The position numbers and the translations under genes are program-made. From positions 186,001-250,000 of the forward strand of contig NZ_CP009552.1 in NCBI RefSeq assembly GCF_000789255.1: a stretch of 64,000 bases of DNA, written 5' to 3'. Positions 1 to 64,000 of the stretch are shown piece by piece. This stretch comes from Geoglobus acetivorans (GTDB lineage Archaea > Halobacteriota > Archaeoglobi > Archaeoglobales > Archaeoglobaceae). The number at the start of each line of letters is the position of its first letter. Positions within the stretch are counted from its first letter, which is position 1. The notes under the pieces were generated by a model. That model was not told where the DNA came from. It saw only the letters and a program-made list of their open reading frames with translations, and did no database searches.

Positions 1-150
1 GAAGTCGCTCAGAAAGTCGGTATAAAGCCTGAAAAAGCTTTTCAGGCGATTTACAAGGCAATTCTCGATACGAAGCATGGTCCGAGAGCCGGATACTTCC
101 TGAGTTCTCTTGGGGTTGATTTCGTAAGAAAGAGGTTCATGGAGATATGA
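1..150 (+). CDS. lysS: Class I lysyl-tRNA synthetase, C-terminal end (partial)
   Basis: Open from the left edge to TGA at 148-150; only the last 49 residues are present. The tail carries a KHGPRAG segment followed by a short helix, which resembles the extreme C-terminus of archaeal class I LysRS, the enzyme that charges tRNA-Lys. The catalytic domain lies outside the window, so the call rests on the tail alone. Its stop overlaps the start of the next gene in an ATGA, which suggests translational coupling. Confidence 0.6.
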
Positions 151-1139
151 AGTTCAGAAGGATCGAGGCTGGCAGCTATTACTCCTATCTGTCTGAGGGC
201 TGCAGGCTCTGCAGAAAAGGGGCCAAGATGGTCCTCTTTATAACGGGGAGCTGCCCCCATAACTGTTTCTACTGCCCAATATCTGAGGACAGGCGTGGGA
301 AGGATGTGGTCTTTGCGAATGAGCGTTTCGTGGAGAATCTTGACGACATCGTTGATGAGGCTCTGAGCATGTCGGCGGAAGGTGTTGCGATAACGGGGGG
401 TGAGCCTTTAACAAACCCGGAGAGGGTATACGAATTCCTTGAAATCTTCTCGCATGCCGGATTGCACACCCACATCTATACAAGCATCCCCGTCCGGGAG
501 AGCATGATTTCGAAACTGTCTGAAAAGGGCCTGGACGAAATAAGATTTCACCCTCCAGAGCTTGAAAATGCTGAAATGTATGAGGCACCCCTGAAGGCAG
601 CGAAGAAATCCGGAATTGAAGCTGGTTTCGAGGTCCCTGCTTTGAGATTTGATGAGGTTGTTGTTAAAATCGTGAACGGGAATGATGCATTTCTCAACGT
701 AAATGAGCTCGAGTTCTCCGATTCCAATTACCGCAGGCTTATGGAAAGTGGCTGGGAACCGGGAGACTTTTATCAGGCCATAGGGAGCAAAGAGGTTGCC
801 GATGAATACGCCCGGAAGGTCGATAAGTTTCACTTTTGCAGCGTGAAGTTCAAGGAAATAGCCCAGTTCAGGCGAAGGCTGATAAGAATGGCCTTCAATA
901 TGCCTGATTTTTACAGAGTTACAAAGGAAGGGACGGTGATATGTGGACTGGTTGAAGGCAATAAGGATGAAATCAGAAAATTCTTAATCCGCATGAATGC
1001 CCAGTTTACTGAGGTTGATGAGGGCTTTGAAGTTGATGTAGGTGTGGCTGAAAAGCTGAAGGACAGGTTTTATGCGTCGATTATTGAAAGGTATCCCACT
1101 GCAGAAAGGTTGATACTTGAAAAAGATCCGCTGAGGTGA
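147..1139 (+). CDS. Radical SAM domain protein
   Basis: A 330-residue protein with the radical-SAM cluster motif CPHNCFYC (Cys36, Cys40, Cys43), followed by the SAM-binding GGEPL motif. A further CxxC (Cys19, Cys22) precedes the cluster and could hold metal. The core is an archaeal radical SAM enzyme of the MoaA/NifB/PqqE type; the C-terminal third has no motif I recognise, so the substrate is unknown. It starts inside the lysS stop (ATGA) and is followed 4 nt later by a DUF2551 gene, so these are probably co-transcribed. The family call is secure, the reaction is not. Confidence 0.85.
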
Positions 1140-1143
1140 GGAC

Positions 1144-1452
1144 TTGAGGGCAGAGGAAATTGAAAGACGATTGAGGAAGTATCTGGAAAGAGACAGGACA
1201 GGTGTGAGGAAGAGCCTAATAAAACTGCTCATTGGAGGCAGAAAGTATACGACTGGGGAAATACACGAAATGCTGAAGAATCAGGGCTTCGAGTTAAACC
1301 CGAGGGGAGTTTCAGCAATGGTCGGACTCATGAGTGCAAGACTGGGCATTTTAAAGGTGGAGATGGGAGAAAAGAATAGATACTGTCTCAAAAGCGAGTA
1401 TCTTGACCTGGTTAAGAATGTTTTGACGGAGTATGATAGCGAAAATCTATGA
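1144..1452 (+). CDS. DUF2551-like small protein
   Basis: 102 residues from a TTG start just after the radical SAM gene. It is predicted to be helical, and the central part (TTGEIHEMLKNQGF, then a Ser/Ala-rich helix) looks like a winged-helix DNA-binding module. It resembles the small DUF2551 proteins of Archaeoglobus and methanogens; the function is unknown. It overlaps the uppS start by about 20 nt, so it sits in a tight operon with radical SAM and uppS. Confidence 0.6.
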   Translation: MRAEEIERRLRKYLERDRTGVRKSLIKLLIGGRKYTTGEIHEMLKNQGFELNPRGVSAMVGLMSARLGILKVEMGEKNRYCLKSEYLDLVKNVLTEYDSENL

Positions 1453-2194
1453 GCTCAGATTGTTGAGGAATGTCAGGAAGGGGGAAATCCCCAAGCATGT
1501 TGCGATAATAATGGATGGTAACAGGAGGTATGCCAGAAAGAGAGGCATGCCATCCCACATGGGCCATTTTTTTGGATCCCGCAAAGCCGAAAAGGTTCTG
1601 GACTGGTGCAGGGAAATCGGAGTCAGGGTAGTCACACTCTATGCCTTTTCAACCGAGAATTTCAGGAGGAGCGAAGAGGAAAAGAGGAATATCTTTGATC
1701 TGTTCAGGAAGGAGATGAACAGACTCCTTGAAGATCCAAGAACGCACAGAAACCGGATGAGAGTAAGGGTGGTGGGATACAGAGGTATGCTTCCCGACGA
1801 CCTTGTTGAGGTGATTGAGCGGGTTGAGCGAAAAACTGCAGGATATGACAGGTTTTTCCTGAATATTGCCTTTGGTTATGGGGGAAGGCAGGAAATAATT
1901 GACGCTGTCAGGAATGTACTCCGGAAGGTCAGGGAAGGGAAAATTAAGCCGGACGATATTGATGAGAGGTTGATCTCCCACCACCTCTACTCGGATAATG
2001 GTTACGAGAACGTGGATATCCTCATAAGGACCGGAGGGGAGCAGAGACTTTCCAACTTCCTGCCCTGGCAGTGTGCCAACAGCATAACGTATTTCGTTGA
2101 TGTTTACTGGCCGGCCTTCAGGAAAATAGACCTTTTGAGGGCTATAAGAACCTGGCAGAGTTTGAGGGCGAGGTATTATAAAGCAATGGTGTGA
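1433..2194 (+). CDS. uppS: Undecaprenyl-type cis-prenyltransferase
   Basis: 253 residues. Cis-prenyltransferases extend an allylic diphosphate with isopentenyl diphosphate to make the polyprenyl carrier used for glycan assembly; in archaea this feeds dolichol-type lipids. The diagnostic IIMDGNRRYA motif lies near residue 30, followed by the GxxxG region, a TLYAFSTENF motif and the C-terminal DILIRTGGEQRLSNFLPWQ motif, all typical of the family. Length is normal. It overlaps the upstream DUF2551 gene by 20 nt, and aRF1 begins about 10 nt downstream. Confidence 0.93.
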   Translation: MIAKIYELRLLRNVRKGEIPKHVAIIMDGNRRYARKRGMPSHMGHFFGSRKAEKVLDWCREIGVRVVTLYAFSTENFRRSEEEKRNIFDLFRKEMNRLLEDPRTHRNRMRVRVVGYRGMLPDDLVEVIERVERKTAGYDRFFLNIAFGYGGRQEIIDAVRNVLRKVREGKIKPDDIDERLISHHLYSDNGYENVDILIRTGGEQRLSNFLPWQCANSITYFVDVYWPAFRKIDLLRAIRTWQSLRARYYKAMV

Positions 2195-2204
2195 GGTGAT
2201 GGTC

Positions 2205-3428
2205 ATGGATAGCAGGCTTAAATATGAATTCAGAAGAAAACTCGAAGAACTTGAAAAGTTTAAGGGTAGGGGTACCGAACTGATCACCCTTTACATTCCT
2301 CCTGATAAGAATATTGCGGATGTCTCCGCTCAGCTTAGGAATGAGCTGAGTCAGGCCCAGAACATAAAATCTAAACAGACAAGGACGCACGTCACTGCTG
2401 GACTCGAAGCGATACTGCAAAGGCTGAAACTTTACAGAAAACCTCCTGAGAATGGAATGGTGATCATCAGCGGAGTTATTGATCTCGGAGGTGGAAGGGA
2501 GAAGCACATAACTGAGATCATTGAACCTCCCGAACCCGTGCCTCTCTACAAGTATCACTGCGACTCGACATTTTACCTTGAACCTCTGAAAGAGATGCTT
2601 GCCGAGAAAAAGGTATACGGATTGATTGTGCTGGACAGAAGAGAGGCGGCAATAGGTATCCTCAGGGGCAAGAGAATAGAACTTCTTGCATACGCAACTT
2701 CCAACGTTCCCGGGAAGCACAGACAGGGTGGTCAGAGCAGCGTGAGGTTTGAAAGGCTCAGAGAGATTGCCATCCATGAGTTCTACAAGAGAGTTGGAGA
2801 CAAGGCAACGGAAGCTCTGCTTCCCTACCGGGAGGACCTGCTTGGGATTCTAATTGGGGGGCCCTCACCGACCAAGGAGGAGTTTTACGAGGGAGGTTAC
2901 CTCCACCACGAGCTTCAGCAGAAGGTTATCGGGCTGTTTGACGTCAGTTATACTGATGAAAGTGGCCTCTATGAGCTTGTGGAAAAGGCAAGCGATGCGC
3001 TGCAGGAACTCGACCTGATGAGGGAGAAGAAGCTGCTGAACCGGTTCATGAAGGAGGTTATAAAGGACGGGAATGCAGCTTATGGTGAAGAGGAGGTTAG
3101 AAAGTATCTGAGTCTGGGTGCAGTTGACACTCTGCTGGTTTCTGAAGATCTGAGGTATGAGAGAGTCAGGTACCGATGCCCTGTCTGCGGAGAGGAGAAA
3201 GAGGTTACCATGAAGGAAAATACTGATAAAGAAATGATCTGTGAAAAGGATAATGTCAGGATGGAGGAAATCGAGAGAAAGGACGTCATTCTTGAGCTTG
3301 CCGAGCTTGCGGAGGCAAGCGGAGCTAAAGTGGAGTTCATTTCAGGGGAGTCAGAAGAGGGCGCCATGCTTAAGAACGCATTTGGGGGTATTGCAGCCAT
3401 TCTCAGGTACAAACCAGAGGGATGGTAA
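2205..3428 (+). CDS. prf1: Peptide chain release factor aRF1
   Basis: 407 residues from ATG 2205. That start is preferred over GTG 2196 and ATG 2199 because GAGGTGA lies at the right distance before it. aRF1 recognises all three stop codons and triggers peptide release. NIKS (residues 53-56) is the stop-codon recognition motif and GGQ (175-177) the hydrolysis motif. The C-terminal domain holds a CPVCGEE zinc-ribbon half and a later Cys. Length is normal for archaea. Its TAA overlaps the argS ATG. Confidence 0.95.
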   Translation: MDSRLKYEFRRKLEELEKFKGRGTELITLYIPPDKNIADVSAQLRNELSQAQNIKSKQTRTHVTAGLEAILQRLKLYRKPPENGMVIISGVIDLGGGREKHITEIIEPPEPVPLYKYHCDSTFYLEPLKEMLAEKKVYGLIVLDRREAAIGILRGKRIELLAYATSNVPGKHRQGGQSSVRFERLREIAIHEFYKRVGDKATEALLPYREDLLGILIGGPSPTKEEFYEGGYLHHELQQKVIGLFDVSYTDESGLYELVEKASDALQELDLMREKKLLNRFMKEVIKDGNAAYGEEEVRKYLSLGAVDTLLVSEDLRYERVRYRCPVCGEEKEVTMKENTDKEMICEKDNVRMEEIERKDVILELAELAEASGAKVEFISGESEEGAMLKNAFGGIAAILRYKPEGW

Positions 3429-5077
3429 TGTTCAGGCTGTTTTATGATGAGGTTAAAAAAGCAACCGGGTTTGAAGATAAATTTCTGAGAGAAAGCGAGC
3501 ATGCAGACCTTGCAAGCACAGTTGCGTTTAAACTTGCAAAAGAGCAGAAAAGAAAGCCCCAGGAAATTGCCGAGGAGCTTGTGGAAGATTTTGAATTTTC
3601 AGGGGATTACATTGGTAAAATTGAGATAGTCAATGGCTATATCAACTTCTTCGCCAGCGAGGAGTTTTTTGAAGATACTGTTAATGCCGTGCTGGATGAA
3701 GACTTCAGGTACGGAGAACTGAAGCTTGGGGGAGAGGTCCTTATAGAACACACGTCTGCAAACCCCGATGGGCCGCTGCATATCGGCCATATAAGAAACT
3801 CCATAATTGGCGACACTCTCGCAAGAATTTTCAGAAAGGCTGGCATTGATGTTGTGACTCAGTATTATGTCAACGACATGGGAAGGCAGGCCGCAATGGC
3901 CGTGCTGGGAGTTAAAAGATACGGTCTTGGCGAAGGAAAACCGGATCACGAGGTTGCAAGGGCATACATAAGGATCAATGCAGATGCTGAGGAAGACGAA
4001 GGCATAAATCAGGATGTGGAGAAACTGATGATCGAGTATGAACAGGGAAATGAGGAGGCAATCAAGCTGTTCAGAGATGTGATCGGCAAGGCTCTTGAGG
4101 GTATAAAGGAAACACTTGAGACGCTCAACGTCGAACATGATGGATATGTGTGGGAATCGGAGTTCATCAGGAACGGTTATGTCGACAGGATCTTTGAAAT
4201 GCTTGAGGAAAAGGGGTTGCTTGAGCAGGATGGAGTCCATTACATCGACATGAAGAGGTTCGGGTTTGACAAGGATGTTATACTCAGGAGGGAAAACGGG
4301 ACCACTCTGTACATAACGAGAGACCTTGCATACCACCTCTGGAAGAATGAAAATTACGAAAGGTTTGTGAACGTACTCGGGGCAGATCACAAGCTCATAG
4401 CAAAACAGCTTTCTGCAGTTCTTGAGGCGATAGGGCTTAGGCCTCCAGAAACTGTGTTTTTTGAATTCGTATCTCTGCCGGAGGGGTCAATGAGTACAAG
4501 GAAAGGCAAGTTCATCTCGGCGGATGAACTTATTGAGAAGACTCTGGTTGAGGCAGAGAAGATACTGGCCGACAGGGATTTTGATGCGGAAGAGAAGGAG
4601 AGGGTGGCAAGGGCTGTGGCGGTCGGTGCACTGAGGTTTGACTTTGTCAGGGTTTCGCCAGAAAAGCCCATGACCTTCGACTGGAAAAAAGCTCTGGACT
4701 TTGAGAGGCAGACTGCGAGCTACATTCAGTACACCCATGCCAGAGCGTGCAGCATAATGCGGAAAGCAGTAGAGAACGGCTACGCTGACCTCGAATTCAG
4801 TTATGAGCACATGGACGAAGTGGAGAGATCTCTGATTCTCCTCCTTTCGAAATTCTCGTATGTGCTGGAAAGAGTCGTGAACACTCTGAGGCCGAACGTG
4901 TTTGCCGAGTATGTCATGGATGTCGCCGAGAGATTCAATGATTTCTATCATCGAAATCCTGTTCTCGTTGAGGACAGTCATCTGAGGATGCACAGGCTTG
5001 CCATTGTTGATGCCACGAGGATTGTGCTGAGAAACGGTCTCGAACTTCTTGGAATTGAGGCTCTGGAAAGAATGTAG
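3428..5077 (+). CDS. argS: Arginyl-tRNA synthetase
   Basis: 549 residues from ATG 3428, which overlaps the prf1 stop. An ATG at 3422 is in frame, but AGAGGG is better spaced for 3428. Class I synthetase charging tRNA-Arg. The N-terminal Add-1-like domain is followed by the HIGH signature (GPLHIGHIRN, about residue 120), the KMSKS equivalent GSMSTRKG and a C-terminal helical anticodon-binding domain (TASYIQYTHARA, typical of ArgS). Length and layout match the family. Confidence 0.95.
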   Translation: MFRLFYDEVKKATGFEDKFLRESEHADLASTVAFKLAKEQKRKPQEIAEELVEDFEFSGDYIGKIEIVNGYINFFASEEFFEDTVNAVLDEDFRYGELKLGGEVLIEHTSANPDGPLHIGHIRNSIIGDTLARIFRKAGIDVVTQYYVNDMGRQAAMAVLGVKRYGLGEGKPDHEVARAYIRINADAEEDEGINQDVEKLMIEYEQGNEEAIKLFRDVIGKALEGIKETLETLNVEHDGYVWESEFIRNGYVDRIFEMLEEKGLLEQDGVHYIDMKRFGFDKDVILRRENGTTLYITRDLAYHLWKNENYERFVNVLGADHKLIAKQLSAVLEAIGLRPPETVFFEFVSLPEGSMSTRKGKFISADELIEKTLVEAEKILADRDFDAEEKERVARAVAVGALRFDFVRVSPEKPMTFDWKKALDFERQTASYIQYTHARACSIMRKAVENGYADLEFSYEHMDEVERSLILLLSKFSYVLERVVNTLRPNVFAEYVMDVAERFNDFYHRNPVLVEDSHLRMHRLAIVDATRIVLRNGLELLGIEALERM

Positions 5078-5189
5078 ACCTGCAGTATCCTTAATTTACT
5101 GTTTTTTATAACTCTCTTTCCCTTCAGGTTCACTGCAGTTAAAGAAACCTTTATCTTCTCAGCGCTTTGAAAACCTTTCAGGTGGTTCT

Positions 5190-7406
5190 GTGCAGCGGAG
5201 TGTTCAGGTGTCTCTGAGCAGAGATCTTTCTTTTTTTGACATAACGATGATCGGAATTGCCGGGATGATAGGTGCCGGCATTTTTGCATTAACGGGCATA
5301 GCAGCTGGAATTGCTGGGCCGGCAATACTGTTCGCTTTCCTTCTTAATGGGCTCATTGCGACGCTTACGGGTCTGGCGTACGCAGAGCTTGGGTCATCCC
5401 TTCCTCAGGCTGGTGGAAGTTACCTCTGGATAAAAGAGGCGATGGGCAAGTTTCCGGGATTTCTGGCAGGCTGGGTTGACTGGGCAGCCCATACAATAGC
5501 CTGTGCCCTTTACGCAGTTACGTTTGGAGCCTTCTTTGCTGAACTTGTTATCGGTTTTGCAGGCATCCCCCTTCCAAGACCAGCTCTGGCAAAACTCTCT
5601 GCCTTCTTGATGATCACTTTTCTTGCCTACGTTAACTACAAGGGTGCCAAAGAGAGCGGAAAACTTGGTGGAATAGTGACGATTCTAAAGGTTATGATTC
5701 TGGTGGTTTTCGCATTGTTTGGCATTTACAAAACGTTCACGTATCCTGACTGGTTGGGATCATACACGCCATTCATGCCAAACGGAGTTTCGGGAGTTCT
5801 TGCGGCCATGGGTCTCACGTTTATTGCGTTCGAGGGCTTTGAGATAATTGTCCAGAGCGGAGAGGAGGTTAAGAATCCGGAGAGAAACATTCCAAGGGCC
5901 ATAGTTGTCTCACTCTGGACTGCTGTTGCAATTTACATCCTGGTTGCATTCTCTCTGCTTGGTGCTGTGAAGGCAGATGAACCAAGCTGGATGTTTCTCG
6001 GAAAGCTTGCTGAACTCAGTCTTGTGAGGGTTGCTGACGGAATAATGCCCTTCGGTGGCTACATGATTCTGGCGGGAGGTATTATCTCCACGATAAGTGC
6101 CATGAACGCAACAATTTATTCATCCTCGAGAGTTGTGTTTGCGTTAAGCAGAACCGGTTATCTCCACAGAATTTTTTCTGACATCAATCAGAAGACCAGA
6201 ACTCCACATTACGCGATATTTTTCAGCTACATCATTGTTGCAGTCTCTTCTCTGGCACCCATTGAAACTGTGGCGTCTGCTGCAAGCTTCATGTTCATAA
6301 TTCTGTTCATCCTTGTGAATCTGTCCCTTGTGGTTCTCAGGCTGAGGCGTCCGGATATAAAGAGAAGCTTTAAACTTCCTCTGGCCCACGTTCTGTCCAT
6401 AGTGGCGATAGTCTCCCAGCTTGTGGTTTCATATTACCTGATAACTCAGCTGGAGCACGGCCTGCTTGTATTTGCCATAACGCTTGCCTGGATATTTCTC
6501 GGGGCGTTTGTTTATTTTGCATACTCGGAAAAAGAGATGGAGAAGAGAATTCAGGAAGAACTTGTTACCGTTTACTCAGAAGCTCCGGTTGAAAGAAAAG
6601 AGTTTACGATCCTTGTACCTGTTGCAAATCCGGTCATAGCAAAAAAGCTTGTCCGGTTTGCCGAGATTATCGCCAGGCAGAGGGATGGAGCGGTAATCGT
6701 CATGAGTGTTGTTAAAGCCCCAATGCAGACACCACCTTCCGCACTGAGGGGTGAGGTTAAGGAGGCAAAGGAGCTCGTTGAGAACCTGATATCTGGTCTC
6801 ACTGTACCCTCCGGGGGGATTGTCAAGGTGGGACACAGTATTGCTGAGGCAGTGATAGCAGCCTCGGAAGAGGTCGATGCAGACCTGATTGTCATGGGCT
6901 GGAGAGGGAGGACCTTCAGAAAGGACGCAGTGCTGGGTAGCACCATTGACCCTGTCCTGATGAAGGCCGCATGTGATGTCCTCGTTGTCCGGTTTGAGTA
7001 TGGAGAACATGTACCTGATTTCAAGACGATTCTCATTCCCGCCGCCGGTGGCCCGCACGTCGAACTCGCCTGCGAAATAGCAGGAAACATTGCAAGGGAA
7101 AGGCACGGGATGGTAAAGCTGATTCACGTTGGAAGATCTGCTGAAGAGAGGAAAAAGGCGGAGAAGGTGTTTGAAAAGCTCGCTGAAATGCTGGAAGGTA
7201 TAGATGTTGAGACCGAGTACGTGGTGGACAGCGATCCTGCCCTGAGAATCGCCAGAGAATCTGAAAAATTCGATCTCACGATCATTGGGGCGAGCGAGAG
7301 GACCTTCCTTTACAACTTTCTGAGAGGTCTCTTCCCCGAAAAAATCATTGAGAATACTGGCAGAACTGTGGCCGTAACGAGAAAATGGGTGAGGTTTGTT
7401 AAGTAA
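5190..7406 (+). CDS. APC-type amino acid permease fused to two Usp domains
   Basis: 738 residues from GTG 5190, with AGGTGG upstream. Residues 1 to about 430 form some 12 membrane segments of an amino acid/polyamine/cation (APC) transporter, beginning with the GMIGAGIFALTG substrate loop. Two cytoplasmic universal-stress-protein domains follow (about 465-600 and 610-738). The first keeps a nucleotide-binding pattern (MGWRGRTF, then GSTIDPV); the second has GASERTF. Such fusions are known for archaeal cationic amino acid transporters and probably tie transport to adenine nucleotides. It is a single gene after a 110-bp gap with a TATA-like element (about 5150). Confidence 0.88.
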   Translation: MQRSVQVSLSRDLSFFDITMIGIAGMIGAGIFALTGIAAGIAGPAILFAFLLNGLIATLTGLAYAELGSSLPQAGGSYLWIKEAMGKFPGFLAGWVDWAAHTIACALYAVTFGAFFAELVIGFAGIPLPRPALAKLSAFLMITFLAYVNYKGAKESGKLGGIVTILKVMILVVFALFGIYKTFTYPDWLGSYTPFMPNGVSGVLAAMGLTFIAFEGFEIIVQSGEEVKNPERNIPRAIVVSLWTAVAIYILVAFSLLGAVKADEPSWMFLGKLAELSLVRVADGIMPFGGYMILAGGIISTISAMNATIYSSSRVVFALSRTGYLHRIFSDINQKTRTPHYAIFFSYIIVAVSSLAPIETVASAASFMFIILFILVNLSLVVLRLRRPDIKRSFKLPLAHVLSIVAIVSQLVVSYYLITQLEHGLLVFAITLAWIFLGAFVYFAYSEKEMEKRIQEELVTVYSEAPVERKEFTILVPVANPVIAKKLVRFAEIIARQRDGAVIVMSVVKAPMQTPPSALRGEVKEAKELVENLISGLTVPSGGIVKVGHSIAEAVIAASEEVDADLIVMGWRGRTFRKDAVLGSTIDPVLMKAACDVLVVRFEYGEHVPDFKTILIPAAGGPHVELACEIAGNIARERHGMVKLIHVGRSAEERKKAEKVFEKLAEMLEGIDVETEYVVDSDPALRIARESEKFDLTIIGASERTFLYNFLRGLFPEKIIENTGRTVAVTRKWVRFVK

Positions 7407-9503
7407 TCAGTAATTGTGGACGACTCTGTAGTGGTCCGGTCTCGGGCAGTAGATTTCTCCTCTTTCTCTCATTTTTATCAGCAGTTCTCTTGTTTTGACC
7501 TTATCTATTCCCTGCTTCTCAGCCTCATCAAAAATCTGTTCCTCCGGGACTCCTTTATCATATTCTTTTTCGAGCTCCTCTATTATCTTCTTCAGAACCA
7601 TTATCCTGTCTCTCTGCGTTTTTGACGTGCCGGAATATGCGTAGTCTATGTCGATCTCTCCTGTCTCAGGGTCCATCGCTATCTGTTCGAGACTCTTCCT
7701 TATTATTCTGATTACTCTTTCAACGTCCTCTACTTCGACTCTGTCGGAAAGTCTGATTCTTGCAGATGCTTCGGCCAGCCTAATGAGTGCTTCAAGCTGT
7801 CTTGCTGTTATCGGAACCGGGGAATTTTCCTTGGCTTTTCCTCTCATTCCCACGTAGAACTCAACTATTCTTCTCTCAGCCTCCTCTGTTAATACCGGAA
7901 AAACAGTCCTTTTGGCGTAGGCAACGTATTTCCTGAGCAGATCTGGCTCTATTGCCGGTGTAACCTTTTGAATCTCTGCCTCAAGGCTCTGTCTTGTGTA
8001 TTCGCTTGAAACATTCTTCATTTTTTCGAGCTTTTCTCCGAGTTTGTGGGTTTTCAGTATATGGGTGGCAAGGGCTTTGTCCCTTTCGACGTCGGGATCG
8101 TCAGTAAGGACGAAGGTCAGGTCAAACCTTGACATGAGGGTTGGAGACAGATTTATCTGCTCGGCTATTGGCTGATATTTGTCGAATCTGCCGTATTTCG
8201 GGTTTGCAGCTCCAAGGAGGGCACATCTTGCCTTCAGAACAGCATTGATACCCGCTTTTGCAACGCTGATCGTCTGCTGCTCCATTGCTTCGTGCAGAGC
8301 GCTTCTGTCTTCAGCCCTCATCTTGTCTATCTCGTCCACCAGCGCGATACCCTTGTCTGCAAGAACGAGCGCACCGGCTTCGAGAGTCCATCTGCCATCG
8401 ACTTCATCTCTCACCGCAGTTGCCGTCAGTCCGGCTGTGGTTGTTCCCTTTCCAGTGGTGTAAACGCTTCTCGGTGCTATTCTGTGGACGTATCTCAAAA
8501 GCTGAGACTTTGCAACTCCCGGATCTCCCACGAGGAGGATATGAATATCTCCTCTGATCTCCGTCCCGTCCGGGAGTCTTTTGGGCACGCCGCCAAAAAG
8601 CTGCAGGGCTATTGCGAGCTTTATGTCCTCGTATCCGTAAATTGATGGTGCAATACTCCCCACTATTTTTCTGTATATTCCCTCGTCCTCAGCAAGCTCG
8701 AGAATTTTCTTTTTGTCCTCTTCCGTTATCTCGAATTCTTCGTACTCCTGCTGCAGAATCTCTATTGAATTTCCCTCGATGAAGAGATCCATGTGGGTCA
8801 GCTTTTTCATCCCCTGGCCTCTCGGATTGGCTCTCACGATGCCGTTTATCACAACCCTGTCTCCGGGGTTTATGATCCCTGAAATATCTCCCTCCAGGTA
8901 AACATCGATGCTCTGCGGCTGCTCTCCACCCTTCAGATTTTCCGGATATTCCTGGATTTTTATTCTCTGGCTGTCTATAAGCACGCTCTCTTCTGGCACA
9001 AACGTGAAGCGTTTGGATTTGCATGCCGGACACTCATAAGGAGGCTTCAGAACACCCTCTTCCTGATAGACCTTAACCTTCTTGCCGCAGTTGCCACAGA
9101 AGTATGCCGCCTCAACAATTTTCGGCCTTACCTCCGTAACCTTCCTTACTATCCCCTCTATTGCCACGAACCTGGATATGTGTTCCGCTCTCAGATCTCT
9201 TATCAGTATTCTCCTTGCGAGCGGGAGGTTGAAAAACCTGGGAATGCAGTTCTCGAGTTTAACATCGTAAATGTTGTCTGTAAGCTCGATTCCTCTTCTG
9301 GCATCGTCGATTACCTTGTCTGGATTTGAGAAAAGCTCCTCTGCAAGAGTACCCTCTTTGAAGATTGTGAGGTGTGACAGGACATCCACGTTTATACTTC
9401 TGACTCCAAAACTCCCAGTTGAAATTCTCCCGGCTATTTTGTTAAGTTCATCCTGGTAGTAATTCTGAAAGAACTCTCTCCAGATTGCGGGACTGCTCAG
9501 CAT
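7407..9503 (-). CDS. mcm: Replicative helicase MCM
   Basis: 698 residues if translated from ATG 9503, which follows a good AGGTAG site; the frame stays open upstream to 9572. MCM is the hexameric 3'-5' replicative helicase. Visible parts are an N-terminal DNA-binding domain with a four-Cys zinc element (CGNC...CPAC), Walker A GDPGVAKSQLL, Walker B LVDEIDKM, the arginine-finger motif SRFDL and a C-terminal winged helix ending in VVHNY. There is no intein. It is convergent with the permease; its promoter has a TATA element (about 9555-9565). Confidence 0.96.
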   Translation of the reverse strand: MLSSPAIWREFFQNYYQDELNKIAGRISTGSFGVRSINVDVLSHLTIFKEGTLAEELFSNPDKVIDDARRGIELTDNIYDVKLENCIPRFFNLPLARRILIRDLRAEHISRFVAIEGIVRKVTEVRPKIVEAAYFCGNCGKKVKVYQEEGVLKPPYECPACKSKRFTFVPEESVLIDSQRIKIQEYPENLKGGEQPQSIDVYLEGDISGIINPGDRVVINGIVRANPRGQGMKKLTHMDLFIEGNSIEILQQEYEEFEITEEDKKKILELAEDEGIYRKIVGSIAPSIYGYEDIKLAIALQLFGGVPKRLPDGTEIRGDIHILLVGDPGVAKSQLLRYVHRIAPRSVYTTGKGTTTAGLTATAVRDEVDGRWTLEAGALVLADKGIALVDEIDKMRAEDRSALHEAMEQQTISVAKAGINAVLKARCALLGAANPKYGRFDKYQPIAEQINLSPTLMSRFDLTFVLTDDPDVERDKALATHILKTHKLGEKLEKMKNVSSEYTRQSLEAEIQKVTPAIEPDLLRKYVAYAKRTVFPVLTEEAERRIVEFYVGMRGKAKENSPVPITARQLEALIRLAEASARIRLSDRVEVEDVERVIRIIRKSLEQIAMDPETGEIDIDYAYSGTSKTQRDRIMVLKKIIEELEKEYDKGVPEEQIFDEAEKQGIDKVKTRELLIKMRERGEIYCPRPDHYRVVHNY

Positions 9504-9620
9504 GGTATCTACCTGTGTGAGAGGACGGAGTATTAATCGATTGTGGATGTGTAATTTTATAATATGCCTCAAATTAGTATGAATGAAAATCTGGCAGACC
9601 CAGTTTCATTGTGTTTGCAT

Positions 9621-10352
9621 TCATTCGAGACCTCTGAGGAATGCCTTTACGTTTTTCCCGAGAACTGCGTGGTTGTATCCTCCTTCAAGCACTGCAAATC
9701 TCCTGCCATTGCACCGATATTCAGAATACTCCTTCAGAATTTTGCCTATCTCGGTGTAGTCTCCCCTGTCGAGAATACCTCCCCAGTCCTCTTTTGCACG
9801 ATCGAATCCAGCGGAAGCGGCAACAATATCATATTCAGAGCTTTCAAGGAACTCTGCAATGCCGTTAACATCTCCGCCTTTCATGTGGAAGTAACTCACC
9901 CTCTCATTATCTCTGAAGGTGTTTGCAGTCCCGTCACCAAAATGCAGGTCAAAATCCACGATTGCTGCACTCTTGATCTTTCCCCAGATGATGAGCTTTC
10001 TCACGGCTATTGCAATGTTGTTGAAATAGCAGAACCCCCATGCGCTGTTTGGACTCGCGTGGTGCCCGGGAGGGCGTACGGCGGCAAAAGCCGGCTCCTC
10101 AAATGCAATCTCCGAGGCAAGAATTGCCCCACCTGCTGCAAGAACAGCCACATCGTAAACTCCTGTTTCGTTTCTGACCCACTCATAATGCCGTTCGGTG
10201 TGGACAAGAAGAATGTCTTCTTTTTCGGCCTTTCCAGGCTCCACGATTTCGTAGTCTTTCAGCTCGCTTATTATTGCCTCCATTCTGCCCTCTTCAGCAG
10301 CGGGGTCTGCCGTGTAAACCCTGTAAAATTCTGGATGAAACACGATTTTCAT
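9621..10352 (-). CDS. Histone deacetylase/AcuC-family hydrolase
   Basis: 243 residues. The zinc-dependent arginase/deacetylase fold is shown by RPPGHHA (catalytic His pair) and DFDLHFGDGT (Asp and His zinc ligands); a further Asp lies near SAGFD. It removes acyl groups from lysine or small amines; whether the archaeal substrate is a chromatin protein or a metabolite cannot be told. At 243 residues it is shorter than AcuC (about 380) but in the range of archaeal and bacterial class II-like members. It lies in the same direction as mcm, upstream of it. Confidence 0.88.
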   Translation of the reverse strand: MKIVFHPEFYRVYTADPAAEEGRMEAIISELKDYEIVEPGKAEKEDILLVHTERHYEWVRNETGVYDVAVLAAGGAILASEIAFEEPAFAAVRPPGHHASPNSAWGFCYFNNIAIAVRKLIIWGKIKSAAIVDFDLHFGDGTANTFRDNERVSYFHMKGGDVNGIAEFLESSEYDIVAASAGFDRAKEDWGGILDRGDYTEIGKILKEYSEYRCNGRRFAVLEGGYNHAVLGKNVKAFLRGLE

Positions 10353-10442
10353 AATGTTGATTGCTCCTGTTTTTACTAAACCTTTCCCGATAACCTTAAC
10401 GGAAACGAAAATGTTATCTAACTTTCTTCTCTCCTCAAACCC

Positions 10443-10691
10443 ATGACCTGGCTTTCAGAGCTTGTCGGCTCTGAAGAGGTCTCTTCTATCGAGCTTCTGA
10501 AGTGGTTCAGGGATAATTCAGGAGGAGTAGCATGCACGGGCTGCGGGGCAGACCTTGAAAAGGTTGTGTGGTATCTTGACTACAGGGATGGCGGAGATAT
10601 AAAAGTGAAGGACAGAGGAAATGTCGGTGTCTTTGTGGTCTGCTGCAGCTGCGGAAAAGAGATCCCGCTCAAAGAATTGTTCTGTAACTGA
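10443..10691 (+). CDS. Small zinc-ribbon-like protein, unknown function
   Basis: 82 residues with two paired-cysteine sets, CTGCGA and CCSCGKE, about 40 residues apart, which is the spacing of a zinc ribbon. I do not recognise the family. It is divergent from the deacetylase-like gene and lies 100 bp before the glycyl radical enzyme, from which it is separated by that gene's own promoter. Confidence 0.6.
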   Translation: MTWLSELVGSEEVSSIELLKWFRDNSGGVACTGCGADLEKVVWYLDYRDGGDIKVKDRGNVGVFVVCCSCGKEIPLKELFCN

Positions 10692-10740
10692 TTTCCGGTT
10701 TTTCCCTGTTTTTTGCGGGTCCGGAAACTTTAATTATTAA

Positions 10741-10779
10741 TACTTCACTTTTTGCGAAACCTCTAAATATGTACTTCAC
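10741..10779 (+). promoter_or_regulatory. Promoter of the glycyl radical operon with paired TACTTCAC repeats
   Basis: GCGAAAC (BRE-like) then CTCTAAATAT (TATA, about 10761-10770) lies some 26 nt before ATG 10792, so the transcript probably starts at or next to the start codon. TACTTCAC occurs twice, at 10741-10748 and 10772-10779, exactly 31 nt apart (three helical turns) and flanking the TATA box. This looks like a repressor site, but no regulator is identified. Confidence 0.5.
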
Positions 10780-10791
10780 GAGACTCGTTTT

Positions 10792-13119
10792 ATGGACCGA
10801 ATTTCTATGCTTGTTTCGAATGTTCAGAAGCCTGCCAGGCTGAGCATTGAAAGGGCGGCACTCTACACAGAATCCATGAAGGAGAGCGAAGGAGAGCCGA
10901 TGCCCGTAAGGCAGGCGAAGGCTTTGAAGCATATACTTGAGAACATCCCGATTCAGATTCTGCCCGGAGAAATCATTGTCGGAACGATGCTTCCAGACCC
11001 TCCGGGAGCGATTCTGTTTCCGGAAGGGGTTGGTCTGAGGATAATAAACGACCTCGAAAGCCTTCCCGGGAGGGAGAGCAACAGGCTTGTGGTTGATGAG
11101 GAGGATGCCAGAATTCTTGTGGAGGAGATAGCTCCTTACTGGGAGAGCAGGAACATTGAGGCCTTCGCGTCAAAGCTCATGCCGGACATAATGGAGGTCA
11201 TGCTTTCAGGCTCGCTTTTCGTTCTCACGGAGCTTGCCGGGATATCTCATGTTGCCGTGAACTACCCGTACCTGCTCAATAGGGGTTTCAGGTGGTTCGT
11301 GGAGGAGAGCGAGAGGAGGATTGCCGAGATCAGGGAAAGCGGATGTGAGGATGCAGAAAAGCTCGTTTTTTACGAGGCCACAAAAATTACAGCTGAAGGG
11401 ATGACCCGCTTTGCCGAAAGGTATGCCGGGCTTGCGAGGAATATGGCTGAAGAGGAGGGTGACGAGGCAAGGAGGGAAGAGCTTATCAGAATTGCAGAGA
11501 TCTGCGAGAGAGTCCCTGCCGAACCGCCAGAAAGCTTCCACGAGGCAGTGCAGTTCGTGTGGTTCGTTCAGTGCGCACTGCATCAGGAGAACTACGAGCA
11601 GGGAATATCCATGGGCAGGATAGACCAGTACCTGCTGCCCTATTATCTGAAGGACCTCAGGGAGGGCAGAATCGACAGGAAAAAAGCCTTCGAAATCCTC
11701 GCGAACCTGTGGGTGAAGCCCAACGAGATCGTTCCTCCGTTCGACTCTCTCTTGGAGCTTTACTTCTCAGGGCAGGCCACGAATCAGGCTCTTACCATTG
11801 GAGGGGTTGACGGCAGCGGCAGTGATGCGACCAACGAGCTCTCGTACCTCATGCTTGAGGTCACGAAAGCGATCCCGCTAAGGCAGCCCAACGTCCACGT
11901 CAGAGTCAGCTCGAAAACGCCCGACAGCTTTCTGGAGATGCTTGCCGGGATCATCGCCGAGGGGAAGAATAACGTGGGGATATTCAATGACGAGGCTGTC
12001 TTCAGAGCGCTCAGGTTTGCCGGGGTTGAGGAGGGCGATGCGTGGAACTACTCCACGATCGGGTGTGTGGAGATCTCACCGTTCGGAAATGCCTTCACGT
12101 CAAGCGATGCCGCGCTGATAAACGTTGCCAAGGCTCTGGAGTATGCTCTCAACGGCGGACAGGACATGGTCTTCGGCTATGAGTTTGGCGTGAAGTCTGA
12201 AAAAAGACCGCAAACTCTCGATGACGTGATCTCCGCGTTCAGGGAGCAGCTCGCCCACATAGTGAGGCTCGTCGTTACAGGCTCAAACATTCTTGAATAC
12301 GCAAACGCGTGCGTGAAGCCAACCCCTCTGCTGTCACTCTGCGTGGAGGACTGCTTTGACAGGGGGCTGGATGTGACCGAAGGAGGGGCGAAGTACAACT
12401 TCACCGGAATTCAGGCTGTCGGCATTGCGGATGTTGCAGATTCGCTTGCGGCAATGGAGCATGCGCTGAAGAAGGGCTACACGCTCGAGGAGATCATAGA
12501 GGCGTGCAGGAGCGACTTTGATGGATACGAGGGGCTGCAGTCAATCCTGCTCAGCGCTCCGAAGTATGGAAATGATGGCGAAGCTGACAGGTACGCAAGG
12601 ATGGTTCTGGAGGTGTACTGCGATGAGGTTGCAAGATACAGAAACTTCAGGGGCGGGAGGTTCACGGCCGGCTGCTACCCGATGACCACAAACGTGGCCT
12701 TCGGTTTCATGACCTCCGCACTCCCATCAGGCAGGAAGCAGGGAATGAGCCTGAACAGCGGAGTCTCCCCGTCAACGGGAATGGACAGGGAAGGCGTGAC
12801 GGCGGCGATAAAGTCAGTAAGCAAGATCAACTATGACAAGCTATCGAACGGAGCTTCCTTCACGGTCAACCTCGACTCCGGAATTCTCGGAGGTAAGGGC
12901 ACTGGAATTATCAAAGCCTTAATCAGGAGCTTCGTCGAGCTGGGAGGGATGCACATTCAGTTCAACGTTCTCAACGAGAACGTGCTGAGGAAGGCTCAGG
13001 AGGAGCCGGAGAAGTACAGGTGGCTGCTCGTCAGGGTTGCGGGGTGGAGCGCCTACTTCGTGGAGCTCTCAAGAAACGTCCAGGACGAGCTGATCGCAAG
13101 GATTTCCTGCAGGCTGTGA
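10792..13119 (+). CDS. pflD: Glycyl radical enzyme (PflD type)
   Basis: 775 residues, normal for the family. The glycyl loop RVAGWSAYF puts the radical glycine at Gly751, 24 residues from the end. The active site is GCVE (Cys425, Glu427), the signature of glycerol/diol dehydratase, choline lyase and HypD-type enzymes; true pyruvate formate-lyase has two adjacent cysteines. Published work on A. fulgidus PflD has proposed a role in alkane activation (alkylsuccinate synthase-like), but the GCVE glutamate fits a dehydratase or lyase better. No small XSS-type subunits are nearby. The activase follows after 2 nt. The substrate is undecided. Confidence 0.85.
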   Translation: MDRISMLVSNVQKPARLSIERAALYTESMKESEGEPMPVRQAKALKHILENIPIQILPGEIIVGTMLPDPPGAILFPEGVGLRIINDLESLPGRESNRLVVDEEDARILVEEIAPYWESRNIEAFASKLMPDIMEVMLSGSLFVLTELAGISHVAVNYPYLLNRGFRWFVEESERRIAEIRESGCEDAEKLVFYEATKITAEGMTRFAERYAGLARNMAEEEGDEARREELIRIAEICERVPAEPPESFHEAVQFVWFVQCALHQENYEQGISMGRIDQYLLPYYLKDLREGRIDRKKAFEILANLWVKPNEIVPPFDSLLELYFSGQATNQALTIGGVDGSGSDATNELSYLMLEVTKAIPLRQPNVHVRVSSKTPDSFLEMLAGIIAEGKNNVGIFNDEAVFRALRFAGVEEGDAWNYSTIGCVEISPFGNAFTSSDAALINVAKALEYALNGGQDMVFGYEFGVKSEKRPQTLDDVISAFREQLAHIVRLVVTGSNILEYANACVKPTPLLSLCVEDCFDRGLDVTEGGAKYNFTGIQAVGIADVADSLAAMEHALKKGYTLEEIIEACRSDFDGYEGLQSILLSAPKYGNDGEADRYARMVLEVYCDEVARYRNFRGGRFTAGCYPMTTNVAFGFMTSALPSGRKQGMSLNSGVSPSTGMDREGVTAAIKSVSKINYDKLSNGASFTVNLDSGILGGKGTGIIKALIRSFVELGGMHIQFNVLNENVLRKAQEEPEKYRWLLVRVAGWSAYFVELSRNVQDELIARISCRL

Positions 13120-13121
13120 GC

Positions 13122-14015
13122 ATGAAGGGAAGGATATTCAGAATCCAGAGGTTCTCGATCCATGACGGCCCGGGGATAAGGACGACCATCTTTCTCAAGG
13201 GCTGTCCCCTCAGATGTGTGTGGTGCCACAACCCGGAGTCGCAGAGGTTTGAAGCTGAGATTGCCTACAGGGCTGAGAAGTGCACCTCATGTCATAGATG
13301 TGTGGCTGCATGCCCCGCAAACGCATTAAAGCCAGAGTCTTCAGGGATTGAGGTGGACAGGGATGTCTGCAATGGATGCGGAGAGTGCGTGAAGGTCTGC
13401 ATGAGCGAGGCTCTGTTCATCTACGGGCAGGACGTTGAGCCGTCCGGGATTCTGGATGAGATCAGGAAGGACGCTGTTTTTTACAGAAACTCCGGTGGAG
13501 GGGTCACCTTTTCAGGAGGTGAACCGTATTCTCAGCCCGACTTCCTTCTGGAGACGCTCAGGCTGTGCAGGGATGAGGGAATAAACACGGCCGTAGACAC
13601 ATCCGGACACACGCCATGGAAAAACATCGAAAGAACTCTGGATCTCGTAAACCTTTTTCTTTACGACCTCAAGGATTACGACAGCGCGAGACACAGGCTG
13701 CTGACCGGGACAGGGAACGAGCTGATTCTGGACAACCTGAGAAAGCTTCTTCCCGCATCAGATGTTGTGGTCAGGATTCCATTCATCCCCTCGTGCAACT
13801 TTCAGAGCCATGATGATTTTCGCGCTTTCCTCGACCTGCTGCTGAGGCTTGATGCCGGGAGGGTGGATGTGCTGCCCTACCACTCACTTTCGAGGGACAA
13901 GTACAGGTGGCTCGGCAGGGAGTTTTTCGAAGTGAAAGAGGGGCCCGATTACAGGGAGTTCGTGGAGATGCTGGGTGAAGCGGGGATTGATGTGAGTGTG
14001 GGAGGTTACTTCTGA
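13122..14015 (+). CDS. pflC: Glycyl radical enzyme activating enzyme (radical SAM)
   Basis: 297 residues from ATG 13122; the open frame begins earlier but overlaps the enzyme gene. It installs the glycyl radical on the neighbouring enzyme. SIHDGPGIRTT precedes the radical SAM cluster CPLRCVWC (Cys28, Cys32, Cys35). An inserted ferredoxin domain carries two Cys sets (CTSCHRCVAAC and CNGCGECVKVC), as in activases of the dehydratase/benzylsuccinate class; PFL activase lacks it. The SAM-binding motif SGGEP follows. The 2-nt gap implies co-expression. Confidence 0.93.
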   Translation: MKGRIFRIQRFSIHDGPGIRTTIFLKGCPLRCVWCHNPESQRFEAEIAYRAEKCTSCHRCVAACPANALKPESSGIEVDRDVCNGCGECVKVCMSEALFIYGQDVEPSGILDEIRKDAVFYRNSGGGVTFSGGEPYSQPDFLLETLRLCRDEGINTAVDTSGHTPWKNIERTLDLVNLFLYDLKDYDSARHRLLTGTGNELILDNLRKLLPASDVVVRIPFIPSCNFQSHDDFRAFLDLLLRLDAGRVDVLPYHSLSRDKYRWLGREFFEVKEGPDYREFVEMLGEAGIDVSVGGYF

Positions 14016-14036
14016 TGGAAGCACATCTGCCAGCCC

Positions 14037-14609
14037 TCACTTCTCAATCCCGTGTTTTTCATCGATCCGGTTTTTCAGAGAGTACCCATCAAACGTGTCG
14101 GAATGCCTGTAAATCATTTTTTCCAGCAGTTCGAGCGTAAAGAACTCCGTTACGGTGTTTTTTTCAAAAACAGTCCTGGGTCTGATGTCCACCATCTCCG
14201 GAAGATGGAATCCCGCAGGCAGCTCGTCAATTATCTCATGCAAACCCCATCTAAGCTCATGCCAGAGTGCGCCAAACTCGTCCATCTCCCGCAGGAAAAT
14301 CGATGCCTGGATGTACGATTCCGGAGTTCCATCTCCGTCGAGGACCATCGACGGTAAAAGCGCTTTCTCGGGCTTTGGTGTGCCGACTTCGTCAAGCTTA
14401 GCGCACTCCCCAACTTCTGGAAAATGCCCCTCAGGGACAGCCCAGACCACGCCCTTTCCCTGCAACCCGTCCCTGAACACATAGGCAATAAGCTCGAAAC
14501 CCTCTCTGACCTTCAGCCTCCCGAATAACCTCAGGACCTCCATCGGGCTTACAGGAGATTTCTGCCAGCCATTTTTTGCTGGAACTCTCCACAGGTCTTC
14601 AGCATCCAT
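14037..14609 (-). CDS. Hypothetical protein
   Basis: 190 residues, convergent with the activase gene 21 bp away. Composition is that of a soluble globular protein with no signal, membrane segment or Cys motif. A WHELRWGLHEIIDELP stretch sits near the middle. I do not recognise the family. Base composition resembles its core neighbours more than the decayed DNA beyond 14620, so it is likely a real gene. Confidence 0.55.
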   Translation of the reverse strand: MDAEDLWRVPAKNGWQKSPVSPMEVLRLFGRLKVREGFELIAYVFRDGLQGKGVVWAVPEGHFPEVGECAKLDEVGTPKPEKALLPSMVLDGDGTPESYIQASIFLREMDEFGALWHELRWGLHEIIDELPAGFHLPEMVDIRPRTVFEKNTVTEFFTLELLEKMIYRHSDTFDGYSLKNRIDEKHGIEK

Positions 14610-14827
14610 GTGGAGCTTTTGAAGCTTTTTTGCTGGAAAATAGAAGATTTTTTTTAGTTTTTTTCAAATTACCATCTCCGGAGTGTACTGTATTACCAGT
14701 CTGCTCTGGAAATATATATCCTTTCGCCATTGTTTGAATCGGAGAAAGTTGTGTGCTGTTGACGAAACTAAGGTCTGAACTTGAAGAAAGCGCATTTAGA
14801 AATTGATTTCGAGCATTGTCAAGATAA

Positions 14828-15155
14828 CTACCTCTCCACATTATACAACCCAACAAAATTTTCCAGCCAGCTTTGAACAGACTCAAAGGAACTCCTGAAA
14901 GGAAATCTATTCCAGAACCTCCCAGTCCTGCCCTTCAGAATAGAAAAGAACTCTTCAACCGCATTTCTCGTTCCAAAGGTCTCATGCCTGTAACATAATT
15001 CCTGTCTTTATAAAGCCCACCTGTGCTTTTCCCAAAGAGAGTCCGTAGAAGTAGAGCAAAGCTGGGAGTATTTTCAGCTCTAACTTCTTTTTGTTTCTGC
15101 GAAAGACTTTTTTAGCCTTGATCTTTTCTATCAGCTGCTGGATTGGGGGTTGTAT
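14828..15155 (-). pseudogene. Internally deleted DDE transposase remnant (IS6/IS240-like)
   Basis: Read on the minus strand, 15155 down to about 15005 encodes a transposase N-terminus (KLELKILPALLYFYGLSL, the helix seen at the start of archaeal IS240-type transposases). After a frame change, 15005-14828 encodes the C-terminal DDE segment (RHETFGTRNAVEEFFSILK, then RTGRFWNRFPFRSSFESV). The 150 or so residues holding the first catalytic acids are absent. No start codon is in frame and terminal repeats are not evident, so it is dead and old. The rest of 14610-15302 shows nothing else I can support. Confidence 0.7.
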
Positions 15156-15302
15156 GCGTTTTATTTTGTGTTTTTATTTTTTAATGTTATTCTTGACAGT
15201 GCCCGTTAGAGTTTCCAGTTACGAGCCATTGTATCAGCATGTGGGGCTTTCCTCACACACTTTCCAAAATCATTCATATACTTCCTCACATGCTATGCGA
15301 CT

Positions 15303-15821
15303 ATGTTAGATCGAACCGACAGAGTAATGATCTTCATCGATGGCTCAAACCTGTTTCATGCCTGCAAAGCGTTCAGGCAGGGATTCAAAATAGATTACGA
15401 AAAGCTCAGAGATGCTCTTGCTGCTGGAAGGAAGATGATAAGGGCATACTTTTATGCCTCCTTCAATCCTGAAAATGAAGAAATAAAAGAGAGGCAAATC
15501 AGATTTTATAACGCTCTATAGGAGGAGGGTTTCCATGTTGTGACAAAACCATTGAGAAAAAGAAATGATGGTTTAATTGAGAAGGGCATAGACATTGCTT
15601 TGGCAGTAGACATGCTTTCTCTGGGTTTTCGCAAAGCCTATGATGTCGCCATACTGGTTAGCGGCGATGGGGACTTCATCCCTGCTGTGAAAGTAATTAA
15701 ATCTCTGGGGCTGAGAGTCGAGGTTGCAATGTTCAGGAACGCTTTGAATCCAGATTTGAAAAGGATCGCGGATAGGTTTATAGCACTTGATGAACTGGCT
15801 GATAAAATTGAGAAGAAATAG
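15303..15821 (+). pseudogene. NYN-domain (LabA/DUF88-like) gene with one in-frame stop
   Basis: ATG 15303 opens a 172-codon frame that is intact but for a single TAG at 15519-15521. Before the stop is FIDGSNLFHA, the first acidic motif of the NYN/PIN-like nuclease fold; after it, in the same frame, come VSGDGDFIPAV and a C-terminal helix. Both halves are needed for the active site. A CAG-to-TAG change would explain it. Known relatives act on RNA. A GTG at 15540 could restart, but the product would lack motif 1. Confidence 0.75.
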
Positions 15822-15829
15822 CTCTTATT

Positions 15830-15895
15830 GCGGGTGGCCGGCCCAGCAGGGCAGGTCTACGAGGACCGTCCTGGGGGAACGCCCCCGCCACCCGC
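15830..15895. ncRNA. Candidate GC-rich structured RNA
   Basis: 66 bp at about 80% GC in an otherwise AT-rich spacer. The ends form a perfect 9-bp stem (GCGGGTGGC with GCCACCCGC). Inside, three hairpins can be drawn: GCCC-AGCA-GGGC, GGTC-TACGAG-GACC and GGGGG-AACG-CCCCC, a cloverleaf-like shape. It lacks tRNA D- and T-loop consensus. In hyperthermophiles such GC islands often mark stable RNAs. Direction, promoter and function are unknown. Confidence 0.4.
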
Positions 15896-16041
15896 AGAGT
15901 TCTTATCAGAAATACTAACGATGCAACTGATATATATGGATTATGGTATATCATTGAGCATTTGAATATCCTTATTTATCATCTGAAGAGCTCAAATACT
16001 TCTCAGCCTCTTTTTCAAACTTCTCTTCCCCTGAAACGCCC

Positions 16042-16224
16042 TCACTGTAAACCCTTTCTTTCTATTTCTTCGAGCAGTTCGAGGATGCGTTTTCCTGTCG
16101 GTGTGAGGACATATACTTTCCTGCTCCTGCCTTTCCGTGTTTTACCAAGAGCTTTTCTCATAAACTCATTTTTTGTAAACCAGTCAGGACGATCGTTAAA
16201 ATTTGATTTTGGAAAAGAACACAC
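16042..16224 (-). pseudogene. Winged-helix regulator fragment
   Basis: 60 residues ending in RKVYVLTPTGKRILELLEE, the wing and last helix of a MarR/PadR-like winged-helix protein. The recognition helix that should precede it is missing, and the frame runs only a short way further upstream to a stop near 16275. It is therefore probably a truncated gene. It lies in the decayed stretch before tRNA-Cys. Confidence 0.4.
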
Positions 16225-16384
16225 TTTGAAGGGCCTTGGATAGTTTATGGTGTGGGTGAAAATCCATAGTCAATGTCCTCCCGCGGAAGATAAGAAATTG
16301 AACCCCTCGGTTGAAGTCATCATGATAAAAAAGTCAGAGGTACTCGGCCTTCTTGAGGGTAAGGATCCGAACTTAAGGTAAGAG

Positions 16385-16456
16385 AGCCAGGGCCCGGATT
16401 CGAACCGGGGTAAAGCGGATCTGCAGTCCGCCGCATAGCCCCTCTGCCACCCTGGC
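16385..16456 (-). tRNA. tRNA-Cys (GCA)
   Basis: 72 nt on the minus strand. Acceptor stem GCCAGGG/CCCTGGC, anticodon stem GCGGA/TCCGC with loop CTGCAGA giving anticodon GCA, T-arm CCCGG-TTCGAAT-CCGGG, discriminator U; CCA is not encoded. The TATA element TTTTAAATAA reads at 16481-16490, about 29 nt upstream. The IS copy 1 target duplication begins just beyond it. Confidence 0.95.
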
Positions 16457-16496
16457 CTACACAACACTGACAAGGAACGTTTATTTAAAAATTTTG

Positions 16497-16511
16497 GTCA
16501 GCCGAGAAACC
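16497..16511. repeat. Left flank of IS copy 1 (half of a separated target duplication)
   Basis: GTCAGCCGAGAAACC. Its partner is not on the other side of copy 1 but at 50488-50502, beside copy 2, in reverse complement. It spells the last codons and stop of ppcA in reverse, which marks the original insertion point of copy 1 at the ppcA 3' end. Confidence 0.95.
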
Positions 16512-17474
16512 TGTAGTTTCCTAAAATCATTTCCCACCATCAAACCACCTCCACGAATAACTCAATATTCTCTCAGGAGTCAACTTTCTCAAAAATGCTT
16601 TATAGGGAGTCTCCAGTTCATCTAAGTTGAGACTCATGTGGGGTCTTTTGTGATTGTACCACTCCATGAATTCATCTACTGTATCGAAATACTTGATTTT
16701 AGCTTCCAGCGTTCCATAGAACCTCTCTATCTTTCCATTCGTTTGTGGGTGATTCACCCTACCCACAATATGCTTAATTTCATTCTCTGCAAGGAATTTC
16801 TCAAATTTAGATACTCCTTTAGCCTTCTTCTCCCCTGCAGATGCGTAGAACTGAGTACCTCTATCCGTCAGGATTGATTCCGGCCTGCCATAATCATCCA
16901 TGGCTTCTTTTAGCACTTTTATGGCATTCTCAGATGTTGCTTTATCAAATACTCCGTAACCAGTAATCAGACGGGAAGCATCGTCCAGATAAGCAATTAT
17001 CCACTTCCCGTTATAGAAAAACCAGTCTGCATGCCATAATTCCATAGAGTGCTTTCTCTCATACCTTATCCACTTTTTACGCTTTTTCTTGTTCTTCTCC
17101 TCCTTAGCATAGCCGTTCATTCTCAACACTTCGTGTATTTTGTTCTTGCTTATTCTGTAACCTCTTTCCTTTAAGATTGTTTGGAGAACTACTGCATTAC
17201 ACCTGTACTCTTCATAGGCTTCTTTTATGGCTTCTATTTCTTCTTCTGATAGTTCTTTTTTAGGTCTACCTGGTTTCTTTGGCTTTGGTATTTCTCCAGT
17301 ATCTTTGTATTGCTTGTAGATCTGATTTACTCTTCTTGGTGTTATGTTTTCGATCTCTGCTATCTCCTTTGTCGGTGTACCCTTCTCTTTCTCTCTGATA
17401 ATCCATTTTATCGCTTTCTCGTCAAGTTTCACATGGGGGTTTGTTGAAGTGGGAAATAATTTCGGGAAAAGACA
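16512..17474 (-). mobile_element. 963-bp insertion sequence, copy 1 (ISA0963-like, IS481 family)
   Basis: Ends are TGT...ACA with imperfect inverted repeats, about 17 of 23 positions alike: TGTCTTTTCCCGAAATTATTTC at the transposase-start end and TGTAGTTTCCTAAAATCATTTC at the other. Length is exactly 963 bp, as in the ISA0963 element known from A. fulgidus. The flanking 15-mers differ from each other; each matches a flank of copy 2 in reverse complement. The transposase-stop end faces tRNA-Cys 55 bp away. Confidence 0.95.
16527..17432 (-). CDS. IS481-family transposase, copy 1
   Basis: 301 residues from a GTG inside the element (VKLDEK). A longer frame to 17483 only reads through the IS end into flanking DNA. 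An N-terminal helix-turn-helix (TPTKEIAEIENITPRRVNQI) is followed by a second HTH-like region and a basic linker (KKKRKKW). The integrase-core DDE domain has ELWHADW (Asp 1), ILTDRGTQF (Asp 2) and HPQTNGKIERFY (Glu). Encoded protein is identical to copy 3 and differs from copy 2 at one residue. Confidence 0.95.
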   Translation of the reverse strand: MKLDEKAIKWIIREKEKGTPTKEIAEIENITPRRVNQIYKQYKDTGEIPKPKKPGRPKKELSEEEIEAIKEAYEEYRCNAVVLQTILKERGYRISKNKIHEVLRMNGYAKEEKNKKKRKKWIRYERKHSMELWHADWFFYNGKWIIAYLDDASRLITGYGVFDKATSENAIKVLKEAMDDYGRPESILTDRGTQFYASAGEKKAKGVSKFEKFLAENEIKHIVGRVNHPQTNGKIERFYGTLEAKIKYFDTVDEFMEWYNHKRPHMSLNLDELETPYKAFLRKLTPERILSYSWRWFDGGK

Positions 17475-17489
17475 GGTGAGCATTCATAC
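17475..17489. repeat. Right flank of IS copy 1 (matches right flank of copy 2)
   Basis: GGTGAGCATTCATAC, the exact reverse complement of 51466-51480. It is the displaced half of the target duplication made by copy 2. Confidence 0.95.
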
Positions 17490-17752
17490 AGGATTTATAC
17501 AGGCTGGAAAAAATCATGCAGTCCAGCACCAAAAGTAGCAGAAAATTTCGCTGCTCATCTTTTTCCGAAAAAGCAGAAGCCTAAAAGAATTAGTTTCCAA
17601 GAATTGCAACAAAAAAGATATGTCAGAGAATTACCGGGTTGCCTCAATCTCCAGAAACTGCCCAAAATCTTAAACAGGCATGAAACACGGACAACATATC
17701 AGAGGCAACATTTAAATCTGAGTGATTGAAGATTTGTTTCAGAGGGTCAAAA

Positions 17753-18832
17753 ATGTACAAGTCATTTGAAATACAAAATTTCAGGTGTTTCAGAGAGTTT
17801 CACATAGACCAGCTAAGGAGAATTAACTTAATCGTTGGAATGAATAATGTCGGAAAAACTGCATTACTCGAGGCTTTGTTTATTCACTCCATCCTAACAA
17901 ACAAAAAAGTAATGGATTCTGAAAGGTTTGTATATGGATCTCTAAAATATATACTCTCAAAACTCTGGCTACTGCGTGGCCTAACTCCACATAAGATGCC
18001 CAGTTTCAGACGAAAAACGGAAATAATGCTGGAATCACTGTTTTTTGATTTCGATACGGACAGAGAGATGACATTTAAAAGTACAGAATATGACAAAGAA
18101 GAGCATAAACTAACAATAAAAGTGCTGAAACATGCAGGAATTAAAGACTACGCACATATAGACTGGATATACGAACATCCACAGGCATTGGAAATTTCTT
18201 TCAATATATCTTCATATATTTACCCCTACCCTCCTGAAATAAACCACAAAGCGTCCATATCGCCAAACAGAACGATAGACTCCGTGGTTTTTCTGGCATC
18301 ATCATACAGGCCAGATCCAACACTCGACTCAGAAAGACTTGGAAATCTCGAGGTGCAGGGAGAAGAAAATGTGATCGTGGATGCTTTAAAAATTATTGAA
18401 CCTCGCTTAAAAAGACTTTTTGTCAGAGTTGTAGATGAAGTGCCTATAATCCATGGCGACCTCGGTTTTAGATCCAGAATACCGCTACCTTTGATGGGAG
18501 AAGGGATGGTCAAACTTTGTAGCATAATTCTGGCAATAGCAAATGCTAAGGACGGGGTAGTTCTAATAGATGAAATAGAAAATGGATTTCATTACTCCAT
18601 TCAAAGCAAAGTATGGACAGCCATAGGAAAGGCAGCGGAAAGGTTCAACGTTCAGGTTTTCGCCACAACCCACAGCAGAGAATTTATTGTCGCAGCACAC
18701 GAAGCATTTTCAGATGACAAATACAATTTTAGACTGTATAGGCTGGAAAGAATAGGCGACGAAATAGAGGCCATACCATACGATAAAGAATCCTTGGAAG
18801 CCGCTCTGGAGATGGATCTGGAGGTAAGATAG
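17753..18832 (+). CDS. AAA ATPase of the OLD/AAA_15 type
   Basis: 359 residues from ATG 17753, with AGAGGGT upstream; the open frame extends to 17726. N-terminal FEIQNFRCFREFHID is the typical SMC/OLD-like beginning. Walker A is GMNNVGKTAL, an ABC-like region surrounds LPLMGEGMVKL, Walker B is VVLIDEIENGFH, and a switch ATTHSREF follows. No nuclease domain is fused. The TOPRIM-like DUF3226 gene starts 2 nt after the stop, so the two form a split OLD/PARIS-like pair. A TATA element lies at about 17709-17717. Confidence 0.85.
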   Translation: MYKSFEIQNFRCFREFHIDQLRRINLIVGMNNVGKTALLEALFIHSILTNKKVMDSERFVYGSLKYILSKLWLLRGLTPHKMPSFRRKTEIMLESLFFDFDTDREMTFKSTEYDKEEHKLTIKVLKHAGIKDYAHIDWIYEHPQALEISFNISSYIYPYPPEINHKASISPNRTIDSVVFLASSYRPDPTLDSERLGNLEVQGEENVIVDALKIIEPRLKRLFVRVVDEVPIIHGDLGFRSRIPLPLMGEGMVKLCSIILAIANAKDGVVLIDEIENGFHYSIQSKVWTAIGKAAERFNVQVFATTHSREFIVAAHEAFSDDKYNFRLYRLERIGDEIEAIPYDKESLEAALEMDLEVR

Positions 18833-18834
18833 TA

Positions 18835-19470
18835 ATGGCCAGAACCACCATCCTAACAAAGCCAATCATATTACTCGGAGAAGGAAAAGACGAGGAATTG
18901 TTCCTTAGGGCTTTGATAGAATACATGGGATTAGACGAATATATTCAGGTTCTGGAATATGGTGGCAAAAATAGACTACACCAGTTTATGAGAGCATTCG
19001 TGAACACAACAGGATTTAAGAACGTTAAAGCAATTGGTATTACGAGAGATGCTGATGATGACGGGTTTGAAAACGCGTTTAAGAGTGTTCGAAGTGCATT
19101 AGCTAGCGCCAACCTGCCAACGCCAGAAAGGCCCTTTGAAGTAGCCGGAAACAAACCGAAGGTGGCCATTATGATATTGCCAGACAACAGCTCGAATGGA
19201 AAGCTGGAGGACCTATGTCTGGAATCAGTAAAAAATGATCCTGCAATTGAATGCATAAATTCGTTTTTTCAATGTCTTAGTGAGAATAAAATCGAACAAA
19301 GAGATAAATCAAAAGCGAGAGTTCACGCATTTTTGGCTACGAGATACGAACCTGATAAAAGATTGGGCGAAGCTGCTAAAGCAGGATACTGGAATTTTGG
19401 CAGTCCTGCATTTAATGAGCTGCGCGGGTTTATCAGATTGCTTTCAGAATCCACAAAGACCATGGATTAA
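18835..19470 (+). CDS. DUF3226 TOPRIM-like protein
   Basis: 211 residues starting 2 nt after the ATPase gene. LLGEGKDEELFLRALIE gives the TOPRIM glutamate, ITRDADDDG supplies the Asp-x-Asp acidic motif, and VAIMILPDNSSNGKLEDL is typical of DUF3226. These are predicted metal-dependent nucleases or regulators of the OLD nuclease group. The close coupling to an AAA ATPase suggests that the two act together. In PARIS the equivalent pair is an AAA_15 ATPase with a DUF4435 TOPRIM protein. The defence role here is inferred. Confidence 0.8.
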   Translation: MARTTILTKPIILLGEGKDEELFLRALIEYMGLDEYIQVLEYGGKNRLHQFMRAFVNTTGFKNVKAIGITRDADDDGFENAFKSVRSALASANLPTPERPFEVAGNKPKVAIMILPDNSSNGKLEDLCLESVKNDPAIECINSFFQCLSENKIEQRDKSKARVHAFLATRYEPDKRLGEAAKAGYWNFGSPAFNELRGFIRLLSESTKTMD

Positions 19471-19507
19471 AAAAGCCGAGGTCATAAGAATGTCCGGGGT
19501 GTCCTGA

Positions 19508-20788
19508 ATGCTCATCGCAAAAGACCCTGAAAAGCTCCAGAAAATGCTGATCTCAAAGATAATTGACGAGAACCGGAAATTCTCGTCTAAATACGGGACA
19601 GAACTGAGAGGAAAGCCCCAGCTTGTTATTTCTGAAAACCCGGCTTCAGACTTTGAGCCGGATTCAAGCGGCTGGAGAGCCTGTGGAGAAACGTATTCAG
19701 AAAGAGTTGAGGACTGCATCAGTGATGCGATAGAGAAGCTTAAAAAGGTTCCATACTCCCGAAGAGTCTCAATCCCCGTTTGGAGACCAAAAGACCACCT
19801 GTGTGATACGCCCCCGGCAATAACAGAGATAAGTCTCCTTTACGCAGATGGCAGGCTGCATGCTACAGCATTTTTCAGGTCTCTTGATGCCGTAAACTAC
19901 TTCATGCCAAATTTCAGCTTTGTCAGCCATGTTCTGGAAGAGGTCTCCGGAAATGCCGGTTTCGAAGCCGGAAGCGTGGCGATGCTGATCTCGATCCCCC
20001 ACATTTACGAGAGAGACGTTGACAGGGTGAGCAGAAGACAGTACACAGAAATTTTCGGATTTCACAAGCTCGGCACTCATATAGTGGAGGATTACCTGTC
20101 TTCCGCCTGGCATTCAGCCCTTGAAAACATCTACTACAATGGGGACGCAAAAAGGACGGAGTGGGGCGAGCTTTTCGAAGGACAGGAAGAGAGCAGATAC
20201 ATCCACAGAATGTTCATAGAAGTGAAGAATCCGGAAGAGAACCAGATACACGACAAGGCACCGTTCACGAAAAAGTATGGTGTTGAGTATGCCCACGACT
20301 ACGTCATTCATGCGGGTGCAATAGACAGAGAGGTTAGAGAAAACATACTCAGGGAAGGGGAAACATACACCTATGCTGAGAGGGCAAGATACTGCGAGAA
20401 AGACGATGTAAGAGTCGACCAGCTGTACACCGTAATACAGAAACTGAAAGAGAGACAAAGCAGGAGAGATTGCTACATAGGAATTTCAAGACCATGGGAC
20501 ATCACGAGCGATGAGCCGCCATGTCTGAGGGGGTATCAGTTCGGGGTCAATGAAACATTTTTCGGACTGTTTTACATGCGTTCAAACGATGCCTACGGGG
20601 CCATGCATGCAAACATGTTTGCATTCAACCTGCTTACCAGATATCTCGCAGAGATGTGCGGGTTCGACAGTCACAGATACTACCACTTCGCTCTTGACGC
20701 CCACATCTATGGAGAATTCATAGAATCTGTAAGAGAGATACTCGAACCGGAAACTCCGGGATACATTGACATGATTGAAAAAAGATGA
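19508..20788 (+). CDS. Tandem thymidylate-synthase-fold protein
   Basis: 426 residues holding two TS-like halves. C-half: SRR (318-320), Cys339 in EPPC, RSND (358-361), Asn369 and LDAHIY. Spacing matches E. coli ThyA (R127, C146, R166, D169, N177, H207/Y209) within one residue. N-half: SRR (84-86), RSLD (124-127), Asn135 and PHIY at the same spacing, but Ala104 replaces the Cys. ThyA is a homodimer whose sites take arginines from the partner, so this looks like a fused pseudo-dimer with one Cys site. It may make dTMP or modify another pyrimidine nucleotide. It lies 37 nt after the AAA/DUF3226 pair, but its GC is higher. Confidence 0.8.
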   Translation: MLIAKDPEKLQKMLISKIIDENRKFSSKYGTELRGKPQLVISENPASDFEPDSSGWRACGETYSERVEDCISDAIEKLKKVPYSRRVSIPVWRPKDHLCDTPPAITEISLLYADGRLHATAFFRSLDAVNYFMPNFSFVSHVLEEVSGNAGFEAGSVAMLISIPHIYERDVDRVSRRQYTEIFGFHKLGTHIVEDYLSSAWHSALENIYYNGDAKRTEWGELFEGQEESRYIHRMFIEVKNPEENQIHDKAPFTKKYGVEYAHDYVIHAGAIDREVRENILREGETYTYAERARYCEKDDVRVDQLYTVIQKLKERQSRRDCYIGISRPWDITSDEPPCLRGYQFGVNETFFGLFYMRSNDAYGAMHANMFAFNLLTRYLAEMCGFDSHRYYHFALDAHIYGEFIESVREILEPETPGYIDMIEKR

Positions 20789-20794
20789 ATCAGC

Positions 20795-22093
20795 TTACTG
20801 GACCTTTTCCCATTTGTAAAGTTCCACAATCTCAGCAAGAGTTCTTCCCTTGTCCTCTATCTCGCCCCTGATTCTCTCCTCATGTTTTTTGACCTCAAGT
20901 GCCCTTCTTGCAATCTCATACGCCCTTTCCTTAGGTATCACCATCACTCCATTGTCGTCAGCAACAATCCAGTCACCGGGGTTGACCTCAATCCCGCCAC
21001 ATTCAACTTTCACGTTAATCTCTCCAAATCCCTTTGGCTCACCGGCATTGGGAACCTCTCTTTTTGCGAAGATCGGATAGCCGAGTTCCCTGATATCGTC
21101 CACATCCCTCACAGCACCATCAATGATTACCCCTTCAATCCCCTTGTTTATGCAGCTCCTTGTTGCAAGCTCACCCCACACTGCCGCATTGTCTCCCGAA
21201 ACCTTTATGACGATCACATCTCCCTTTCCAGCAACATCTATTGCCTCGACTGGCTTTGCCCAGTCACCATCAAAGGCGCTGACAGTTACGGCCTTACCCA
21301 CAATCTTCTTTCCCCTCACGACAGGGTGCACGTCTCTCATGGCCCTTGCCCTGTGCATCGCATCGCTGATATTGGGCGTGGAGACCCTCATCAGAATTTT
21401 CCTTATTTCCTCGTCAAGCTCTCTTTTCCTCAATTCCACCTTCTTTCCGCTTTTCCATGCATTATCCACTGCCGCCCTAACCTTCCTTGCAGACTCCACA
21501 ACATTTCTTGACTTCGTTATATTGCTGCCCACAATAACTATGCTTGCGCCCAGAGAAACGCAGTTTGCAGCCTTTTCAGCATCCAGACCGCCTGCTGCCG
21601 CAACAGGGATGCTGACCTCGTTCGCAACACTTGAGAGGATTTCGAGAGGATCCATACCCTTCATCTGCTGGTCTATTCCAACATGCACGTTTATGTAATC
21701 CACACCGAGCTCCTCAAGCTCTTTCGCCCTTTCAACCGGGTCGGGGACGTTTATCATGTCCACCATAATCTCGGAGCCGTACTTTCTTGCTGCCCTGATT
21801 GCCTCCTGGATCGTGGAATTGTCGCTCAGTGCAAGGATTATCACAATGTCAGCCCCACTTTTTGCAGCCATCTCCACCTCGACATTTCCGGTATCAATGG
21901 TCTTCATGTCGGCAAGAGTTTTCACCCTGAACCTCTTCTTGATCTCCCTTATAGAATCCATCCCCTCGCTCTTAATGAGGGGTGTACCCACCTCAAGCCA
22001 GTCGGCACCACCTTCAAGAGCCTCTCCTGCTATCTCAACAGCTCTTTTTAACTCAACAAGGTCAAGAGCAACCTGAAGTATGGGCTTATCCAT
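20795..22093 (-). CDS. hps: Fused 3-hexulose-6-phosphate synthase / RraA-like protein
   Basis: 432 residues. Residues 1 to about 215 are hexulose-phosphate synthase of the OMP decarboxylase superfamily: ALDLVE at the start, the DMKTIDTG catalytic motif and GADIVIILA. In archaea this enzyme runs in reverse, supplying ribulose 5-phosphate for nucleotides, or fixes formaldehyde. Residues about 230-432 are RraA-like ([26 protein letters not shown]), a fold that includes HMG aldolases and RNase E inhibitors. The fusion is known in archaea; the role of the second domain is unclear. Convergent with the TS-like gene. Confidence 0.9.
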
Positions 22094-22134
22094 GATTTCT
22101 TTTCCCCGGAGAAGTATTTAACGTTGATGGGGTT

Positions 22135-22563
22135 GTGGAGGTGAAGCTTTTAAATCCTGGTCAGATTCTCTGGCTCATGAACATTTCATACCACGGACCT
22201 GCAGTTATTGACGATCCTGAAAAATTTGAGTTCCGGGATTTTGTCAGAAACGCTGTTGGTCTCGAGGTTCAGAGGGTGTTCTATTTCAATAAAAGGCTGT
22301 ATATTGTGGATTTTGAAACCCTCCACGGCATTGTGGAAGACAAATTCATAGTCGTGGAAATCATAACATACTCGGCGTTTACTGAAGTAGACGGATACAG
22401 AAGATGGATCATCTACCACAACCATGACGACAGCTGCGAATACACCGACAGGGTGAACATGCTCAGGGGAGATACGACGATAATCCCCGTTGTCAAGACG
22501 GGAGATAGATTCGTCAGAAAACTGGAAGAGCAGATAGAAAAGGGCAGGTTCAGAACTCAGTAG
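22135..22563 (+). CDS. Hypothetical protein
   Basis: 142 residues from GTG 22135, divergent from hps and overlapping the 3' end of the next minus-strand gene by 7 nt. Mixed alpha/beta composition with no membrane or signal segment. A histidine-rich patch (IIYHNHDDSCEY) lies near residue 100 and might bind metal. I do not recognise the family. Confidence 0.6.
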   Translation: MEVKLLNPGQILWLMNISYHGPAVIDDPEKFEFRDFVRNAVGLEVQRVFYFNKRLYIVDFETLHGIVEDKFIVVEIITYSAFTEVDGYRRWIIYHNHDDSCEYTDRVNMLRGDTTIIPVVKTGDRFVRKLEEQIEKGRFRTQ

Positions 22564-23735
22564 AGGATTGCGGGAAGAATTATTGCACCCATGCAGTGGA
22601 TTCTCCTCACCCTGAATAAAAGTGTGAGCATCCCGATTGCAGATGCAACAGAAAATACTGCAATCCCCTCAAAGCCGGTGAAGTATAGAACAACGAGGAC
22701 CAGAAATGCAATCACTGACCTCGATAGCTTTGATGGACTTACCCTGCTGAAAAGACCCATAGCCGGAACCGAGATCAGCAGAGAAAACGCCATGGCTGCA
22801 AAAGAGGCGGACAGAGCCAGTATGGGCAAATAACCATAGTTTTCAGGAGATGTGAAGTAAAGGAAAGCGTCTGCAGTTCCGCTCCTGACTCTACCTGCTG
22901 ATTGCAGAATTGCAAAATTCAGGATCGTGTTTGCAGTATTCGCAGAGCTTATCGAGGCTATGTACCTTTTCTCATCATCCCCTCGCCCAACAGATATTGC
23001 CGTTGCCACGCCGGAACTTATTCCCGGAAAAAGCGAGACAAAAAGACCCGAAACCGTTCCCCTCAGGACGTTTTTAAATTCCGGAAGAACGAATTTAATC
23101 CTCTGATCAGGAATGCCCTCAGAATTCATCCCTGCGACGAGGGTTGGAAAGGCAAAAAGGCCGGTTAGAATAGGGAAGAGCATGGAAATACCTTCGGAAT
23201 AGAAATACCTCAGCGAAATAATGCCTGTAACGCCTGAAAGCAGAAACACAACCGCTGCCAAAAACCTCTTTTTCCACTTTGCGAGACTGCCGCCAAATCC
23301 ATCATCTTCAAGGAGGATCAGGTATGCTGTAACAGCGATTAAAACAGGGGTCGTGAGGGGTGAGACGTCTGCGGATTTACCTGCCAGCAGAATGATGTAG
23401 TAAACCGGAACGCATAACAGAGACGAAAGAAAGCTCGAAACAGCTGAAATGGATATTGCTGCAAATCCATCACCATCAAGAACCATTCTGTGAGCGGGAA
23501 ATACTGCAAGCGAAGTATCTTCGTCAGGCACGCCGACGAAAACGGCCGGAATTATGCTGACCACAGAATAGACGGCTGAAGAGACGAAGATCATTATCGC
23601 AATCTCACTACCAGTAAAACGGGCAGAGAACAGAGAAGATGCCCCAAGAATTAACGCCGAAAAAGTATTTGGGTGTATTCCAGGTACAAGTCCGGCAATC
23701 ACTCCGAGTATGAATCCCAGTAGCTCTGGAGCCAT
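22557..23735 (-). CDS. TctA-like (DUF112) membrane protein
   Basis: 392 residues, about ten membrane segments. The two signature loops of TctA-type permeases are visible: GVIAGLVPGIHPNTF near the N-terminus and SGLFVSLFPGISSGVAT in the middle, showing the family's internal duplication. Bacterial TctA works with TctB and a periplasmic binding protein to import citrate-like acids; no such partners are encoded here, as is usual in archaea. It overlaps the upstream recombinase-like gene by 37 nt. Confidence 0.85.
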   Translation of the reverse strand: MAPELLGFILGVIAGLVPGIHPNTFSALILGASSLFSARFTGSEIAIMIFVSSAVYSVVSIIPAVFVGVPDEDTSLAVFPAHRMVLDGDGFAAISISAVSSFLSSLLCVPVYYIILLAGKSADVSPLTTPVLIAVTAYLILLEDDGFGGSLAKWKKRFLAAVVFLLSGVTGIISLRYFYSEGISMLFPILTGLFAFPTLVAGMNSEGIPDQRIKFVLPEFKNVLRGTVSGLFVSLFPGISSGVATAISVGRGDDEKRYIASISSANTANTILNFAILQSAGRVRSGTADAFLYFTSPENYGYLPILALSASFAAMAFSLLISVPAMGLFSRVSPSKLSRSVIAFLVLVVLYFTGFEGIAVFSVASAIGMLTLLFRVRRIHCMGAIILPAILY

Positions 23736-24367
23736 TTTCTGCCAATAAGTTTCTCGATTCTCTCCTCGTCCTCACCACTAACCTCAGACATTTTCGAAAC
23801 GCTCATCCCGTGCCTCTCCGCCAGCATGTGGAAGTAGTCTGAGGCAACATCATCTTCATCAATATCCCACATGCCGGAGAACATGGGATGGCATTCTTCC
23901 ATGAACTCAACCAGCTCCTCAAAGTCCATCTCAAAAATATCACCAATGGTTTTTCCAAGGAGATTATCTGCGAGAAGCTCCATCAGAGCCTCTCTGAGGC
24001 TGTGAAGAGTATAGCGACTGTTTTCTGGAGAGTATTTTCCAATTATGGAATCAATCTCCTCAGTACTGTAGCTGAATACCCTATCTTTCCCACCCAGACT
24101 GGCAGAAATATTTCTGAGGATTGTGTAGGTTCCACCATCAACGGGAACTTTTCTGCTTTTTCCCGGCTTTCTCAAATATACTGCATAGATTTCTCTCCCG
24201 TTGCGACTCGAAGCAGAAATGTCTCTTTTAGTCAGGTTCTGGATTTCCTCAACATCTGCAAGGGTGGAAAGTACGAGCCTGATCAGCGCATGTTCAACAT
24301 CATTTTTCCTGGAGGCCACATTTATGTACTGCAGATCTTCCTCAATCTCCACAAGTCTGTAAGACAT
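23699..24367 (-). CDS. Tyrosine-recombinase-like protein, probably non-catalytic
   Basis: 222 residues from ATG 24367 (the frame opens at 24382). The middle follows the layout of a tyrosine recombinase: LADVEEIQNLTKRDI where the first catalytic Arg usually lies (no Arg seen), then a beta hairpin with RKPGKSRKVPVD, VFSYSTEEIDSII and YTLHSLREALMELL, which matches the HxLR box. No clear nucleophilic Tyr follows at the expected spacing. The C-terminal 90 residues are acidic and unlike integrases. Possibly a domesticated DNA-binding derivative. It sits in a tight unit with the TctA-like gene. Confidence 0.45.
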   Translation of the reverse strand: MSYRLVEIEEDLQYINVASRKNDVEHALIRLVLSTLADVEEIQNLTKRDISASSRNGREIYAVYLRKPGKSRKVPVDGGTYTILRNISASLGGKDRVFSYSTEEIDSIIGKYSPENSRYTLHSLREALMELLADNLLGKTIGDIFEMDFEELVEFMEECHPMFSGMWDIDEDDVASDYFHMLAERHGMSVSKMSEVSGEDEERIEKLIGRKWLQSYWDSYSE

Positions 24368-24401
24368 CGCGGATAAAAACATTAAAACAGTTATTAAAAT
24401 T

Positions 24402-24674
24402 TTGGATGTGAAACATCCTGCACTGATTCAACTGAGAGGAAATGTTAAAAAGCTTGAGAGATTTATAGAAAAACTGGAAGGTGTTGAGATAGTGGAGAAT
24501 AAATACGGAATGGATATCTATTTTGAAGATGTCAACGATGCGAGACAGGCGCTATCGAAAATAAAAAAGCTGGCAAAAGTGAAAATAAAATCAAGCACGA
24601 AATACGCGGGTTTGAGAAGGGGGCGAGTTAGATGGTTTTTTACATACTCTGTGAGGCTCGAAAATGAAGATTGA
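24402..24674 (+). CDS. Small basic protein, unknown function
   Basis: 90 residues from TTG 24402, or 88 from GTG 24408. An alternating helix/strand pattern (KLERFIEKLEGVEIVENKYG, then DARQALSKIKKL) suggests a ferredoxin-like fold; the end is basic (AGLRRGRVRWFFTYSV), fitting nucleic acid binding. It has a vague likeness to an archaeal NMD3 module. It overlaps the TPD nuclease gene by 11 nt, so the two proteins are probably made together. Confidence 0.55.
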   Translation: MDVKHPALIQLRGNVKKLERFIEKLEGVEIVENKYGMDIYFEDVNDARQALSKIKKLAKVKIKSSTKYAGLRRGRVRWFFTYSVRLENED

Positions 24675-25620
24675 TGAATACTTTATGCTGAAAAAAGACC
24701 TGAAAGGCTTCAGAGATTTCAGCAAGTACGAACAGACATATCCAAGAGGAACACTATTTGGAATTCTGCTGCAAAAAAGAATAGACAATGTCAAAAGAAG
24801 ATACGGCGATTACACCTCAAGGCTTCCAGAACTTGCAAACCACTGGGAAAAGAACAAGGAGATTCCCGGGTGGCTGAGATTGCCACCAATCATGAGAATA
24901 AAACTCCTGATGAAAGCACTCGGCATGAGCAAAAAGGAGATTCTCAAGCAATTCTCCAACCCGGAGAACAGCGAGTTCGAAGATCTGGTATGGTCCGCGA
25001 TATACAAGGATTTCATATACTCTCCAATAGCTGTCAGAAACCAGTTCGCAAGAGGGAGGGTCGGAGAGCTGATAATCAGGGACTACCTGGAAAGTCAGGG
25101 AATTGAGTTCAAGGATGAGAAACAGCTTAGACCTGCAAAAAAAACTCCCGATTTCTACATTGAAGACCAGCTTGAGATTGACGGCAGAGTTATTAAATGG
25201 ATAGAAAGCAAAGCGCTTTTCGGAGATTACCGAACACACAAACTATACTCAAAGAAACAGTACCTGCCATATCTCGAAATGTATGGGGACGGTGTCGTGA
25301 TATACTGGCTGGGCAAACTGGACAACCTCGAATCACATGCAATGCTTAAGGACTACAGCTTCATCCAGAGCAAGTCGAAATTCTTTCTATTGGACATGAA
25401 GGTTTTTCTCGCCAATAAAAACGAAGAGGAACATGCAGAAGCTCTCGGCGCCAGTGTTTATCAGTGGGATGTGGAAGAAGATGTGAAAACCAAGGCCTTC
25501 CTTGACGAAACCCTCAAGCTCTTTGACTCCATAGAGAGAAATATAATCGTAACTGGCTGGAACAGGAGTTTAAGGACTATTCTCCGAAACATGGGCCTGA
25601 TTCCGGTGGTTCTCAAGTAA
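24664..25620 (+). CDS. TPD-motif nuclease-like protein (C15orf41/CDIN1 homolog)
   Basis: 318 residues. An N-terminal helical half (about 1-125) precedes a restriction-endonuclease-like domain: GRVGELIIRDYLESQGI, then KKTPDFYIEDQL with the TPD motif and KWIESKALFGD with ExK. This matches the TPD family, whose human member CDIN1 (C15orf41) is mutated in congenital dyserythropoietic anaemia type I. The active-site layout Asp...Glu-x-Lys is complete, so catalysis is plausible; the substrate is unknown. It overlaps the upstream small basic protein gene. Confidence 0.8.
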   Translation: MKIDEYFMLKKDLKGFRDFSKYEQTYPRGTLFGILLQKRIDNVKRRYGDYTSRLPELANHWEKNKEIPGWLRLPPIMRIKLLMKALGMSKKEILKQFSNPENSEFEDLVWSAIYKDFIYSPIAVRNQFARGRVGELIIRDYLESQGIEFKDEKQLRPAKKTPDFYIEDQLEIDGRVIKWIESKALFGDYRTHKLYSKKQYLPYLEMYGDGVVIYWLGKLDNLESHAMLKDYSFIQSKSKFFLLDMKVFLANKNEEEHAEALGASVYQWDVEEDVKTKAFLDETLKLFDSIERNIIVTGWNRSLRTILRNMGLIPVVLK

Positions 25621-25707
25621 AAAACTGCCAATATCGGTTCATATAACTTTTTAAAAACCCCATCTACAACAAAGCTTATATAATGACACGAAAGTTACCT
25701 AATCTCA

Positions 25708-26244
25708 ATGTCGGTTATAGATGTGATCAAATCAGTGAAAAAAGGAGAAGATGTGCTGTTCATATATCCCGATAACGATGTTTTCCTTGCATTTTCAAAA
25801 TTAATAACGAAAACTTACGGTAAAGATGAGATAGGATGGTTCGTTTTCAATGAAATTGCCAAAAAAAGGCTTGAAAAACTGTTCAAGATCTTCAACAATG
25901 ACTTTTCAAACAAAATATACACCAGCTATGACGAAATAGACCGCAGATTTGTGATAGCCTACGGCTACCACTTCTATGCCATATCAAGCCATTTTTCAGA
26001 TGATGCGCTGATAAGGCTGATCCTGGACGATGATATAAGCCTGTTCTGCTTTATCTACGACAGAGTCGTGGAGGAAAAGAGAATTCTGGTTCTGAAAGAC
26101 CTTTTCGACTATGTTGTGGACATCAGGGAAAAAGAGGCCCCGCTTGATAAGGAATTCTTCTACAGGGTGAAGGCATACGTAATGCCACATATCGACCACT
26201 CGGCATACGTCAAAATTGATGAGAGATACAACCTGTTCGAGTGA
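25708..26244 (+). CDS. Hypothetical protein, paralog A
   Basis: 178 residues behind a clear TATA element (CTTATATAATG, about 25674-25684), about 30 nt before the start. It aligns along its length with the next gene (YPDNDVFLAFSK versus YPSNEVFLSVSK; GWFVFNEIAKKRLE versus GWLVFDELGKSRLE). Alternating beta/alpha pattern recalls a RecA/KaiC-like core but no Walker motif is present. Function unknown. Confidence 0.6.
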   Translation: MSVIDVIKSVKKGEDVLFIYPDNDVFLAFSKLITKTYGKDEIGWFVFNEIAKKRLEKLFKIFNNDFSNKIYTSYDEIDRRFVIAYGYHFYAISSHFSDDALIRLILDDDISLFCFIYDRVVEEKRILVLKDLFDYVVDIREKEAPLDKEFFYRVKAYVMPHIDHSAYVKIDERYNLFE

Positions 26245-26296
26245 GCTGGCTGGCAGAGCGATTAAGGTAAATTATTTAAAATTAACAAAGGTCAGA

Positions 26297-26845
26297 ATGT
26301 ACATGGATCTGTCCGAATTCCTGCACACTCGTGAGAACGAAAAAATACTGATCAGCTATCCATCAAACGAGGTATTCTTATCCGTTTCAAAGACGATAGC
26401 AGATGCCAAGGGCCGTGAAAAGCTTGGCTGGCTTGTTTTCGATGAACTGGGAAAAAGCAGGCTGGAAACATTTTTCGAGAAATTTATGCCATACGCTCCG
26501 GAGTTCCCCGGGAAAATTTTCAAGAACATTGATACGCTGGAAAATGGCATTGAGACGATCTTCTGCTACGGTTTCCACTTCGCCAAACCAAAGTGTGGAA
26601 TAAAACCAGTTTTCAAACTAATCCTCCAGAAAGGCAGAACGATATATTTCTTCCTGCTCGAAAACTCCATTGAAGAGAAAGAAGAAGTGATAATAAAAGA
26701 CCTCTTTGACGCTATTGTAAAAATCGAAGAAAAGGACATTACTTTCGAGAAAAAATACACCTACTCGGTACGGGAATACGTGTTTCCATTCAGATATTTC
26801 TCAGGAACCTTCAGAATAGGCGAAGACTACAGCATACTGGAATAA
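26297..26845 (+). CDS. Hypothetical protein, paralog B
   Basis: 182 residues from ATG 26297, which follows AAAGGTCAG; the longer frame from 26216 overlaps paralog A and has no fitting ribosome site. It is a tandem duplicate of the preceding gene, with conserved YPSNEVF, GWLVFDELGKSRLE, YGFHF and VIIKDLFDAIV blocks, but well diverged, so the duplication is old. Again no nucleotide-binding motif. Function unknown. Confidence 0.6.
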   Translation: MYMDLSEFLHTRENEKILISYPSNEVFLSVSKTIADAKGREKLGWLVFDELGKSRLETFFEKFMPYAPEFPGKIFKNIDTLENGIETIFCYGFHFAKPKCGIKPVFKLILQKGRTIYFFLLENSIEEKEEVIIKDLFDAIVKIEEKDITFEKKYTYSVREYVFPFRYFSGTFRIGEDYSILE

Positions 26846-26883
26846 AATGCGAAATTTTTAATATTTAATGTTGACGTTAACTT

Positions 26884-27645
26884 ATGAAAGCATCGGAATT
26901 CAACCGTTTTGTTGAAAAATATATTCGTCCATCCACATACCCCATTGGGTTCAGGCTTGTGAAACATGAAGGAGAGGTTCCGGAAAAAGCCAGGCGATTT
27001 GAAGGCATAACAATATGTCAGGCCTACAACATGGCAAGGAGGTATAAATGGACGGTTTATTTTGATGCGAACACCATCTGCCCCATCGGACTTGTCGCCT
27101 ACGGGTTTTGTGAGGCAGATGAGCTTTACAGACGGGGTGAACTCGCATACGATGCAGGATACGCCTCAACGAAAGAGGCGGGAATTGAATTCGAAAATGC
27201 AGTTGCAAAGCTCAGAACAGGCGAATACTCAGGTGCCTTTGTTTTCCCTCTGGAAAGAGATGAGGCAGTACCGGATTTTGCCGTCATTTACGGAACCCCC
27301 GCCCAGATACTGAGGTTAATTCACTCTGTTCTCCACGAGAGAGGAGGGGCTTTCGAGACAAGAATACTGGGCAGAGCTGCCTGCAGCGAATATCTGGAAG
27401 CATTCATAGAGAAAAAACCAAGATTCGTTCTCCCATGCTATGGGGACAGGCTGTTCGGTCTGACTCAGGATGACGAAGTTGCTTTTGCATTTCCCTGGAG
27501 TATGGCGGAAGAGATAGCAAGGAACCTCGAAGCAACTCACAAACGGGGGATCAGATATCCTGTTCCAGCCACATCCCTCAGACTGAAGCTGAGCCTTCCG
27601 AAGAGCTATGAAGAATCCCTGAAGAATATGAAAAAATCAGATTAA
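26884..27645 (+). CDS. DUF169 family protein
   Basis: 253 residues. YPIGFRLV near the start, ITICQAYNMARR, the Cys-containing CPIGLVAYG region and LPCYGDRLFGL later are the conserved blocks of DUF169, a family common in anaerobic archaea and bacteria whose role is unknown. The two cysteines in CQAYN and CPIG could bind a metal or cluster. TATA (TTTTAATATTTAA) lies just upstream. It overlaps the convergent pdxT end by 9 nt. Confidence 0.75.
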   Translation: MKASEFNRFVEKYIRPSTYPIGFRLVKHEGEVPEKARRFEGITICQAYNMARRYKWTVYFDANTICPIGLVAYGFCEADELYRRGELAYDAGYASTKEAGIEFENAVAKLRTGEYSGAFVFPLERDEAVPDFAVIYGTPAQILRLIHSVLHERGGAFETRILGRAACSEYLEAFIEKKPRFVLPCYGDRLFGLTQDDEVAFAFPWSMAEEIARNLEATHKRGIRYPVPATSLRLKLSLPKSYEESLKNMKKSD

Positions 27646-28224
27646 AGAAAGGAAATACTCGTGAACCCTCGTATCTCCTGAGAGTTCAGGATGAAACGAC
27701 AGACCAATAACATTTTTTTCCTGTGCCGCAACCACCTTTCCCTCAAAAGTGGCCAGGATCTCGACATCCTCACCAACGTTTTCAACAACAGGGGCTCTTA
27801 TGAATACTGCATTTACCCTGCCTACTCCTCTGAATTCGAGTTCAGTTTCGAAACTCTCCCGCTGCCTGCCAAAGGCGTTCCTTTTAACCCTCACATCGAG
27901 AAGTCCCAGCAATCTGGTGCTCGTTTTTTCGACCTGCTCATCCCCGTGTTTTGATAAAATTATGAGGCCCGCACATGTCCCCATAACAGGATGTCCGCTT
28001 TCAGCAAGCTCTATGATCTCTTCAGCAATTCCGTCCTTCCATATAAGCTTTGATATGGTCGTGCTTTCCCCGCCAGGGATTATGACTGCATCACTCCCCG
28101 AAACCACTCCCGGTTTCCGGACAGCAGTTACACTACCATCGATTCCGAGCTTTTCCATGGCGAGCTCTGTTGCCACAACATGTTCTTCAACGTCGCCCTG
28201 CACGCCAACAACCGCTACCCTCAT
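27637..28224 (-). CDS. pdxT: Pyridoxal 5'-phosphate synthase glutaminase subunit
   Basis: 195 residues. It supplies ammonia from glutamine to Pdx[12 protein letters not shown] at the start, the GGEST loop, the nucleophile Cys in MGTCAGLI and the catalytic His-x-Glu in SFHPEL are all present, so it should be active. Normal length. It overlaps pdxS by 4 nt and lies downstream of it in one operon. Confidence 0.95.
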
Positions 28225-29222
28225 ACCCCTCTTTCCTGCATCTGCACTTCGAGATCCGAAACATCCAGGCCCTTCATCGGTTCCCCAAGGTTCTTGCTCA
28301 CCTCTGCAATCACATCAGGCTCATCGTAGTGTTCGACCGCCTGAACTATTGCTTTAGCATACGCCTGCGGGTTTGAGGACTTGAATATGCCCGAACCCAC
28401 AAATACACCATCTGCGCCGAGCTGCATCATGAATGCTGCATCTGCCGGAGTTGCAACACCCCCCGCTGCAAAGTTCACCACCGGGAGTCTTCCGAGTTTT
28501 CTGACCTCAACCAGTACATCGTAAATGCCCTCAATTATCTGAGAGAAAGCGTATTCCTCATAGACCGTTTCCTTCATCAGGACATCAATACCGACTCCAA
28601 ACTCATCATATATTGCAGAAGGCAATCTGAGGTATGCCTTGGAATAAATCTCAGCAAGCCTGTAAAGCTCGTTGTCGTCCATCTGCCCAACCTTATCGAT
28701 GGCGTAGTTCATCATCCTCATGTGCCTTACGGCCTCAACAACGTTTCCTGTCCCAGCTTCACCCTTGGTCCTTATCATCGCCGCTCCTTCCCAGATTCTC
28801 CTCACAGCCTCTCCGAGACTTCTTGCCCCGCAGACGAAGGGCACTGTGAACTTTCTCTTGTCGATGTGATAGAACGGATCAGCGGGCGTGAGTACCTCAC
28901 TCTCGTCAACCATATCAACCCCAAGAGCCTCAAGCGCTCTTGCTTCAGCGTAATGGCCTATCCTGACCTTAGCCATTACGGGGATCGTTACCGCATCCAT
29001 AATTTCCTGAATTATCCGGGGATCAGCCATTCTGGCAACCCCGCCTGATGCCCTTATATCGGCGGGGACTTTATGAAGAGCCATAACCGCAACAGCTCCA
29101 GCTTCTTCAGCAATAACAGCCTGTTCAGGAGTGGTAACATCCATTATGACTCCGCCTTTCTGCATTTTGGCAAATCCTCTTTTAACAAGCTCGGTTCCAA
29201 ATCTCAGTTTTTCGATTTCCAT
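28221..29222 (-). CDS. pdxS: Pyridoxal 5'-phosphate synthase lyase subunit
   Basis: 333 residues from ATG 29222, chosen because GGGTGAT lies about 8 nt before it; the frame opens at 29246. TIM-barrel enzyme building PLP from ribose 5-phosphate, glyceraldehyde 3-phosphate and PdxT-derived ammonia. [22 protein letters not shown] (Schiff-base Lys), the [10 protein letters not shown] and [13 protein letters not shown] blocks and the [12 protein letters not shown] phosphate loop are intact. Followed by pdxT with a 4-nt overlap. Confidence 0.96.
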
Positions 29223-29282
29223 AGCCATCACCCGTGACTGTATCAACTAAGATGGTAAATGTTTTTTTAACTTACGCATACA

Positions 29283-30371
29283 TTGCTTGTGGTTATTAAA
29301 AAAGCAAGAAAAAACCTCACCGAGAGACGGCTCAGAATACTCAACAGAGAATTTTTCAGACTTGCTGAAGATGTCCGGAAAATAAAAGAGCATTCTATTG
29401 AAAATCTCGAATACCTGATTGATACGGCCGTAAAAAACCTTGAAAAAAACGGATTTGAAGTATATTTCGCAAAAAACGTTCGGGAAGGCCAGAAAGTGGT
29501 GCTGGACTTTTTCGAGGACTCGTCAACCGTTCTGAAAGCAAAGTCAATGGTGAGTCATGAGCTTGATTTAAACTCTGCTCTCTCAGAAAAAGGGATCGAG
29601 GTGTGGGAGACTGACCTGGGAGAGCTTGTGATACAGATGCTGAACGAGAGACCCAGGCACATGACCATGCCCGCAATACACATAAAAGCCGAGGAGGCGT
29701 TCAAAGTTCTGGGAGTCCAGGATTTTGAAGGGCTTAAAGCCAAGGTGCGAAAACTGCTCAGAGAAAAACTGGCCAGAGCAGACGGAGGAATAACCGGAGC
29801 CAACGTGATATCATCGGATGGCTCCCTGTTTATCATAGAAAACGAGGGAAACGCGAGGCTCGTAAGTGCGCTGCCTGAAAAAGTCATGACGGTTACTGGG
29901 GTGGAGAAAATCGTTGACAGCTTTTCATCTGCCGTGAAGGTTTCGGAAGTCATATGGAAAAGTGCAGGATACTACAGCCCGTCGTACCTCAACGTAATAT
30001 CAGGTATCAGCAAAAGTGGAGACATAGAAAAAAGAATAATTAAAGGTCTGCACGGACCATCTAAGCACGCGATCCTGTTTCTCGACAACGGGAGAATGAA
30101 GGCAAGGGATTCAGCATTTAAAGAGACCCTTTACTGCGTCAGATGTGGAGCATGCCAGTTTTCCTGTCCGAGCTACGAAGCCCTGAATGCTGACTGGGGG
30201 ACTGTTTACAGCGGAGGAATTGGAGCGGTGTGGAACTACATTACTGGATCGGAGTCCAATCCATTCTACTGTCTGAATTGCGGTGCATGTGTTGAAACAT
30301 GTCCTCTGAGGATAGATGTCCCGGAAATGCTGAGAAAGCTGAAAATGATAAAAATTGGTAAAATTAATTAA
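29283..30371 (+). CDS. LutB/LldF-like LUD-domain iron-sulfur protein
   Basis: 362 residues from TTG 29283 (GTG 29289 is possible). The LUD domain is shown by DGGITGANVISSDGSLFI and NEGNARLV, followed by two ferredoxin-type sets, CVRCGACQFSC and CLNCGACVETCP. This is the order found in LutB/LldF of L-lactate oxidation, but at 362 residues it is shorter than the usual 450-480, with the C-terminus stopping right after the second cluster. No LutA or LutC lies nearby. Malate dehydrogenase follows after 30 nt, so a 2-hydroxyacid link is possible. Confidence 0.82.
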   Translation: MLVVIKKARKNLTERRLRILNREFFRLAEDVRKIKEHSIENLEYLIDTAVKNLEKNGFEVYFAKNVREGQKVVLDFFEDSSTVLKAKSMVSHELDLNSALSEKGIEVWETDLGELVIQMLNERPRHMTMPAIHIKAEEAFKVLGVQDFEGLKAKVRKLLREKLARADGGITGANVISSDGSLFIIENEGNARLVSALPEKVMTVTGVEKIVDSFSSAVKVSEVIWKSAGYYSPSYLNVISGISKSGDIEKRIIKGLHGPSKHAILFLDNGRMKARDSAFKETLYCVRCGACQFSCPSYEALNADWGTVYSGGIGAVWNYITGSESNPFYCLNCGACVETCPLRIDVPEMLRKLKMIKIGKIN

Positions 30372-30401
30372 CATCCACGTTAAATTGCGCTGGGTGGTAC
30401 A

Positions 30402-31289
30402 ATGAAACTCGGTTTTGTCGGAGCCGGTAGAGTGGGTGCAACGTCCGCATTCACGTGTCTTCTGAATCTGGATGTTGACGAGATCGCTCTGGTGGATATT
30501 GCTGAAGATCTTGCCGTGGGAGAAGCGATGGACCTGACACATGCCGCTGCCGGAGTTGACAAATACCCCAAAATCGTTGGTGGGAGCGATTATTCCCTGC
30601 TTGAAGGAAGTGATGTGATAGTCGTAACCGCAGGACTTGCGAGAAAGCCAGGAATGACGAGGCTTGATCTGGCAACAAAAAATGCAGGAATAATAAAGGA
30701 TGTGGCAAAGAACATAATGGAAAACAGTCCCGAGAGCAAGATAATTGTCGTAACAAACCCGATGGACGTGATGACATACATAATGTGGAAAGAAACAGGA
30801 AAGCCCAGAAATGAGGTATTCGGAATGGGTAACATGCTCGACTCATCAAGGCTGAAAGCCACTCTCTTTTCACAGGGGGCGAGAAACATAAGGAAAGCAT
30901 GGATCGTCGGAGAACACGGAGACAGCATGTTCATCCTGTGGAGTCAGGCAGATTTTGACGGAGATGTGGACAGGAGCAAAACTCTGGAAGAGGTCAGATT
31001 TGTGGCTGCAGAAGTCATCAAGAGAAAAGGAGCCACGATATACGGGCCGGCTGTTGCAATATACAGGATGGTGAATGCCGTCGTCAGCGACACCAAGGAA
31101 GAAATTCCGACCAGCGTAATACTTCAGGGAGAGTACGGCATAGAGGATGTTGCCGTTGGCGTTCCGGCAGTAATAGGATCGAACGGTGTTGAAAGGGTCG
31201 TTGAATACGAACTTACCGGAAAAGAGCTGAACGCTCTTAAGAACTCCGCATCCATACTGAAGGAGAGGTTAAAAGAGCTTGGCTACTGA
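30402..31289 (+). CDS. mdh: Malate dehydrogenase (LDH-like)
   Basis: 295 residues, the length of the characterised Archaeoglobus enzyme. Rossmann GAGRVGAT at residues 7-14, VDIAEDLA binding ribose, the substrate-specificity loop ARKPGMTR with Arg at the position that marks malate rather than lactate dehydrogenase, VTNPMDVMTY, and the catalytic His in VGEHGDSM. It converts oxaloacetate and malate. GGGTGGT precedes ATG. Confidence 0.95.
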   Translation: MKLGFVGAGRVGATSAFTCLLNLDVDEIALVDIAEDLAVGEAMDLTHAAAGVDKYPKIVGGSDYSLLEGSDVIVVTAGLARKPGMTRLDLATKNAGIIKDVAKNIMENSPESKIIVVTNPMDVMTYIMWKETGKPRNEVFGMGNMLDSSRLKATLFSQGARNIRKAWIVGEHGDSMFILWSQADFDGDVDRSKTLEEVRFVAAEVIKRKGATIYGPAVAIYRMVNAVVSDTKEEIPTSVILQGEYGIEDVAVGVPAVIGSNGVERVVEYELTGKELNALKNSASILKERLKELGY

Positions 31290-31356
31290 CTCCCTTTCTT
31301 TTTTGCGGGAATTAAACCAAAATTTAAATATTCAGAGTGCTTACCATAAAACCTGA

Positions 31357-31439
31357 GCCGGGGTTGCAGAGAGGCACTGCGGTGGACTCGAGATCCACTG
31401 CCCGATGAGGGCACCTGGGTTCAAGTCCCAGCCCCGGCG
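31357..31439 (+). tRNA. tRNA-Ser (CGA)
   Basis: 83 nt. Acceptor GCCGGGG/CCCCGGC, anticodon stem GTGGA/TCCAC with loop CTCGAGA giving CGA, a long class II variable arm (TGCCCGATGAGGGCA), T-arm CTGGG-TTCAAGT-CCCAG, discriminator G. CCA is not encoded directly after it. TTTAAATA at 31323-31330 is the TATA element. AT-rich accessory genes follow. Confidence 0.95.
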
Positions 31440-31565
31440 TCCATTTTCGAAATAATAAGTCCCTTGAACTAGTAGCTAATGTAAAGACGATTCGAAAACA
31501 TTATAATAACAGACCTGAATTTTTGACTAACAGCTAGGTTTTCAATCACCAAGATCGCAGGAGAG

Positions 31566-32354
31566 ATGATAACGTTGTCCGATAAAGATTACGAAAATAT
31601 GATTAAAGGACAAAAAGCGGCAAGAATTGGTTTAGATAGCGAAAAAGATATTGTACATATGATCAACAACAATCCGAATTTTCAAAAATCAATGATAGAT
31701 GGTTTATCCAGTATTGGATATGGTAACCCTAGCGAAATAAGGGCATTTAAAAATGGTTCAAAAATAGATATTTATATAGTACTAGATGATGAAAAAATTG
31801 GCGTAAGTATAAAATCTATCAGTAAAGCGGATTTTCATCAACTAGATAGAAGACGGCTTGAAGATTGGAAAATCTTACTGGATATGCCAGATTATATTTT
31901 TGATATATTAAAAGATGCAATACTTCGAATTGCAAAAAATAGCAGTGCCAAATTTATACTTGAGAAAGATAGGGACGAGATTGGTAACTTCTTCAATAAC
32001 AAGCTAAAAACCATATTGGAGGAGATATTCAGAAGAAGTGAGTCAAATCTGAAGTTATTCATGATAAATGACAAAACAAGACATAGAATTTATGTATACA
32101 ATATGGACGACGTAATTGAATTTTTGTATAAGAATGCTCACAACAATATATCTTTTACTAAAAAAGGAATAATAAAGCTCGGGGATTTTATAACTGTTCA
32201 AAGAAAAGGCGGAAATGGAGAACGTGTGAAAAAATATAAGAAAACCGATTGGAGACATCCTGGCAACCATTTACAGTTTAAATTTTCACCAGTAGGTTTC
32301 GCAGAGTACATTGAACGAACTGGCGATATAAAATTTTTCACAATAGATTACTGA
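31566..32354 (+). CDS. Probable type II restriction endonuclease
   Basis: 262 residues, AT-rich and full of Lys/Ile/Asn codons, unlike the core genes. It converges with a DNA adenine methylase, 3 bp between the stops. A PD-(D/E)xK-like core can be read as KIDIYIVLDDEKIGVSIKS: Asp, then a 12-residue hairpin and Ser-x-Lys, with an upstream Glu in NPSEIRAF. A basic tail follows (GERVKKYKKTDWRHPGNH). The assignment rests on motif plus neighbour; recognition site unknown. GGAGAG precedes ATG 31566. Confidence 0.65.
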   Translation: MITLSDKDYENMIKGQKAARIGLDSEKDIVHMINNNPNFQKSMIDGLSSIGYGNPSEIRAFKNGSKIDIYIVLDDEKIGVSIKSISKADFHQLDRRRLEDWKILLDMPDYIFDILKDAILRIAKNSSAKFILEKDRDEIGNFFNNKLKTILEEIFRRSESNLKLFMINDKTRHRIYVYNMDDVIEFLYKNAHNNISFTKKGIIKLGDFITVQRKGGNGERVKKYKKTDWRHPGNHLQFKFSPVGFAEYIERTGDIKFFTIDY

Positions 32355-32357
32355 AAA

Positions 32358-34403
32358 TTAACCAAAAAATTTGTATAATTCATCAATAATTTTTTCAGGA
32401 TTCTCTACATTTATGGCTTTAAGTATGGATAAGTCTAGATCATACCTGTACTTCTGGTTTAATTGATTCCAAAAAGGTGGCAGTGGCCTATCCAATATTT
32501 CATCGATAATAGTTATTATTTCTACAAGGCTATTCCTGTTAATTGAATTTATGTTAATTACTGGCAGCTCAAGGTAGTCTCTTTCCAAAAGTCTTGTCCA
32601 TGTTTCTGAGATTTTCCTACCAAACAGCGTAAGCATCGAAATAAATACAGTACTATTAAACCAAGCAACAAGAAGTTTCGCAATCATATCATTTTTATCT
32701 TTAACTATATAGAAATTCTTAGATGCTGCTACATGACTTCTAGTATAATTTGCAAACACACTCCTACGTTTAAACAACAAATCTACTTTATCTGGTATAA
32801 ACACTTGTCCAAATGGTCTTTTAGTAGTTATTTGTCTATAAACATGACTGTACCAGTACTCACCGTAAGCATTTATAGCCGGTTTTGCTGCACCTGAATC
32901 TATTCCCCACTTTATGTAATGTCGTAAATCGTCTGGCAATTCCTCAAACTTAAGCGGGGGGACTGAAAGCATAAAGGTGTTGACATCTGCCTCAATTTTA
33001 GAGCTATATATACTTGGTTTCCTTAGAGTTTTAACTAAAAATCCACTATCTAGGCTTAACTCAACTCCATTAGTGTCTTGTATTCGTATTATTTGTCCAT
33101 TTTCTACGACTTTCCAATATTTATTAGGAACAAAGAAAAAGTCTGGACCATACATCTCAACTCCTCTTACAATACTCCTATCGCCTAACACATCATCCCA
33201 ATAACCAAGTGTGCCATTTTTTAGCCCTTGTTTGAAAATATCTGTAATGATGCTGACTAGCTCTTTTTTCCCCAAAAAAGCCAGCCAGTTGAGTTCCATA
33301 AATCTTGGTAGATCATATAAATCCACAAAATTTTCGTTGTATTTTGGCATATTCCCAGATATAATGGCACTAGCCAATTCTTCTACATTGTCATTTAATT
33401 CGCAAAATAATGTCCGTTTATTATTTTCAGCATATCCTTTAGTGGCCACGAGTATCAGTTCTTTAAATCCACTATCCTCTGAAAAAGATGCTTTAGAAAA
33501 GTTACTAACCACACCAAGAATACCATACTTCTTTCTTAAAAATGATTTATACCCTTTCCCATATATCGTGTAAAAAGTAGAAGCGGGCAAAACAGTAGCA
33601 ATCAGTCCACCATCGTTCAACACGTAATCGCACAAAAACATAGACAAAATTTGAAGGCTAGGTTCTTTCCTAGTTATGAATTTCTTGTAGTTCAGTTTGC
33701 TTATAACTTCAAGTAAATAGCTACGATAACCTTTTTCCAAATACTTCCACCTAGTAAATGGTGGATTTGTTAAGATAATGTCTGCCTTAGGCAACTCCGT
33801 CTGTTTTGCAGAAGATAAAGATGAATAAATTCGAGGTATTTCTTCAAACGCATCCCCAACTATGACCGAAATAAGTTCTTTTCTCCCATTTGTCGCTTTC
33901 AACAGTGAAGCGTATGCAACTATAGCAGGAAGAGAGAGCGGTTCTATACCCCACACCTTTTGCAGTCTAGTAGTACCAATTTTTTGGATTGCAGTAGTTA
34001 AAGTTCGTCCTGAGCCAAGAAACGGGTCTGTAAGCACTATCTTTCGTTTTTTAGACCTTTCAATGTATCTTCTAGCTATAAGTGCCATAAAATTGGTACC
34101 TTGGTCTATAGTATAGTAGGCCGCAAATTTTTTCCGATTTCCTTGAGGAAGTATTTTTTGAACTAAAATTTGGCATTCATTAATTGAGATTTCTGATTTT
34201 GCCAGTTTTGAAGTAATAAAGTCAGCCTCAGTTGAATTTAGTTTTTTTAAATTTGGCAATATTGGAGCATCTAACAATTCTAACTGCTTCAGATTTTCAC
34301 AATTTGTATACTTCATTATCGTCTTTAAACTTGATATGAAAATTTTAAAACTATCTGGTGTAATTGGTTCTATATTAAGCTTATAGAGTATTTCTCTCCA
34401 CAT
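32358..34403 (-). CDS. N6-adenine DNA methyltransferase
   Basis: 681 residues. SAM-binding motif I is DPFLGSGRTL and catalytic motif IV is LTNPPFTRW, which gives N6-adenine specificity. A helical region precedes the catalytic domain and a long C-terminal half (from about 330) should hold the target-recognition domain. An AbrB-type gene ends 7 nt upstream and its stop overlaps this gene's GGTGAG ribosome site, so the two are co-translated. With the convergent nuclease gene it forms a type II restriction-modification locus. High AT content suggests transfer. Confidence 0.88.
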   Translation of the reverse strand: MWREILYKLNIEPITPDSFKIFISSLKTIMKYTNCENLKQLELLDAPILPNLKKLNSTEADFITSKLAKSEISINECQILVQKILPQGNRKKFAAYYTIDQGTNFMALIARRYIERSKKRKIVLTDPFLGSGRTLTTAIQKIGTTRLQKVWGIEPLSLPAIVAYASLLKATNGRKELISVIVGDAFEEIPRIYSSLSSAKQTELPKADIILTNPPFTRWKYLEKGYRSYLLEVISKLNYKKFITRKEPSLQILSMFLCDYVLNDGGLIATVLPASTFYTIYGKGYKSFLRKKYGILGVVSNFSKASFSEDSGFKELILVATKGYAENNKRTLFCELNDNVEELASAIISGNMPKYNENFVDLYDLPRFMELNWLAFLGKKELVSIITDIFKQGLKNGTLGYWDDVLGDRSIVRGVEMYGPDFFFVPNKYWKVVENGQIIRIQDTNGVELSLDSGFLVKTLRKPSIYSSKIEADVNTFMLSVPPLKFEELPDDLRHYIKWGIDSGAAKPAINAYGEYWYSHVYRQITTKRPFGQVFIPDKVDLLFKRRSVFANYTRSHVAASKNFYIVKDKNDMIAKLLVAWFNSTVFISMLTLFGRKISETWTRLLERDYLELPVININSINRNSLVEIITIIDEILDRPLPPFWNQLNQKYRYDLDLSILKAINVENPEKIIDELYKFFG

Positions 34404-34410
34404 ATATATC

Positions 34411-34587
34411 TCACCTTCTTGTTATAGGTTTTACAATGATTATTATTTCTCCATTCTCTGCACTCATCTCCCAGTTTAACAAATCTCCTTCAGAAAGGTT
34501 AAATTGTCTAACAATACTAATGGGTACTGTTGTTCTTAGTGATCTGCTTTTAGTAGATGCTTTGCTGAGAACAGTTATCTCCCCCAT
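34411..34587 (-). CDS. AbrB/SpoVT-type DNA-binding protein
   Basis: 58 residues from ATG 34587 to TGA 34411. SRSLRTTVPISIVRQFNLSE followed by GDLLNWEM and EIIIIVKP is the swapped-hairpin AbrB fold, in which TVP and the LxxGD turn are hallmarks. Dimers of this fold bind DNA and usually repress their own promoter. It heads the operon with the methylase, 7 nt before its ATG, and so probably acts as the controller of the restriction-modification locus. Confidence 0.88.
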   Translation of the reverse strand: MGEITVLSKASTKSRSLRTTVPISIVRQFNLSEGDLLNWEMSAENGEIIIIVKPITRR

Positions 34588-34637
34588 TTACCTACCCCCC
34601 GGTATATGCATAGGTAAAATATTTTATATACTTTACC
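34587..34637 (-). promoter_or_regulatory. Promoter/operator of the AbrB-methylase operon
   Basis: A perfect 8-bp inverted repeat, TTTACCTA at 34587-34594 and TAGGTAAA at 34611-34618, overlaps the start codon. A further inverted TTTACC lies at 34632-34637, pairing with GGTAAA at 34613-34618. Between them the minus strand reads TATATAAAATATTTTACC, which contains the TATA element. AbrB-fold proteins bind such paired sites, so self-repression is likely. Confidence 0.5.
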
Positions 34638-34679
34638 ATACATACATCCTAATTCCAGTACCATAACCCCTCATAAAAA

Positions 34680-34925
34680 TATTGCCACACTAGGGCAACA
34701 TAACAATCGTTGAAAGAAGTTTCAAAAAAGAACACATTGAGCTTGCCAGGAAATGGATACCAGACAGAAAGGACAGGCCAGTGTTCATCTACACTCTCAT
34801 CCTGCGTGAGGAGCATCCCGAAAACCTACTTAGTTACGGGGGACAGAAAACTCCGTGAGTCGGTGAACCTGTTCCTGAAAGGCTTGGCCATCACCGTTGA
34901 TGAGGCTCTGGAGTGGATGTCCTGA
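34680..34925 (+). pseudogene. Frameshifted PIN-domain gene remnant
   Basis: Two frames together read as one protein: ELARKWIPDRKDRPVFIYTL and then, after a frame change near 34830, YLVTGDRKLRESVNLFLKG with an acidic end (TVDEALEWM). TGDRKL is the last acidic motif of PIN toxins of the VapC type. The N-terminal acidic motif and a start are missing. It lies upstream of and divergent from the AbrB gene. The next 110 bp hold nothing I can support. Confidence 0.55.
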
Positions 34926-35038
34926 AAGAAGTTCTGCACCAAAACCTTAGCATGTTCTAAGGTGATAACGGGGGTTAACGATAGAATAGACCGGAGACAC
35001 TGTTTCAGAGAAATTCAAGTTTGAAGGGCAGAGCAAGA

Positions 35039-35884
35039 TTATTCCAGACATTTATAGATATTTATGGGTCCATTTGGTTCATGGATTCTAAACGAGACTA
35101 TGACTCCCTTCCAGTAAAAATCATTAAGAGTGTAAATTACTTCACGTTGCTTTGAAGAATACAATGCAGCACTGCCAGAAATCAAAACAAATTCTCCATT
35201 CAAACAATCACAAACAATACACTTAGATGAAATAATCCCATACCCTCGACTCTTTTCCGGTTTAGTGGATTCGCCTTGTAATGCCATTTTTATCGCAGAT
35301 TTATCATCTGCATGCATGTTTTTCTCTTCTTTGTATGAGTTCGCAATACCTCTCCCACGATCTACAATGCAAAGGTCAACATATCCTTTCGTCGGGTAAT
35401 GTTGAGCAAAAACCCAGCCTTCATTAACCTTACTGTGATCAAAGATATTATCGACAAGTTCACTTATTGGATAGGCAATTCCATCTTTAACCCCTTGTGT
35501 CGGCTTCAAAACTTTATACACCATTTCTATAAATTTCGACTGTAAATTCTCCCTCTCTTGGCTGTATTTGTAAAGAACACAGATCGGGATGTATGAACTT
35601 CCACCTCTGTTTTCAATTTGTTCGAGAGATGAAATACCATCCGGAAAACCAATCACTTCTAAATATTCTCTGACATTTTGATTTCTTGGCAATTCATATT
35701 CACTTTGCGTGTCTCGTATGTAGCTTGCTATTGGTAACACTAATAACGGCACAACCCACGTAGTAGATTGCATGTCAAACAAAAGCCGTTCATCCATCCC
35801 ATTTCCTTTAAAAATTTTGTAAATGTTTCTCAGCTGCTGAAACAAACTAACATCATCGAAATTTGTGACACTAACTCTTTTCAT
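35039..35884 (-). CDS. GHKL-type ATPase, unknown system
   Basis: 281 residues. The C-terminal half is a histidine-kinase-like ATP-binding fold: YPISELVDNIFDHSK (N box with the Asn), LCIVDRGRGIANSY (G1 box) and SRGYGI (G2). The N-terminal 120 residues have no receiver, HAMP or H-box, so it is not an ordinary sensor kinase. The upstream gene encodes a DUF4325 STAS-like protein 19 nt away, a partnership reminiscent of anti-sigma kinase/antagonist pairs. Archaea lack sigma factors, so the target is another protein. AT-rich like the restriction locus. Confidence 0.75.
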   Translation of the reverse strand: MKRVSVTNFDDVSLFQQLRNIYKIFKGNGMDERLLFDMQSTTWVVPLLVLPIASYIRDTQSEYELPRNQNVREYLEVIGFPDGISSLEQIENRGGSSYIPICVLYKYSQERENLQSKFIEMVYKVLKPTQGVKDGIAYPISELVDNIFDHSKVNEGWVFAQHYPTKGYVDLCIVDRGRGIANSYKEEKNMHADDKSAIKMALQGESTKPEKSRGYGIISSKCIVCDCLNGEFVLISGSAALYSSKQREVIYTLNDFYWKGVIVSFRIHEPNGPINIYKCLE

Positions 35885-35903
35885 ACTCTCTTAGCATGAA
35901 ATG

Positions 35904-36224
35904 TTACGCCACAAGCTCCATAACCTTTATGCCTACAGATTTCAATTTGTCTTTATTTGCGCGCCCCTCTAATTGTGCTTCCACCAGATAAAACATCTTC
36001 TCCACAGATTGATTCATGTTGTGAAACTCGATAACTTTGTCTGGATTGTTTCTCTTATATTCCAACAATACATGTGCAGCAGACCTCGAAACGAATTCGA
36101 CGTTCTTGAAATCCAGTACTATCTTTTTCGCAGTATCCATTCTTCTTTCGAGAGTTTTTACAACATCCCTTGATCCTACAATCGGTGCAATCTCTTTTTC
36201 AACATCTATGAAAATGGTTGTCAT
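35904..36224 (-). CDS. STAS-like DUF4325 protein
   Basis: 106 residues from ATG 36224 (GTG 36239 is possible). IVLDFKNVEFVSRSAAHVLL matches the core of DUF4325, in which the Ser in VSRS sits where STAS antagonists carry their phosphorylated Ser. It is followed 19 nt later by the GHKL ATPase gene, which could phosphorylate or bind it. Together they look like a switch module. The family is often seen in accessory regions; its function is unknown. Confidence 0.75.
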   Translation of the reverse strand: MTTIFIDVEKEIAPIVGSRDVVKTLERRMDTAKKIVLDFKNVEFVSRSAAHVLLEYKRNNPDKVIEFHNMNQSVEKMFYLVEAQLEGRANKDKLKSVGIKVMELVA

Positions 36225-36425
36225 GCCCCCAACCCCCACAACTCTTCAAATCGCTGTGATATTTCCTCATACTTCCTAATTTTGCAGCATACTATATACT
36301 ATAAAACTATTTCGAGGATGTGCTACGATGAATTAGACGGAAAAGCATGAAAACGCATATTGCAGGGAGAGATGTTTTCCCATTGATGGTTGAAGAGTAA
36401 TAGGGGGTGAGTGAAAGAGAGGGAG

Positions 36426-36587
36426 TTAATCCCCAGTTGGAGAGAGGTGGTGAGTCAACCTCTCTAGCTTGACCTCTGGTGGAACAAGGTCAACCTTCCC
36501 CCATGCCTCCACGTATTGTTGATAGATCTCAGATGAAAGTTTCCCGTCATAGCTCTGAACGCCCGGACTGCCTGTGTTGTGTGCCAT
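36426..36587 (-). pseudogene. Short coding-like remnant
   Basis: 53 codons from ATG 36587 to TAA. HNTGSPGVQSYDGKLSSEIY and YVEAWGKVDLVPPEVKLERL look like real protein, with codon use like neighbouring genes, but the length and lack of a promoter suggest a fragment. I do not recognise the parent; the first part faintly recalls the end of an integrase. The rest of the 36240-36677 gap shows nothing else I can support. Confidence 0.3.
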
Positions 36588-36677
36588 GATGTAATCTCAC
36601 AATCCCGGATAGGTCATCCGCTGCAAACATAAAAATACCCGAAACCATTTTACCGATAAAACACAAAACTGCGATGA

Positions 36678-37688
36678 ATGAAAAGACGGGAGCTCCTGCT
36701 CAGATCAGGCATCTTGGCAACATCCATAATTCTGGGATGCTCAGAAGTAAAAGAGGAGGGTAATATGGAAATTTACGATGGGGAACCGAAAATAAATGGA
36801 GGAGAGCCGAAGGTTTACGTTATTAAGACTGATAACAGAAGAGAGGGAATTGAGAAACTCCTCAAATACTTCAAAATTGAAGAGCTTAAAGGAAAGACCG
36901 TGGCGATAAAGGCGAATTACAACAGCGACGACCCGTTTCCGGCATCCACGCATCCAGATACGCTTGATGCCATAGCCAAAGAGCTTGAAAGGGTTAACGC
37001 AAAAGCTGTGCTTGCAGAAAGAAGCGGAATGGGGAATACGGCAGCAGTTCTGAAAAACAGAGGAGTATTCGACATTCTGGCCAGACATGGATTCTCTGCC
37101 GTGGATCTTGAAGGGCATAATAGGTGGGTCAGAATTGAAGCAGAACACTGGAAAAGGGGCTTTTTAATGGCGGATATCTTCTACGAAAGCGACTGCGTTA
37201 TCCAGACGTGCTGCCTCAAAACCCACAGGTTTGGCGGACATTTCACGCTTTCACTCAAAAACAGCGTGGGAATGGTTGCAAGGCACGCTGAAGGTCACGA
37301 CTACATGAAAGAACTGCACACCTCAGAATACCAGAGGTACATGATAGCCGAGATAAACATTGGCTACAGTCCACATGTGGTCATACTGGACGCGGTACAG
37401 GGATTCTCAAAAGGTGGCCCAGAAAGCGGCGAAATCATAAATCCGGGAGTCATTCTTGCCGGAAATGATAGAGTTGCCGTTGATGCGGTCGGCGTCGCCA
37501 TCCTCAGACTGTTCGGCACAACGCCAGAAGTATCCAATGGCCCAATCTTCTCTCAGGATCAGATAAAACGGGCAGTTCAGCTCGGCCTCGGAGTGAGTGA
37601 GCCTGAGGAGATTGATGTTGTTCCTGTAAACGATGATGCAACTGAAATATGTTCAGAAATTTCCTCCGAACTTGTAAAAAGAAGTTGA
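36678..37688 (+). CDS. DUF362 protein with Tat-type lipoprotein signal
   Basis: 336 residues. The N-terminus KRRELLLRSGILATSIILGC combines a twin-arginine motif with a lipobox Cys at position 21, so the folded protein is probably exported and lipid-anchored outside. The DUF362 core follows: VAIKANYNSDDPFPAST, VLAERSGMGNT, CCLKTHRFGGHFTLSLKN and DAVQGFSKGGP. DUF362 proteins often carry or accompany ferredoxin domains; here a ferredoxin gene converges 15 bp away. Reaction unknown. Confidence 0.8.
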   Translation: MKRRELLLRSGILATSIILGCSEVKEEGNMEIYDGEPKINGGEPKVYVIKTDNRREGIEKLLKYFKIEELKGKTVAIKANYNSDDPFPASTHPDTLDAIAKELERVNAKAVLAERSGMGNTAAVLKNRGVFDILARHGFSAVDLEGHNRWVRIEAEHWKRGFLMADIFYESDCVIQTCCLKTHRFGGHFTLSLKNSVGMVARHAEGHDYMKELHTSEYQRYMIAEINIGYSPHVVILDAVQGFSKGGPESGEIINPGVILAGNDRVAVDAVGVAILRLFGTTPEVSNGPIFSQDQIKRAVQLGLGVSEPEEIDVVPVNDDATEICSEISSELVKRS

Positions 37689-37703
37689 AAACAAAATTAA
37701 GGG

Positions 37704-37886
37704 TTACCACTCCAGCGCTATTGCGTTGCTCGGGCAGACCCTTACACAGGCCCCGCATTCCATACACAAATCCTCGTTAACCTGCGCAACACTTCCATTA
37801 AGGAAAATGGCTCCACCTTTCTCTGAGCATACATCCACACATGTTCCGCATCCGGTGCATTTCGATCCGTCAATTACCGCTGGCAT
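37704..37886 (-). CDS. 2[4Fe-4S] ferredoxin
   Basis: 60 residues from ATG 37886. Two cluster motifs: CTGCGTCVDVC, whose fourth Cys is displaced or missing (the sequence continues SEKGG rather than P), and CMECGACVRVCP, with the usual proline. It carries low-potential electrons. The first motif has CxxCxxxxxC spacing with one extra residue between, so its cluster may be altered. Convergent with the DUF362 gene. Confidence 0.85.
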   Translation of the reverse strand: MPAVIDGSKCTGCGTCVDVCSEKGGAIFLNGSVAQVNEDLCMECGACVRVCPSNAIALEW

Positions 37887-37979
37887 ACACAAACCCCGAA
37901 CAACAGCCAGATAAATATCGGGGGGTTTTCCGGTTTTTACTCAAAACCTCACGCCCGAACGAAGGACCAAAAATCACAA

Positions 37980-38336
37980 CTACACGATCTCAAGGGATAT
38001 CTCTCTTCCGAGAGAATCGTAAGCTTTCCAGCAATGTTTGCAGTACGGGTAGTGGATGATTATGTGCACCTTTCCATAAGATGTGAACGTGGACAAGTCC
38101 TGACCTGATGGTCCGAAGCTCGAAGAGGGGTGGCTGTGGACGGTCCCGTAGATCCTCATGCCAAGGGGCAGAAAAGATGTGTCGAAACTTGCATAGTTCT
38201 CACCCTGCTGGAACGGGATGTACACGAACTCCTCAATAATGCCCTTTTTCCCAGTAAGAAGGGCAAAGAATTCATACGGATGATTGTTTTTGGCCATCTC
38301 TATAAGAGCCTCCAGCAGATCACGCCTTATTTTCAT
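37980..38336 (-). CDS. JAMM/MPN+ metalloprotease (AfJAMM ortholog)
   Basis: 118 residues. The JAMM zinc site is complete: GTVHSHPSSSFGPSGQD gives His-x-His and the distal Asp, with the catalytic Glu in YEFFALLTG. Sequence and length follow AfJAMM of A. fulgidus, the structural model for the proteasome-lid and COP9 deubiquitinases. In archaea the partners are SAMP-like ubiquitin-fold proteins. It overlaps hisC by 4 nt, downstream of it, an operon link with no obvious meaning. Confidence 0.92.
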   Translation of the reverse strand: MKIRRDLLEALIEMAKNNHPYEFFALLTGKKGIIEEFVYIPFQQGENYASFDTSFLPLGMRIYGTVHSHPSSSFGPSGQDLSTFTSYGKVHIIIHYPYCKHCWKAYDSLGREISLEIV

Positions 38337-39349
38337 GTGATCTCCTCCACAGCATTGAGAAATGCATCGTTCTCATGTTTTCTCCCAACACTGACCCTGA
38401 AGTGAGGACCTTCCAGACCCTCCAGCCCCGTCACATCTCTGACAAGAATCCCCCTTTCCATCAATCTGTCAGCAAGACCCCCAATCTCATGTCTCACAAG
38501 CAAAAAATTGGCCTGACTTTCATACACATAAAACATCTTTTCAAGCCTTTTTGCAATCCTGTCTCTCTCCAGAGCTATCAGCTCAGCTATTTTTCTGTAA
38601 TAGTCCACATGCTCCAGTGCGGCGATGGCGGCTTTGTATGCGAGAATCGATATCGAAAACGGATTCCTTATTTTTTCTATTGCTCTCGCAACATTTTCAT
38701 GTGCAATTGCGTAGCCAACTCTCATCCCTGCAAGCCCAAAAAACTTTGAAAAGCTTCTGATGACGATGAGGTTTTCATAATGGTCTATCAGATCAACCAT
38801 ACTCGTGCCAGCGAACTCAGAATACGCTTCATCAACCACCACGTAATCAAAGTTCTCAAGGTATTCCTCAATCACCTCCCTGCCAATGACGTTGCCTGTT
38901 GGATTATTGGGAGAACATAAAAATGCGAGCTTCCCCCTGTCATAACACCCATCCAGCCTGTATCCTTCAAAAACTTTCGTTACAACCTGTGCCTCCCTCA
39001 GCATTGAAAAAAGGGCATAGAGTGTGTATGATGGCATGGGAATGAAGACCCTGTCAAACGGCTCGATGAAAAGATCGGTAACGAGTCTGAGCAGATCAGA
39101 GGCTCCGTTAGAGATCGCAATATTTGAAGAATCAACACCAAGATATCCCGAAATCAGATATTTCAGCTTTTGGTAATAGGGGGACGGATAACGGTTTATC
39201 TCCATCACCGAGTTTTTCAGGATGCTGACCACCTCCTGGTGAGGCGGGTACGGATTTTCATTTGATGCAAGCTGGACAACTCTCCTGTCAAAATCTTCTG
39301 GAAACGGGCCCGGATCATACTCATTGATCAGGTTTACTACATATCGCAT
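38333..39349 (-). CDS. hisC: Histidinol-phosphate aminotransferase
   Basis: 338 residues, a fold-type I PLP enzyme of histidine synthesis. QLASNENPYPPH near the start, CSPNNPTGNVI, DEAYSEFAG and the PLP lysine in SFSKFFGLAGMRVGY, with a C-terminal Arg in HFRVSVG. Slightly shorter than bacterial HisC but normal for archaea. The JAMM gene follows with a 4-nt overlap. hisE lies elsewhere, at 63.8 kb, so his genes are scattered. Confidence 0.92.
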   Translation of the reverse strand: MRYVVNLINEYDPGPFPEDFDRRVVQLASNENPYPPHQEVVSILKNSVMEINRYPSPYYQKLKYLISGYLGVDSSNIAISNGASDLLRLVTDLFIEPFDRVFIPMPSYTLYALFSMLREAQVVTKVFEGYRLDGCYDRGKLAFLCSPNNPTGNVIGREVIEEYLENFDYVVVDEAYSEFAGTSMVDLIDHYENLIVIRSFSKFFGLAGMRVGYAIAHENVARAIEKIRNPFSISILAYKAAIAALEHVDYYRKIAELIALERDRIAKRLEKMFYVYESQANFLLVRHEIGGLADRLMERGILVRDVTGLEGLEGPHFRVSVGRKHENDAFLNAVEEIT

Positions 39350-39384
39350 GGTTTTTACTTGTACCGCTAAAATTTAACTTTTCC

Positions 39385-40434
39385 TCACACTTTCCAGCCG
39401 GAAAGCGTTATTTTTCTTTTAACTATCCGGTAAAGCACCTGCCTGGCCAGGGCAATAATAGCAATAGACATCCACATGGGCGAATATATGAAGTAGTAGA
39501 CAGGAAGATACCTGAAATCAATTCTGAACCCGGTTACTTTTGAAAGAACAATCATCAGAGCTGCCCAGACAGAGAAGGTTAGCAGAATAAGAATGAGATT
39601 CCTCAGAACATGGTACCCGTATAAAAGATACAGTACCAGAACAGACATCTTGCCGGAAATTACACCAAAGGAGGGCAGGATAAAAAACAGGAGCTTGAAC
39701 ATCACTCCATCGGGAATCGCAATGCCAAGAATCAGGGGCAGAATTGATGGAAAGAGAATCACGATTGCCGGAACCCACATTGCTGGTTTTCTGATGATTT
39801 CTCTGAAATTCTCCATCAGCACCTCAGCCCCACCCAAAGCCCATCTTTCCCTCTGAGAAAGCCAATCCCGGATGTTGTGGGGAGAGTCTGTCAAAGCAAA
39901 ACCATCAACTCCAAACCTGTAGCCAGAAATTCCAAACCTTATGCCGAGATCTGTATCCTCGTTGATTCTTCTCCTGAAGCCTCCCAGCTTTTTCAGAACC
40001 TCTTTTCTTATCCAGAACGCCGCACCATTGAATCCGAGGCAGATTCCAAGCCTGGCGGCAATCAAAGAGACCAGATACATGTTGAAATAATCTATATTCA
40101 CAAGTCTGCTGAGCCTTGAATCCAGGTCTACCTCCTTCTTGATTTCCAGGCCATCAAAGCTCTCGGGATTTCCCGGATTAATCAAAAGGGTATCCGAATC
40201 CAGAAAGAGCAGATATTCTCCCTCAGCCATTTCAACAGCATCGTTTAAAGCCTTCCATTTACCTCTTCTCTTATGAGATACCGTTGCTTTTAAACCGTAC
40301 CTTTCAATAATCTGCAATAACTCATCATCGGGCTCATCAACTGCCAGAATCACTTCAAAACCTTCAAGTCTCTCCAGATTCTCTTCCAGTTTTTCCGGAT
40401 GTTTGTATGCAGAGATTATTACAGTCCTTTTCAT
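39385..40434 (-). CDS. Membrane glycosyltransferase, family 2
   Basis: 349 residues from ATG 40434. GT-A fold: ISAYKHPEKLEENL, the nucleotide-sugar DSD motif in LFLDSDTLL, the acceptor acid in RINEDTDLG and QRERW, the signature of processive synthases such as hyaluronan and cellulose synthase. About four membrane segments follow (residues 215-340). It probably builds or extends a polysaccharide or glycolipid at the inner membrane face. Divergent from the glutamate synthase operon over 185 bp. Confidence 0.85.
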   Translation of the reverse strand: MKRTVIISAYKHPEKLEENLERLEGFEVILAVDEPDDELLQIIERYGLKATVSHKRRGKWKALNDAVEMAEGEYLLFLDSDTLLINPGNPESFDGLEIKKEVDLDSRLSRLVNIDYFNMYLVSLIAARLGICLGFNGAAFWIRKEVLKKLGGFRRRINEDTDLGIRFGISGYRFGVDGFALTDSPHNIRDWLSQRERWALGGAEVLMENFREIIRKPAMWVPAIVILFPSILPLILGIAIPDGVMFKLLFFILPSFGVISGKMSVLVLYLLYGYHVLRNLILILLTFSVWAALMIVLSKVTGFRIDFRYLPVYYFIYSPMWMSIAIIALARQVLYRIVKRKITLSGWKV

Positions 40435-40619
40435 GCAGCATCTCAAGTGTCTCCAGCAGGAGTATTAAAAAATTTCTTCCAGAAAATAATAAAAAATCGT
40501 TGAAATTTTTCAAATTCAAAAAGAAAAAATCTGTAGTGACAAGAATATATAGGAGTTCATTTGTATGCATATAATTCGCAACCTTTAAAAACTCACTGGC
40601 TTTCCAGAAAACGATCAGC

Positions 40620-41543
40620 ATGTGCGGAATAGTGGGTATTCTCTCAAGAAATAAAAAGGATGATCTCGGTTCACTGGTCATAGAAATGATGAAAAGACTT
40701 CAGCACAGAGGCAGGGATGGCGCTGGAGTCGCAATGTATGGTGGAATAAGCCTGGAAAAAGATCAGTACCTCATCAGAGCAGAAATACTCGGTGAAGACC
40801 TTGAAGAAAAGCAAAGCGCAATGGAAAAGATAGCCGACCTGGCAAACAGATACGGAAACGTCAGATCCATTCGTAATGTTGTTGAAAGTGAAGAATATTT
40901 CATAACCGACTTCCTCGTCGAGAGGGTCGATGATTTTCAGAAGGTGAGAAAGCTCGCACTGGAGATCCAGGGACTGAAGAACGTTGCTGTTCTTTCCGCA
41001 GGTAAATTTGAGATGTTCAAGGATGTTGGAACCATAGACGTGGTCGATTCGATATACAGTGTGTCTGAGAAGGGAGGAACTCATGCCATTGGCCACATAA
41101 GATTCTCAACAGAAAGTGGAGTTGACAGGTATCACGCTCACCCGTTTCAGAGCTTCCTCTACCCGGACATAACGGTCGTCCACAACGGCCAGATAACCAA
41201 TTACTGGAACACGAGACAGAGGCTTGAGGCGAAGGGACATTACTTTACAACAGACAATGACACTGAATGCATAGTGCATTACGTTGCAGACAAGCTCCTT
41301 GACGGATACAGCCTTGAAGAAGCTCTTGAAAACGCCGTGAAAGACCTCGATGGTCCGTTCGCATTCATAATAGCAACTCCAGACGAAATAGGCGTCGCCA
41401 AGGACAAGCTTGGATTGAGGCCCGCAATGGTCGCTGAAGGAGATGGAACCTATGCGATTTCAAGTGAGGAAGTCGCCCTTGAACCTCTGGGACTCGAAAC
41501 AGAGTATCTTGCCCCTGGAGAGTTTAGAGTTTACAGGAAGTGA
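40620..41543 (+). CDS. gltB: Glutamate synthase, glutaminase domain subunit
   Basis: 307 residues, equivalent to domain 1 of GltB. Cys2 is the nucleophile of the class II amidotransferase (MCGIVGI). HRGRDGAG, IGHIRFSTES and HNGQITNYW are the glutamine-binding motifs. It releases ammonia from glutamine for the synthase subunit. BRE/TATA (CAACCTTTAAAAA) lies about 30 nt upstream. First gene of a three-gene split glutamate synthase. Confidence 0.92.
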   Translation: MCGIVGILSRNKKDDLGSLVIEMMKRLQHRGRDGAGVAMYGGISLEKDQYLIRAEILGEDLEEKQSAMEKIADLANRYGNVRSIRNVVESEEYFITDFLVERVDDFQKVRKLALEIQGLKNVAVLSAGKFEMFKDVGTIDVVDSIYSVSEKGGTHAIGHIRFSTESGVDRYHAHPFQSFLYPDITVVHNGQITNYWNTRQRLEAKGHYFTTDNDTECIVHYVADKLLDGYSLEEALENAVKDLDGPFAFIIATPDEIGVAKDKLGLRPAMVAEGDGTYAISSEEVALEPLGLETEYLAPGEFRVYRK

Positions 41544-41548
41544 TCGAA

Positions 41549-42226
41549 ATGGAGATCGATTGCAACGGTTTGAGTGTTAGGGAGATTAACAGGCAGATTA
41601 AGGAGGCTGTCAAAAACGGAGAGAAAGAAATTGTTCTGCTGAATCCCGGAGCAAAACATTATCTCGCTGCAGGAGTTGTCGGAGATGTGGAGATACATGT
41701 AAAGGGCAGTGCTGGCTATTTTGCAGGAACGATGGTCCACGGCGTGAGAATGATCATCGAGAAGAATGCAGGATGGTTTGCGGGAGATAACATGACCGAC
41801 GGCTACATAGAGATAAAAGGGGCAGCCGGTGATGGTGTCGGTCAGGGAATTTACAATGGAACAATAGTCGTCAGGGGCAATGCCGGAGCGAGAACGGGGG
41901 AGATAATGAAGAACGGTACGATAATAATCGGCGGAAACAGCGACTTCATGACCGGACTGTACATGATGGGCGGAAAAATCGTGGTTCTCGGCAACATCAA
42001 GGGGATGGCAGGAGAAAGCATCGTGAGGGGTGCGATTTACGTTAAAGGTGATGTTGACAGTCTCGGAAAGAATGCGAAGCTGGTTGAAATAACTGAAGAA
42101 GACGAGGAATGGTTAAAAGATACTCTTAAGGCTCATGATTTTCCCGCATTCACCGAGAAATTCAGAAAAATTGTTCCGATTAAAAAGAGATTCGTGTATG
42201 GTAGCGCTCCATCGGAGGAGGGTTAA
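41549..42226 (+). CDS. gltB: Glutamate synthase, GXGXG domain subunit
   Basis: 225 residues from ATG 41549 (the frame is open from GTG 41540, which overlaps the previous stop). Right-handed beta helix of GXGXG repeats, for example GDGVGQGIYNG, GNAGARTGEIM and GNSDFMTGLYMMGG. It corresponds to the C-terminal domain of bacterial GltB and the FwdC/FmdC fold, a structural and interdomain element. It is followed immediately by the synthase subunit gene. Confidence 0.9.
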   Translation: MEIDCNGLSVREINRQIKEAVKNGEKEIVLLNPGAKHYLAAGVVGDVEIHVKGSAGYFAGTMVHGVRMIIEKNAGWFAGDNMTDGYIEIKGAAGDGVGQGIYNGTIVVRGNAGARTGEIMKNGTIIIGGNSDFMTGLYMMGGKIVVLGNIKGMAGESIVRGAIYVKGDVDSLGKNAKLVEITEEDEEWLKDTLKAHDFPAFTEKFRKIVPIKKRFVYGSAPSEEG

Positions 42227-43678
42227 ATGGTATTCGAAATCACGATTGATAGGGAAAGATGTATAAAATGTCTCAGATGCGTGAGGTACTGTCCTACCTC
42301 TACTCTGAGCTCTGAAGAGAGCAGAGATGAGAAGAAAGAGCCCGTTGTAAAAGACCAGACGGCATGCGTGGGATGTGGAAACTGTGTGGACGTGTGCCCC
42401 GCATCAGCAATTCAGGTTTCAGGAACGTCAGACCTCGAAGAAAGAGGAATGTGGAGCAGAAGCATAGTGCATGAGATCTGGAGAAAATCTGAAACCGGAG
42501 AATACCTGGTCAGAGGTACGGGAGCTACCAGACCGGTGCCCCACTTTGATGACCTTGTCCTTCTTCCCGCTCAGACTTCGAGGCCGCCCATAGACAAGTA
42601 CAGGGAGCCATGCGATACAAGGGTGGTACTGGGAGACAGATTTGCAGAGCAGCCCCTGATTCTCGAAACACCCATAATGGTTGCGGCAATGAGCTACGGC
42701 GCATTAAGTCTGGAAGCAAAGGTTGCAATCGCAAAGGGTACAGCAATGGCAGGAACCGCCACAAATACAGGAGAGGGGGGCATGCATCCCGAAGAGAGAA
42801 AGCATGCCAAGCTTCTTGTTGCACAGTATGCCAGCGGAAGATTTGGAGTTTCAAGCAGGTACCTGAACTCGGCAGATGCAATAGAGATCAAAATCGGCCA
42901 GGGTGCAAAGGCCGGAATGGGAGGGCATCTGCTTGGAGAGAAGGTCACAGAAGACATAGCAAAAATCAGAGGTATCCCCGTCGGAACCGACGCCCTTTCA
43001 CCTTCAAGACACATGGACATAATTGGCCCAGAAGATCTCGCAATGAAAATAGAGCAGCTCAGAGAGATAACTGACTGGAGAATACCAATAGCGGTTAAAT
43101 ATTCAGCAGGAAGAGTGGCTGATGACGTCAAGATTGCCGCAAAAGCAGGAGCAGACATAATCGTCGTGGATGGCATGCAGGGGGGTACAGGAGCCACGCC
43201 AGATGTGGTTGCAAACCACGCAGGAGTGCCAACAATAGCCGCAATAGTTCAGGCTGATGAAGCCTTGAGAGAAATTGGGCTTAGAGACGAGGTCAGCCTC
43301 GTGGCAGCAGGAGGAATAAGAACTGGAGCCGACGTTGCAAAGGCGCTGGCCCTTGGAGCAGATGCGGTTCAGATTGGTACCGGAGCACTGATCGCCATTG
43401 GATGCACAGTATGCAGACAGTGCCACAGGGGAATCTGTCCTAAGGGCATAGCTACACAGGACCCCAGACTGAGAAGGAGACTTGATCCGGAGAAGGGAGC
43501 AGTTAAGGTATACAACTACATAAAGGCCATGACAGAAGAACTGAAAATCCTGACACAGCAGGCTGGAAAGACAGACGTGAAGAATCTCGAAAAAGAAGAT
43601 TTGAGAGCCCTGGACATAAATACATCTGCCATAACAGGTGTTAAACTGGCTGGCCTGGAGAAACCGTTCAGATTCTGA
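42227..43678 (+). CDS. gltB: Glutamate synthase, FMN/iron-sulfur synthase subunit
   Basis: 483 residues. N-terminal ferredoxin domain with two clusters (CIKCLRCVRYCP, CVGCGNCVDVCP), then the FMN barrel: MAAMSYGALS, GTATNTGEGGMHPEE, DALSPSRHMD, DGMQGGTGATPDV and GADAVQIGTGAL, and a Cys set CTVCRQCHRGICP for a 3Fe-4S cluster. It makes glutamate from 2-oxoglutarate and ammonia. The extra ferredoxin part suggests that electrons come from ferredoxin or F420-type donors; no gltD is present. Confidence 0.94.
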   Translation: MVFEITIDRERCIKCLRCVRYCPTSTLSSEESRDEKKEPVVKDQTACVGCGNCVDVCPASAIQVSGTSDLEERGMWSRSIVHEIWRKSETGEYLVRGTGATRPVPHFDDLVLLPAQTSRPPIDKYREPCDTRVVLGDRFAEQPLILETPIMVAAMSYGALSLEAKVAIAKGTAMAGTATNTGEGGMHPEERKHAKLLVAQYASGRFGVSSRYLNSADAIEIKIGQGAKAGMGGHLLGEKVTEDIAKIRGIPVGTDALSPSRHMDIIGPEDLAMKIEQLREITDWRIPIAVKYSAGRVADDVKIAAKAGADIIVVDGMQGGTGATPDVVANHAGVPTIAAIVQADEALREIGLRDEVSLVAAGGIRTGADVAKALALGADAVQIGTGALIAIGCTVCRQCHRGICPKGIATQDPRLRRRLDPEKGAVKVYNYIKAMTEELKILTQQAGKTDVKNLEKEDLRALDINTSAITGVKLAGLEKPFRF

Positions 43679-43798
43679 AAGCACATTTTCTTTAAATTTT
43701 CAAAACATATTTTCCTGATTCTCCAGCTGCATAAACAGAGGCCCTCTCTCTAAAAAAGCTGGTGAAAAATTTTAATCTAATTCAAAGTTTTAGAAAAA

Positions 43799-43821
43799 TT
43801 TATATGCCAACTAACGGTTAG
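43799..43821 (+). promoter_or_regulatory. glnA promoter with adjacent palindrome
   Basis: TTTATATG (43799-43806) behind TAGAAAAA is a good BRE/TATA. Immediately downstream CTAACGGTTAG (43811-43821) is a perfect 5-1-5 palindrome placed between TATA and the expected start near 43828, the place for a repressor. No regulator gene adjoins it. The site does not match the methanogen NrpR operator. Confidence 0.5.
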
Positions 43822-43847
43822 CTGCTAAAAAACTTTAAGGTGGTCAA

Positions 43848-45293
43848 ATGGATGTGGAACAGGCAAAGAAAATTCTGCAAGAAAACGAGATAAAACAGGT
43901 ACTGTGTGCATTTGCAGACGTCAGAGGGTATCTGCAGACATTCAGCATTCCTGCAAGAAAGTTTATTGAAGGCGGAGCTTTTGAGGGCATCGGATTTGAT
44001 GGTTCATCAATAAGAGGTTTCAAATCAATCAACGAGAGCGACATGGTCTGGATACCAGACGTTTCAACCCTGAAGATTGTTCCGTGGGAAACCGACCCGG
44101 TTCAGAAAACAGCAATAATGTTCGGAGACGTTTATGAGGCCTGGGGCAGTGCGCAGAGCGACGCAGATCCGAGAGGATACGTTGCAAAGAGAATGGAAAA
44201 GAAGCTTGCAGACATGGGACTTTCAGCCATTTTCGGCCCCGAAATCGAGTTCTTCCTGTTTGAAAACGTTGATCCAACAAAGCTCATCTATGATCTCTGG
44301 GTGTCCCCCAACGGAGGGACGGGGGACAGCTGGGGGCCACCAAGGGTAATGCCCGAAAGCCCCGAGCTGGCGTCCGGGGGTTTCATAATAAGGCCTAAGG
44401 AGGGCTATTTCAGGCCCCCACCCGAGGACACAACCATCACATACAGAAACGAGCTTGTCGATATCCTTGAAAAACTCGACGTAATGGTTGAATACCACCA
44501 CCACGAGGTTGCAACTGCGGGACAGGTTGAGCTTGACTTCGAGCCAAAGACAATGGTGGATGTTGGTGATGCGTTCTACCTTTACAAGTTTGCCGCAAAG
44601 AACCTTGCCGCAATGTACGGAATGATCGCCACATTCATGCCGAAGCCTCTGTACCTGGACAACGCCAGCGGTATGCACGTCCACCAGAGCCTCTGGGAGG
44701 GTGAGCCGTTCAAGGGCAAGAACATATTCGCAGATCCTGACGACGAGTACATGCTCAGCCAGAAGGCCAGATACTACATCGGAGGTCTGCTTGAGCATGC
44801 AAAGGCACTCACAGCCCTGACGGCACCAACGGTGAACAGCTACAAGAGACTCGTGCCCGGATTTGAGGCACCGATTTACATCTGCTGGAGCCCGAGAAAC
44901 AGAAGTGCTCTGATAAGAGTGCCAATGTACCACAAGAAACCATCCGCAATCAGAGCCGAGTACAGAGGTGTTGACCCCAGCACCAACCCGTACCTATCAC
45001 TGCCCGCAATGGTCGCAGCGGGTCTCGATGGTATCAAGAAGAAGATTGAGCCTGGAGACCCGATAATGGAGGACGTTTATGAACTCAGCCCGGCAAGGAA
45101 GAGAGAACTTGGAATCGGAGAGCTTCCGACAACTCTGAGGGATGCGATCGATCACCTCGCAACCGACGAGGTTATCCAGGACGTCCTCGGTACACACATC
45201 TTCGATGCATTCATGGAAATCAAGATCGACGAGTGGAACCAGTACTGCCTGTACATAACTCCGTGGGAGTTCATGAAATACCTCGACATTTAA
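43848..45293 (+). CDS. glnA: Glutamine synthetase, type I
   Basis: 481 residues. It makes glutamine from glutamate, ammonia and ATP, feeding the glutamate synthase encoded just upstream. DGSSIRGF near residue 50, GPEIEFFLF (metal ligands), HHEVATAGQVELDF, NASGMHVHQSLW, NSYKRLVPGFEAP and RSALIRVP are all family motifs. The C-terminal region lacks the adenylylation Tyr context of bacterial GSI-beta, so it is GSI-alpha-like. AAGGTGGT precedes the ATG; own promoter and palindrome upstream. Confidence 0.95.
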   Translation: MDVEQAKKILQENEIKQVLCAFADVRGYLQTFSIPARKFIEGGAFEGIGFDGSSIRGFKSINESDMVWIPDVSTLKIVPWETDPVQKTAIMFGDVYEAWGSAQSDADPRGYVAKRMEKKLADMGLSAIFGPEIEFFLFENVDPTKLIYDLWVSPNGGTGDSWGPPRVMPESPELASGGFIIRPKEGYFRPPPEDTTITYRNELVDILEKLDVMVEYHHHEVATAGQVELDFEPKTMVDVGDAFYLYKFAAKNLAAMYGMIATFMPKPLYLDNASGMHVHQSLWEGEPFKGKNIFADPDDEYMLSQKARYYIGGLLEHAKALTALTAPTVNSYKRLVPGFEAPIYICWSPRNRSALIRVPMYHKKPSAIRAEYRGVDPSTNPYLSLPAMVAAGLDGIKKKIEPGDPIMEDVYELSPARKRELGIGELPTTLRDAIDHLATDEVIQDVLGTHIFDAFMEIKIDEWNQYCLYITPWEFMKYLDI

Positions 45294-45428
45294 TAAAATT
45301 TCAAAATTTTTTTCATTTGCATACTTAAGCGAAACAAAAGCAATTTTGCGAAATTTTTTGCTTAAAATCCATAAAATACCACAAATAATAAATAAGATCT
45401 TTTACAAATTAATACTGAGGTGATAGAG

Positions 45429-45740
45429 ATGGGTGTTCACAGAATTACGAGCGAGGCTGCCAAGTATTATGCCATGAGGGAAAGAATCCTTGGCAGCGGA
45501 ATCTCACTTCTCGGTGCAGCAAGCGAAAAAGTCCAGGAACTCGATAAGGATACTCTTGAAAAGCTGGGCGATGTTGCGGCCTTCCTTCTGCCACACAGCC
45601 CGGGATACGCGGGCAAGCTCACAGCAGTCATAGCAAGACTCTTCTGGGCTCTCGCCGGTGTAGAAGAGAAAGAATTTGAATTCATAGAGCTTGACGATCT
45701 TGAAAAAATGATAGAAGAACTCAAAGAAAAAATCAGCTAA
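45429..45740 (+). CDS. Small helical protein, unknown
   Basis: 103 residues from ATG 45429, which follows GAGGTGAT at good spacing. Predicted all-helical, with a hydrophobic stretch (AVIARLFWALAGV) and an acidic C-terminus (FIELDDLEKMIEELKEKIS). I do not recognise the family. It overlaps the convergent GalT-like gene by 8 nt. Separate from glnA by 135 bp of AT-rich DNA with T-runs suited to termination. Confidence 0.6.
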   Translation: MGVHRITSEAAKYYAMRERILGSGISLLGAASEKVQELDKDTLEKLGDVAAFLLPHSPGYAGKLTAVIARLFWALAGVEEKEFEFIELDDLEKMIEELKEKIS

Positions 45741-46701
45741 AATATTTTTTTATCTCCTCTGCAGTCTCTTCTGGAAGTCTGTTCGAATAAGTTTCATCAT
45801 ATACCTTTGTTATTGCAAAAATGTCGTTCCAGTAGTACTTATCCATGACGCTCCTCGCAACAATGTCAAACTGAGACGCCAGATATTCCTCAGTTCTGAA
45901 TGATGCAAAGAGTCCGAAATTGAACGCATTGTATCCCTTCTCCCCGTAATACCTCAGCACCTTCACGATGCCCTCTGAAAGCTCTGAAAAATCCTTCTCG
46001 TCCAGGTCTCCAAATCCTCTGGATATAAAGGCACTAACATGCTCAAAGCCCCTTGGAGAGAACGGAGCATACCATTTCCACATATTTTCTGAAATTCTGA
46101 GATTTCCGGCATTTTCCCAGAAGACTTCCCAGAAGTTCGCACCATTTTCACTGTAAAATTTCTCTGCACAATCTCTTACCCTCTCCTGATAGTCCATGAG
46201 CACCTCAGTTACAAGAACCTGAATGTGCGGGTGTGTCAGGCTGCTCCCGGCAGATTTCATGTAATTCATCGTTACCGATACAAAATCCGGTTCAAGCTTA
46301 GCCATATACTCCTGAGTAAGCAGGAATGCATCAGTGAATAACTCAGGCCTGAAGTCGCTTATGGGTATGTAATGAGCCCTGGACAGCCGGACAACCAGTG
46401 AATTTCTGGCATACGGAGAGATGTTCGCCATGAGGATGGCTTCGCCCCTTTTCATCAGCTCTCCTTTCGCGATTCTGACGTCCCTGCATCCAACCTTATA
46501 GATGTTCTCCTCACAGAATGGGCACCATTCATTGCTGAAATCCGGCAATTCCGGTTCCGTTGAGAACGGAAGTGGCTTGGTGATCACCCTCGAAGGTTTT
46601 CCAGTAAGTGGGTCAAACCTCACCTCAACATCGACGGTCTCAATCTCGTTTGTCATCGGATTGAGGAACTCCGCCTTCTCAACAACAGTTCTGAACTCCA
46701 T
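45733..46701 (-). CDS. GalT-like nucleotidylyltransferase (HIT superfamily)
   Basis: 322 residues. A zinc pair WCPFCEEN and the HIT-type active site SSLTHPHIQVLV (His-Pro-His) match galactose-1-phosphate uridylyltransferase and its relatives, which move UMP or AMP between sugar phosphates. The second GalT zinc half is less clear and the protein lacks a neighbouring galactose gene, so the true substrate may be another sugar 1-phosphate. It may be linked to the coaD-gatB cluster 34 bp upstream. Confidence 0.8.
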   Translation of the reverse strand: MEFRTVVEKAEFLNPMTNEIETVDVEVRFDPLTGKPSRVITKPLPFSTEPELPDFSNEWCPFCEENIYKVGCRDVRIAKGELMKRGEAILMANISPYARNSLVVRLSRAHYIPISDFRPELFTDAFLLTQEYMAKLEPDFVSVTMNYMKSAGSSLTHPHIQVLVTEVLMDYQERVRDCAEKFYSENGANFWEVFWENAGNLRISENMWKWYAPFSPRGFEHVSAFISRGFGDLDEKDFSELSEGIVKVLRYYGEKGYNAFNFGLFASFRTEEYLASQFDIVARSVMDKYYWNDIFAITKVYDETYSNRLPEETAEEIKKYFS

Positions 46702-46735
46702 GATAGTAAATTGAACAGGAATTATAATAGTTTTC

Positions 46736-47191
46736 CTAAATCAGCCTGCCGTATCTGTCAATGATGCCTTTTTTTATCCTCGTAGCGGAGATGGGCTTAT
46801 CATCATCGGCAAGAACAAAATCGACTCTAACTATCTTGATCTCATTCTTTCCCATTTCTCTTCGTTTCTCGTTTATTATCTTCGCCATCTCACACGTTTC
46901 GGGAGAGACGACGAGATACTCAAAATCATAATCGAGAGTTTTACCGTATGGAGTCGTGATTTCAACTACATGCGGATCAAAGCCATATTTCCTCCTGACG
47001 TACCACCTGACGTTTTCAGCCCTGATGACGAAGGGCAAAACGCTCCTGATTCTCTGTCTCGCCATCTTATCGCTGGTAACTCCAATCGTAATGTCCTTCC
47101 CTCCAAGTTCCACAGCCTTGTCAATCAGTCTCTTGTGTCCTTCGTGAAGTGGCTCAAACGTGCCACCCACCGCAACCCTGAACCTCTTCAT
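46736..47191 (-). CDS. coaD: Phosphopantetheine adenylyltransferase, archaeal type
   Basis: 151 residues. [18 protein letters not shown] contains the nucleotidyltransferase HxGH motif, and [13 protein letters not shown] the ISSTxIR-like ATP motif. It transfers AMP to 4'-phosphopantetheine in coenzyme A synthesis. The archaeal form is distinct from bacterial CoaD, and the length fits. It overlaps gatB by 4 nt downstream, so the two are co-expressed. Confidence 0.93.
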
Positions 47192-48612
47192 TGCATTTCC
47201 TCCAGCAGTTCCCTAATTCTTCTTGCAGTCTCTTCGGGGTCTGCCCTGCCCCGCGTAACCTTCATCACATAGCCAACGAGGAAGTTCGCGGCCTGCTTCT
47301 TCCCGGCTTTGTAGTCCTCCACCGCCCTGGGATTCTTCTCTATCGCCTCCCTGCACAGCCTTTCAATTTCCTCCCTGGGAATGGAAAACAGCCCTCTCCT
47401 CTCGATAATCTCTCTTACACTGCCGCCCTCATCAAGCTTGGCTCTGATTACCTCGACAACACCCTTTTCAGTTATCTCACCCTTCAGGAAGTAGTCAAGC
47501 AGCTCAATCAGCTCGTCAGATGACAGCCTTCTTTCCCCCTCCGCAAAAGACATGTCCCTGTAGTTCAGCTCGCCCCTCAGCACGTCAACTATCCAGCTTG
47601 CGGACACCTTTGGATCTATTTTCTCCGCAACCCTCTCGAAGTAGTCGGCCATTTTCGGATCAAGAACCAGGATCTTCGCCTTCTCCACGCTGAGGCCGTA
47701 CTGCTCCATCAGCCTGTCCCTCTTCTCCCACGGCATTTCCGGCAGGGTTGCCCTGACTTCATCGATGAATTCGCGGGTGTAAACCGGGACGAGGTCCGGC
47801 TCGGGGAAATAGCGGTAATCCTGCTCCTCCTCCTTGCTCCTCAGGGAGACGGTTATGTTGTTCGCCTCGTCGAAGTGTCTCGTCTCCCTCTTAACTGCTC
47901 TCCCACGCCTTATCAGATTCCTCTGACGGGTTATCTCATAGGTCAATGCCTTTTCGACCCCCTTGAAGCTTGAAATGTTCTTGATCTCAACTCTCCCCCT
48001 GCCGGCAATACTTATGTTGGCATCAACCCTCATCGAACCCTCAAGATTTCCGTCGAAAACGTCCAGGTATTCAAGGATTATTCTCAGGTTGTTCAGAAAA
48101 GCCCTTGCTTCCTTTGGTGAGTTCAAAACTGGCTCGGTTACTATTTCAAGGAGGGGGGCTCCGCTTCGGTTATAGTCAATGAGGCTGTACCTTGAGGTTG
48201 TTATGGACCCCTTGTAGCTGAGCTTGCCCGGATCCTCCTCCATGTGAATTCTCTTGAGCGTTACCCTCTTCTCGCCGTTTTCAGTTTCTATCGTCACGTA
48301 GCCTCCCCAGGCGAGGGGCATGTCGTACTGGCTTATCTGGAAGCCCTTGGGCAGATCTGGGTAGAAGTAATTCTTCCTGTCGAACCTCATTACGGGATTT
48401 ATGTCAGCATTAAGGGCAAGGGCGACCTTTATTGCTGATTTAACGGCCTCCTCATTCAAAACCGGCATCGCTCCGGGCAAGCCCAGACACACAGGGCAGA
48501 CGTGGGTGTTGGGCTCCTTGCCGTGATAATCGAGAGGGCATGAGCAGAACAGCTTGGTATTTAATCTGTTGAGCTGAACGTGAACTTCCAGTCCGATGAC
48601 CACATCATCCAT
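47188..48612 (-). CDS. gatB: Asp/Glu-tRNA amidotransferase subunit B
   Basis: 474 residues. Part of GatCAB, which converts Asp-tRNA-Asn or Glu-tRNA-Gln to the amide forms. GLEVHVQL, the zinc cysteines CSCPLD and [47 protein letters not shown] and a C-terminal YqeY-like helical domain are present. gatA and gatC are not in the window. Promoter AAAGATATATTCC lies about 30 nt upstream on the minus strand; coaD follows. Confidence 0.95.
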
Positions 48613-48651
48613 GGTTCGGGTGTCGGAAAAAAGGAATATATCTTTTTTGAT

Positions 48652-48999
48652 TCACCTGGCAAATCTTTCAGCAAGGTATTCTGCTATGGTGTGCTTTTCC
48701 CCGTCCGTTACGCTTGTGAACCTATTCTCCACCATCACGTCTATTCCGACGCTCCATTTCTCCGCAGGCTGTCCGTAGTACTCGGACTCCCAAACTTCAA
48801 GCCAGCCCGGCGGGTTGCCGGGATTCCGGTAGTAATTGTAGTGGCAGGAGCACTTTTCCTCGAACAGCCTTTCTCCGCTCAGTGACCGGGCGGTGGGTGC
48901 GGTCTCATTCCCCGCAGGAGTTTTCGCGACTTCTGCCTTCTCGCTTCCCGCGCACCCCAGAAAGAGTGCCACAATGGCAATGGCCAGAATCAGCCTCAT
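48652..48999 (-). CDS. Lipoprotein with cytochrome-c-like domain and CXCH motif
   Basis: 115 residues. Signal peptide LILAIAIVALFLGC with lipobox Cys16, then a Thr/Ala/Pro linker, then GERLFEEKCSCHYNYY: the position and context of a small cytochrome c haem motif, but CSCH (one residue between the cysteines) rather than CxxCH. The end (VTDGEKHTIAEYLAERF) resembles the last helix of such cytochromes, and a Met lies upstream (DVMVEN) as possible ligand. Either haem is bound in an unusual way or not at all. Divergent from ppcA. Confidence 0.65.
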   Translation of the reverse strand: MRLILAIAIVALFLGCAGSEKAEVAKTPAGNETAPTARSLSGERLFEEKCSCHYNYYRNPGNPPGWLEVWESEYYGQPAEKWSVGIDVMVENRFTSVTDGEKHTIAEYLAERFAR

Positions 49000-49076
49000 A
49001 CAGAATCCAATTCCAACCGTGTGGCATAAACCTTTCTACATAAATATTTAAATACACACGTATGACAACGTATATC

Positions 49077-50501
49077 ATGCGCATTCCGAGGGTCATGAGC
49101 ACCCAGCATCCGGACAACGTGGAAATGCCGTTCTTCGCGAAGCAGAGCCATTTTGACGGAGAGGATGAGATAAAGGAAGCTTACTACGTCTTCTCCCACC
49201 TTGACATAGAGGAGCAGATGTGGGACTTCGAGGGAAAGGAGGTTGACGATTTCGTGATCAAGAAGCTTCTGAGCACGTATCCCGAATTTTTCAGGAATAA
49301 CGTCATCGGTCAGGATGTGCGGATCACTCCGAGAGTTCCAAATCCGGAAGTTGAGAGAGATGAGGCAAAGCTTCTCGCCGAAACCCTCGAAATGATCCCC
49401 AGAAGCTTCGATTACGCCAGGAAGTTCTACGACGATCCATCGCCGCCAATATTCGAGATAATCGTTCCGATGGTTACAAAATCCGAGGAACTTGAGAGGA
49501 TTTACCTGTTCTACAGGGACTTCGTTGCCGGAAAGTCAAAGCTGACGCTTGCAGACGGGACAAGGGTTGGGGACTGGCTGGGTGAGTTCGAGCCTGAGAC
49601 GATTGGAGTGATTCCGCTTTTTGAGGACATCCCGGCAATGCTGAGATGCGACGAGATAGCCGGGGAGTTCGCGGACGGAAAGTTCGACTCCATGAGGGTT
49701 TTCCTGGCAAGGTCTGATCCCGCACTGAACTATGGCTTCATTCCCGCGACTCTCGCAGCCAAGATTGCCCTCCAGAAGCTCTACGATCTGGAAACTGACG
49801 TTCACCCGATAATCGGGGTGGGCTGTCCGCCGTTCAGGGGGTCTTTCGACCCGGAGAACATGCACGCCCTGGTAGAGTACCCGTCGGTGCAGACGTTCAC
49901 AGCCCAGTCGGCCTTCAAGTATGACTACGACTTCGGAGTTGCCAGAAAAGCGGTAGAGGAGCTGAGAGACAGCGGTCCTGATAAGCCCCAGGACGTTGAG
50001 GTGGATGAGACAATCATACAGAGGTTGAGCGCTGAATACAGAAGAAGAGTTCCGCAAATCGCGGAGTTCGTCAATGAGACCGGAAAATTCGTTCCCAAGA
50101 GGAGGATGAGGAAGCTCCACATAGGCCTTTTTGGATACTCGAGAGGAGATAGGGTAAGGCTCCCGAGAGCGATAACCTTCTGCGCGGTCATGTACTCCAT
50201 AGGATTCCCACCGGAACTGATAGGTATCTCCGCGCTGGGCGACAAGGATTACGAGGACGTGTGCGAGTCCATCCCAACACTCGAGAGCCAGATGGAGTTC
50301 GTTCTCTCCCACTTCAATCCCGAAAGCCTGAGGATAGTCCCGTTTGAGGACGATGTAAAAAGAGCGATGGAGCTGTTCGACTTTGAACCGCGTGAAGACT
50401 ACCTCATTGCAACCGGAAGAACCATAAACTCAATCAGGAAACAGAACGGAATCGGAGACGCGATAATTGAAAGCGGAAAGCTCAGGAGGTTTCTCGGCTG
50501 A
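49077..50501 (+). CDS. ppcA: Archaeal phosphoenolpyruvate carboxylase
   Basis: 474 residues from ATG 49077. An ATG at 49062 is in frame, but the TATA box (49041-49054) puts the transcript start near 49075, and family members begin with the sequence seen here (RIPRVMSTQHPDN). It fixes bicarbonate on PEP to give oxaloacetate. STQHPDN, YYVFSHLDIEEQMWD, FEIIVPMV, GVGCPPFRGS and KLHIGLFGYSRG are PpcA blocks. Its last codons and stop are part of the 15-bp target duplicated by the IS; the protein is intact. Confidence 0.94.
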   Translation: MRIPRVMSTQHPDNVEMPFFAKQSHFDGEDEIKEAYYVFSHLDIEEQMWDFEGKEVDDFVIKKLLSTYPEFFRNNVIGQDVRITPRVPNPEVERDEAKLLAETLEMIPRSFDYARKFYDDPSPPIFEIIVPMVTKSEELERIYLFYRDFVAGKSKLTLADGTRVGDWLGEFEPETIGVIPLFEDIPAMLRCDEIAGEFADGKFDSMRVFLARSDPALNYGFIPATLAAKIALQKLYDLETDVHPIIGVGCPPFRGSFDPENMHALVEYPSVQTFTAQSAFKYDYDFGVARKAVEELRDSGPDKPQDVEVDETIIQRLSAEYRRRVPQIAEFVNETGKFVPKRRMRKLHIGLFGYSRGDRVRLPRAITFCAVMYSIGFPPELIGISALGDKDYEDVCESIPTLESQMEFVLSHFNPESLRIVPFEDDVKRAMELFDFEPREDYLIATGRTINSIRKQNGIGDAIIESGKLRRFLG

Positions 50502-50502
50502 C
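50488..50502. repeat. Left flank of IS copy 2 (matches left flank of copy 1)
   Basis: GGTTTCTCGGCTGAC, exact reverse complement of 16497-16511. It contains the ppcA stop codon. Confidence 0.95.
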
Positions 50503-51465
50503 TGTCTTTTCCCGAAATTATTTCCCACTTCAACAAACCCCCATGTGAAACTTGACGAGAAAGCGATAAAATGGATTATCAGAGAGAAAGGGAAGGGTAC
50601 ACCGACAAAGGAGATAGCAGAGATCGAAAACATAACACCAAGAAGAGTAAATCAGATCTACAAGCAATACAAAGATACTGGAGAAATACCAAAGCCAAAG
50701 AAACCAGGTAGACCTAAAAAAGAACTATCAGAAGAAGAAATAGAAGCCATAAAAGAAGCCTATGAAGAGTACAGGTGTAATGCAGTAGTTCTCCAAACAA
50801 TCTTAAAGGAAAGAGGTTACAGAATAAGCAAGAACAAAATACACGAAGTGTTGAGAATGAACGGCTATGCTAAGGAGGAGAAGAACAAGAAAAAGCGTAA
50901 AAAGTGGATAAGGTATGAGAGAAAGCACTCTATGGAATTATGGCATGCAGACTGGTTTTTCTATAACGGGAAGTGGATAATTGCTTATCTGGACGATGCT
51001 TCCCGTCTGATTACTGGTTACGGAGTATTTGATAAAGCAACATCTGAGAATGCCATAAAAGTGCTAAAAGAAGCCATGGATGATTATGGCAGGCCGGAAT
51101 CAATCCTGACGGATAGAGGTACTCAGTTCTACGCATCTGCAGGGGAGAAGAAGGCTAAAGGAGTATCTAAATTTGAGAAATTCCTTGCAGAGAATGAAAT
51201 TAAGCATATTGTGGGTAGGGTGAATCACCCACAAACGAATGGAAAGATAGAGAGGTTCTATGGAACGCTGGAAGCTAAAATCAAGTATTTCGATACAGTA
51301 GATGAATTCATGGAGTGGTACAATCACAAAAGACCCCACATGAGTCTCAACTTAGATGAACTGGAGACTCCCTATAAAGCATTTTTGAGAAAGTTGACTC
51401 CTGAGAGAATATTGAGTTATTCGTGGAGGTGGTTTGATGGTGGGAAATGATTTTAGGAAACTACA
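50503..51465 (+). mobile_element. 963-bp insertion sequence, copy 2 (ISA0963-like)
   Basis: Same ends and length as copy 1, in inverted orientation relative to it. Flanks do not match each other; each matches a flank of copy 1. The transposase-stop end lies 54 bp before tRNA-Gly, with the 15-bp flank ending right at that gene's BRE. Confidence 0.95.
50545..51450 (+). CDS. IS481-family transposase, copy 2
   Basis: 301 residues from the internal GTG. Differs from copies 1 and 3 at one early residue (IREKGKGTP rather than IREKEKGTP), caused by one A-to-G change in the HTH region; the DDE residues are all intact. A longer frame beginning at 50467 comes from ppcA DNA and is not part of the element. 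Confidence 0.95.
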   Translation: MKLDEKAIKWIIREKGKGTPTKEIAEIENITPRRVNQIYKQYKDTGEIPKPKKPGRPKKELSEEEIEAIKEAYEEYRCNAVVLQTILKERGYRISKNKIHEVLRMNGYAKEEKNKKKRKKWIRYERKHSMELWHADWFFYNGKWIIAYLDDASRLITGYGVFDKATSENAIKVLKEAMDDYGRPESILTDRGTQFYASAGEKKAKGVSKFEKFLAENEIKHIVGRVNHPQTNGKIERFYGTLEAKIKYFDTVDEFMEWYNHKRPHMSLNLDELETPYKAFLRKLTPERILSYSWRWFDGGK

Positions 51466-51480
51466 GTATGAATGCTCACC
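51466..51480. repeat. Right flank of IS copy 2 (matches right flank of copy 1)
   Basis: GTATGAATGCTCACC, exact reverse complement of 17475-17489, ending next to the tRNA-Gly promoter. Confidence 0.95.
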
Positions 51481-51519
51481 CGAAAGCCTTATTAACAATT
51501 TAGTGTGTCTGGGGAACAG

Positions 51520-51593
51520 GCGCCGGTGGTGTAGCCTGGCTAACACAGGGGCTTGCCGAGCCCCTGCCCCGGGTTCGAATCCCGGCCGGCGCA
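51520..51593 (+). tRNA. tRNA-Gly (GCC)
   Basis: 74 nt. Acceptor GCGCCGG/CCGGCGC, anticodon stem GGGGC/GCCCC with loop TTGCCGA giving GCC, T-arm CCGGG-TTCGAAT-CCCGG, discriminator A. CCA not encoded. CGAAAG (BRE) and CTTATTAA (TATA) lie at 51481-51496, about 28 nt upstream. Confidence 0.95.
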
Positions 51594-51700
51594 TTTACAC
51601 GCCGTTTTTTCCAGTCTGGGGTCTCTCGCTCTCTCTTTTTCAAAATGCAGGTCTGGGAAAACTTTTTTAACTTGTATGGGAAGATAATCAGGGCGGTAAG

Positions 51701-52981
51701 ATGAATGGTGTGAGAGTGGGTATTGACGAAAAGGTTCCGCTTAACAGAGCGGTAGTTCTGGGGTTCCAGCACGTGCTTGCAATGTTTGGTGCGACGATCA
51801 CCGTACCCCTTGTTGTGGGCAATGCCATTGGTCTTGACCAGCACCAAATAGCGCTGCTGATTCAGGCGGTTCTGCTTGCGATGGGAATTGCAACGATACT
51901 CCAGACGACAATAGGTTCAAGGTATCCGATTGTACAGGGGTCGAGCTTTGCCTTCATTCCCGGTCTCATAAGCATAGGGGGTTCGAGCGGTCTGGCAGCG
52001 GTTGAGGGTGCGCTTATTGCGGGAGGAATAATAGAGGCGTTTTTCGGCGGTCTCGGGATTGTTGGACGGCTCAGGAGACTGTTCACACCCCTGGTTACGG
52101 GAGTGACGATAATGCTCATTGGATTCTCGCTGGCACACGTTGCGGTGAAGTATGCACTGAACTTTTTTGCCGATCCTACAGCTGCCTCAGCTCCAAAGGC
52201 TTTTGCTATTGCTCTGATAACATTTGCCGTAACTGTGGCTGTTGCATTGAAGGCAAAGGGATCGCTGAAGGCGATGCCTGTTATAGTGGGTGCAATTGTT
52301 GGTTACATTGTAAGCATCCCTCTCGGAATGACAGATTTCACCCTTGTGAACGATCTTCCGGTATTCAACGTTCCATCGCTGTTTCCATGGGGCGTTCCCG
52401 TTTTCGAAGTCTCAGCGATAATAATACTGCTGTTTGCGTACATGGTCAGCATCATAGAGAGTGTTGGCGACTATCACGCAATTTCAGCGATTTCAGAGGC
52501 CCCGATCACGAAAAAGCACATAAACCGGGGTATCATGAGCGAGGGAATCGCATGTACGATTGCAGGAGCGCTGGGTGCGTGCGGAACAACGAGCTATTCG
52601 GAGAACATAGGGCTCGTGGCACTAACAAAGGTGGCGAGCAGGCAGGTGGTGCAGATAGGGGGCATAATCCTGATCGTCATAGCAATGTTTCCGAAGTTTT
52701 CGGGATTGCTCGCTTCAATCCCCCAGCCCGTTCTTGGTGGTCTTACGATTGCTCTCTACGGTATGATCAGCGTTACTGGTCTGAGGCTAATCAAGGAAAA
52801 GGTTGAACTTAACGACAGGAACGTTCTGATTATTGCAAGTGCAATCATCGTCGGGCTTGGCTCACCGCAGCTTCCACAGGAGTTCCTTGAGCACTTCCCG
52901 AGGCTTATTGCAAGCATTCTTGAGTCCGGAATGGCTGTTGGTGCAATAACCGCCATTATTCTCGATCAGGTTTTGAGGTGA
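51701..52981 (+). CDS. uraA: Uracil/xanthine permease (NCS2)
   Basis: 426 residues, about 14 membrane segments of the UraA fold. [16 protein letters not shown] at the start, [18 protein letters not shown], the substrate Glu region in [13 protein letters not shown] and [19 protein letters not shown] are NCS2 motifs. It imports uracil by proton symport. The uracil phosphoribosyltransferase gene begins 4 nt after the stop, so the pair forms a salvage operon. Confidence 0.92.
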
Positions 52982-52985
52982 TGTT

Positions 52986-53684
52986 ATGATAAAGGATGGT
53001 AGGTGGGATGGAGTTTACACGATGGAAGATTCTCCGTATCTTATGGAGGTGCTGACCGAACTGAGAGACAAAGAGACGGATTCAATTCCGTTCAGAAAGG
53101 GTCTCGTAAAATTTGGAAGGTTCATGGGCTACGAGATAATAAAAACGATGGAGATTGAGAAAATAACTGTTGAGACACCTCTCGAGGAGACCGAGGGAGT
53201 GGCCGTCAGGGACAGAAAGAACGTTGTAATAATAACCGTTCTGAGAGCAGCCGTTCCAATGATGGAGGGACTTGTGAAGGTTTTCGAGCATGCCAGAATA
53301 GGTATTGTCTCTGCTGTAAGGGGTAAGGCACCTGAGTTCAGGGTCGAGATGAACTACATCAAGGTGCCCAACATAAGCGATGAGGATACCGTCATTATCG
53401 CTGACCCAATGATTGCAACAGGCTCAACTCTCCTTGAGGTTATAGCCGAGATAAAGAAATACGGCAGCCCCAAAAGGATCATTGTGGCAGGAGTTCTTGG
53501 TTCTCCTGAGGGCATATCGAGAATTAAAGAAAAACATCCTGACGTCGAAATATTCGTCGGAAAGATTGATAGAGGGCTGAACGATGATGGGTACATCCTT
53601 CCAGGGCTGGGAGACGCAGGTGACAGGGCTTTTGGATTGCCGGTGAAGCTTTCAACGCTCCCACAGCTGAGGAGAATTGAGTAA
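52986..53684 (+). CDS. upp: Uracil phosphoribosyltransferase
   Basis: 232 residues. It converts uracil and PRPP to UMP. The PRPP loop is [32 protein letters not shown] and the C-terminal uracil-binding [13 protein letters not shown] are also typical. GAGGTGATG precedes the ATG and overlaps the uraA stop. Together with the permease it captures external uracil. Confidence 0.95.
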
Positions 53685-53740
53685 ACCTACCTTCAATTTT
53701 TTCAGAAAAGCTTAAGCATTCGCAAGTGCATTCAATTCAG

Positions 53741-54370
53741 ATGTCAGGTGGTTCTTGCATTGGTGTGATTGCCAGCAGGCGCAAAACAGTCAGAAAGTTC
53801 AGCTCAGAAAGTTTCGATTTGAGTCTCATTATTGAGAGTATAGACGTGGCGAAGGAAGCTCCTTCAGGCAAGAACGCCCAGCCCTGGCATTTTGTAGTAG
53901 TGAGAGATCCCAAACTAAAGGAGAACATCAGAAAAGTGTGTGAGGATAGTGAGAAAAAGTTCTACTCCAACGTCAGAGGAGAGCTTGCGGAATGGTTGAA
54001 AAGCAAGGGTTTGAGCTGGAAAAAGCCCTTTCTGACAGAGGCTCCATACATAATCGCAATTTTCGCCTACAAGAAAGCTCCGTATTCGAGGGAATCAGTC
54101 TGGCTTGCTGTAGGATATCTGCTCTTAGCTCTTGAGGAGAGGGGACTCGCAAGTCTTACATACACACCGCCGAACAGAGACGAGGTTGCCCAGCTGCTGA
54201 AATGTCCCCCAGAATACAGGCTGGAGGTCCTGATTCCTGTGGGATTTTCGGAAGATGACAAGGCAAAAGAGCCGAGGAAGAACATTGATGAAATAACGAG
54301 TCTGGACTATTTTGGAGTAAAACTGGGTGAGAAGGAGTTAAATAACAAAACAGTGCAGGGGAAAACATGA
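53741..54370 (+). CDS. Nitroreductase-family flavoprotein
   Basis: 209 residues if started at ATG 53741; GTG 53762 (next to the family motif SRRKTVRKF) or GTG 53726 are alternatives. The TATA-like AAAGCTTAAG near 53713 favours a leaderless start at 53741. FMN-binding SRRKTVRKF, APSGKNAQPWHF and the C-terminal VLIPVGFSEDD with KEPRKN are nitroreductase motifs. It reduces an unknown substrate with NAD(P)H or another donor. It overlaps the DsrE gene by 4 nt. Confidence 0.85.
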   Translation: MSGGSCIGVIASRRKTVRKFSSESFDLSLIIESIDVAKEAPSGKNAQPWHFVVVRDPKLKENIRKVCEDSEKKFYSNVRGELAEWLKSKGLSWKKPFLTEAPYIIAIFAYKKAPYSRESVWLAVGYLLLALEERGLASLTYTPPNRDEVAQLLKCPPEYRLEVLIPVGFSEDDKAKEPRKNIDEITSLDYFGVKLGEKELNNKTVQGKT

Positions 54371-54684
54371 GAATCGGAATCGTGATTTACTCGAACGATG
54401 CTGAGACAGTCTGGAACGCATACAGGTTTGCGAACTTTGCCCTGAAAGCCGGAGACGAGGTAAAGGTCTTCCTGCTTGGAAAGGGTGTTGAGTGCGAGAA
54501 CATGAATGATGAAAGGTTCAATGTCCGGGAGCAGATGGAGGAGTTCGTGAAAAACGGCGGGAAAATATACGCCTGCGGAACCTGTCTGAAAATCAGAGAT
54601 TCCTCTCCGGAACTCTGTCCGGTTTCCACGATGAAGGACATGTACGAGATCGTGAAGGAAAGCGACAGGGTTCTTACTTTTTAA
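54367..54684 (+). CDS. DsrE-family protein
   Basis: 105 residues. IGIVIYSNDAETVWNAYRFA and KVFLLGKGVE show the DsrE/DsrF fold; CGTCLKIRDSS holds the Cys used for persulfide relay in the family, with further Cys in ELCPVS. Probable sulfur-transfer or redox partner. It starts inside the stop of the nitroreductase gene, so the two may act together. Confidence 0.85.
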   Translation: MRIGIVIYSNDAETVWNAYRFANFALKAGDEVKVFLLGKGVECENMNDERFNVREQMEEFVKNGGKIYACGTCLKIRDSSPELCPVSTMKDMYEIVKESDRVLTF

Positions 54685-54747
54685 AATTTTAGGGTTTGGT
54701 TCACTCCCAGAGAGGACCGCTCAAATCCAATCCTTGTTATGGCAAAG

Positions 54748-55320
54748 TTACCCGTAACTTTGCTTTTCCAGCTTTTTTGTCTTTTCGCGTTCTTTCTTTA
54801 GACCGATAATTACGGCCACATCCAGTAGGGCCACAAACGCGGTAAACCAGTTCATCCCTTCAGCCAGATAGACATACAGCCCCGCTGCCGTGACGAGTGC
54901 TGCTGCCGGAACAAACAGGACGAGGAGCGGTATGAAAGGGATTCTCCTTTTTTCGGCGCTCGAATCGGCAATTTCGAGGGTGTAGTTACCAAACCTTGCA
55001 GAATACCAGAGAATCAGGATAGCGAGAACAAATGGCGGTGTGTATTTTTCCGAATTGCTCAACCCCCCTATGTAGTTCGAAACCTGTGTTCTATATTCAA
55101 TCAGAAACGGAATTTTGAAAATTTCGAGAAGAAATACCCAGCCTGTCAGAATCAGAAGCAGAGCAGTCACGACATATCTGTGCAGACCTTCATGCCTTAT
55201 TCTTACCTCCACCACTGCCTTACAATTCGGACACTCGAAAATGCGAAAATGTCTGAGCTGAGATGCCAGTTTCCACCATGAGGGCAGGTCTGCCCCGCAG
55301 TTCGGACATTTAAGGGTCAT
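54748..55320 (-). CDS. Zinc-ribbon membrane protein
   Basis: 190 residues. CPNCGADLPSWW and FECPNCKAVV form an N-terminal zinc ribbon; four membrane segments follow (about 48-68, 95-112, 128-150, 157-175) and a basic tail. The layout matches many small archaeal membrane proteins of unknown role. TATA lies about 20-30 nt upstream on the minus strand (TATTATATTTAAA-like region near 55340). Confidence 0.7.
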   Translation of the reverse strand: MTLKCPNCGADLPSWWKLASQLRHFRIFECPNCKAVVEVRIRHEGLHRYVVTALLLILTGWVFLLEIFKIPFLIEYRTQVSNYIGGLSNSEKYTPPFVLAILILWYSARFGNYTLEIADSSAEKRRIPFIPLLVLFVPAAALVTAAGLYVYLAEGMNWFTAFVALLDVAVIIGLKKEREKTKKLEKQSYG

Positions 55321-55507
55321 TGTGGCATTTTTATCTCTATTATATTTAAAAATTTTTTGATACTCAACAACATTAATCAGAAAAATGAAGGAGAGTTTAT
55401 AATCAAACAGTTTTTCGCAGATTGAGCTGACGGTATGCCGGCACCGAACATACTCCCGGACTTTCCCGGACGGGAAGGTTAAAATATGCCCCTTGCCACT
55501 TCATGTC

Positions 55508-57148
55508 ATGCGAAGCGACACGGTCAAGAAGGGTGTTGATAGGGTAGCCCACAGAGCGCTTTTAAGGGCTTTAGGTCTGACAGATGACGATTTTGATAAA
55601 CCATTCATCGGGATAGCCAACGCCTACAATACAGTTGTTCCTGGCCACATGGCCCTTGACAGAATAACTGAGTATGTGAAGCAGGGCATAATTGCCGCAG
55701 GCGGAGTTCCATTTGAGTTCGGAGTTATTGGAGTTTGTGACGGCATAGCGATGGGTCATGTTGGAATGAGCTACGCTTTACCTTCCAGGGAGGTCATAGC
55801 AGACTCCATAGAGGTCATGGTTGAGGCGCACAGATTTGATGGTCTGGTGGTTGTTGGCAGCTGCGACAAAATCGTGCCGGGAATGCTAATGGCAATGCTC
55901 AGGCTCGACATTCCTGCCATAGCCGTAACAGGCGGCCCGATGGTTGCGGAAAAGATTTACGGTGAGAGGGTTACGATAAAGGACGCTTTCGAGGCTGCAG
56001 GTCTTTACAAGGCAGGACAGCTCGACGACGAGGGACTGAAGCTTTACGAGAACTTCTGCGCACCATCGTGCGGAAGCTGTCAGGGGCTTTACACTGCAAA
56101 CACCATGCAGATTCTCACTGAAACTCTTGGCCTGAGCCTGCCCTACACCTCCACATCACCATGCGGCTCTTCGAGAAAGCTCAGAATAGCAAAAGAGGCT
56201 GGCAAGAGGGTAGTTGAGCTGGTCAGGCAGAACCTGAAGCCTTCAGACATCGTGACGGAGAGGAGCTTTGAGAACGCTGTAACGATGGACATGATGATTG
56301 GTGGTTCAACAAACACAGTGTTGCATCTGCCTGCAATTGCGAGGGAAGCAGGGATAAAGCTGAGCCTTGACGTGTTCGAGGAGATAAGCAGGAAGACCCC
56401 TCACCTGGTCAAGCTCGACCCGGCGAGCAGGGATGTGGTTGTTGATCTCGATGAAAGCGGAGGTGTGCCCATAATCTTCAGGAAGGCCAGGCAGTACTTC
56501 CACAACGAGCTAACTGTTGGTGGACTGAGAATCCACGAGATTGCAGAGCTTGCTGTCAGAAGAGGGGTGGACATAATAAGGGAGCCATCCAACCCGTACA
56601 GCAGAGAAGGTGGAATAGCGATTCTGAAGGGCAATATCGCAGAGAGAGGGGCAGTTGTGAAGGCTGCTGCTGTTGAGGAGGATATGAGGGTCTTCGAGGG
56701 TGAGGCAAGGGTTTTTGACTCTGAAAAGCTTGCTCTTGATGCTATTCTGGCAGGCGAGATTCAGGAGGGGCAGGTTGTCGTGATAAGGTACATGGGTCCG
56801 AGAGCTGCGGGAATGCCTGAAATGCTCCTGCCTACAGCAGCAATAGCTGGTATGGGGCTGCAGAGGGTTGCGCTCATAACAGACGGCAGATTCAGCGGTG
56901 CAACGAGAGGACCGGCAATAGGCCACATCTCTCCTGAAGCATTGGCTGGAGGAAACATCGCGCTGATTGAGGATGGAGATGTGATTGAGATCAACATTCC
57001 TGAAAGGAAGCTGAATGTCAGGCTGAGCGAGGACGAGCTTGCGGAGAGGAAGGAGAGGTGGAAGCCGAGAGAGATAAAGCACAGAGGATACCTGGCAAAA
57101 TACTCCAAGCTCGTGAGCGGTGCTGATGAGGGTGCAGTTCTGAGGTAA
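55508..57148 (+). CDS. ilvD: Dihydroxy-acid dehydratase
   Basis: 546 residues from ATG 55508 (an in-frame TTG lies at 55493). Third step of valine/isoleucine synthesis. Iron-sulfur cysteines lie in [10 protein letters not shown] and [47 protein letters not shown] and the C-terminal domain complete the family pattern. Normal length. It stands alone, with no other ilv genes nearby. Confidence 0.95.
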
Positions 57149-57262
57149 GGATTTTTTCCACTGTTATCTTTTTCAATACAATCTTTTAGAATAGTTGAGG
57201 TTGTTAATTTGGCGGCAATTATGCTCCAAACCTTTAAATTTTCTAAATACAGAAAACATTCA

Positions 57263-57484
57263 ATGAGTGCTGAAGCAGAGCTTTTAAAGGCAATTTATGA
57301 TGAGTTAAAGGTCATAAAAGAGGAGTTGAAAAAGTTAAGCAGCAAAATTGAGCTTATAGAAACTGGATTAATTCCAGAAGAGGAAATAAGCGAAGAAGAG
57401 GCAAGGGAACTTGAGAGGCTTGCTGAGGAGACGAAAAAAGACGGGATTCCATGGGATAAGCTTAAAGCCGAGCTCGACCTATGA
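57263..57484 (+). CDS. RelB-like antitoxin
   Basis: 73 residues from ATG 57263. An N-terminal coiled-coil-like helix (LLKAIYDELKVIKEELKKL) is followed by an acidic tail (EEEISEEEARELERL, then DGIPWDKLKAELDL), the layout of archaeal antitoxins that wrap a RelE toxin. CAAACCTTTAAATT at about 57228-57241 is its BRE/TATA. Its stop overlaps the toxin start in an ATGA. Confidence 0.8.
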   Translation: MSAEAELLKAIYDELKVIKEELKKLSSKIELIETGLIPEEEISEEEARELERLAEETKKDGIPWDKLKAELDL

Positions 57485-57747
57485 GTTACGAGATCATAGT
57501 TCATTCCAGAGCTGCTAAATCGATTAAAGAGCTACCAAAATCACACAGAGCTAAGCTTTCTGAATTTCTGGATACTCTGAAGAACAATCCTGTTCCTTTC
57601 AGGAAATTCGATATAAAGAAACTAAAAGGATATCAAGACAGATACAGAGCACGTTTCGGGGATTTCAGGTTGACCTATCAGATTGATAAAAAAGAAAAGG
57701 TTATTCTGGTTTTGAAGCTTGAAAGGCGTGGGAGGGCGTATAAATAG
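57481..57747 (+). CDS. RelE/ParE-type toxin
   Basis: 88 residues. YEIIVHSRAAKSIKELPK, KKLKGYQDRYRARFGDFRL and VILVLKLERRGRAYK are the RelE fold with basic residues and an Arg/Tyr-rich end, used in RelE toxins for mRNA cleavage on the ribosome. It overlaps its antitoxin by 4 nt. The pair appears intact. Remnants of other such modules follow. Confidence 0.88.
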   Translation: MSYEIIVHSRAAKSIKELPKSHRAKLSEFLDTLKNNPVPFRKFDIKKLKGYQDRYRARFGDFRLTYQIDKKEKVILVLKLERRGRAYK

Positions 57748-57754
57748 GGGTGAG

Positions 57755-57915
57755 CTAAGCAGATCCTTGCAAAAGGTCTCGGGACGATAGGAATGGTGTG
57801 GTTCCTTCAGAGCTTTAATACTGTAGTGAGGGACTACACTAAGGAGAGATGAGAGTGACCTGATGGAGTGTGGAAGACATCGTGATAAGGATCATGAATG
57901 CCAATAAGTGGAATT
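57755..57915 (+). pseudogene. Antitoxin-like gene remnant
   Basis: KQILAKGLGTIGMVWFLQSF and RDYTKER, then after a frame change SVEDIVIRIMNANK, read as the middle and end of a small archaeal protein family ending in a DYTKER-type motif, often found beside PIN toxins. A stop follows the first part and there is no start, so it is dead. It lies just upstream of the second IS. Bases 57916-58053 hold nothing convincing. Confidence 0.45.
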
Positions 57916-58053
57916 TTTTTGGATGTCACATTTGAAGAGCTGGAAAAATCATTTTGCCAAAAATCTCTCTCCTTGTCCAGATAGGCACATCCCAACCCAA
58001 TCAAAAACTGCACCTCTGTTCCAGACGAATTTTTCCACACCATGCAAAAAAAC

Positions 58054-59029
58054 TGTAGTATCCCGAAATCACTTTACACCCGAACAAACCTGCAACGTGA
58101 GGAAGCTGACGAACAAGGACATAGTAAGAATTGTGAAGCAGTGGCTTAAAGGAAAGCCGGTGAGAAAGATAGCGGATTTCTTTCAAGTAACAAGGCAGAG
58201 AATCCATCAGATAATCAAAAAGTTCAGGGAAACAGGAGAAATTCCTTTCCTTCGAAAACCAGGAAGAAAACCCAAAGAGATAGACGAAGAAATGGAGAGA
58301 ATAATTCTGGAAGCTCACAAACAGTTCAACCTTGGACCAGTTCACTTAGAAAAGAAAATAGAAGAGATCCACGGCATTCATATCCCACACAACACAATCT
58401 ACAAAGTCCTGCTTAATCACTGTCTGGTGGAGGAGAACATGAAGAAGAAAAGGCAGAGGAAATGGGTTCGCTTTGAAAGAAAACATTCAATGGAGTTATG
58501 GCAGGGAGACTGGAAAATGATTCATCTCAATGGAGAAGAGAAATGGGTCATAGCCTTCATGGACGATGCAAGCAGAGTGGTAACCTGCTTTGGTGTTTTT
58601 GATGAAGCCACAACAGAGAACACGATAAAAGTACTTGAGAATGGATTCAGGGAGTATGGTGTTCCAGATGAGATACTAACGGATCATGGAACTCAATTCG
58701 TTCCTGCAAGGAACAGGGATGAAGCTAAGCACAAATTCAAGCAGTTTCTTGCTGAGCATGGTGTAAAGCATGTTGTTGCGAGAATAAAGCATCCACAAAC
58801 CAATGGTAAGATAGAGAGATTCTTTGGCGAGGTTGAGAGGAGAGCTGATAAATTTGGCTCTGTTGATGCAGTTGTCAGATGGCATAATGAAGTTAAGCCT
58901 CACAAAAGCTTGGATTGGGATGAGCCATGCAACGTGTTCTGGTATAAGCTCTCTCCAGAGAGGATTATGTGGTTTGTAAGGAGGTGGTGGGATTGAAGAG
59001 AAAGTGTAGAATTAATCTGGGATACCACA
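58054..59029 (+). mobile_element. 976-bp insertion sequence related to ISA0963
   Basis: Ends TGTAGTATCCCGAAATCACT and, inverted at the right end, TGTGGTATCCCAGATTAATT, are imperfect terminal repeats in the same TGT...ACA style. The flanking 15-mers (ACCATGCAAAAAAAC; TTAAGAAAGGGAGGT) do not match, so no target duplication remains. The transposase is clearly homologous to but distinct from the ISA0963-like one. Confidence 0.75.
58097..58996 (+). CDS. IS481-family transposase, second type
   Basis: 299 residues from GTG 58097, inside the element; the frame open from 57908 reads flanking DNA. HTH KPVRKIADFFQVTRQRIHQI, basic linker, then ELWQGDW (Asp 1), ILTDHGTQF (Asp 2) and HPQTNGKIERFF (Glu). 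All catalytic residues are present. Shares the layout and the C-terminal SPERIMWF...RRWW with the ISA0963-like protein but perhaps half of its residues. Confidence 0.92.
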   Translation: MRKLTNKDIVRIVKQWLKGKPVRKIADFFQVTRQRIHQIIKKFRETGEIPFLRKPGRKPKEIDEEMERIILEAHKQFNLGPVHLEKKIEEIHGIHIPHNTIYKVLLNHCLVEENMKKKRQRKWVRFERKHSMELWQGDWKMIHLNGEEKWVIAFMDDASRVVTCFGVFDEATTENTIKVLENGFREYGVPDEILTDHGTQFVPARNRDEAKHKFKQFLAEHGVKHVVARIKHPQTNGKIERFFGEVERRADKFGSVDAVVRWHNEVKPHKSLDWDEPCNVFWYKLSPERIMWFVRRWWD

Positions 59030-59054
59030 TTAAGAAAGGGAGGTGAAAAAGATT

Positions 59055-59264
59055 ATGAAAGTTGAGTATGATCCGGAGGCAGATATTCTCTATATCAGGA
59101 TCAAGGAAGATGAGATCAAGGATACTGTTGATTGGAATGACGACATATGGGCAGATTTGAACGAAAAAGGAGAAGTGGTTGGAATTGAAATCTGGAAAGC
59201 GAGAAAACACGTAATTTCAGAAATTCTGAGGTATTTGAATAGAGCAAAGGAAATAGAAGTTTAA
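59055..59264 (+). CDS. DUF2283 protein
   Basis: 69 residues from ATG 59055, after GGGAGGTG; GTG 59043 is in frame. KVEYDPEADILYIRI and GEVVGIEIWKARKH are the DUF2283 pattern. These small proteins are often found with toxin genes and are thought to be antitoxins or regulators; no partner survives beside it. It begins 25 bp after the second IS and ends 10 bp before the target duplication of IS copy 3. Confidence 0.85.
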   Translation: MKVEYDPEADILYIRIKEDEIKDTVDWNDDIWADLNEKGEVVGIEIWKARKHVISEILRYLNRAKEIEV

Positions 59265-59274
59265 AATCTTTTTT

Positions 59275-59289
59275 GCTGCGATTATACTG
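59275..59289. repeat. Target duplication of IS copy 3, left
   Basis: GCTGCGATTATACTG, repeated exactly at 60253-60267 on the other side of the element. Confidence 0.97.
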
Positions 59290-60252
59290 TGTCTTTTCCC
59301 GAAATTATTTCCCACTTCAACAAACCCCCATGTGAAACTTGACGAGAAAGCGATAAAATGGATTATCAGAGAGAAAGAGAAGGGTACACCGACAAAGGAG
59401 ATAGCAGAGATCGAAAACATAACACCAAGAAGAGTAAATCAGATCTACAAGCAATACAAAGATACTGGAGAAATACCAAAGCCAAAGAAACCAGGTAGAC
59501 CTAAAAAAGAACTATCAGAAGAAGAAATAGAAGCCATAAAAGAAGCCTATGAAGAGTACAGGTGTAATGCAGTAGTTCTCCAAACAATCTTAAAGGAAAG
59601 AGGTTACAGAATAAGCAAGAACAAAATACACGAAGTGTTGAGAATGAACGGCTATGCTAAGGAGGAGAAGAACAAGAAAAAGCGTAAAAAGTGGATAAGG
59701 TATGAGAGAAAGCACTCTATGGAATTATGGCATGCAGACTGGTTTTTCTATAACGGGAAGTGGATAATTGCTTATCTGGACGATGCTTCCCGTCTGATTA
59801 CTGGTTACGGAGTATTTGATAAAGCAACATCTGAGAATGCCATAAAAGTGCTAAAAGAAGCCATGGATGATTATGGCAGGCCGGAATCAATCCTGACGGA
59901 TAGAGGTACTCAGTTCTACGCATCTGCAGGGGAGAAGAAGGCTAAAGGAGTATCTAAATTTGAGAAATTCCTTGCAGAGAATGAAATTAAGCATATTGTG
60001 GGTAGGGTGAATCACCCACAAACGAATGGAAAGATAGAGAGGTTCTATGGAACGCTGGAAGCTAAAATCAAGTATTTCGATACAGTAGATGAATTCATGG
60101 AGTGGTACAATCACAAAAGACCCCACATGAGTCTCAACTTAGATGAACTGGAGACTCCCTATAAAGCATTTTTGAGAAAGTTGACTCCTGAGAGAATATT
60201 GAGTTATTCGTGGAGGTGGTTTGATGGTGGGAAATGATTTTAGGAAACTACA
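59290..60252 (+). mobile_element. 963-bp insertion sequence, copy 3 (ISA0963-like)
   Basis: Same ends and length as copies 1 and 2, flanked by a perfect 15-bp direct duplication. This copy defines the target-site length for the family in this genome and shows a recent insertion. It lies between a DUF2283 gene and a broken nucleotidyltransferase gene, not near a tRNA. Confidence 0.97.
59332..60237 (+). CDS. IS481-family transposase, copy 3
   Basis: 301 residues from the internal GTG, identical in protein sequence to copy 1. HTH domain, second HTH-like region, then the DDE core with all three acids. See copy 1 for motif positions. Intact, so probably able to move itself and the other copies. 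Confidence 0.95.
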   Translation: MKLDEKAIKWIIREKEKGTPTKEIAEIENITPRRVNQIYKQYKDTGEIPKPKKPGRPKKELSEEEIEAIKEAYEEYRCNAVVLQTILKERGYRISKNKIHEVLRMNGYAKEEKNKKKRKKWIRYERKHSMELWHADWFFYNGKWIIAYLDDASRLITGYGVFDKATSENAIKVLKEAMDDYGRPESILTDRGTQFYASAGEKKAKGVSKFEKFLAENEIKHIVGRVNHPQTNGKIERFYGTLEAKIKYFDTVDEFMEWYNHKRPHMSLNLDELETPYKAFLRKLTPERILSYSWRWFDGGK

Positions 60253-60267
60253 GCTGCGATTATACTG
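60253..60267. repeat. Target duplication of IS copy 3, right
   Basis: GCTGCGATTATACTG, exact copy of 59275-59289. Confidence 0.97.
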
Positions 60268-60270
60268 TAA

Positions 60271-60498
60271 ATCTTCAAGTGGCAAACAGTAGCATGGGGC
60301 GATTTTACCGATGAAAGTGACATTGATGTGCTGGTTGTAGGTGATGTAAGACTTGAGGATATCTCAAAAATAACCTCACACATTCTTTTGAAATACGGGG
60401 AGGTAATATCCGCAATGGTTAGAACAGAGGAGGTAATGAGCAGAAAATCATTCTCCTTTTACAGAAACATCCTGAGGGAAGGCGTGGAAATTGCATGA
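60271..60498 (+). pseudogene. MNT-type nucleotidyltransferase, N-terminus missing
   Basis: WGDFTDESDIDVLVVGD keeps the two catalytic Asp of the minimal nucleotidyltransferase, and the rest of the small domain runs to TGA 60496-60498. The front of the gene, with the GS motif helix (normally FGSxARG), is lost: there is only KWQTVAWGDF and then a stop at 60268. Because the IS copy 3 duplication is perfect, the loss is not due to that insertion. Overlaps the HEPN gene by 8 nt. In MNT-HEPN pairs this protein is the antitoxin. Confidence 0.65.
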
Positions 60499-60880
60499 TG
60501 AGGTTGCCGAGCAGATTTCTATGGCTGAAGAATGCTTGGAAAAGGCAAAATTACTCCTATCCAGTGAATATTATCGGGGTGCAGCTTCAAGAGCTTATTA
60601 TGCCATGTTCCATGCTGCAAAAGCCATGTTACTAGCGAAAAACATCTCTCCAAAAAGACACGTTGGCGTTTTGAGAATGCTCGGTGTCGAATTTGTCAAC
60701 AAAGGCTATCTCGAAGAAACCTATGCTGAAGCGTACAAACTTGCATTTGACATCAGAATGGATGCAGATTATGAAGGCGGGCTGAAATTGAGCAAAGAGA
60801 TGGCCGAGCAGGTGGTACACGATGCCGAGGAGTTCTTGAAGAAAGCAAGAATCGTGATTGAGCAGATTGCCAGTGAATGA
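60491..60880 (+). CDS. HEPN-domain protein (MNT-HEPN toxin type)
   Basis: 129 residues from TTG 60491, overlapping the broken MNT gene. All-helical; SRAYYAMFHAAKAMLLAKN is the conserved HEPN helix. HEPN proteins of this kind are RNases kept in check by AMPylation from MNT. The open frame is intact although its antitoxin is truncated, so either it is weak, or the MNT fragment is still made from an upstream start, or a relative elsewhere compensates. Confidence 0.85.
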   Translation: MHDEVAEQISMAEECLEKAKLLLSSEYYRGAASRAYYAMFHAAKAMLLAKNISPKRHVGVLRMLGVEFVNKGYLEETYAEAYKLAFDIRMDADYEGGLKLSKEMAEQVVHDAEEFLKKARIVIEQIASE

Positions 60881-60969
60881 ACTCCATCCAGTTAACACCC
60901 CGGCTCTTTTGCCATGACCTGTATTGCAGAAACAGCATGATTTTTATCTGTGCCAGACAAGTAATGTTC

Positions 60970-61701
60970 ATGATGCTCGTAGATACTCACATCCATTCTG
61001 AGGGCAGGAGCGTTGAGGATTTGAAGCACATGGCCGGGAACGGGATAAAGAAGGCCATAACCTGCGCCTTTTACCCGATACAGCCTGAATTTCCCGAAAC
61101 CCTGATGGATCTCGCAAGAAAACTGACGGAATTTGAACCTGAGAGGGGAAAGAAGGCCGGAATGGAGATTCATTCTGCGGTGGGAATTCATCCGAGGTGT
61201 ATCCCTCCAGGATGGGAAAGAGTCCTCGAGTTCATCGAGAGCTATTCAGGATATGTCGCTATTGGTGAGATAGGACTTGAAGACGGCAGTGATGAAGAAA
61301 AGGAGGTTCTGAAAGCCCAGTTACAGCTTGCGAAGAAACTCGACATCCCGGCAGTAATCCACACTCCCAGAAAGAACAAGGAGGTGATTCTCGAGAAAAC
61401 CCTGCAAATTCTTGAAGATGTGTCCTTCCCTGAGGAGCTCGCCCTGATAGACCACAACTCCGTCGGGACTGTGAAAGCTGTGCTTGAAAAGGGATACTGG
61501 GCCGGAATAACCGTGCAGCCCGGAAAGCTCACCGTGGATGAGGCTGTAAGGATAATTGAGGAGTTCGGAGATGAGAGGCTGATTGCCAACAGCGACACCG
61601 GTTTCAGCGAGTCGGACATGCTTGCAGTGAAGAGGCTGTACGATGCATGCGAGAACGAGAGGGTTGTTAGGAAGAATGCGGAGAGGTTTTTCGGGATTTG
61701 A
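60970..61701 (+). CDS. TatD-related metal-dependent hydrolase
   Basis: 243 residues from ATG 60970 (ATG 60964 and 60973 are also possible). An amidohydrolase-type barrel: LVDTHIHSEG (metal His-x-His), SAVGIHPR, AIGEIGLEDG (Glu), PAVIHTPRK (His), LIDHNS and ANSDTGF (Asp). These positions match TatD deoxyribonuclease-like proteins; the archaeal branch has no proven substrate. A TATA-like TTTTTATC near 60940 implies a very short leader. Confidence 0.85.
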   Translation: MMLVDTHIHSEGRSVEDLKHMAGNGIKKAITCAFYPIQPEFPETLMDLARKLTEFEPERGKKAGMEIHSAVGIHPRCIPPGWERVLEFIESYSGYVAIGEIGLEDGSDEEKEVLKAQLQLAKKLDIPAVIHTPRKNKEVILEKTLQILEDVSFPEELALIDHNSVGTVKAVLEKGYWAGITVQPGKLTVDEAVRIIEEFGDERLIANSDTGFSESDMLAVKRLYDACENERVVRKNAERFFGI

Positions 61702-61778
61702 CTGAGAAACCTTTTTATTTTCCAGAACCAGTAGTCTACCTTGCTAACCCCATTATATTTGCGAGCGTGTGTCGCAAT

Positions 61779-61912
61779 CATGGATTTCGGGTTACTGGAT
61801 GGAGCTGTGAGACGGAGGGGAAGCCTGACCGAATCTCCGAACTCCTGAGGATGAGTTGACTGAAGTGGAGATTGAGGGACTCAGCAGATTAAACGAGGGG
61901 ATGAGGGAGTGA
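61779..61912 (+). pseudogene. Small gene remnant
   Basis: A TATA element (CATTATATTTG, about 61751) leads to ATG 61779 and a 22-codon frame (MDFGLLDGAVRRRG...). After a frame change the DNA encodes RTPEDELTEVEIEGLSRLNE ending at 61912. This looks like a short protein broken by one or two indels. Family not recognised. 61913-61957 is empty. Confidence 0.3.
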
Positions 61913-61957
61913 AAAACCCCTCTTGACAATCTTCCTTGAGGTGGGAAAACAGTGTCC

Positions 61958-62458
61958 ATGGAGAGGGCAATAGCTAAACGTTTTGGGCTTGAAAGCCCGG
62001 AGGACTGGATGAGGCATGCAAATCCCCGGAGCGTGATTACGAGGTTCACAACATTGCCACTTTTGGTACTTGCGGTCTGGTCGAGGGTCTGGCTCGGCTG
62101 GTATTCCCTGATTTTTGTTGGGGTGGTTGTCGCCTGGTCTATGATAAATCCAACCCTTTTCGCAAAACAGACGAAGATTGACAGCTGGTGGTCGAAGTGT
62201 GTGGCTGGCGAGTATTTCTGGGCAAACAGGGATAAGTTCCCGGTCGCTGACTATCATTACGGGGTCATTAGGGTACTGACGTTTTTGCAGGCTGCCGGCG
62301 GAGTCTTTCTCATAGTGGGGATGTACCTGCTCGACGTCTGGATGACCATCGCAGGAGTTGTCTGGGTGTATCTCAGCAAGATGTGGTTTCTTGACAGAAT
62401 GGTCTGGATATATGAGGAGATGAAGGATCACGCTGGTGAGCTGGAAAGAGGCACATAA
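61958..62458 (+). CDS. DUF6653-like membrane protein
   Basis: 166 residues from ATG 61958 (GTG 61952 also possible). RFGLESPEDWMRHANPRSV at the start, two membrane segments (about 33-70), a loop with WWSKCVAGEYFWANRD, two more segments (about 105-140) and an acidic tail. The N-terminal phrase is typical of a family of small archaeal membrane proteins now called DUF6653. Function unknown. Confidence 0.7.
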   Translation: MERAIAKRFGLESPEDWMRHANPRSVITRFTTLPLLVLAVWSRVWLGWYSLIFVGVVVAWSMINPTLFAKQTKIDSWWSKCVAGEYFWANRDKFPVADYHYGVIRVLTFLQAAGGVFLIVGMYLLDVWMTIAGVVWVYLSKMWFLDRMVWIYEEMKDHAGELERGT

Positions 62459-62507
62459 TCCAGGGGCGTCTTAAAAACTTAAAATGCGATCAATTTGGCC
62501 GGAGTGG

Positions 62508-63488
62508 CTAAGTCTTCCTGCAAACGTATATCCTCCTCGTGAGACTCTTGTGCAGCCTCTGGTAAAGCTTGTATTCAACTTCGAACCTCTCCTTTACGAG
62601 GTCGTCAACGTCAATGTTTGTGAGAAACACGGCCCTTTTGCCCATCCTCAGCACCCGGTGAAATTCATCAAGAGCACTGCTGTAAAGCTCGTGAATCTCA
62701 CCGAGGCTCTTCGTGGACTGCAGATAGGGAAAGTCCGTGACGATACCGTCAACGCTCTCTTCTCTGAGACCCATGCTCTTCACGTCACCGATCATTACAT
62801 TTCTTGGAAGTCCGTAGTACTGCAGGTTAACTCCGCAGCCCTCCGCTATGACCCTGTATGCCTCAATTCCGATGAAATCCAGCCCCATGAGGCCAGCCTC
62901 AACCAGAATTGTGCCTGTGCCGCACATCGGGTCGAGTATTGTGCCGTCTTTAATGCCTGTAATGTTGACCAGGCTCCTCGCTATCCTTGGCAGAATCGCT
63001 CCCGGTCTGAAGAACGGTTTTAGGTCTGGCCTTCTCAGCAGGAACTGCTTCCTGTCAGTCTCGTGCATAAGAATTCCTGCATGAATTCTGTCAGAGAAGT
63101 AAACCTTAACCACGTGATCGGGCTTTGAAACGCTTATCTCTGCTCCTCTCCTCCAGAGAATCGCCCCGAGTTCCCTCTCGAGCCTGAGAGAGTCTGCCTT
63201 TTTCCCTCCGATGTTCCTGACCCTCACGCAGATCTTCCCTTCAGGAATTTCCATCTGTTTAAAGTGCTCCTTCAGCTTTTCAAGACTCGCGCATGAGAAT
63301 AGATGCTCGCTAACCTCGTGGATGAGCCCGAACCTGTGGAAGTATCCGGATATTTCCTCAGAGCATTCTCCAGCCACAATCTGGGCGTCTGTGCTTTCAG
63401 TGTGGCCATCAAAAACGTTCAGAAACGTCTCAGCTTCTATTCTGGCAAGCTCCTCGAACTCTCCGCTCAGATAAAATATCAGCCTCAT
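62508..63488 (-). CDS. trmG10: tRNA (guanine(10)-N2)-dimethyltransferase
   Basis: 326 residues. An N-terminal THUMP domain (about 1-145) is followed by a Rossmann methylase with motif I DPMCGTGTIL and motif IV TDFPYLQS, where the usual DPPY is DFPY, as in Trm-G10 relatives. It methylates G10 of tRNAs. Upstream SRP19 overlaps by 4 nt. Convergent with the DUF6653-like gene. Confidence 0.9.
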   Translation of the reverse strand: MRLIFYLSGEFEELARIEAETFLNVFDGHTESTDAQIVAGECSEEISGYFHRFGLIHEVSEHLFSCASLEKLKEHFKQMEIPEGKICVRVRNIGGKKADSLRLERELGAILWRRGAEISVSKPDHVVKVYFSDRIHAGILMHETDRKQFLLRRPDLKPFFRPGAILPRIARSLVNITGIKDGTILDPMCGTGTILVEAGLMGLDFIGIEAYRVIAEGCGVNLQYYGLPRNVMIGDVKSMGLREESVDGIVTDFPYLQSTKSLGEIHELYSSALDEFHRVLRMGKRAVFLTNIDVDDLVKERFEVEYKLYQRLHKSLTRRIYVCRKT

Positions 63489-63775
63489 CCCCGCATTTCC
63501 TTTATTTTCTCCGCAAGTCTGATCATCAGTTCGGTTTTCTTCAATTTCTTCTCAACTCTGATCCGGCCTCCCTCCTCCCACCAGCACCGGGGGTACTTTT
63601 TCTGCTCCACATCATAGCTGAGACCGAGAGCCTCGCATGCTTTTGCAAGCTCGTCCAGCTTCACGTTAGGGACGGCAAACCTTCTGGGGATTTTCCTCCC
63701 CTCGCTCCTGCTCTTCTTTTTGTCAATGTTGACCGTCCAGATTACGTAACTACTTCCTCCTTCTTGCAAGCTCAT
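63485..63775 (-). CDS. srp19: Signal recognition particle 19-kDa protein
   Basis: 96 residues. YVIWTVNIDKKKSRSEGRKI, RRFAVPNVKLDEL and QKKYPRCWWEEGGRIRV are the conserved SRP19 blocks; it clamps the SRP RNA helices 6 and 8. The start is not certain: ATG 63775 lies inside hisE, while GGAGG at about 63755-63760 would suit a start further in, where no ATG, GTG or TTG is in frame. trmG10 follows with a 4-nt overlap. Confidence 0.92.
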   Translation of the reverse strand: MSLQEGGSSYVIWTVNIDKKKSRSEGRKIPRRFAVPNVKLDELAKACEALGLSYDVEQKKYPRCWWEEGGRIRVEKKLKKTELMIRLAEKIKEMRG

Positions 63776-64000
63776 CGTAAACTTCCTCCAGACTTATTTC
63801 TAGTTTTGAAAGCAGAACGAGTAGGTGGTAGAGCAGATCCGCCACCTCGTAAACGATTTCCTCTTTTTTCCCGTCCTTCACGGCCAGGATCACTTCTGTC
63901 GTCTCCTCGCCGAGCTTCTCCAGTATGCCGTTTATCCCCTTCTCACCGTAGAGGAGTCCTGCAGTGTACGAGCCTTCGACCGGATTCTTCTTCCGCTCCT
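63750..64000 (-). CDS. hisE: Phosphoribosyl-ATP pyrophosphatase (partial)
   Basis: C-terminal 83 residues to TAG at 63750-63752; the gene enters from the right edge. NPVEGSYTAGLL, KLGEETTEVILAVKD and YEVADLLYHLLVLL, with the acidic metal-binding helices, are HisE hallmarks. It hydrolyses phosphoribosyl-ATP in step 2 of histidine synthesis. It overlaps the annotated SRP19 start by 26 nt. Confidence 0.93.
   Translation of the reverse strand, partial: ERKKNPVEGSYTAGLLYGEKGINGILEKLGEETTEVILAVKDGKKEEIVYEVADLLYHLLVLLSKLEISLEEVYDELARRRK

Follow-up and report, generated by a model that had tools for sequence, protein, structure and literature searches.

A small structured RNA gene convergent with NYN nuclease genes in archaea and an archaeal virus: a candidate RNA-protein toxin-antitoxin-like module

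A 66-bp island of very high G+C content in the chromosome of Geoglobus acetivorans raises the question of whether it encodes a structured RNA and, if so, what that RNA might do. The element lies at 15830-15895 of the window (the whole 64,000-nt stretch analyzed here, from contig NZ_CP009552.1, the single contig of 1,860,815 bases that makes up the source genome). A preliminary description, made from the sequence alone, had picked it out as GC-rich, and its G+C content is indeed 0.79, whereas the 200 bp on either side have 0.44 and 0.37; a single one of the window's 63,934 66-mers reaches this value, which is the window maximum. The perfect 9-bp terminal stem claimed for it, GCGGGTGGC/GCCACCCGC, is also present, and on either strand the predicted fold of the 66-bp element is more stable than that of dinucleotide shuffles (z = -3.7 for the plus and -2.7 for the minus strand). 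Overlooked at that stage were the minus-strand sense of the RNA and its partner, a convergent NYN nuclease gene. The parts of the locus are as follows.

15830-15895, minus strand: RNA core, a three-way junction (minus-sense MFE, covariation, 16 G-U versus 0 A-C pairs)
15887-15895 with 15830-15838, minus strand: P1 helix
15882-15886 with 15873-15877, minus strand: hairpin Pa
15863-15868 with 15839-15844, minus strand: hairpin Pb
15896-15907, minus strand: conserved 5' leader GATAAGAACTCT, consensus about WTAANANCTC (alignments)
15931-15945, minus strand: putative BRE/TATA promoter CATAATCCATATATA, its end 35 nt before P1 (site scan)
15804-15829, minus strand: predicted 3' tail with T-tracts at 15816-15818 and 15804-15807, putative terminator
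15303-15821, plus strand: NYN-domain (PF01936) nuclease gene, convergent with the RNA, with an in-frame TAG at 15519-15521

Taken together as one gene model, 15830-15895 very likely forms the core of a small RNA gene, with a predicted length of roughly 80 to 95 nt, read from the minus strand and served by its own predicted archaeal promoter. The predicted 3' tail shares sequence with the final NYN codons, and the RNA probably ends inside that gene, because in the NYN-linked copies the T-run stretch coincides with the codons for the NYN C terminus or adjoins them.

A conserved fold and its copies

Neither ARAGORN nor Rfam placed a tRNA at the element, while the neighboring tRNA-Cys (16384-16456) was detected, in agreement with the preliminary view that this is not a tRNA. 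None of the Rfam 15 families reached its gathering score at the element in the window scan or in six relative loci. When Rfam was scanned permissively over 15700-16020, four matches came up, the best at E 0.7 and each well short of its gathering score. One minus-strand hairpin showed a weak local match to DUF3800-XI RNA (RF02975; 12.2 bits, E 2.6), far below the gathering score of that family, 37.8, and no DUF3800 gene was noticed. These scans rule out a tRNA or a known RNA family, and the element and its relatives add a covarying RNA family that is missing from Rfam 15. Elsewhere in the window, a tRNA-Ser (31357-31439, plus strand) was called by ARAGORN and not by the Rfam tRNA model at its gathering score.

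Fifteen copies were found in total, window included. The 14 further copies came from Archaeoglobaceae, Methanocellaceae, Methanothrix-type archaea, and one viral contig. Among 31 genomes searched at the DNA level, three had copies: one in the window's own genome (G000), two in G005, and one in G014. Searching 392 genomes of the phylum for the NYN protein and reading downstream yielded diverged elements in G196, G251, and G054 (two), and scans of GTDB contigs and IMG/VR added three Methanothrix-type loci and the viral contig. Model searches contributed G010, a second copy in G251, and G440. The nearest named relatives in the GTDB contig scan were Geoglobus MAG contigs. Weak copies may have escaped detection, because the model searches of the large sets scored no more than a few first-look candidates in each genome. 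Two 24-bit model matches at sequence ends in G138 and a 23-bit match in G143 were dropped as weak, as was a 25-bit match in G296 that fell within a long ORF resembling a helicase gene. No second viral copy emerged from pattern and protein scans of viral sequences, and there was no match among 50,697 phage records; 89 plasmid records matched, all at <60% identity and outside the RNA scan.

Instead of the cloverleaf-like shape first suggested, the copies share a three-way junction with a P1 of 8 to 9 bp, a hairpin Pa of 4 to 6 bp, and a hairpin Pb of 4 to 7 bp. Where three inner hairpins had been proposed, the conserved fold has two, and a third occurs in the G010 copy; Pb carries longer inserts in Geoglobus. 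In a minus-sense alignment of the seven Archaeoglobaceae copies, 97.0% of cells pair and 3 pairs are changed on both sides, and in a plus-sense alignment of seven copies the values are 96.9% and 4. Methanogen copies were misaligned by MAFFT, and those alignments were left out of the counts. Across 10 diverse copies aligned in the minus sense to model R2, P1 is 100% paired with 3 of its 9 pairs changed on both sides. The covariation score of this alignment is 0.262, versus 0.132 when shuffled (0 of 500 as high) and 0.049 to 0.087 for slid structures; the alignment was fitted to the model's own structure, which favors that structure, and because the sequences are related the shuffle results are not probabilities. 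Conserved and covarying copies in relatives, on which the earlier proposal of a structured RNA hinged, therefore exist.

Two copies stand without an NYN gene. One, at about 1501-1586 of L131 (G010), is a solitary RNA gene with the extra core hairpin; a further GC-rich inverted repeat lies between its promoter and leader, and a few bases beside its 3' tail resemble the end of an NYN gene. The other is the second G251 copy (L048 2291-2364, hereafter L048b), flanked by a HicA-like gene on one side and a 69-aa ORF on the other. Within L048 987-2364 the RNA copy is directly 3' of the HicA-like gene on the same strand, with no evident promoter of its own.

Strand of the RNA and its NYN nuclease partner

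Evidence that the RNA is read from the minus strand comes from its wobble pairs, a BRE/TATA-like promoter at constant spacing, and T-tracts; by these signs it is a convergent RNA gene and not a part of the NYN mRNA. In the minus sense, the helices of 14 copies hold 262 Watson-Crick, 16 G-U, and 0 A-C pairs; the 16 wobble pairs would turn into A-C mismatches if the plus strand were the RNA. Helices for this count were picked on the minus sense, which makes the sign-test value optimistic, and G440 was left out. When the minus sense is folded freely, the MFE structure of every one of the 15 copies is the junction, and plus-sense MFE structures are also branched in 14 of 15. For L131, which was in the training set of neither R1 nor R2, the minus model scored 51.8 bits and the plus model 46.4.

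The predicted promoter is independent support for the minus strand. When scored with a consensus taken from general knowledge, the best minus-strand BRE/TATA-like 15-mer (ties included) ends 33 to 37 nt before P1 in 11 of 15 copies. The four misses are G251a and the viral copy vir124, where such a site was read by eye at about 33 to 34 nt; G010, whose best promoter-like site is 63 nt away, beyond the extra hairpin; and L048b, which follows the HicA coding sequence. In all 15 copies the first T-run of at least 3 begins 11 to 29 nt after P1.

The alternative that the element belongs to the plus strand, as a 3'-UTR structure or terminator of the NYN mRNA, draws on its position 6 to 19 nt behind the NYN stop codon in 13 of the 15 copies, tail to tail with that gene, and on an MFE that is lower in the plus sense in 4 copies (window, G005a, G014, and G440) and lower in the minus sense in 11. 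We rejected it as very improbable: G-U pairing is seen on the minus sense only, and the promoter-like site keeps a constant spacing on the minus strand. One copy, moreover, follows the unrelated 69-aa ORF, whose only other homologue in 59 genomes, in G005, has no element behind it; the 69-aa neighbor looks incidental for that reason.

In three intact relatives, the copies that the Pfam scan covered, the partner protein carries the NYN domain PF01936 (E 7e-33 to 2e-36); the interrupted window copy was not among them as a whole. By sequence, the nearest solved structures are 2qip and 2een. The window gene is 95% identical to an intact G005 copy and has one TAG inside. The decayed region noted earlier is thus right in part, insofar as this adjacent gene is interrupted; the window genome retains the RNA gene beside a nuclease gene with a broken reading frame. 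The NYN protein of G196 has a four-residue gap at the conserved KGVD motif and so may be inactive.

The RNA gene and its link to one clade of NYN genes are well supported and, we judge, very likely real. All 12 uninterrupted NYN genes of the clade that were found have the RNA, across archaeal families, and the RNA occurs without an intact NYN gene in three cases (the window, G010, and one G251 copy). Conversely, the NYN gene of G018 is interrupted, and no RNA match was obtained in that genome. Of 59 genomes in the class, 5 hold both, 1 NYN only (G018), 1 RNA only (G010), and 52 neither (Fisher p = 7e-6, kinship ignored). Model R1 was run on 56 of the 80 NYN loci from the GTDB contig scan, the other 24 lying outside the run: the 10 nearest loci (41 to 100% identity) all had the RNA, and R1 found none at the 46 others, nor at 17 more distant loci from the phylum search (L011 and L013-L028). 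The NYN proteins with the RNA group together when 41 of these proteins are placed on a tree, with 2 changes of the label compared to 11.3 when shuffled (0 of 500 as low); this tree, whose deep branches are weak, leaves room for a single origin of the pair.

Could the RNA be independent, for example a regulatory small RNA that travels with NYN by linkage only? The two stand-alone copies, L131 and L048b (the latter beside its HicA-like gene), also fit such an RNA. The retention of the RNA by every uninterrupted NYN gene of the clade and the co-occurrence within the class speak against this explanation, which we hold to be decidedly improbable.

Carriage on mobile and viral DNA

The NYN-RNA pair moves as a unit, since homology of about 0.74 to 0.76 kb is found in different surroundings. 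The only block shared by L051 with L052 and L053 is about 0.76 kb and consists of NYN, RNA, and promoter, and the two G005 copies share about 0.74 kb. On the viral contig L124 (IMGVR_UViG_3300014502_000282), the pair adjoins major head protein and head-tail adaptor genes. An integrase fragment lies upstream of the pair in G014, and the L052 region holds type I restriction genes, as read from the sequences.

The preliminary suggestion that the element might be a relic of a mobile element end finds no support, the RNA and NYN gene being themselves the traveling unit. A transposable-element end or relic would accord with this mobility and with a nearby 318-aa ORF that resembles an IS transposase of the DDE/integrase type (16527-17483, minus strand, just past the tRNA-Cys). 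However, the window's genome contains a single copy instead of several that bound transposases, no transposase was noticed beside the relatives' copies, and the element has its own promoter-like site and a covarying RNA fold. We regard this origin as extremely improbable.

Other genes recur in these neighborhoods. Gene 3874-4368 of L124 resembles a gene beside a Methanocellaceae copy (L036 4812-5309). In the window, a short minus-strand frame at 16042-16224 looks like the remnant of a small winged-helix gene, and comparable genes, whole or fragmentary, are found repeatedly around the NYN-RNA unit in Archaeoglobaceae (L041 7794-8135; L048 3610-3939 and 4867-5148, both HxlR-like by Pfam).

Possible function and known systems

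The RNA gene, its fold, its sense, its pairing with NYN, and its mobility are shown computationally. The reading that we favor, at a probability of about 0.5, is an RNA-protein toxin-antitoxin-like module in which the RNA would bind and silence the NYN nuclease. It draws on the obligate pairing, on the constant presence of the RNA beside uninterrupted NYN genes and its persistence where NYN is broken or gone, on selection for the fold and not for complementarity, and on mobile and viral carriage. The NYN protein would be an RNase, and the folded RNA an inhibitor that binds it and keeps it inactive. If the RNA were lost or out-titrated (e.g., upon infection or loss of the element), NYN would cut cellular or invader RNA, and archaeal chromosomes, proviruses, and viruses would carry the pair as a module for defense or addiction. 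We infer the steps of expression, binding, toxicity, neutralization, and trigger, and an antitoxin function of the RNA stands at roughly even odds.

The PIN/NYN fold is one of the most frequent among archaeal toxins, and the nucleases that have it are usually paired with protein antitoxins. NYN proteins have nontoxin roles too, which counts against a toxin reading: in the available text of one report, a CRISPR-associated NYN ribonuclease is proposed to trim crRNA (PMC11346440). That protein resembles ours as an NYN nuclease acting on RNA, an activity predicted here; however, no CRISPR array or cas genes were noticed beside our loci, and the RNA is nonrepetitive. Such biochemistry, as far as that text describes it, keeps in play a working RNP with the RNA as cofactor, guide, or preferred substrate of NYN and not its inhibitor. 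Obligate pairing and a conserved fold would fit an RNP equally well, and by PADLOC these NYN proteins score against the defense models NYN and HEC-09. Yet a pure cofactor would not explain an RNA that persists where NYN is broken or absent (the window, L131, and L048b), and no guide is evident because Pb and the loops vary in length and sequence. Overall, we consider an RNP unlikely.

In type I toxin-antitoxin pairs with a convergent antisense RNA, that RNA overlaps the 3' end of the protein gene, and the protein is a small membrane peptide. The layout here is similarly convergent, and the predicted RNA tail overlaps the NYN 3' end, which makes antisense control by pairing with the NYN mRNA possible. 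In contrast to type I, the protein is a folded nuclease and the junction fold is conserved with compensatory changes, which duplexing would not need; the overlap is also limited to the predicted tail. Control of this kind is accordingly quite unlikely.

The toxin-antitoxin-like module that we favor has a functional parallel, by our inference, in type III systems (ToxIN, CptIN, and TenpIN), which likewise set a small endoribonuclease gene beside a structured RNA and are carried by phages or mobile elements. In the available text of PMC5086642, the type III RNA is an upstream tandem-repeat array, cotranscribed with the toxin gene and separated from it by a terminator. Here, an endoribonuclease partner is present in the form of the NYN domain (predicted activity), whereas Pfam gives NYN only and no ToxN-, CptN-, or TenpN-type toxin, and a single RNA copy with a three-way junction and its own promoter-like site lies downstream on the opposite strand, in place of upstream tandem repeats in a toxin operon. 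A direct repeat between leader and tail has its best window in one register in most copies; per-copy shuffles do as well in 7 to 482 of 500 trials, and as cleavage sites like those of type III arrays it is only suggestive and was set aside.

AbiF-RCd22, from a Clostridioides difficile prophage, offers a second parallel, in that the available text of PMC12373285 describes a toxic protein and a structured RNA that binds it and works in trans, again a phage-borne protein-RNA pair. It differs, according to the same text, in having an Abi_2/AbiF protein instead of NYN and an RNA motif that occurs twice, upstream of the gene. Because the architecture here differs (downstream, convergent, single copy, NYN fold), we do not place the NYN-RNA pair in the type III or AbiF-type systems. 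No description of the pair was found in the literature searched, with subscription papers and preprints outside its scope.

Tentatively, and with slightly less confidence than an even bet, we propose a new archaeal and viral class of RNA-protein toxin-antitoxin, in which a PIN/NYN nuclease would be inactivated by a single-copy, convergent three-way-junction RNA with its own promoter and a terminator in the last codons of the nuclease. If true, RNA antitoxins would gain a new nuclease fold as a target, and their range would come to include hyperthermophiles, methanogens, and an archaeal virus.

A further candidate defense system lies near the NYN-RNA locus of the window. This two-gene pair (17726-19470, plus strand) encodes an AAA-type ATPase that scores as AbiLi / PDC-M38A in PADLOC and a partner that scores as PDC-M38B.

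Follow-up and report, generated by a model that had tools for sequence, protein, structure and literature searches.

ThyA-type thymidylate synthase (TS) is the textbook homodimer of identical subunits. In the Escherichia coli enzyme, R126 and R127 of one protomer touch the dUMP held by its partner, and mixing the wild type with an R126E/R127E mutant gives a heterodimer whose single working site is in the mutant subunit (PMC5981203). Such a one-site heterodimer binds dUMP with wild-type affinity, and an engineered one-site enzyme also figures in the restoration experiments of Maley et al. in 1995 (both described in PMC5981203). Work on the half-the-sites reactivity of ThyA and on the communication between its subunits continues to use mixtures of mutant subunits, whose dimers can re-assort, and a need for covalent locking has been expressed (PMC5981203). 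Little is known of archaeal ThyA biochemistry and of the pterin that is used (PMC9012536). A domain duplication has been noted in an uncharacterized ThyX of Chloroflexi (PMC3224940). In the open-access literature, to which our search was confined with subscription literature outside it, we found no description of a tandem ThyA.

RESULTS

A tandem ThyA gene in Geoglobus acetivorans

The window, that is, the whole 64,000-nucleotide stretch of DNA that was analyzed, comes from the complete genome of the heat-loving archaeon Geoglobus acetivorans, a single contig of 1,860,815 bases (1.86 Mb). It contains an open reading frame, running from ATG to stop, that encodes a tandem ThyA protein of 426 amino acids (Table 1). 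The Pfam ThyA family PF00303 matches the protein in two separate stretches (E = 2.3e-30) with a score of 106.1 bits, above the curated cut-off of 24.3. The best NCBIfam match is the archaeal-type thymidylate synthase TIGR03283, with 153.8 bits, which is below the equivalog cut-off of 174.55. By sequence, the solved relatives are thymidylate synthases and CMP hydroxymethylase. When aligned by hhalign to canonical archaeal ThyA, the N-half gave a probability of 99.6, with a gap at the helix that carries Glu58, and the C-half gave 99.9. The finding is real and lineage-wide, and the protein is a variant of ThyA, not another kind of enzyme.

An earlier note, made from the DNA letters, had proposed a single-chain pseudo-dimer of two TS domains. 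An AlphaFold2 model of the whole chain, built on 19 homologues, had a mean pLDDT of 90.4 and a pTM of 0.91 and shows two TS-type halves; together with the two PF00303 stretches, this supports the proposal. Because the pTM is high, the relative placement of the halves in the model appears confident. The best Foldseek matches of the model in the PDB were MilA, phage dCMP hydroxylases, and thymidylate synthases; the hits also include the N229D/dCMP structure of Lactobacillus casei TS.

TABLE 1 Features of the tandem ThyA gene, with positions in the window
Feature	Position	Strand	Basis
Tandem ThyA gene, including stop codon	19508..20788	+	ORF, translation, PF00303 in two stretches
N-half, residues 1-176, TS fold, putative helper	19508..20035	+	PF00303, hhalign, model secondary structure
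R85-R86, equivalents of E. coli R126-R127, putative trans donors to the C-site	19760..19765	+	47/47
Ala104, at the position of the catalytic Cys	19817..19819	+	A 42, S 3, T 2 of 47
R124-S125, phosphate-pocket residues kept in the N-half	19877..19882	+	47/47
H165-x-Y167, sugar-binding motif kept in the N-half	20000..20008	+	47/47
Linker region, residues 177-188, approximate	20036..20071	+	Alignment boundaries, model
C-half, residues 189-426, putative catalytic half	20072..20785	+	Best PF00303 stretch 284-415, hhalign
Helix 255-267 with E260, C-half only	20270..20308	+	Model, hhalign, homologue alignment
R320-D321, equivalents of E. coli R126-R127 in the C-half	20465..20470	+	Alignment
Cys339, predicted nucleophile	20522..20524	+	47/47
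R358-S-N-D361, phosphate and pterin-site motif	20579..20590	+	47/47
N369, pyrimidine-reading Asn (E. coli N177 equivalent)	20612..20614	+	47/47
H399-x-Y401, sugar-binding motif	20702..20710	+	47/47

Conservation differs between the two halves

Residues were compared in a set of 47 distinct full-length sequences, collected from nearly all Archaeoglobales and, in a second class, from three families. The landmarks of the N-half are S84-R85-R86, R124-S-L-D127, N135 (11 residues after R124), and H165-I-Y167, with Ala104 in place of the nucleophile; those of the C-half are S318-R319-R320, R358-S-N-D361, N369 (11 residues after R358), H399-I-Y401, and Cys339. The earlier note had found these landmarks in both halves at the E. 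coli spacing. The catalytic landmarks of the C-half and the R-S, the H-x-Y, and the missing Cys of the N-half recur in 47/47, which goes against the possibility, raised in that note, that the marked residues might vary, but the SRR of the C-half lies one residue out of register. Anchored on an invariant ISRPWD motif and on sequences of one genus (g12) that read S-R-N or S-R-D, the alignment pairs the two lent arginines of E. coli with R320 and D321, and the second arginine is thus lost in the C-half. Of the 47 sequences, 39 have D at position 321, one has N, one has T, and one is unreadable there, a loss in 41 of the 46 readable sequences; the 5 with Arg all come from the second class.

The catalytic site of the C-half is invariant. 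C339, R358, S359, D361, N369, H399, and Y401 are present in 47/47 and match the E. coli catalytic C146 and the residues R166, S167, D169, N177, H207, and Y209 by which a subunit binds its own dUMP. R85 and R86 of the N-half, which in a ThyA dimer would extend into the site of the partner, are likewise present in 47/47. None of the 47 N-halves has the catalytic Cys, so the split noticed at the outset, one half with the Cys and one without, holds throughout this set. The N-half also lacks the Glu58 helix, seen as the gap in its hhalign alignment, and helix 255-267 is modeled in the C-half only. By profile alignment to archaeal ThyA, E260 in this helix is the probable equivalent of E. coli Glu58. 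The position is E or D in most relatives (D in many) and N, S, or D in genus g12.

Mean pairwise identity is 44% for the N-half vs 62% for the C-half. The conserved landmark pattern of the fused protein is far beyond chance. Because the conservation is directional, the N-half looks fixed as a donor and the C-half as a catalyst. The suggestion that fusion had let one half become a helper gains from this pattern, from the confident one-chain model, and from the phylogeny given below.

dTMP supply in the host genome

The complete genome has no PF00303 gene besides the fused one. Profile searches of the host genome gave no match to ThyX (PF02511) and no thymidine kinase, with the controls behaving as expected; a separate thyX or thyA, which the earlier note had asked about, was therefore not found in this genome. 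DHFR was found by profile search neither in the host nor in any of 57 Archaeoglobales genomes. A gene of the dUTPase/dCTP-deaminase family is present in the host genome and could be the source of dUMP. The base-reading position is Asn in ThyA and Asp in dCMP hydroxymethylases such as the T4 enzyme, and since N369 is Asn in 47/47, dUMP is favored over dCMP as the substrate. Among the functions that had been offered, dTMP synthase appears the favored one, given the sole ThyA-type gene, the lack of matches to ThyX and thymidine kinase, and N369.

Gene neighborhood

No gene neighborhood of the fused gene was common to different genera, and gene context therefore gives no hint of function. Convergent with the gene (20795-22093, minus strand) lies a fusion of an OMP-decarboxylase/HUMPS-family domain to an RraA-like domain, and this fusion is a common neighbor in Geoglobus only. 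Upstream (17726-19470, plus strand), an AAA_15/AAA_21 ATPase is directly followed by a DUF3226/TOPRIM-like protein. The pair matches AbiLi/PDC-M38A and PDC-M38B in PADLOC and is a candidate anti-phage system; it looks like an insertion because neither of the syntenic Geoglobus loci, L004 and L005, has it. An rve-type integrase/transposase (16527-17483, minus strand) adjoins this candidate defense pair and is not in the syntenic relatives. Farther downstream (26884-27645, plus strand) lies a DUF169 protein (PF02596, COG2043).

Distribution and origin

Our whole-genome search covered one phylum. Of the 57 Archaeoglobales genomes, 47 had the fused gene, whole or in pieces, and 15 had ThyX; 39 genomes had the fused gene without ThyX, 7 had ThyX only, 8 had both, and 3 had neither, the last being 54 to 81% complete. 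The eight with both comprise six genomes of g12, one that is 9% contaminated (G030), and one that is 76% complete and carries a truncated gene (G018). Where one of the two genes is present the other tends to be missing, the kind of replacement to be expected if both enzymes carry out the same reaction. Beyond the class, five genomes of the families f17, f26, and f29 have the fused gene, all without ThyX; our guess is that this second class is Syntropharchaeia.

A tree was made of the 47 N-halves, the 47 C-halves, 30 single-domain ThyA-family proteins of archaeal genomes, and E. coli ThyA. The N-halves formed one clade (support 100), as did the C-halves (100), and the two clades were sisters (99). 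With each set of halves monophyletic and the two sets sisters, duplication and fusion appear to have been a single event. The simplest account from these sequences would be a single duplication followed by fusion, predating the split between the versions of the two classes; a later transfer of the fused gene between the classes is possible.

One of the three Archaeoglobales genomes with neither gene (G016) carries three separate single-domain ThyA-family genes (L100, L101, and L102), two of which branch with other single-domain archaeal ThyA proteins, while one is very divergent and possibly derived from mobile elements or viruses. A viral origin of the fused gene was considered and rejected: peptide patterns found no fused relative in IMG/VR, and no phage-record match covered 80% of the query.

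DISCUSSION

We favor, with a probability of roughly 80%, the reading that the fused protein is the single-chain, one-active-site dTMP synthase of these archaea, paired like a ThyA dimer. The two ThyA domains of one chain would sit against each other in the way that separate subunits do in an ordinary ThyA dimer. Cys339 of the C-half would attack C6 of dUMP, which would be bound by R358, S359, H399, Y401, and N369 of the same half, and R85 and R86 of the N-half would complete the phosphate site of the C-half in trans. With no Cys and no Glu58 helix, the N-half would be unable to catalyze, which would leave a single active site per chain.

Methylene-tetrahydromethanopterin would probably donate the carbon and the hydride, since tetrahydromethanopterin is in use in Archaeoglobales, and a methanopterin cofactor is plausible for the fused enzyme. 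Cofactor use by the ThyA of methanogens is largely unstudied (PMC9012536). A ThyA-like reaction would leave a dihydropterin product that needs reduction; most of the 57 genomes, all of them DHFR-less, carry a ThyA-type enzyme expected to yield dihydropterin. Two recycling partners were considered and set aside. DHFR is absent from all 57 genomes. A DmrX-like flavoprotein (TIGR02700) occurs in 24 of the 39 genomes with the fused gene only and in 0 of the 7 with ThyX only, but the match covers the flavoprotein part only (profile positions 1-142), falls below the cut-off, and is missing from close sisters, including the 94%-identical sister G025. Partial and patchy as it is, this match is suggestive at most.

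Two other readings concern what the whole protein is. The earlier note had also offered a nucleotide hydroxymethylase or methylase with a different substrate. Such an enzyme would act on a nucleotide of the dCMP or CMP type, and dTMP would be formed by some other route. The ThyA family does include such enzymes, and in the Foldseek ranking MilA and the phage dCMP hydroxylases stand near the top of the solved structures; this ranking does not discriminate, because MilA and thymidylate synthases score similarly. The uniform Asn at the base-reading position, with the Asp of the T4 enzyme absent, the lack of a match in the complete genome to any further gene known to form dTMP, and an NCBIfam match that is best to an archaeal thymidylate synthase make a hydroxymethylase highly improbable. 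It is also conceivable that there is no intramolecular pseudo-dimer, and that chains pair via their C-halves or swap halves, the N-half being a passive appendage. ThyA homologues are obligate dimers, and the oligomeric state cannot be read from sequence. A dimer of two C-halves would, however, be without the second partner arginine in most of the family, the N-half keeps both arginines in 47/47, and the one-chain model is confident over both halves. We regard pairing between chains as quite unlikely, a little less so than a hydroxymethylase.

Two further readings accept a single-chain synthase and concern its parts. Besides lending arginines, the N-half might keep a noncatalytic nucleotide pocket that takes up dUMP, dTMP, or another nucleotide and regulates or stabilizes the C-site. 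Of the 183 positions in the N-half, just 12 do not vary among the 47 sequences (G30, Y63, R85, R86, E107, T120, R124, S125, G155, H165, Y167, and R169), and R124, S125, H165, and Y167 are 4 of the 7 equivalents of the half's own dUMP site, an enrichment with a hypergeometric P of about 3e-4 in a test that takes no account of phylogeny or of structural constraint. R320 of the C-half is also still available in 47/47. On the other hand, a structural role may be what preserves these N-half residues, the second partner arginine of such a pocket is gone from 41 of the 46 readable sequences, and D127 and N135 persist in just 37/47 each. We hold the pocket as a tentative idea, with the odds somewhat against it. 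The stronger version, a natural pseudo-heterodimeric TS whose N-half is a dedicated regulatory nucleotide-binding domain without catalysis, seems to us unlikely; if true, half-the-sites behavior would be built permanently into one chain. The other reading is confined to genus g12, in which the fused protein may be losing, or may have changed, its catalytic role. All six g12 genomes (loci L011-L016) carry ThyX along with the fused gene, and at the E260 position three of them have S, two have N, and one has D, compared with E or D elsewhere. With ThyX present and the position so altered, catalysis in g12 is doubtful. Cys339 and the other C-site residues nevertheless stay invariant there, and the genus is one clade, hence possibly one event, so that we put a change of role in g12 at a little under an even chance.

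Returning to the one-site synthase, a lineage with fused subunits, one of them a helper, would if true provide a natural thermostable asymmetric TS that is unable to re-assort. The fused enzyme also suggests a route to dTMP, and hence DNA, in Archaeoglobales.

Comparison with known systems

Single-domain archaeal ThyA (TIGR03283, PF00303), a homodimer, provides the nearest relatives of the fused halves in the tree and shares the fold, the catalytic Cys, the phosphate arginines, the Asp, the Asn, and the HxY motif. The fused chain differs in having two domains, one of which is without the Cys and the Glu58 helix, and in scoring below the equivalog cut-off. MilA, the CMP hydroxymethylase, and the phage dCMP hydroxylases likewise have a TS-type fold, but they are single-domain proteins that act on cytidine nucleotides, whereas the Asn of the fused protein is of the dUMP type. 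The DHFR-TS of protists and plants is also a fusion with a TS domain; its partner, however, is a different enzyme and not a second TS domain, and it is still homodimeric with two TS sites. The tandem ThyX of Chloroflexi is another duplicated dTMP synthase, but it belongs to an unrelated family and fold, with no evidence of site loss. Closest in arrangement are the engineered E. coli heterodimers, which likewise have one functional site and take arginines from the domain whose own site is unused. Those are noncovalent laboratory mixtures, whereas the archaeal chain was fused by evolution, and by this analogy it looks like nature's counterpart of the engineered one-site TS heterodimers.
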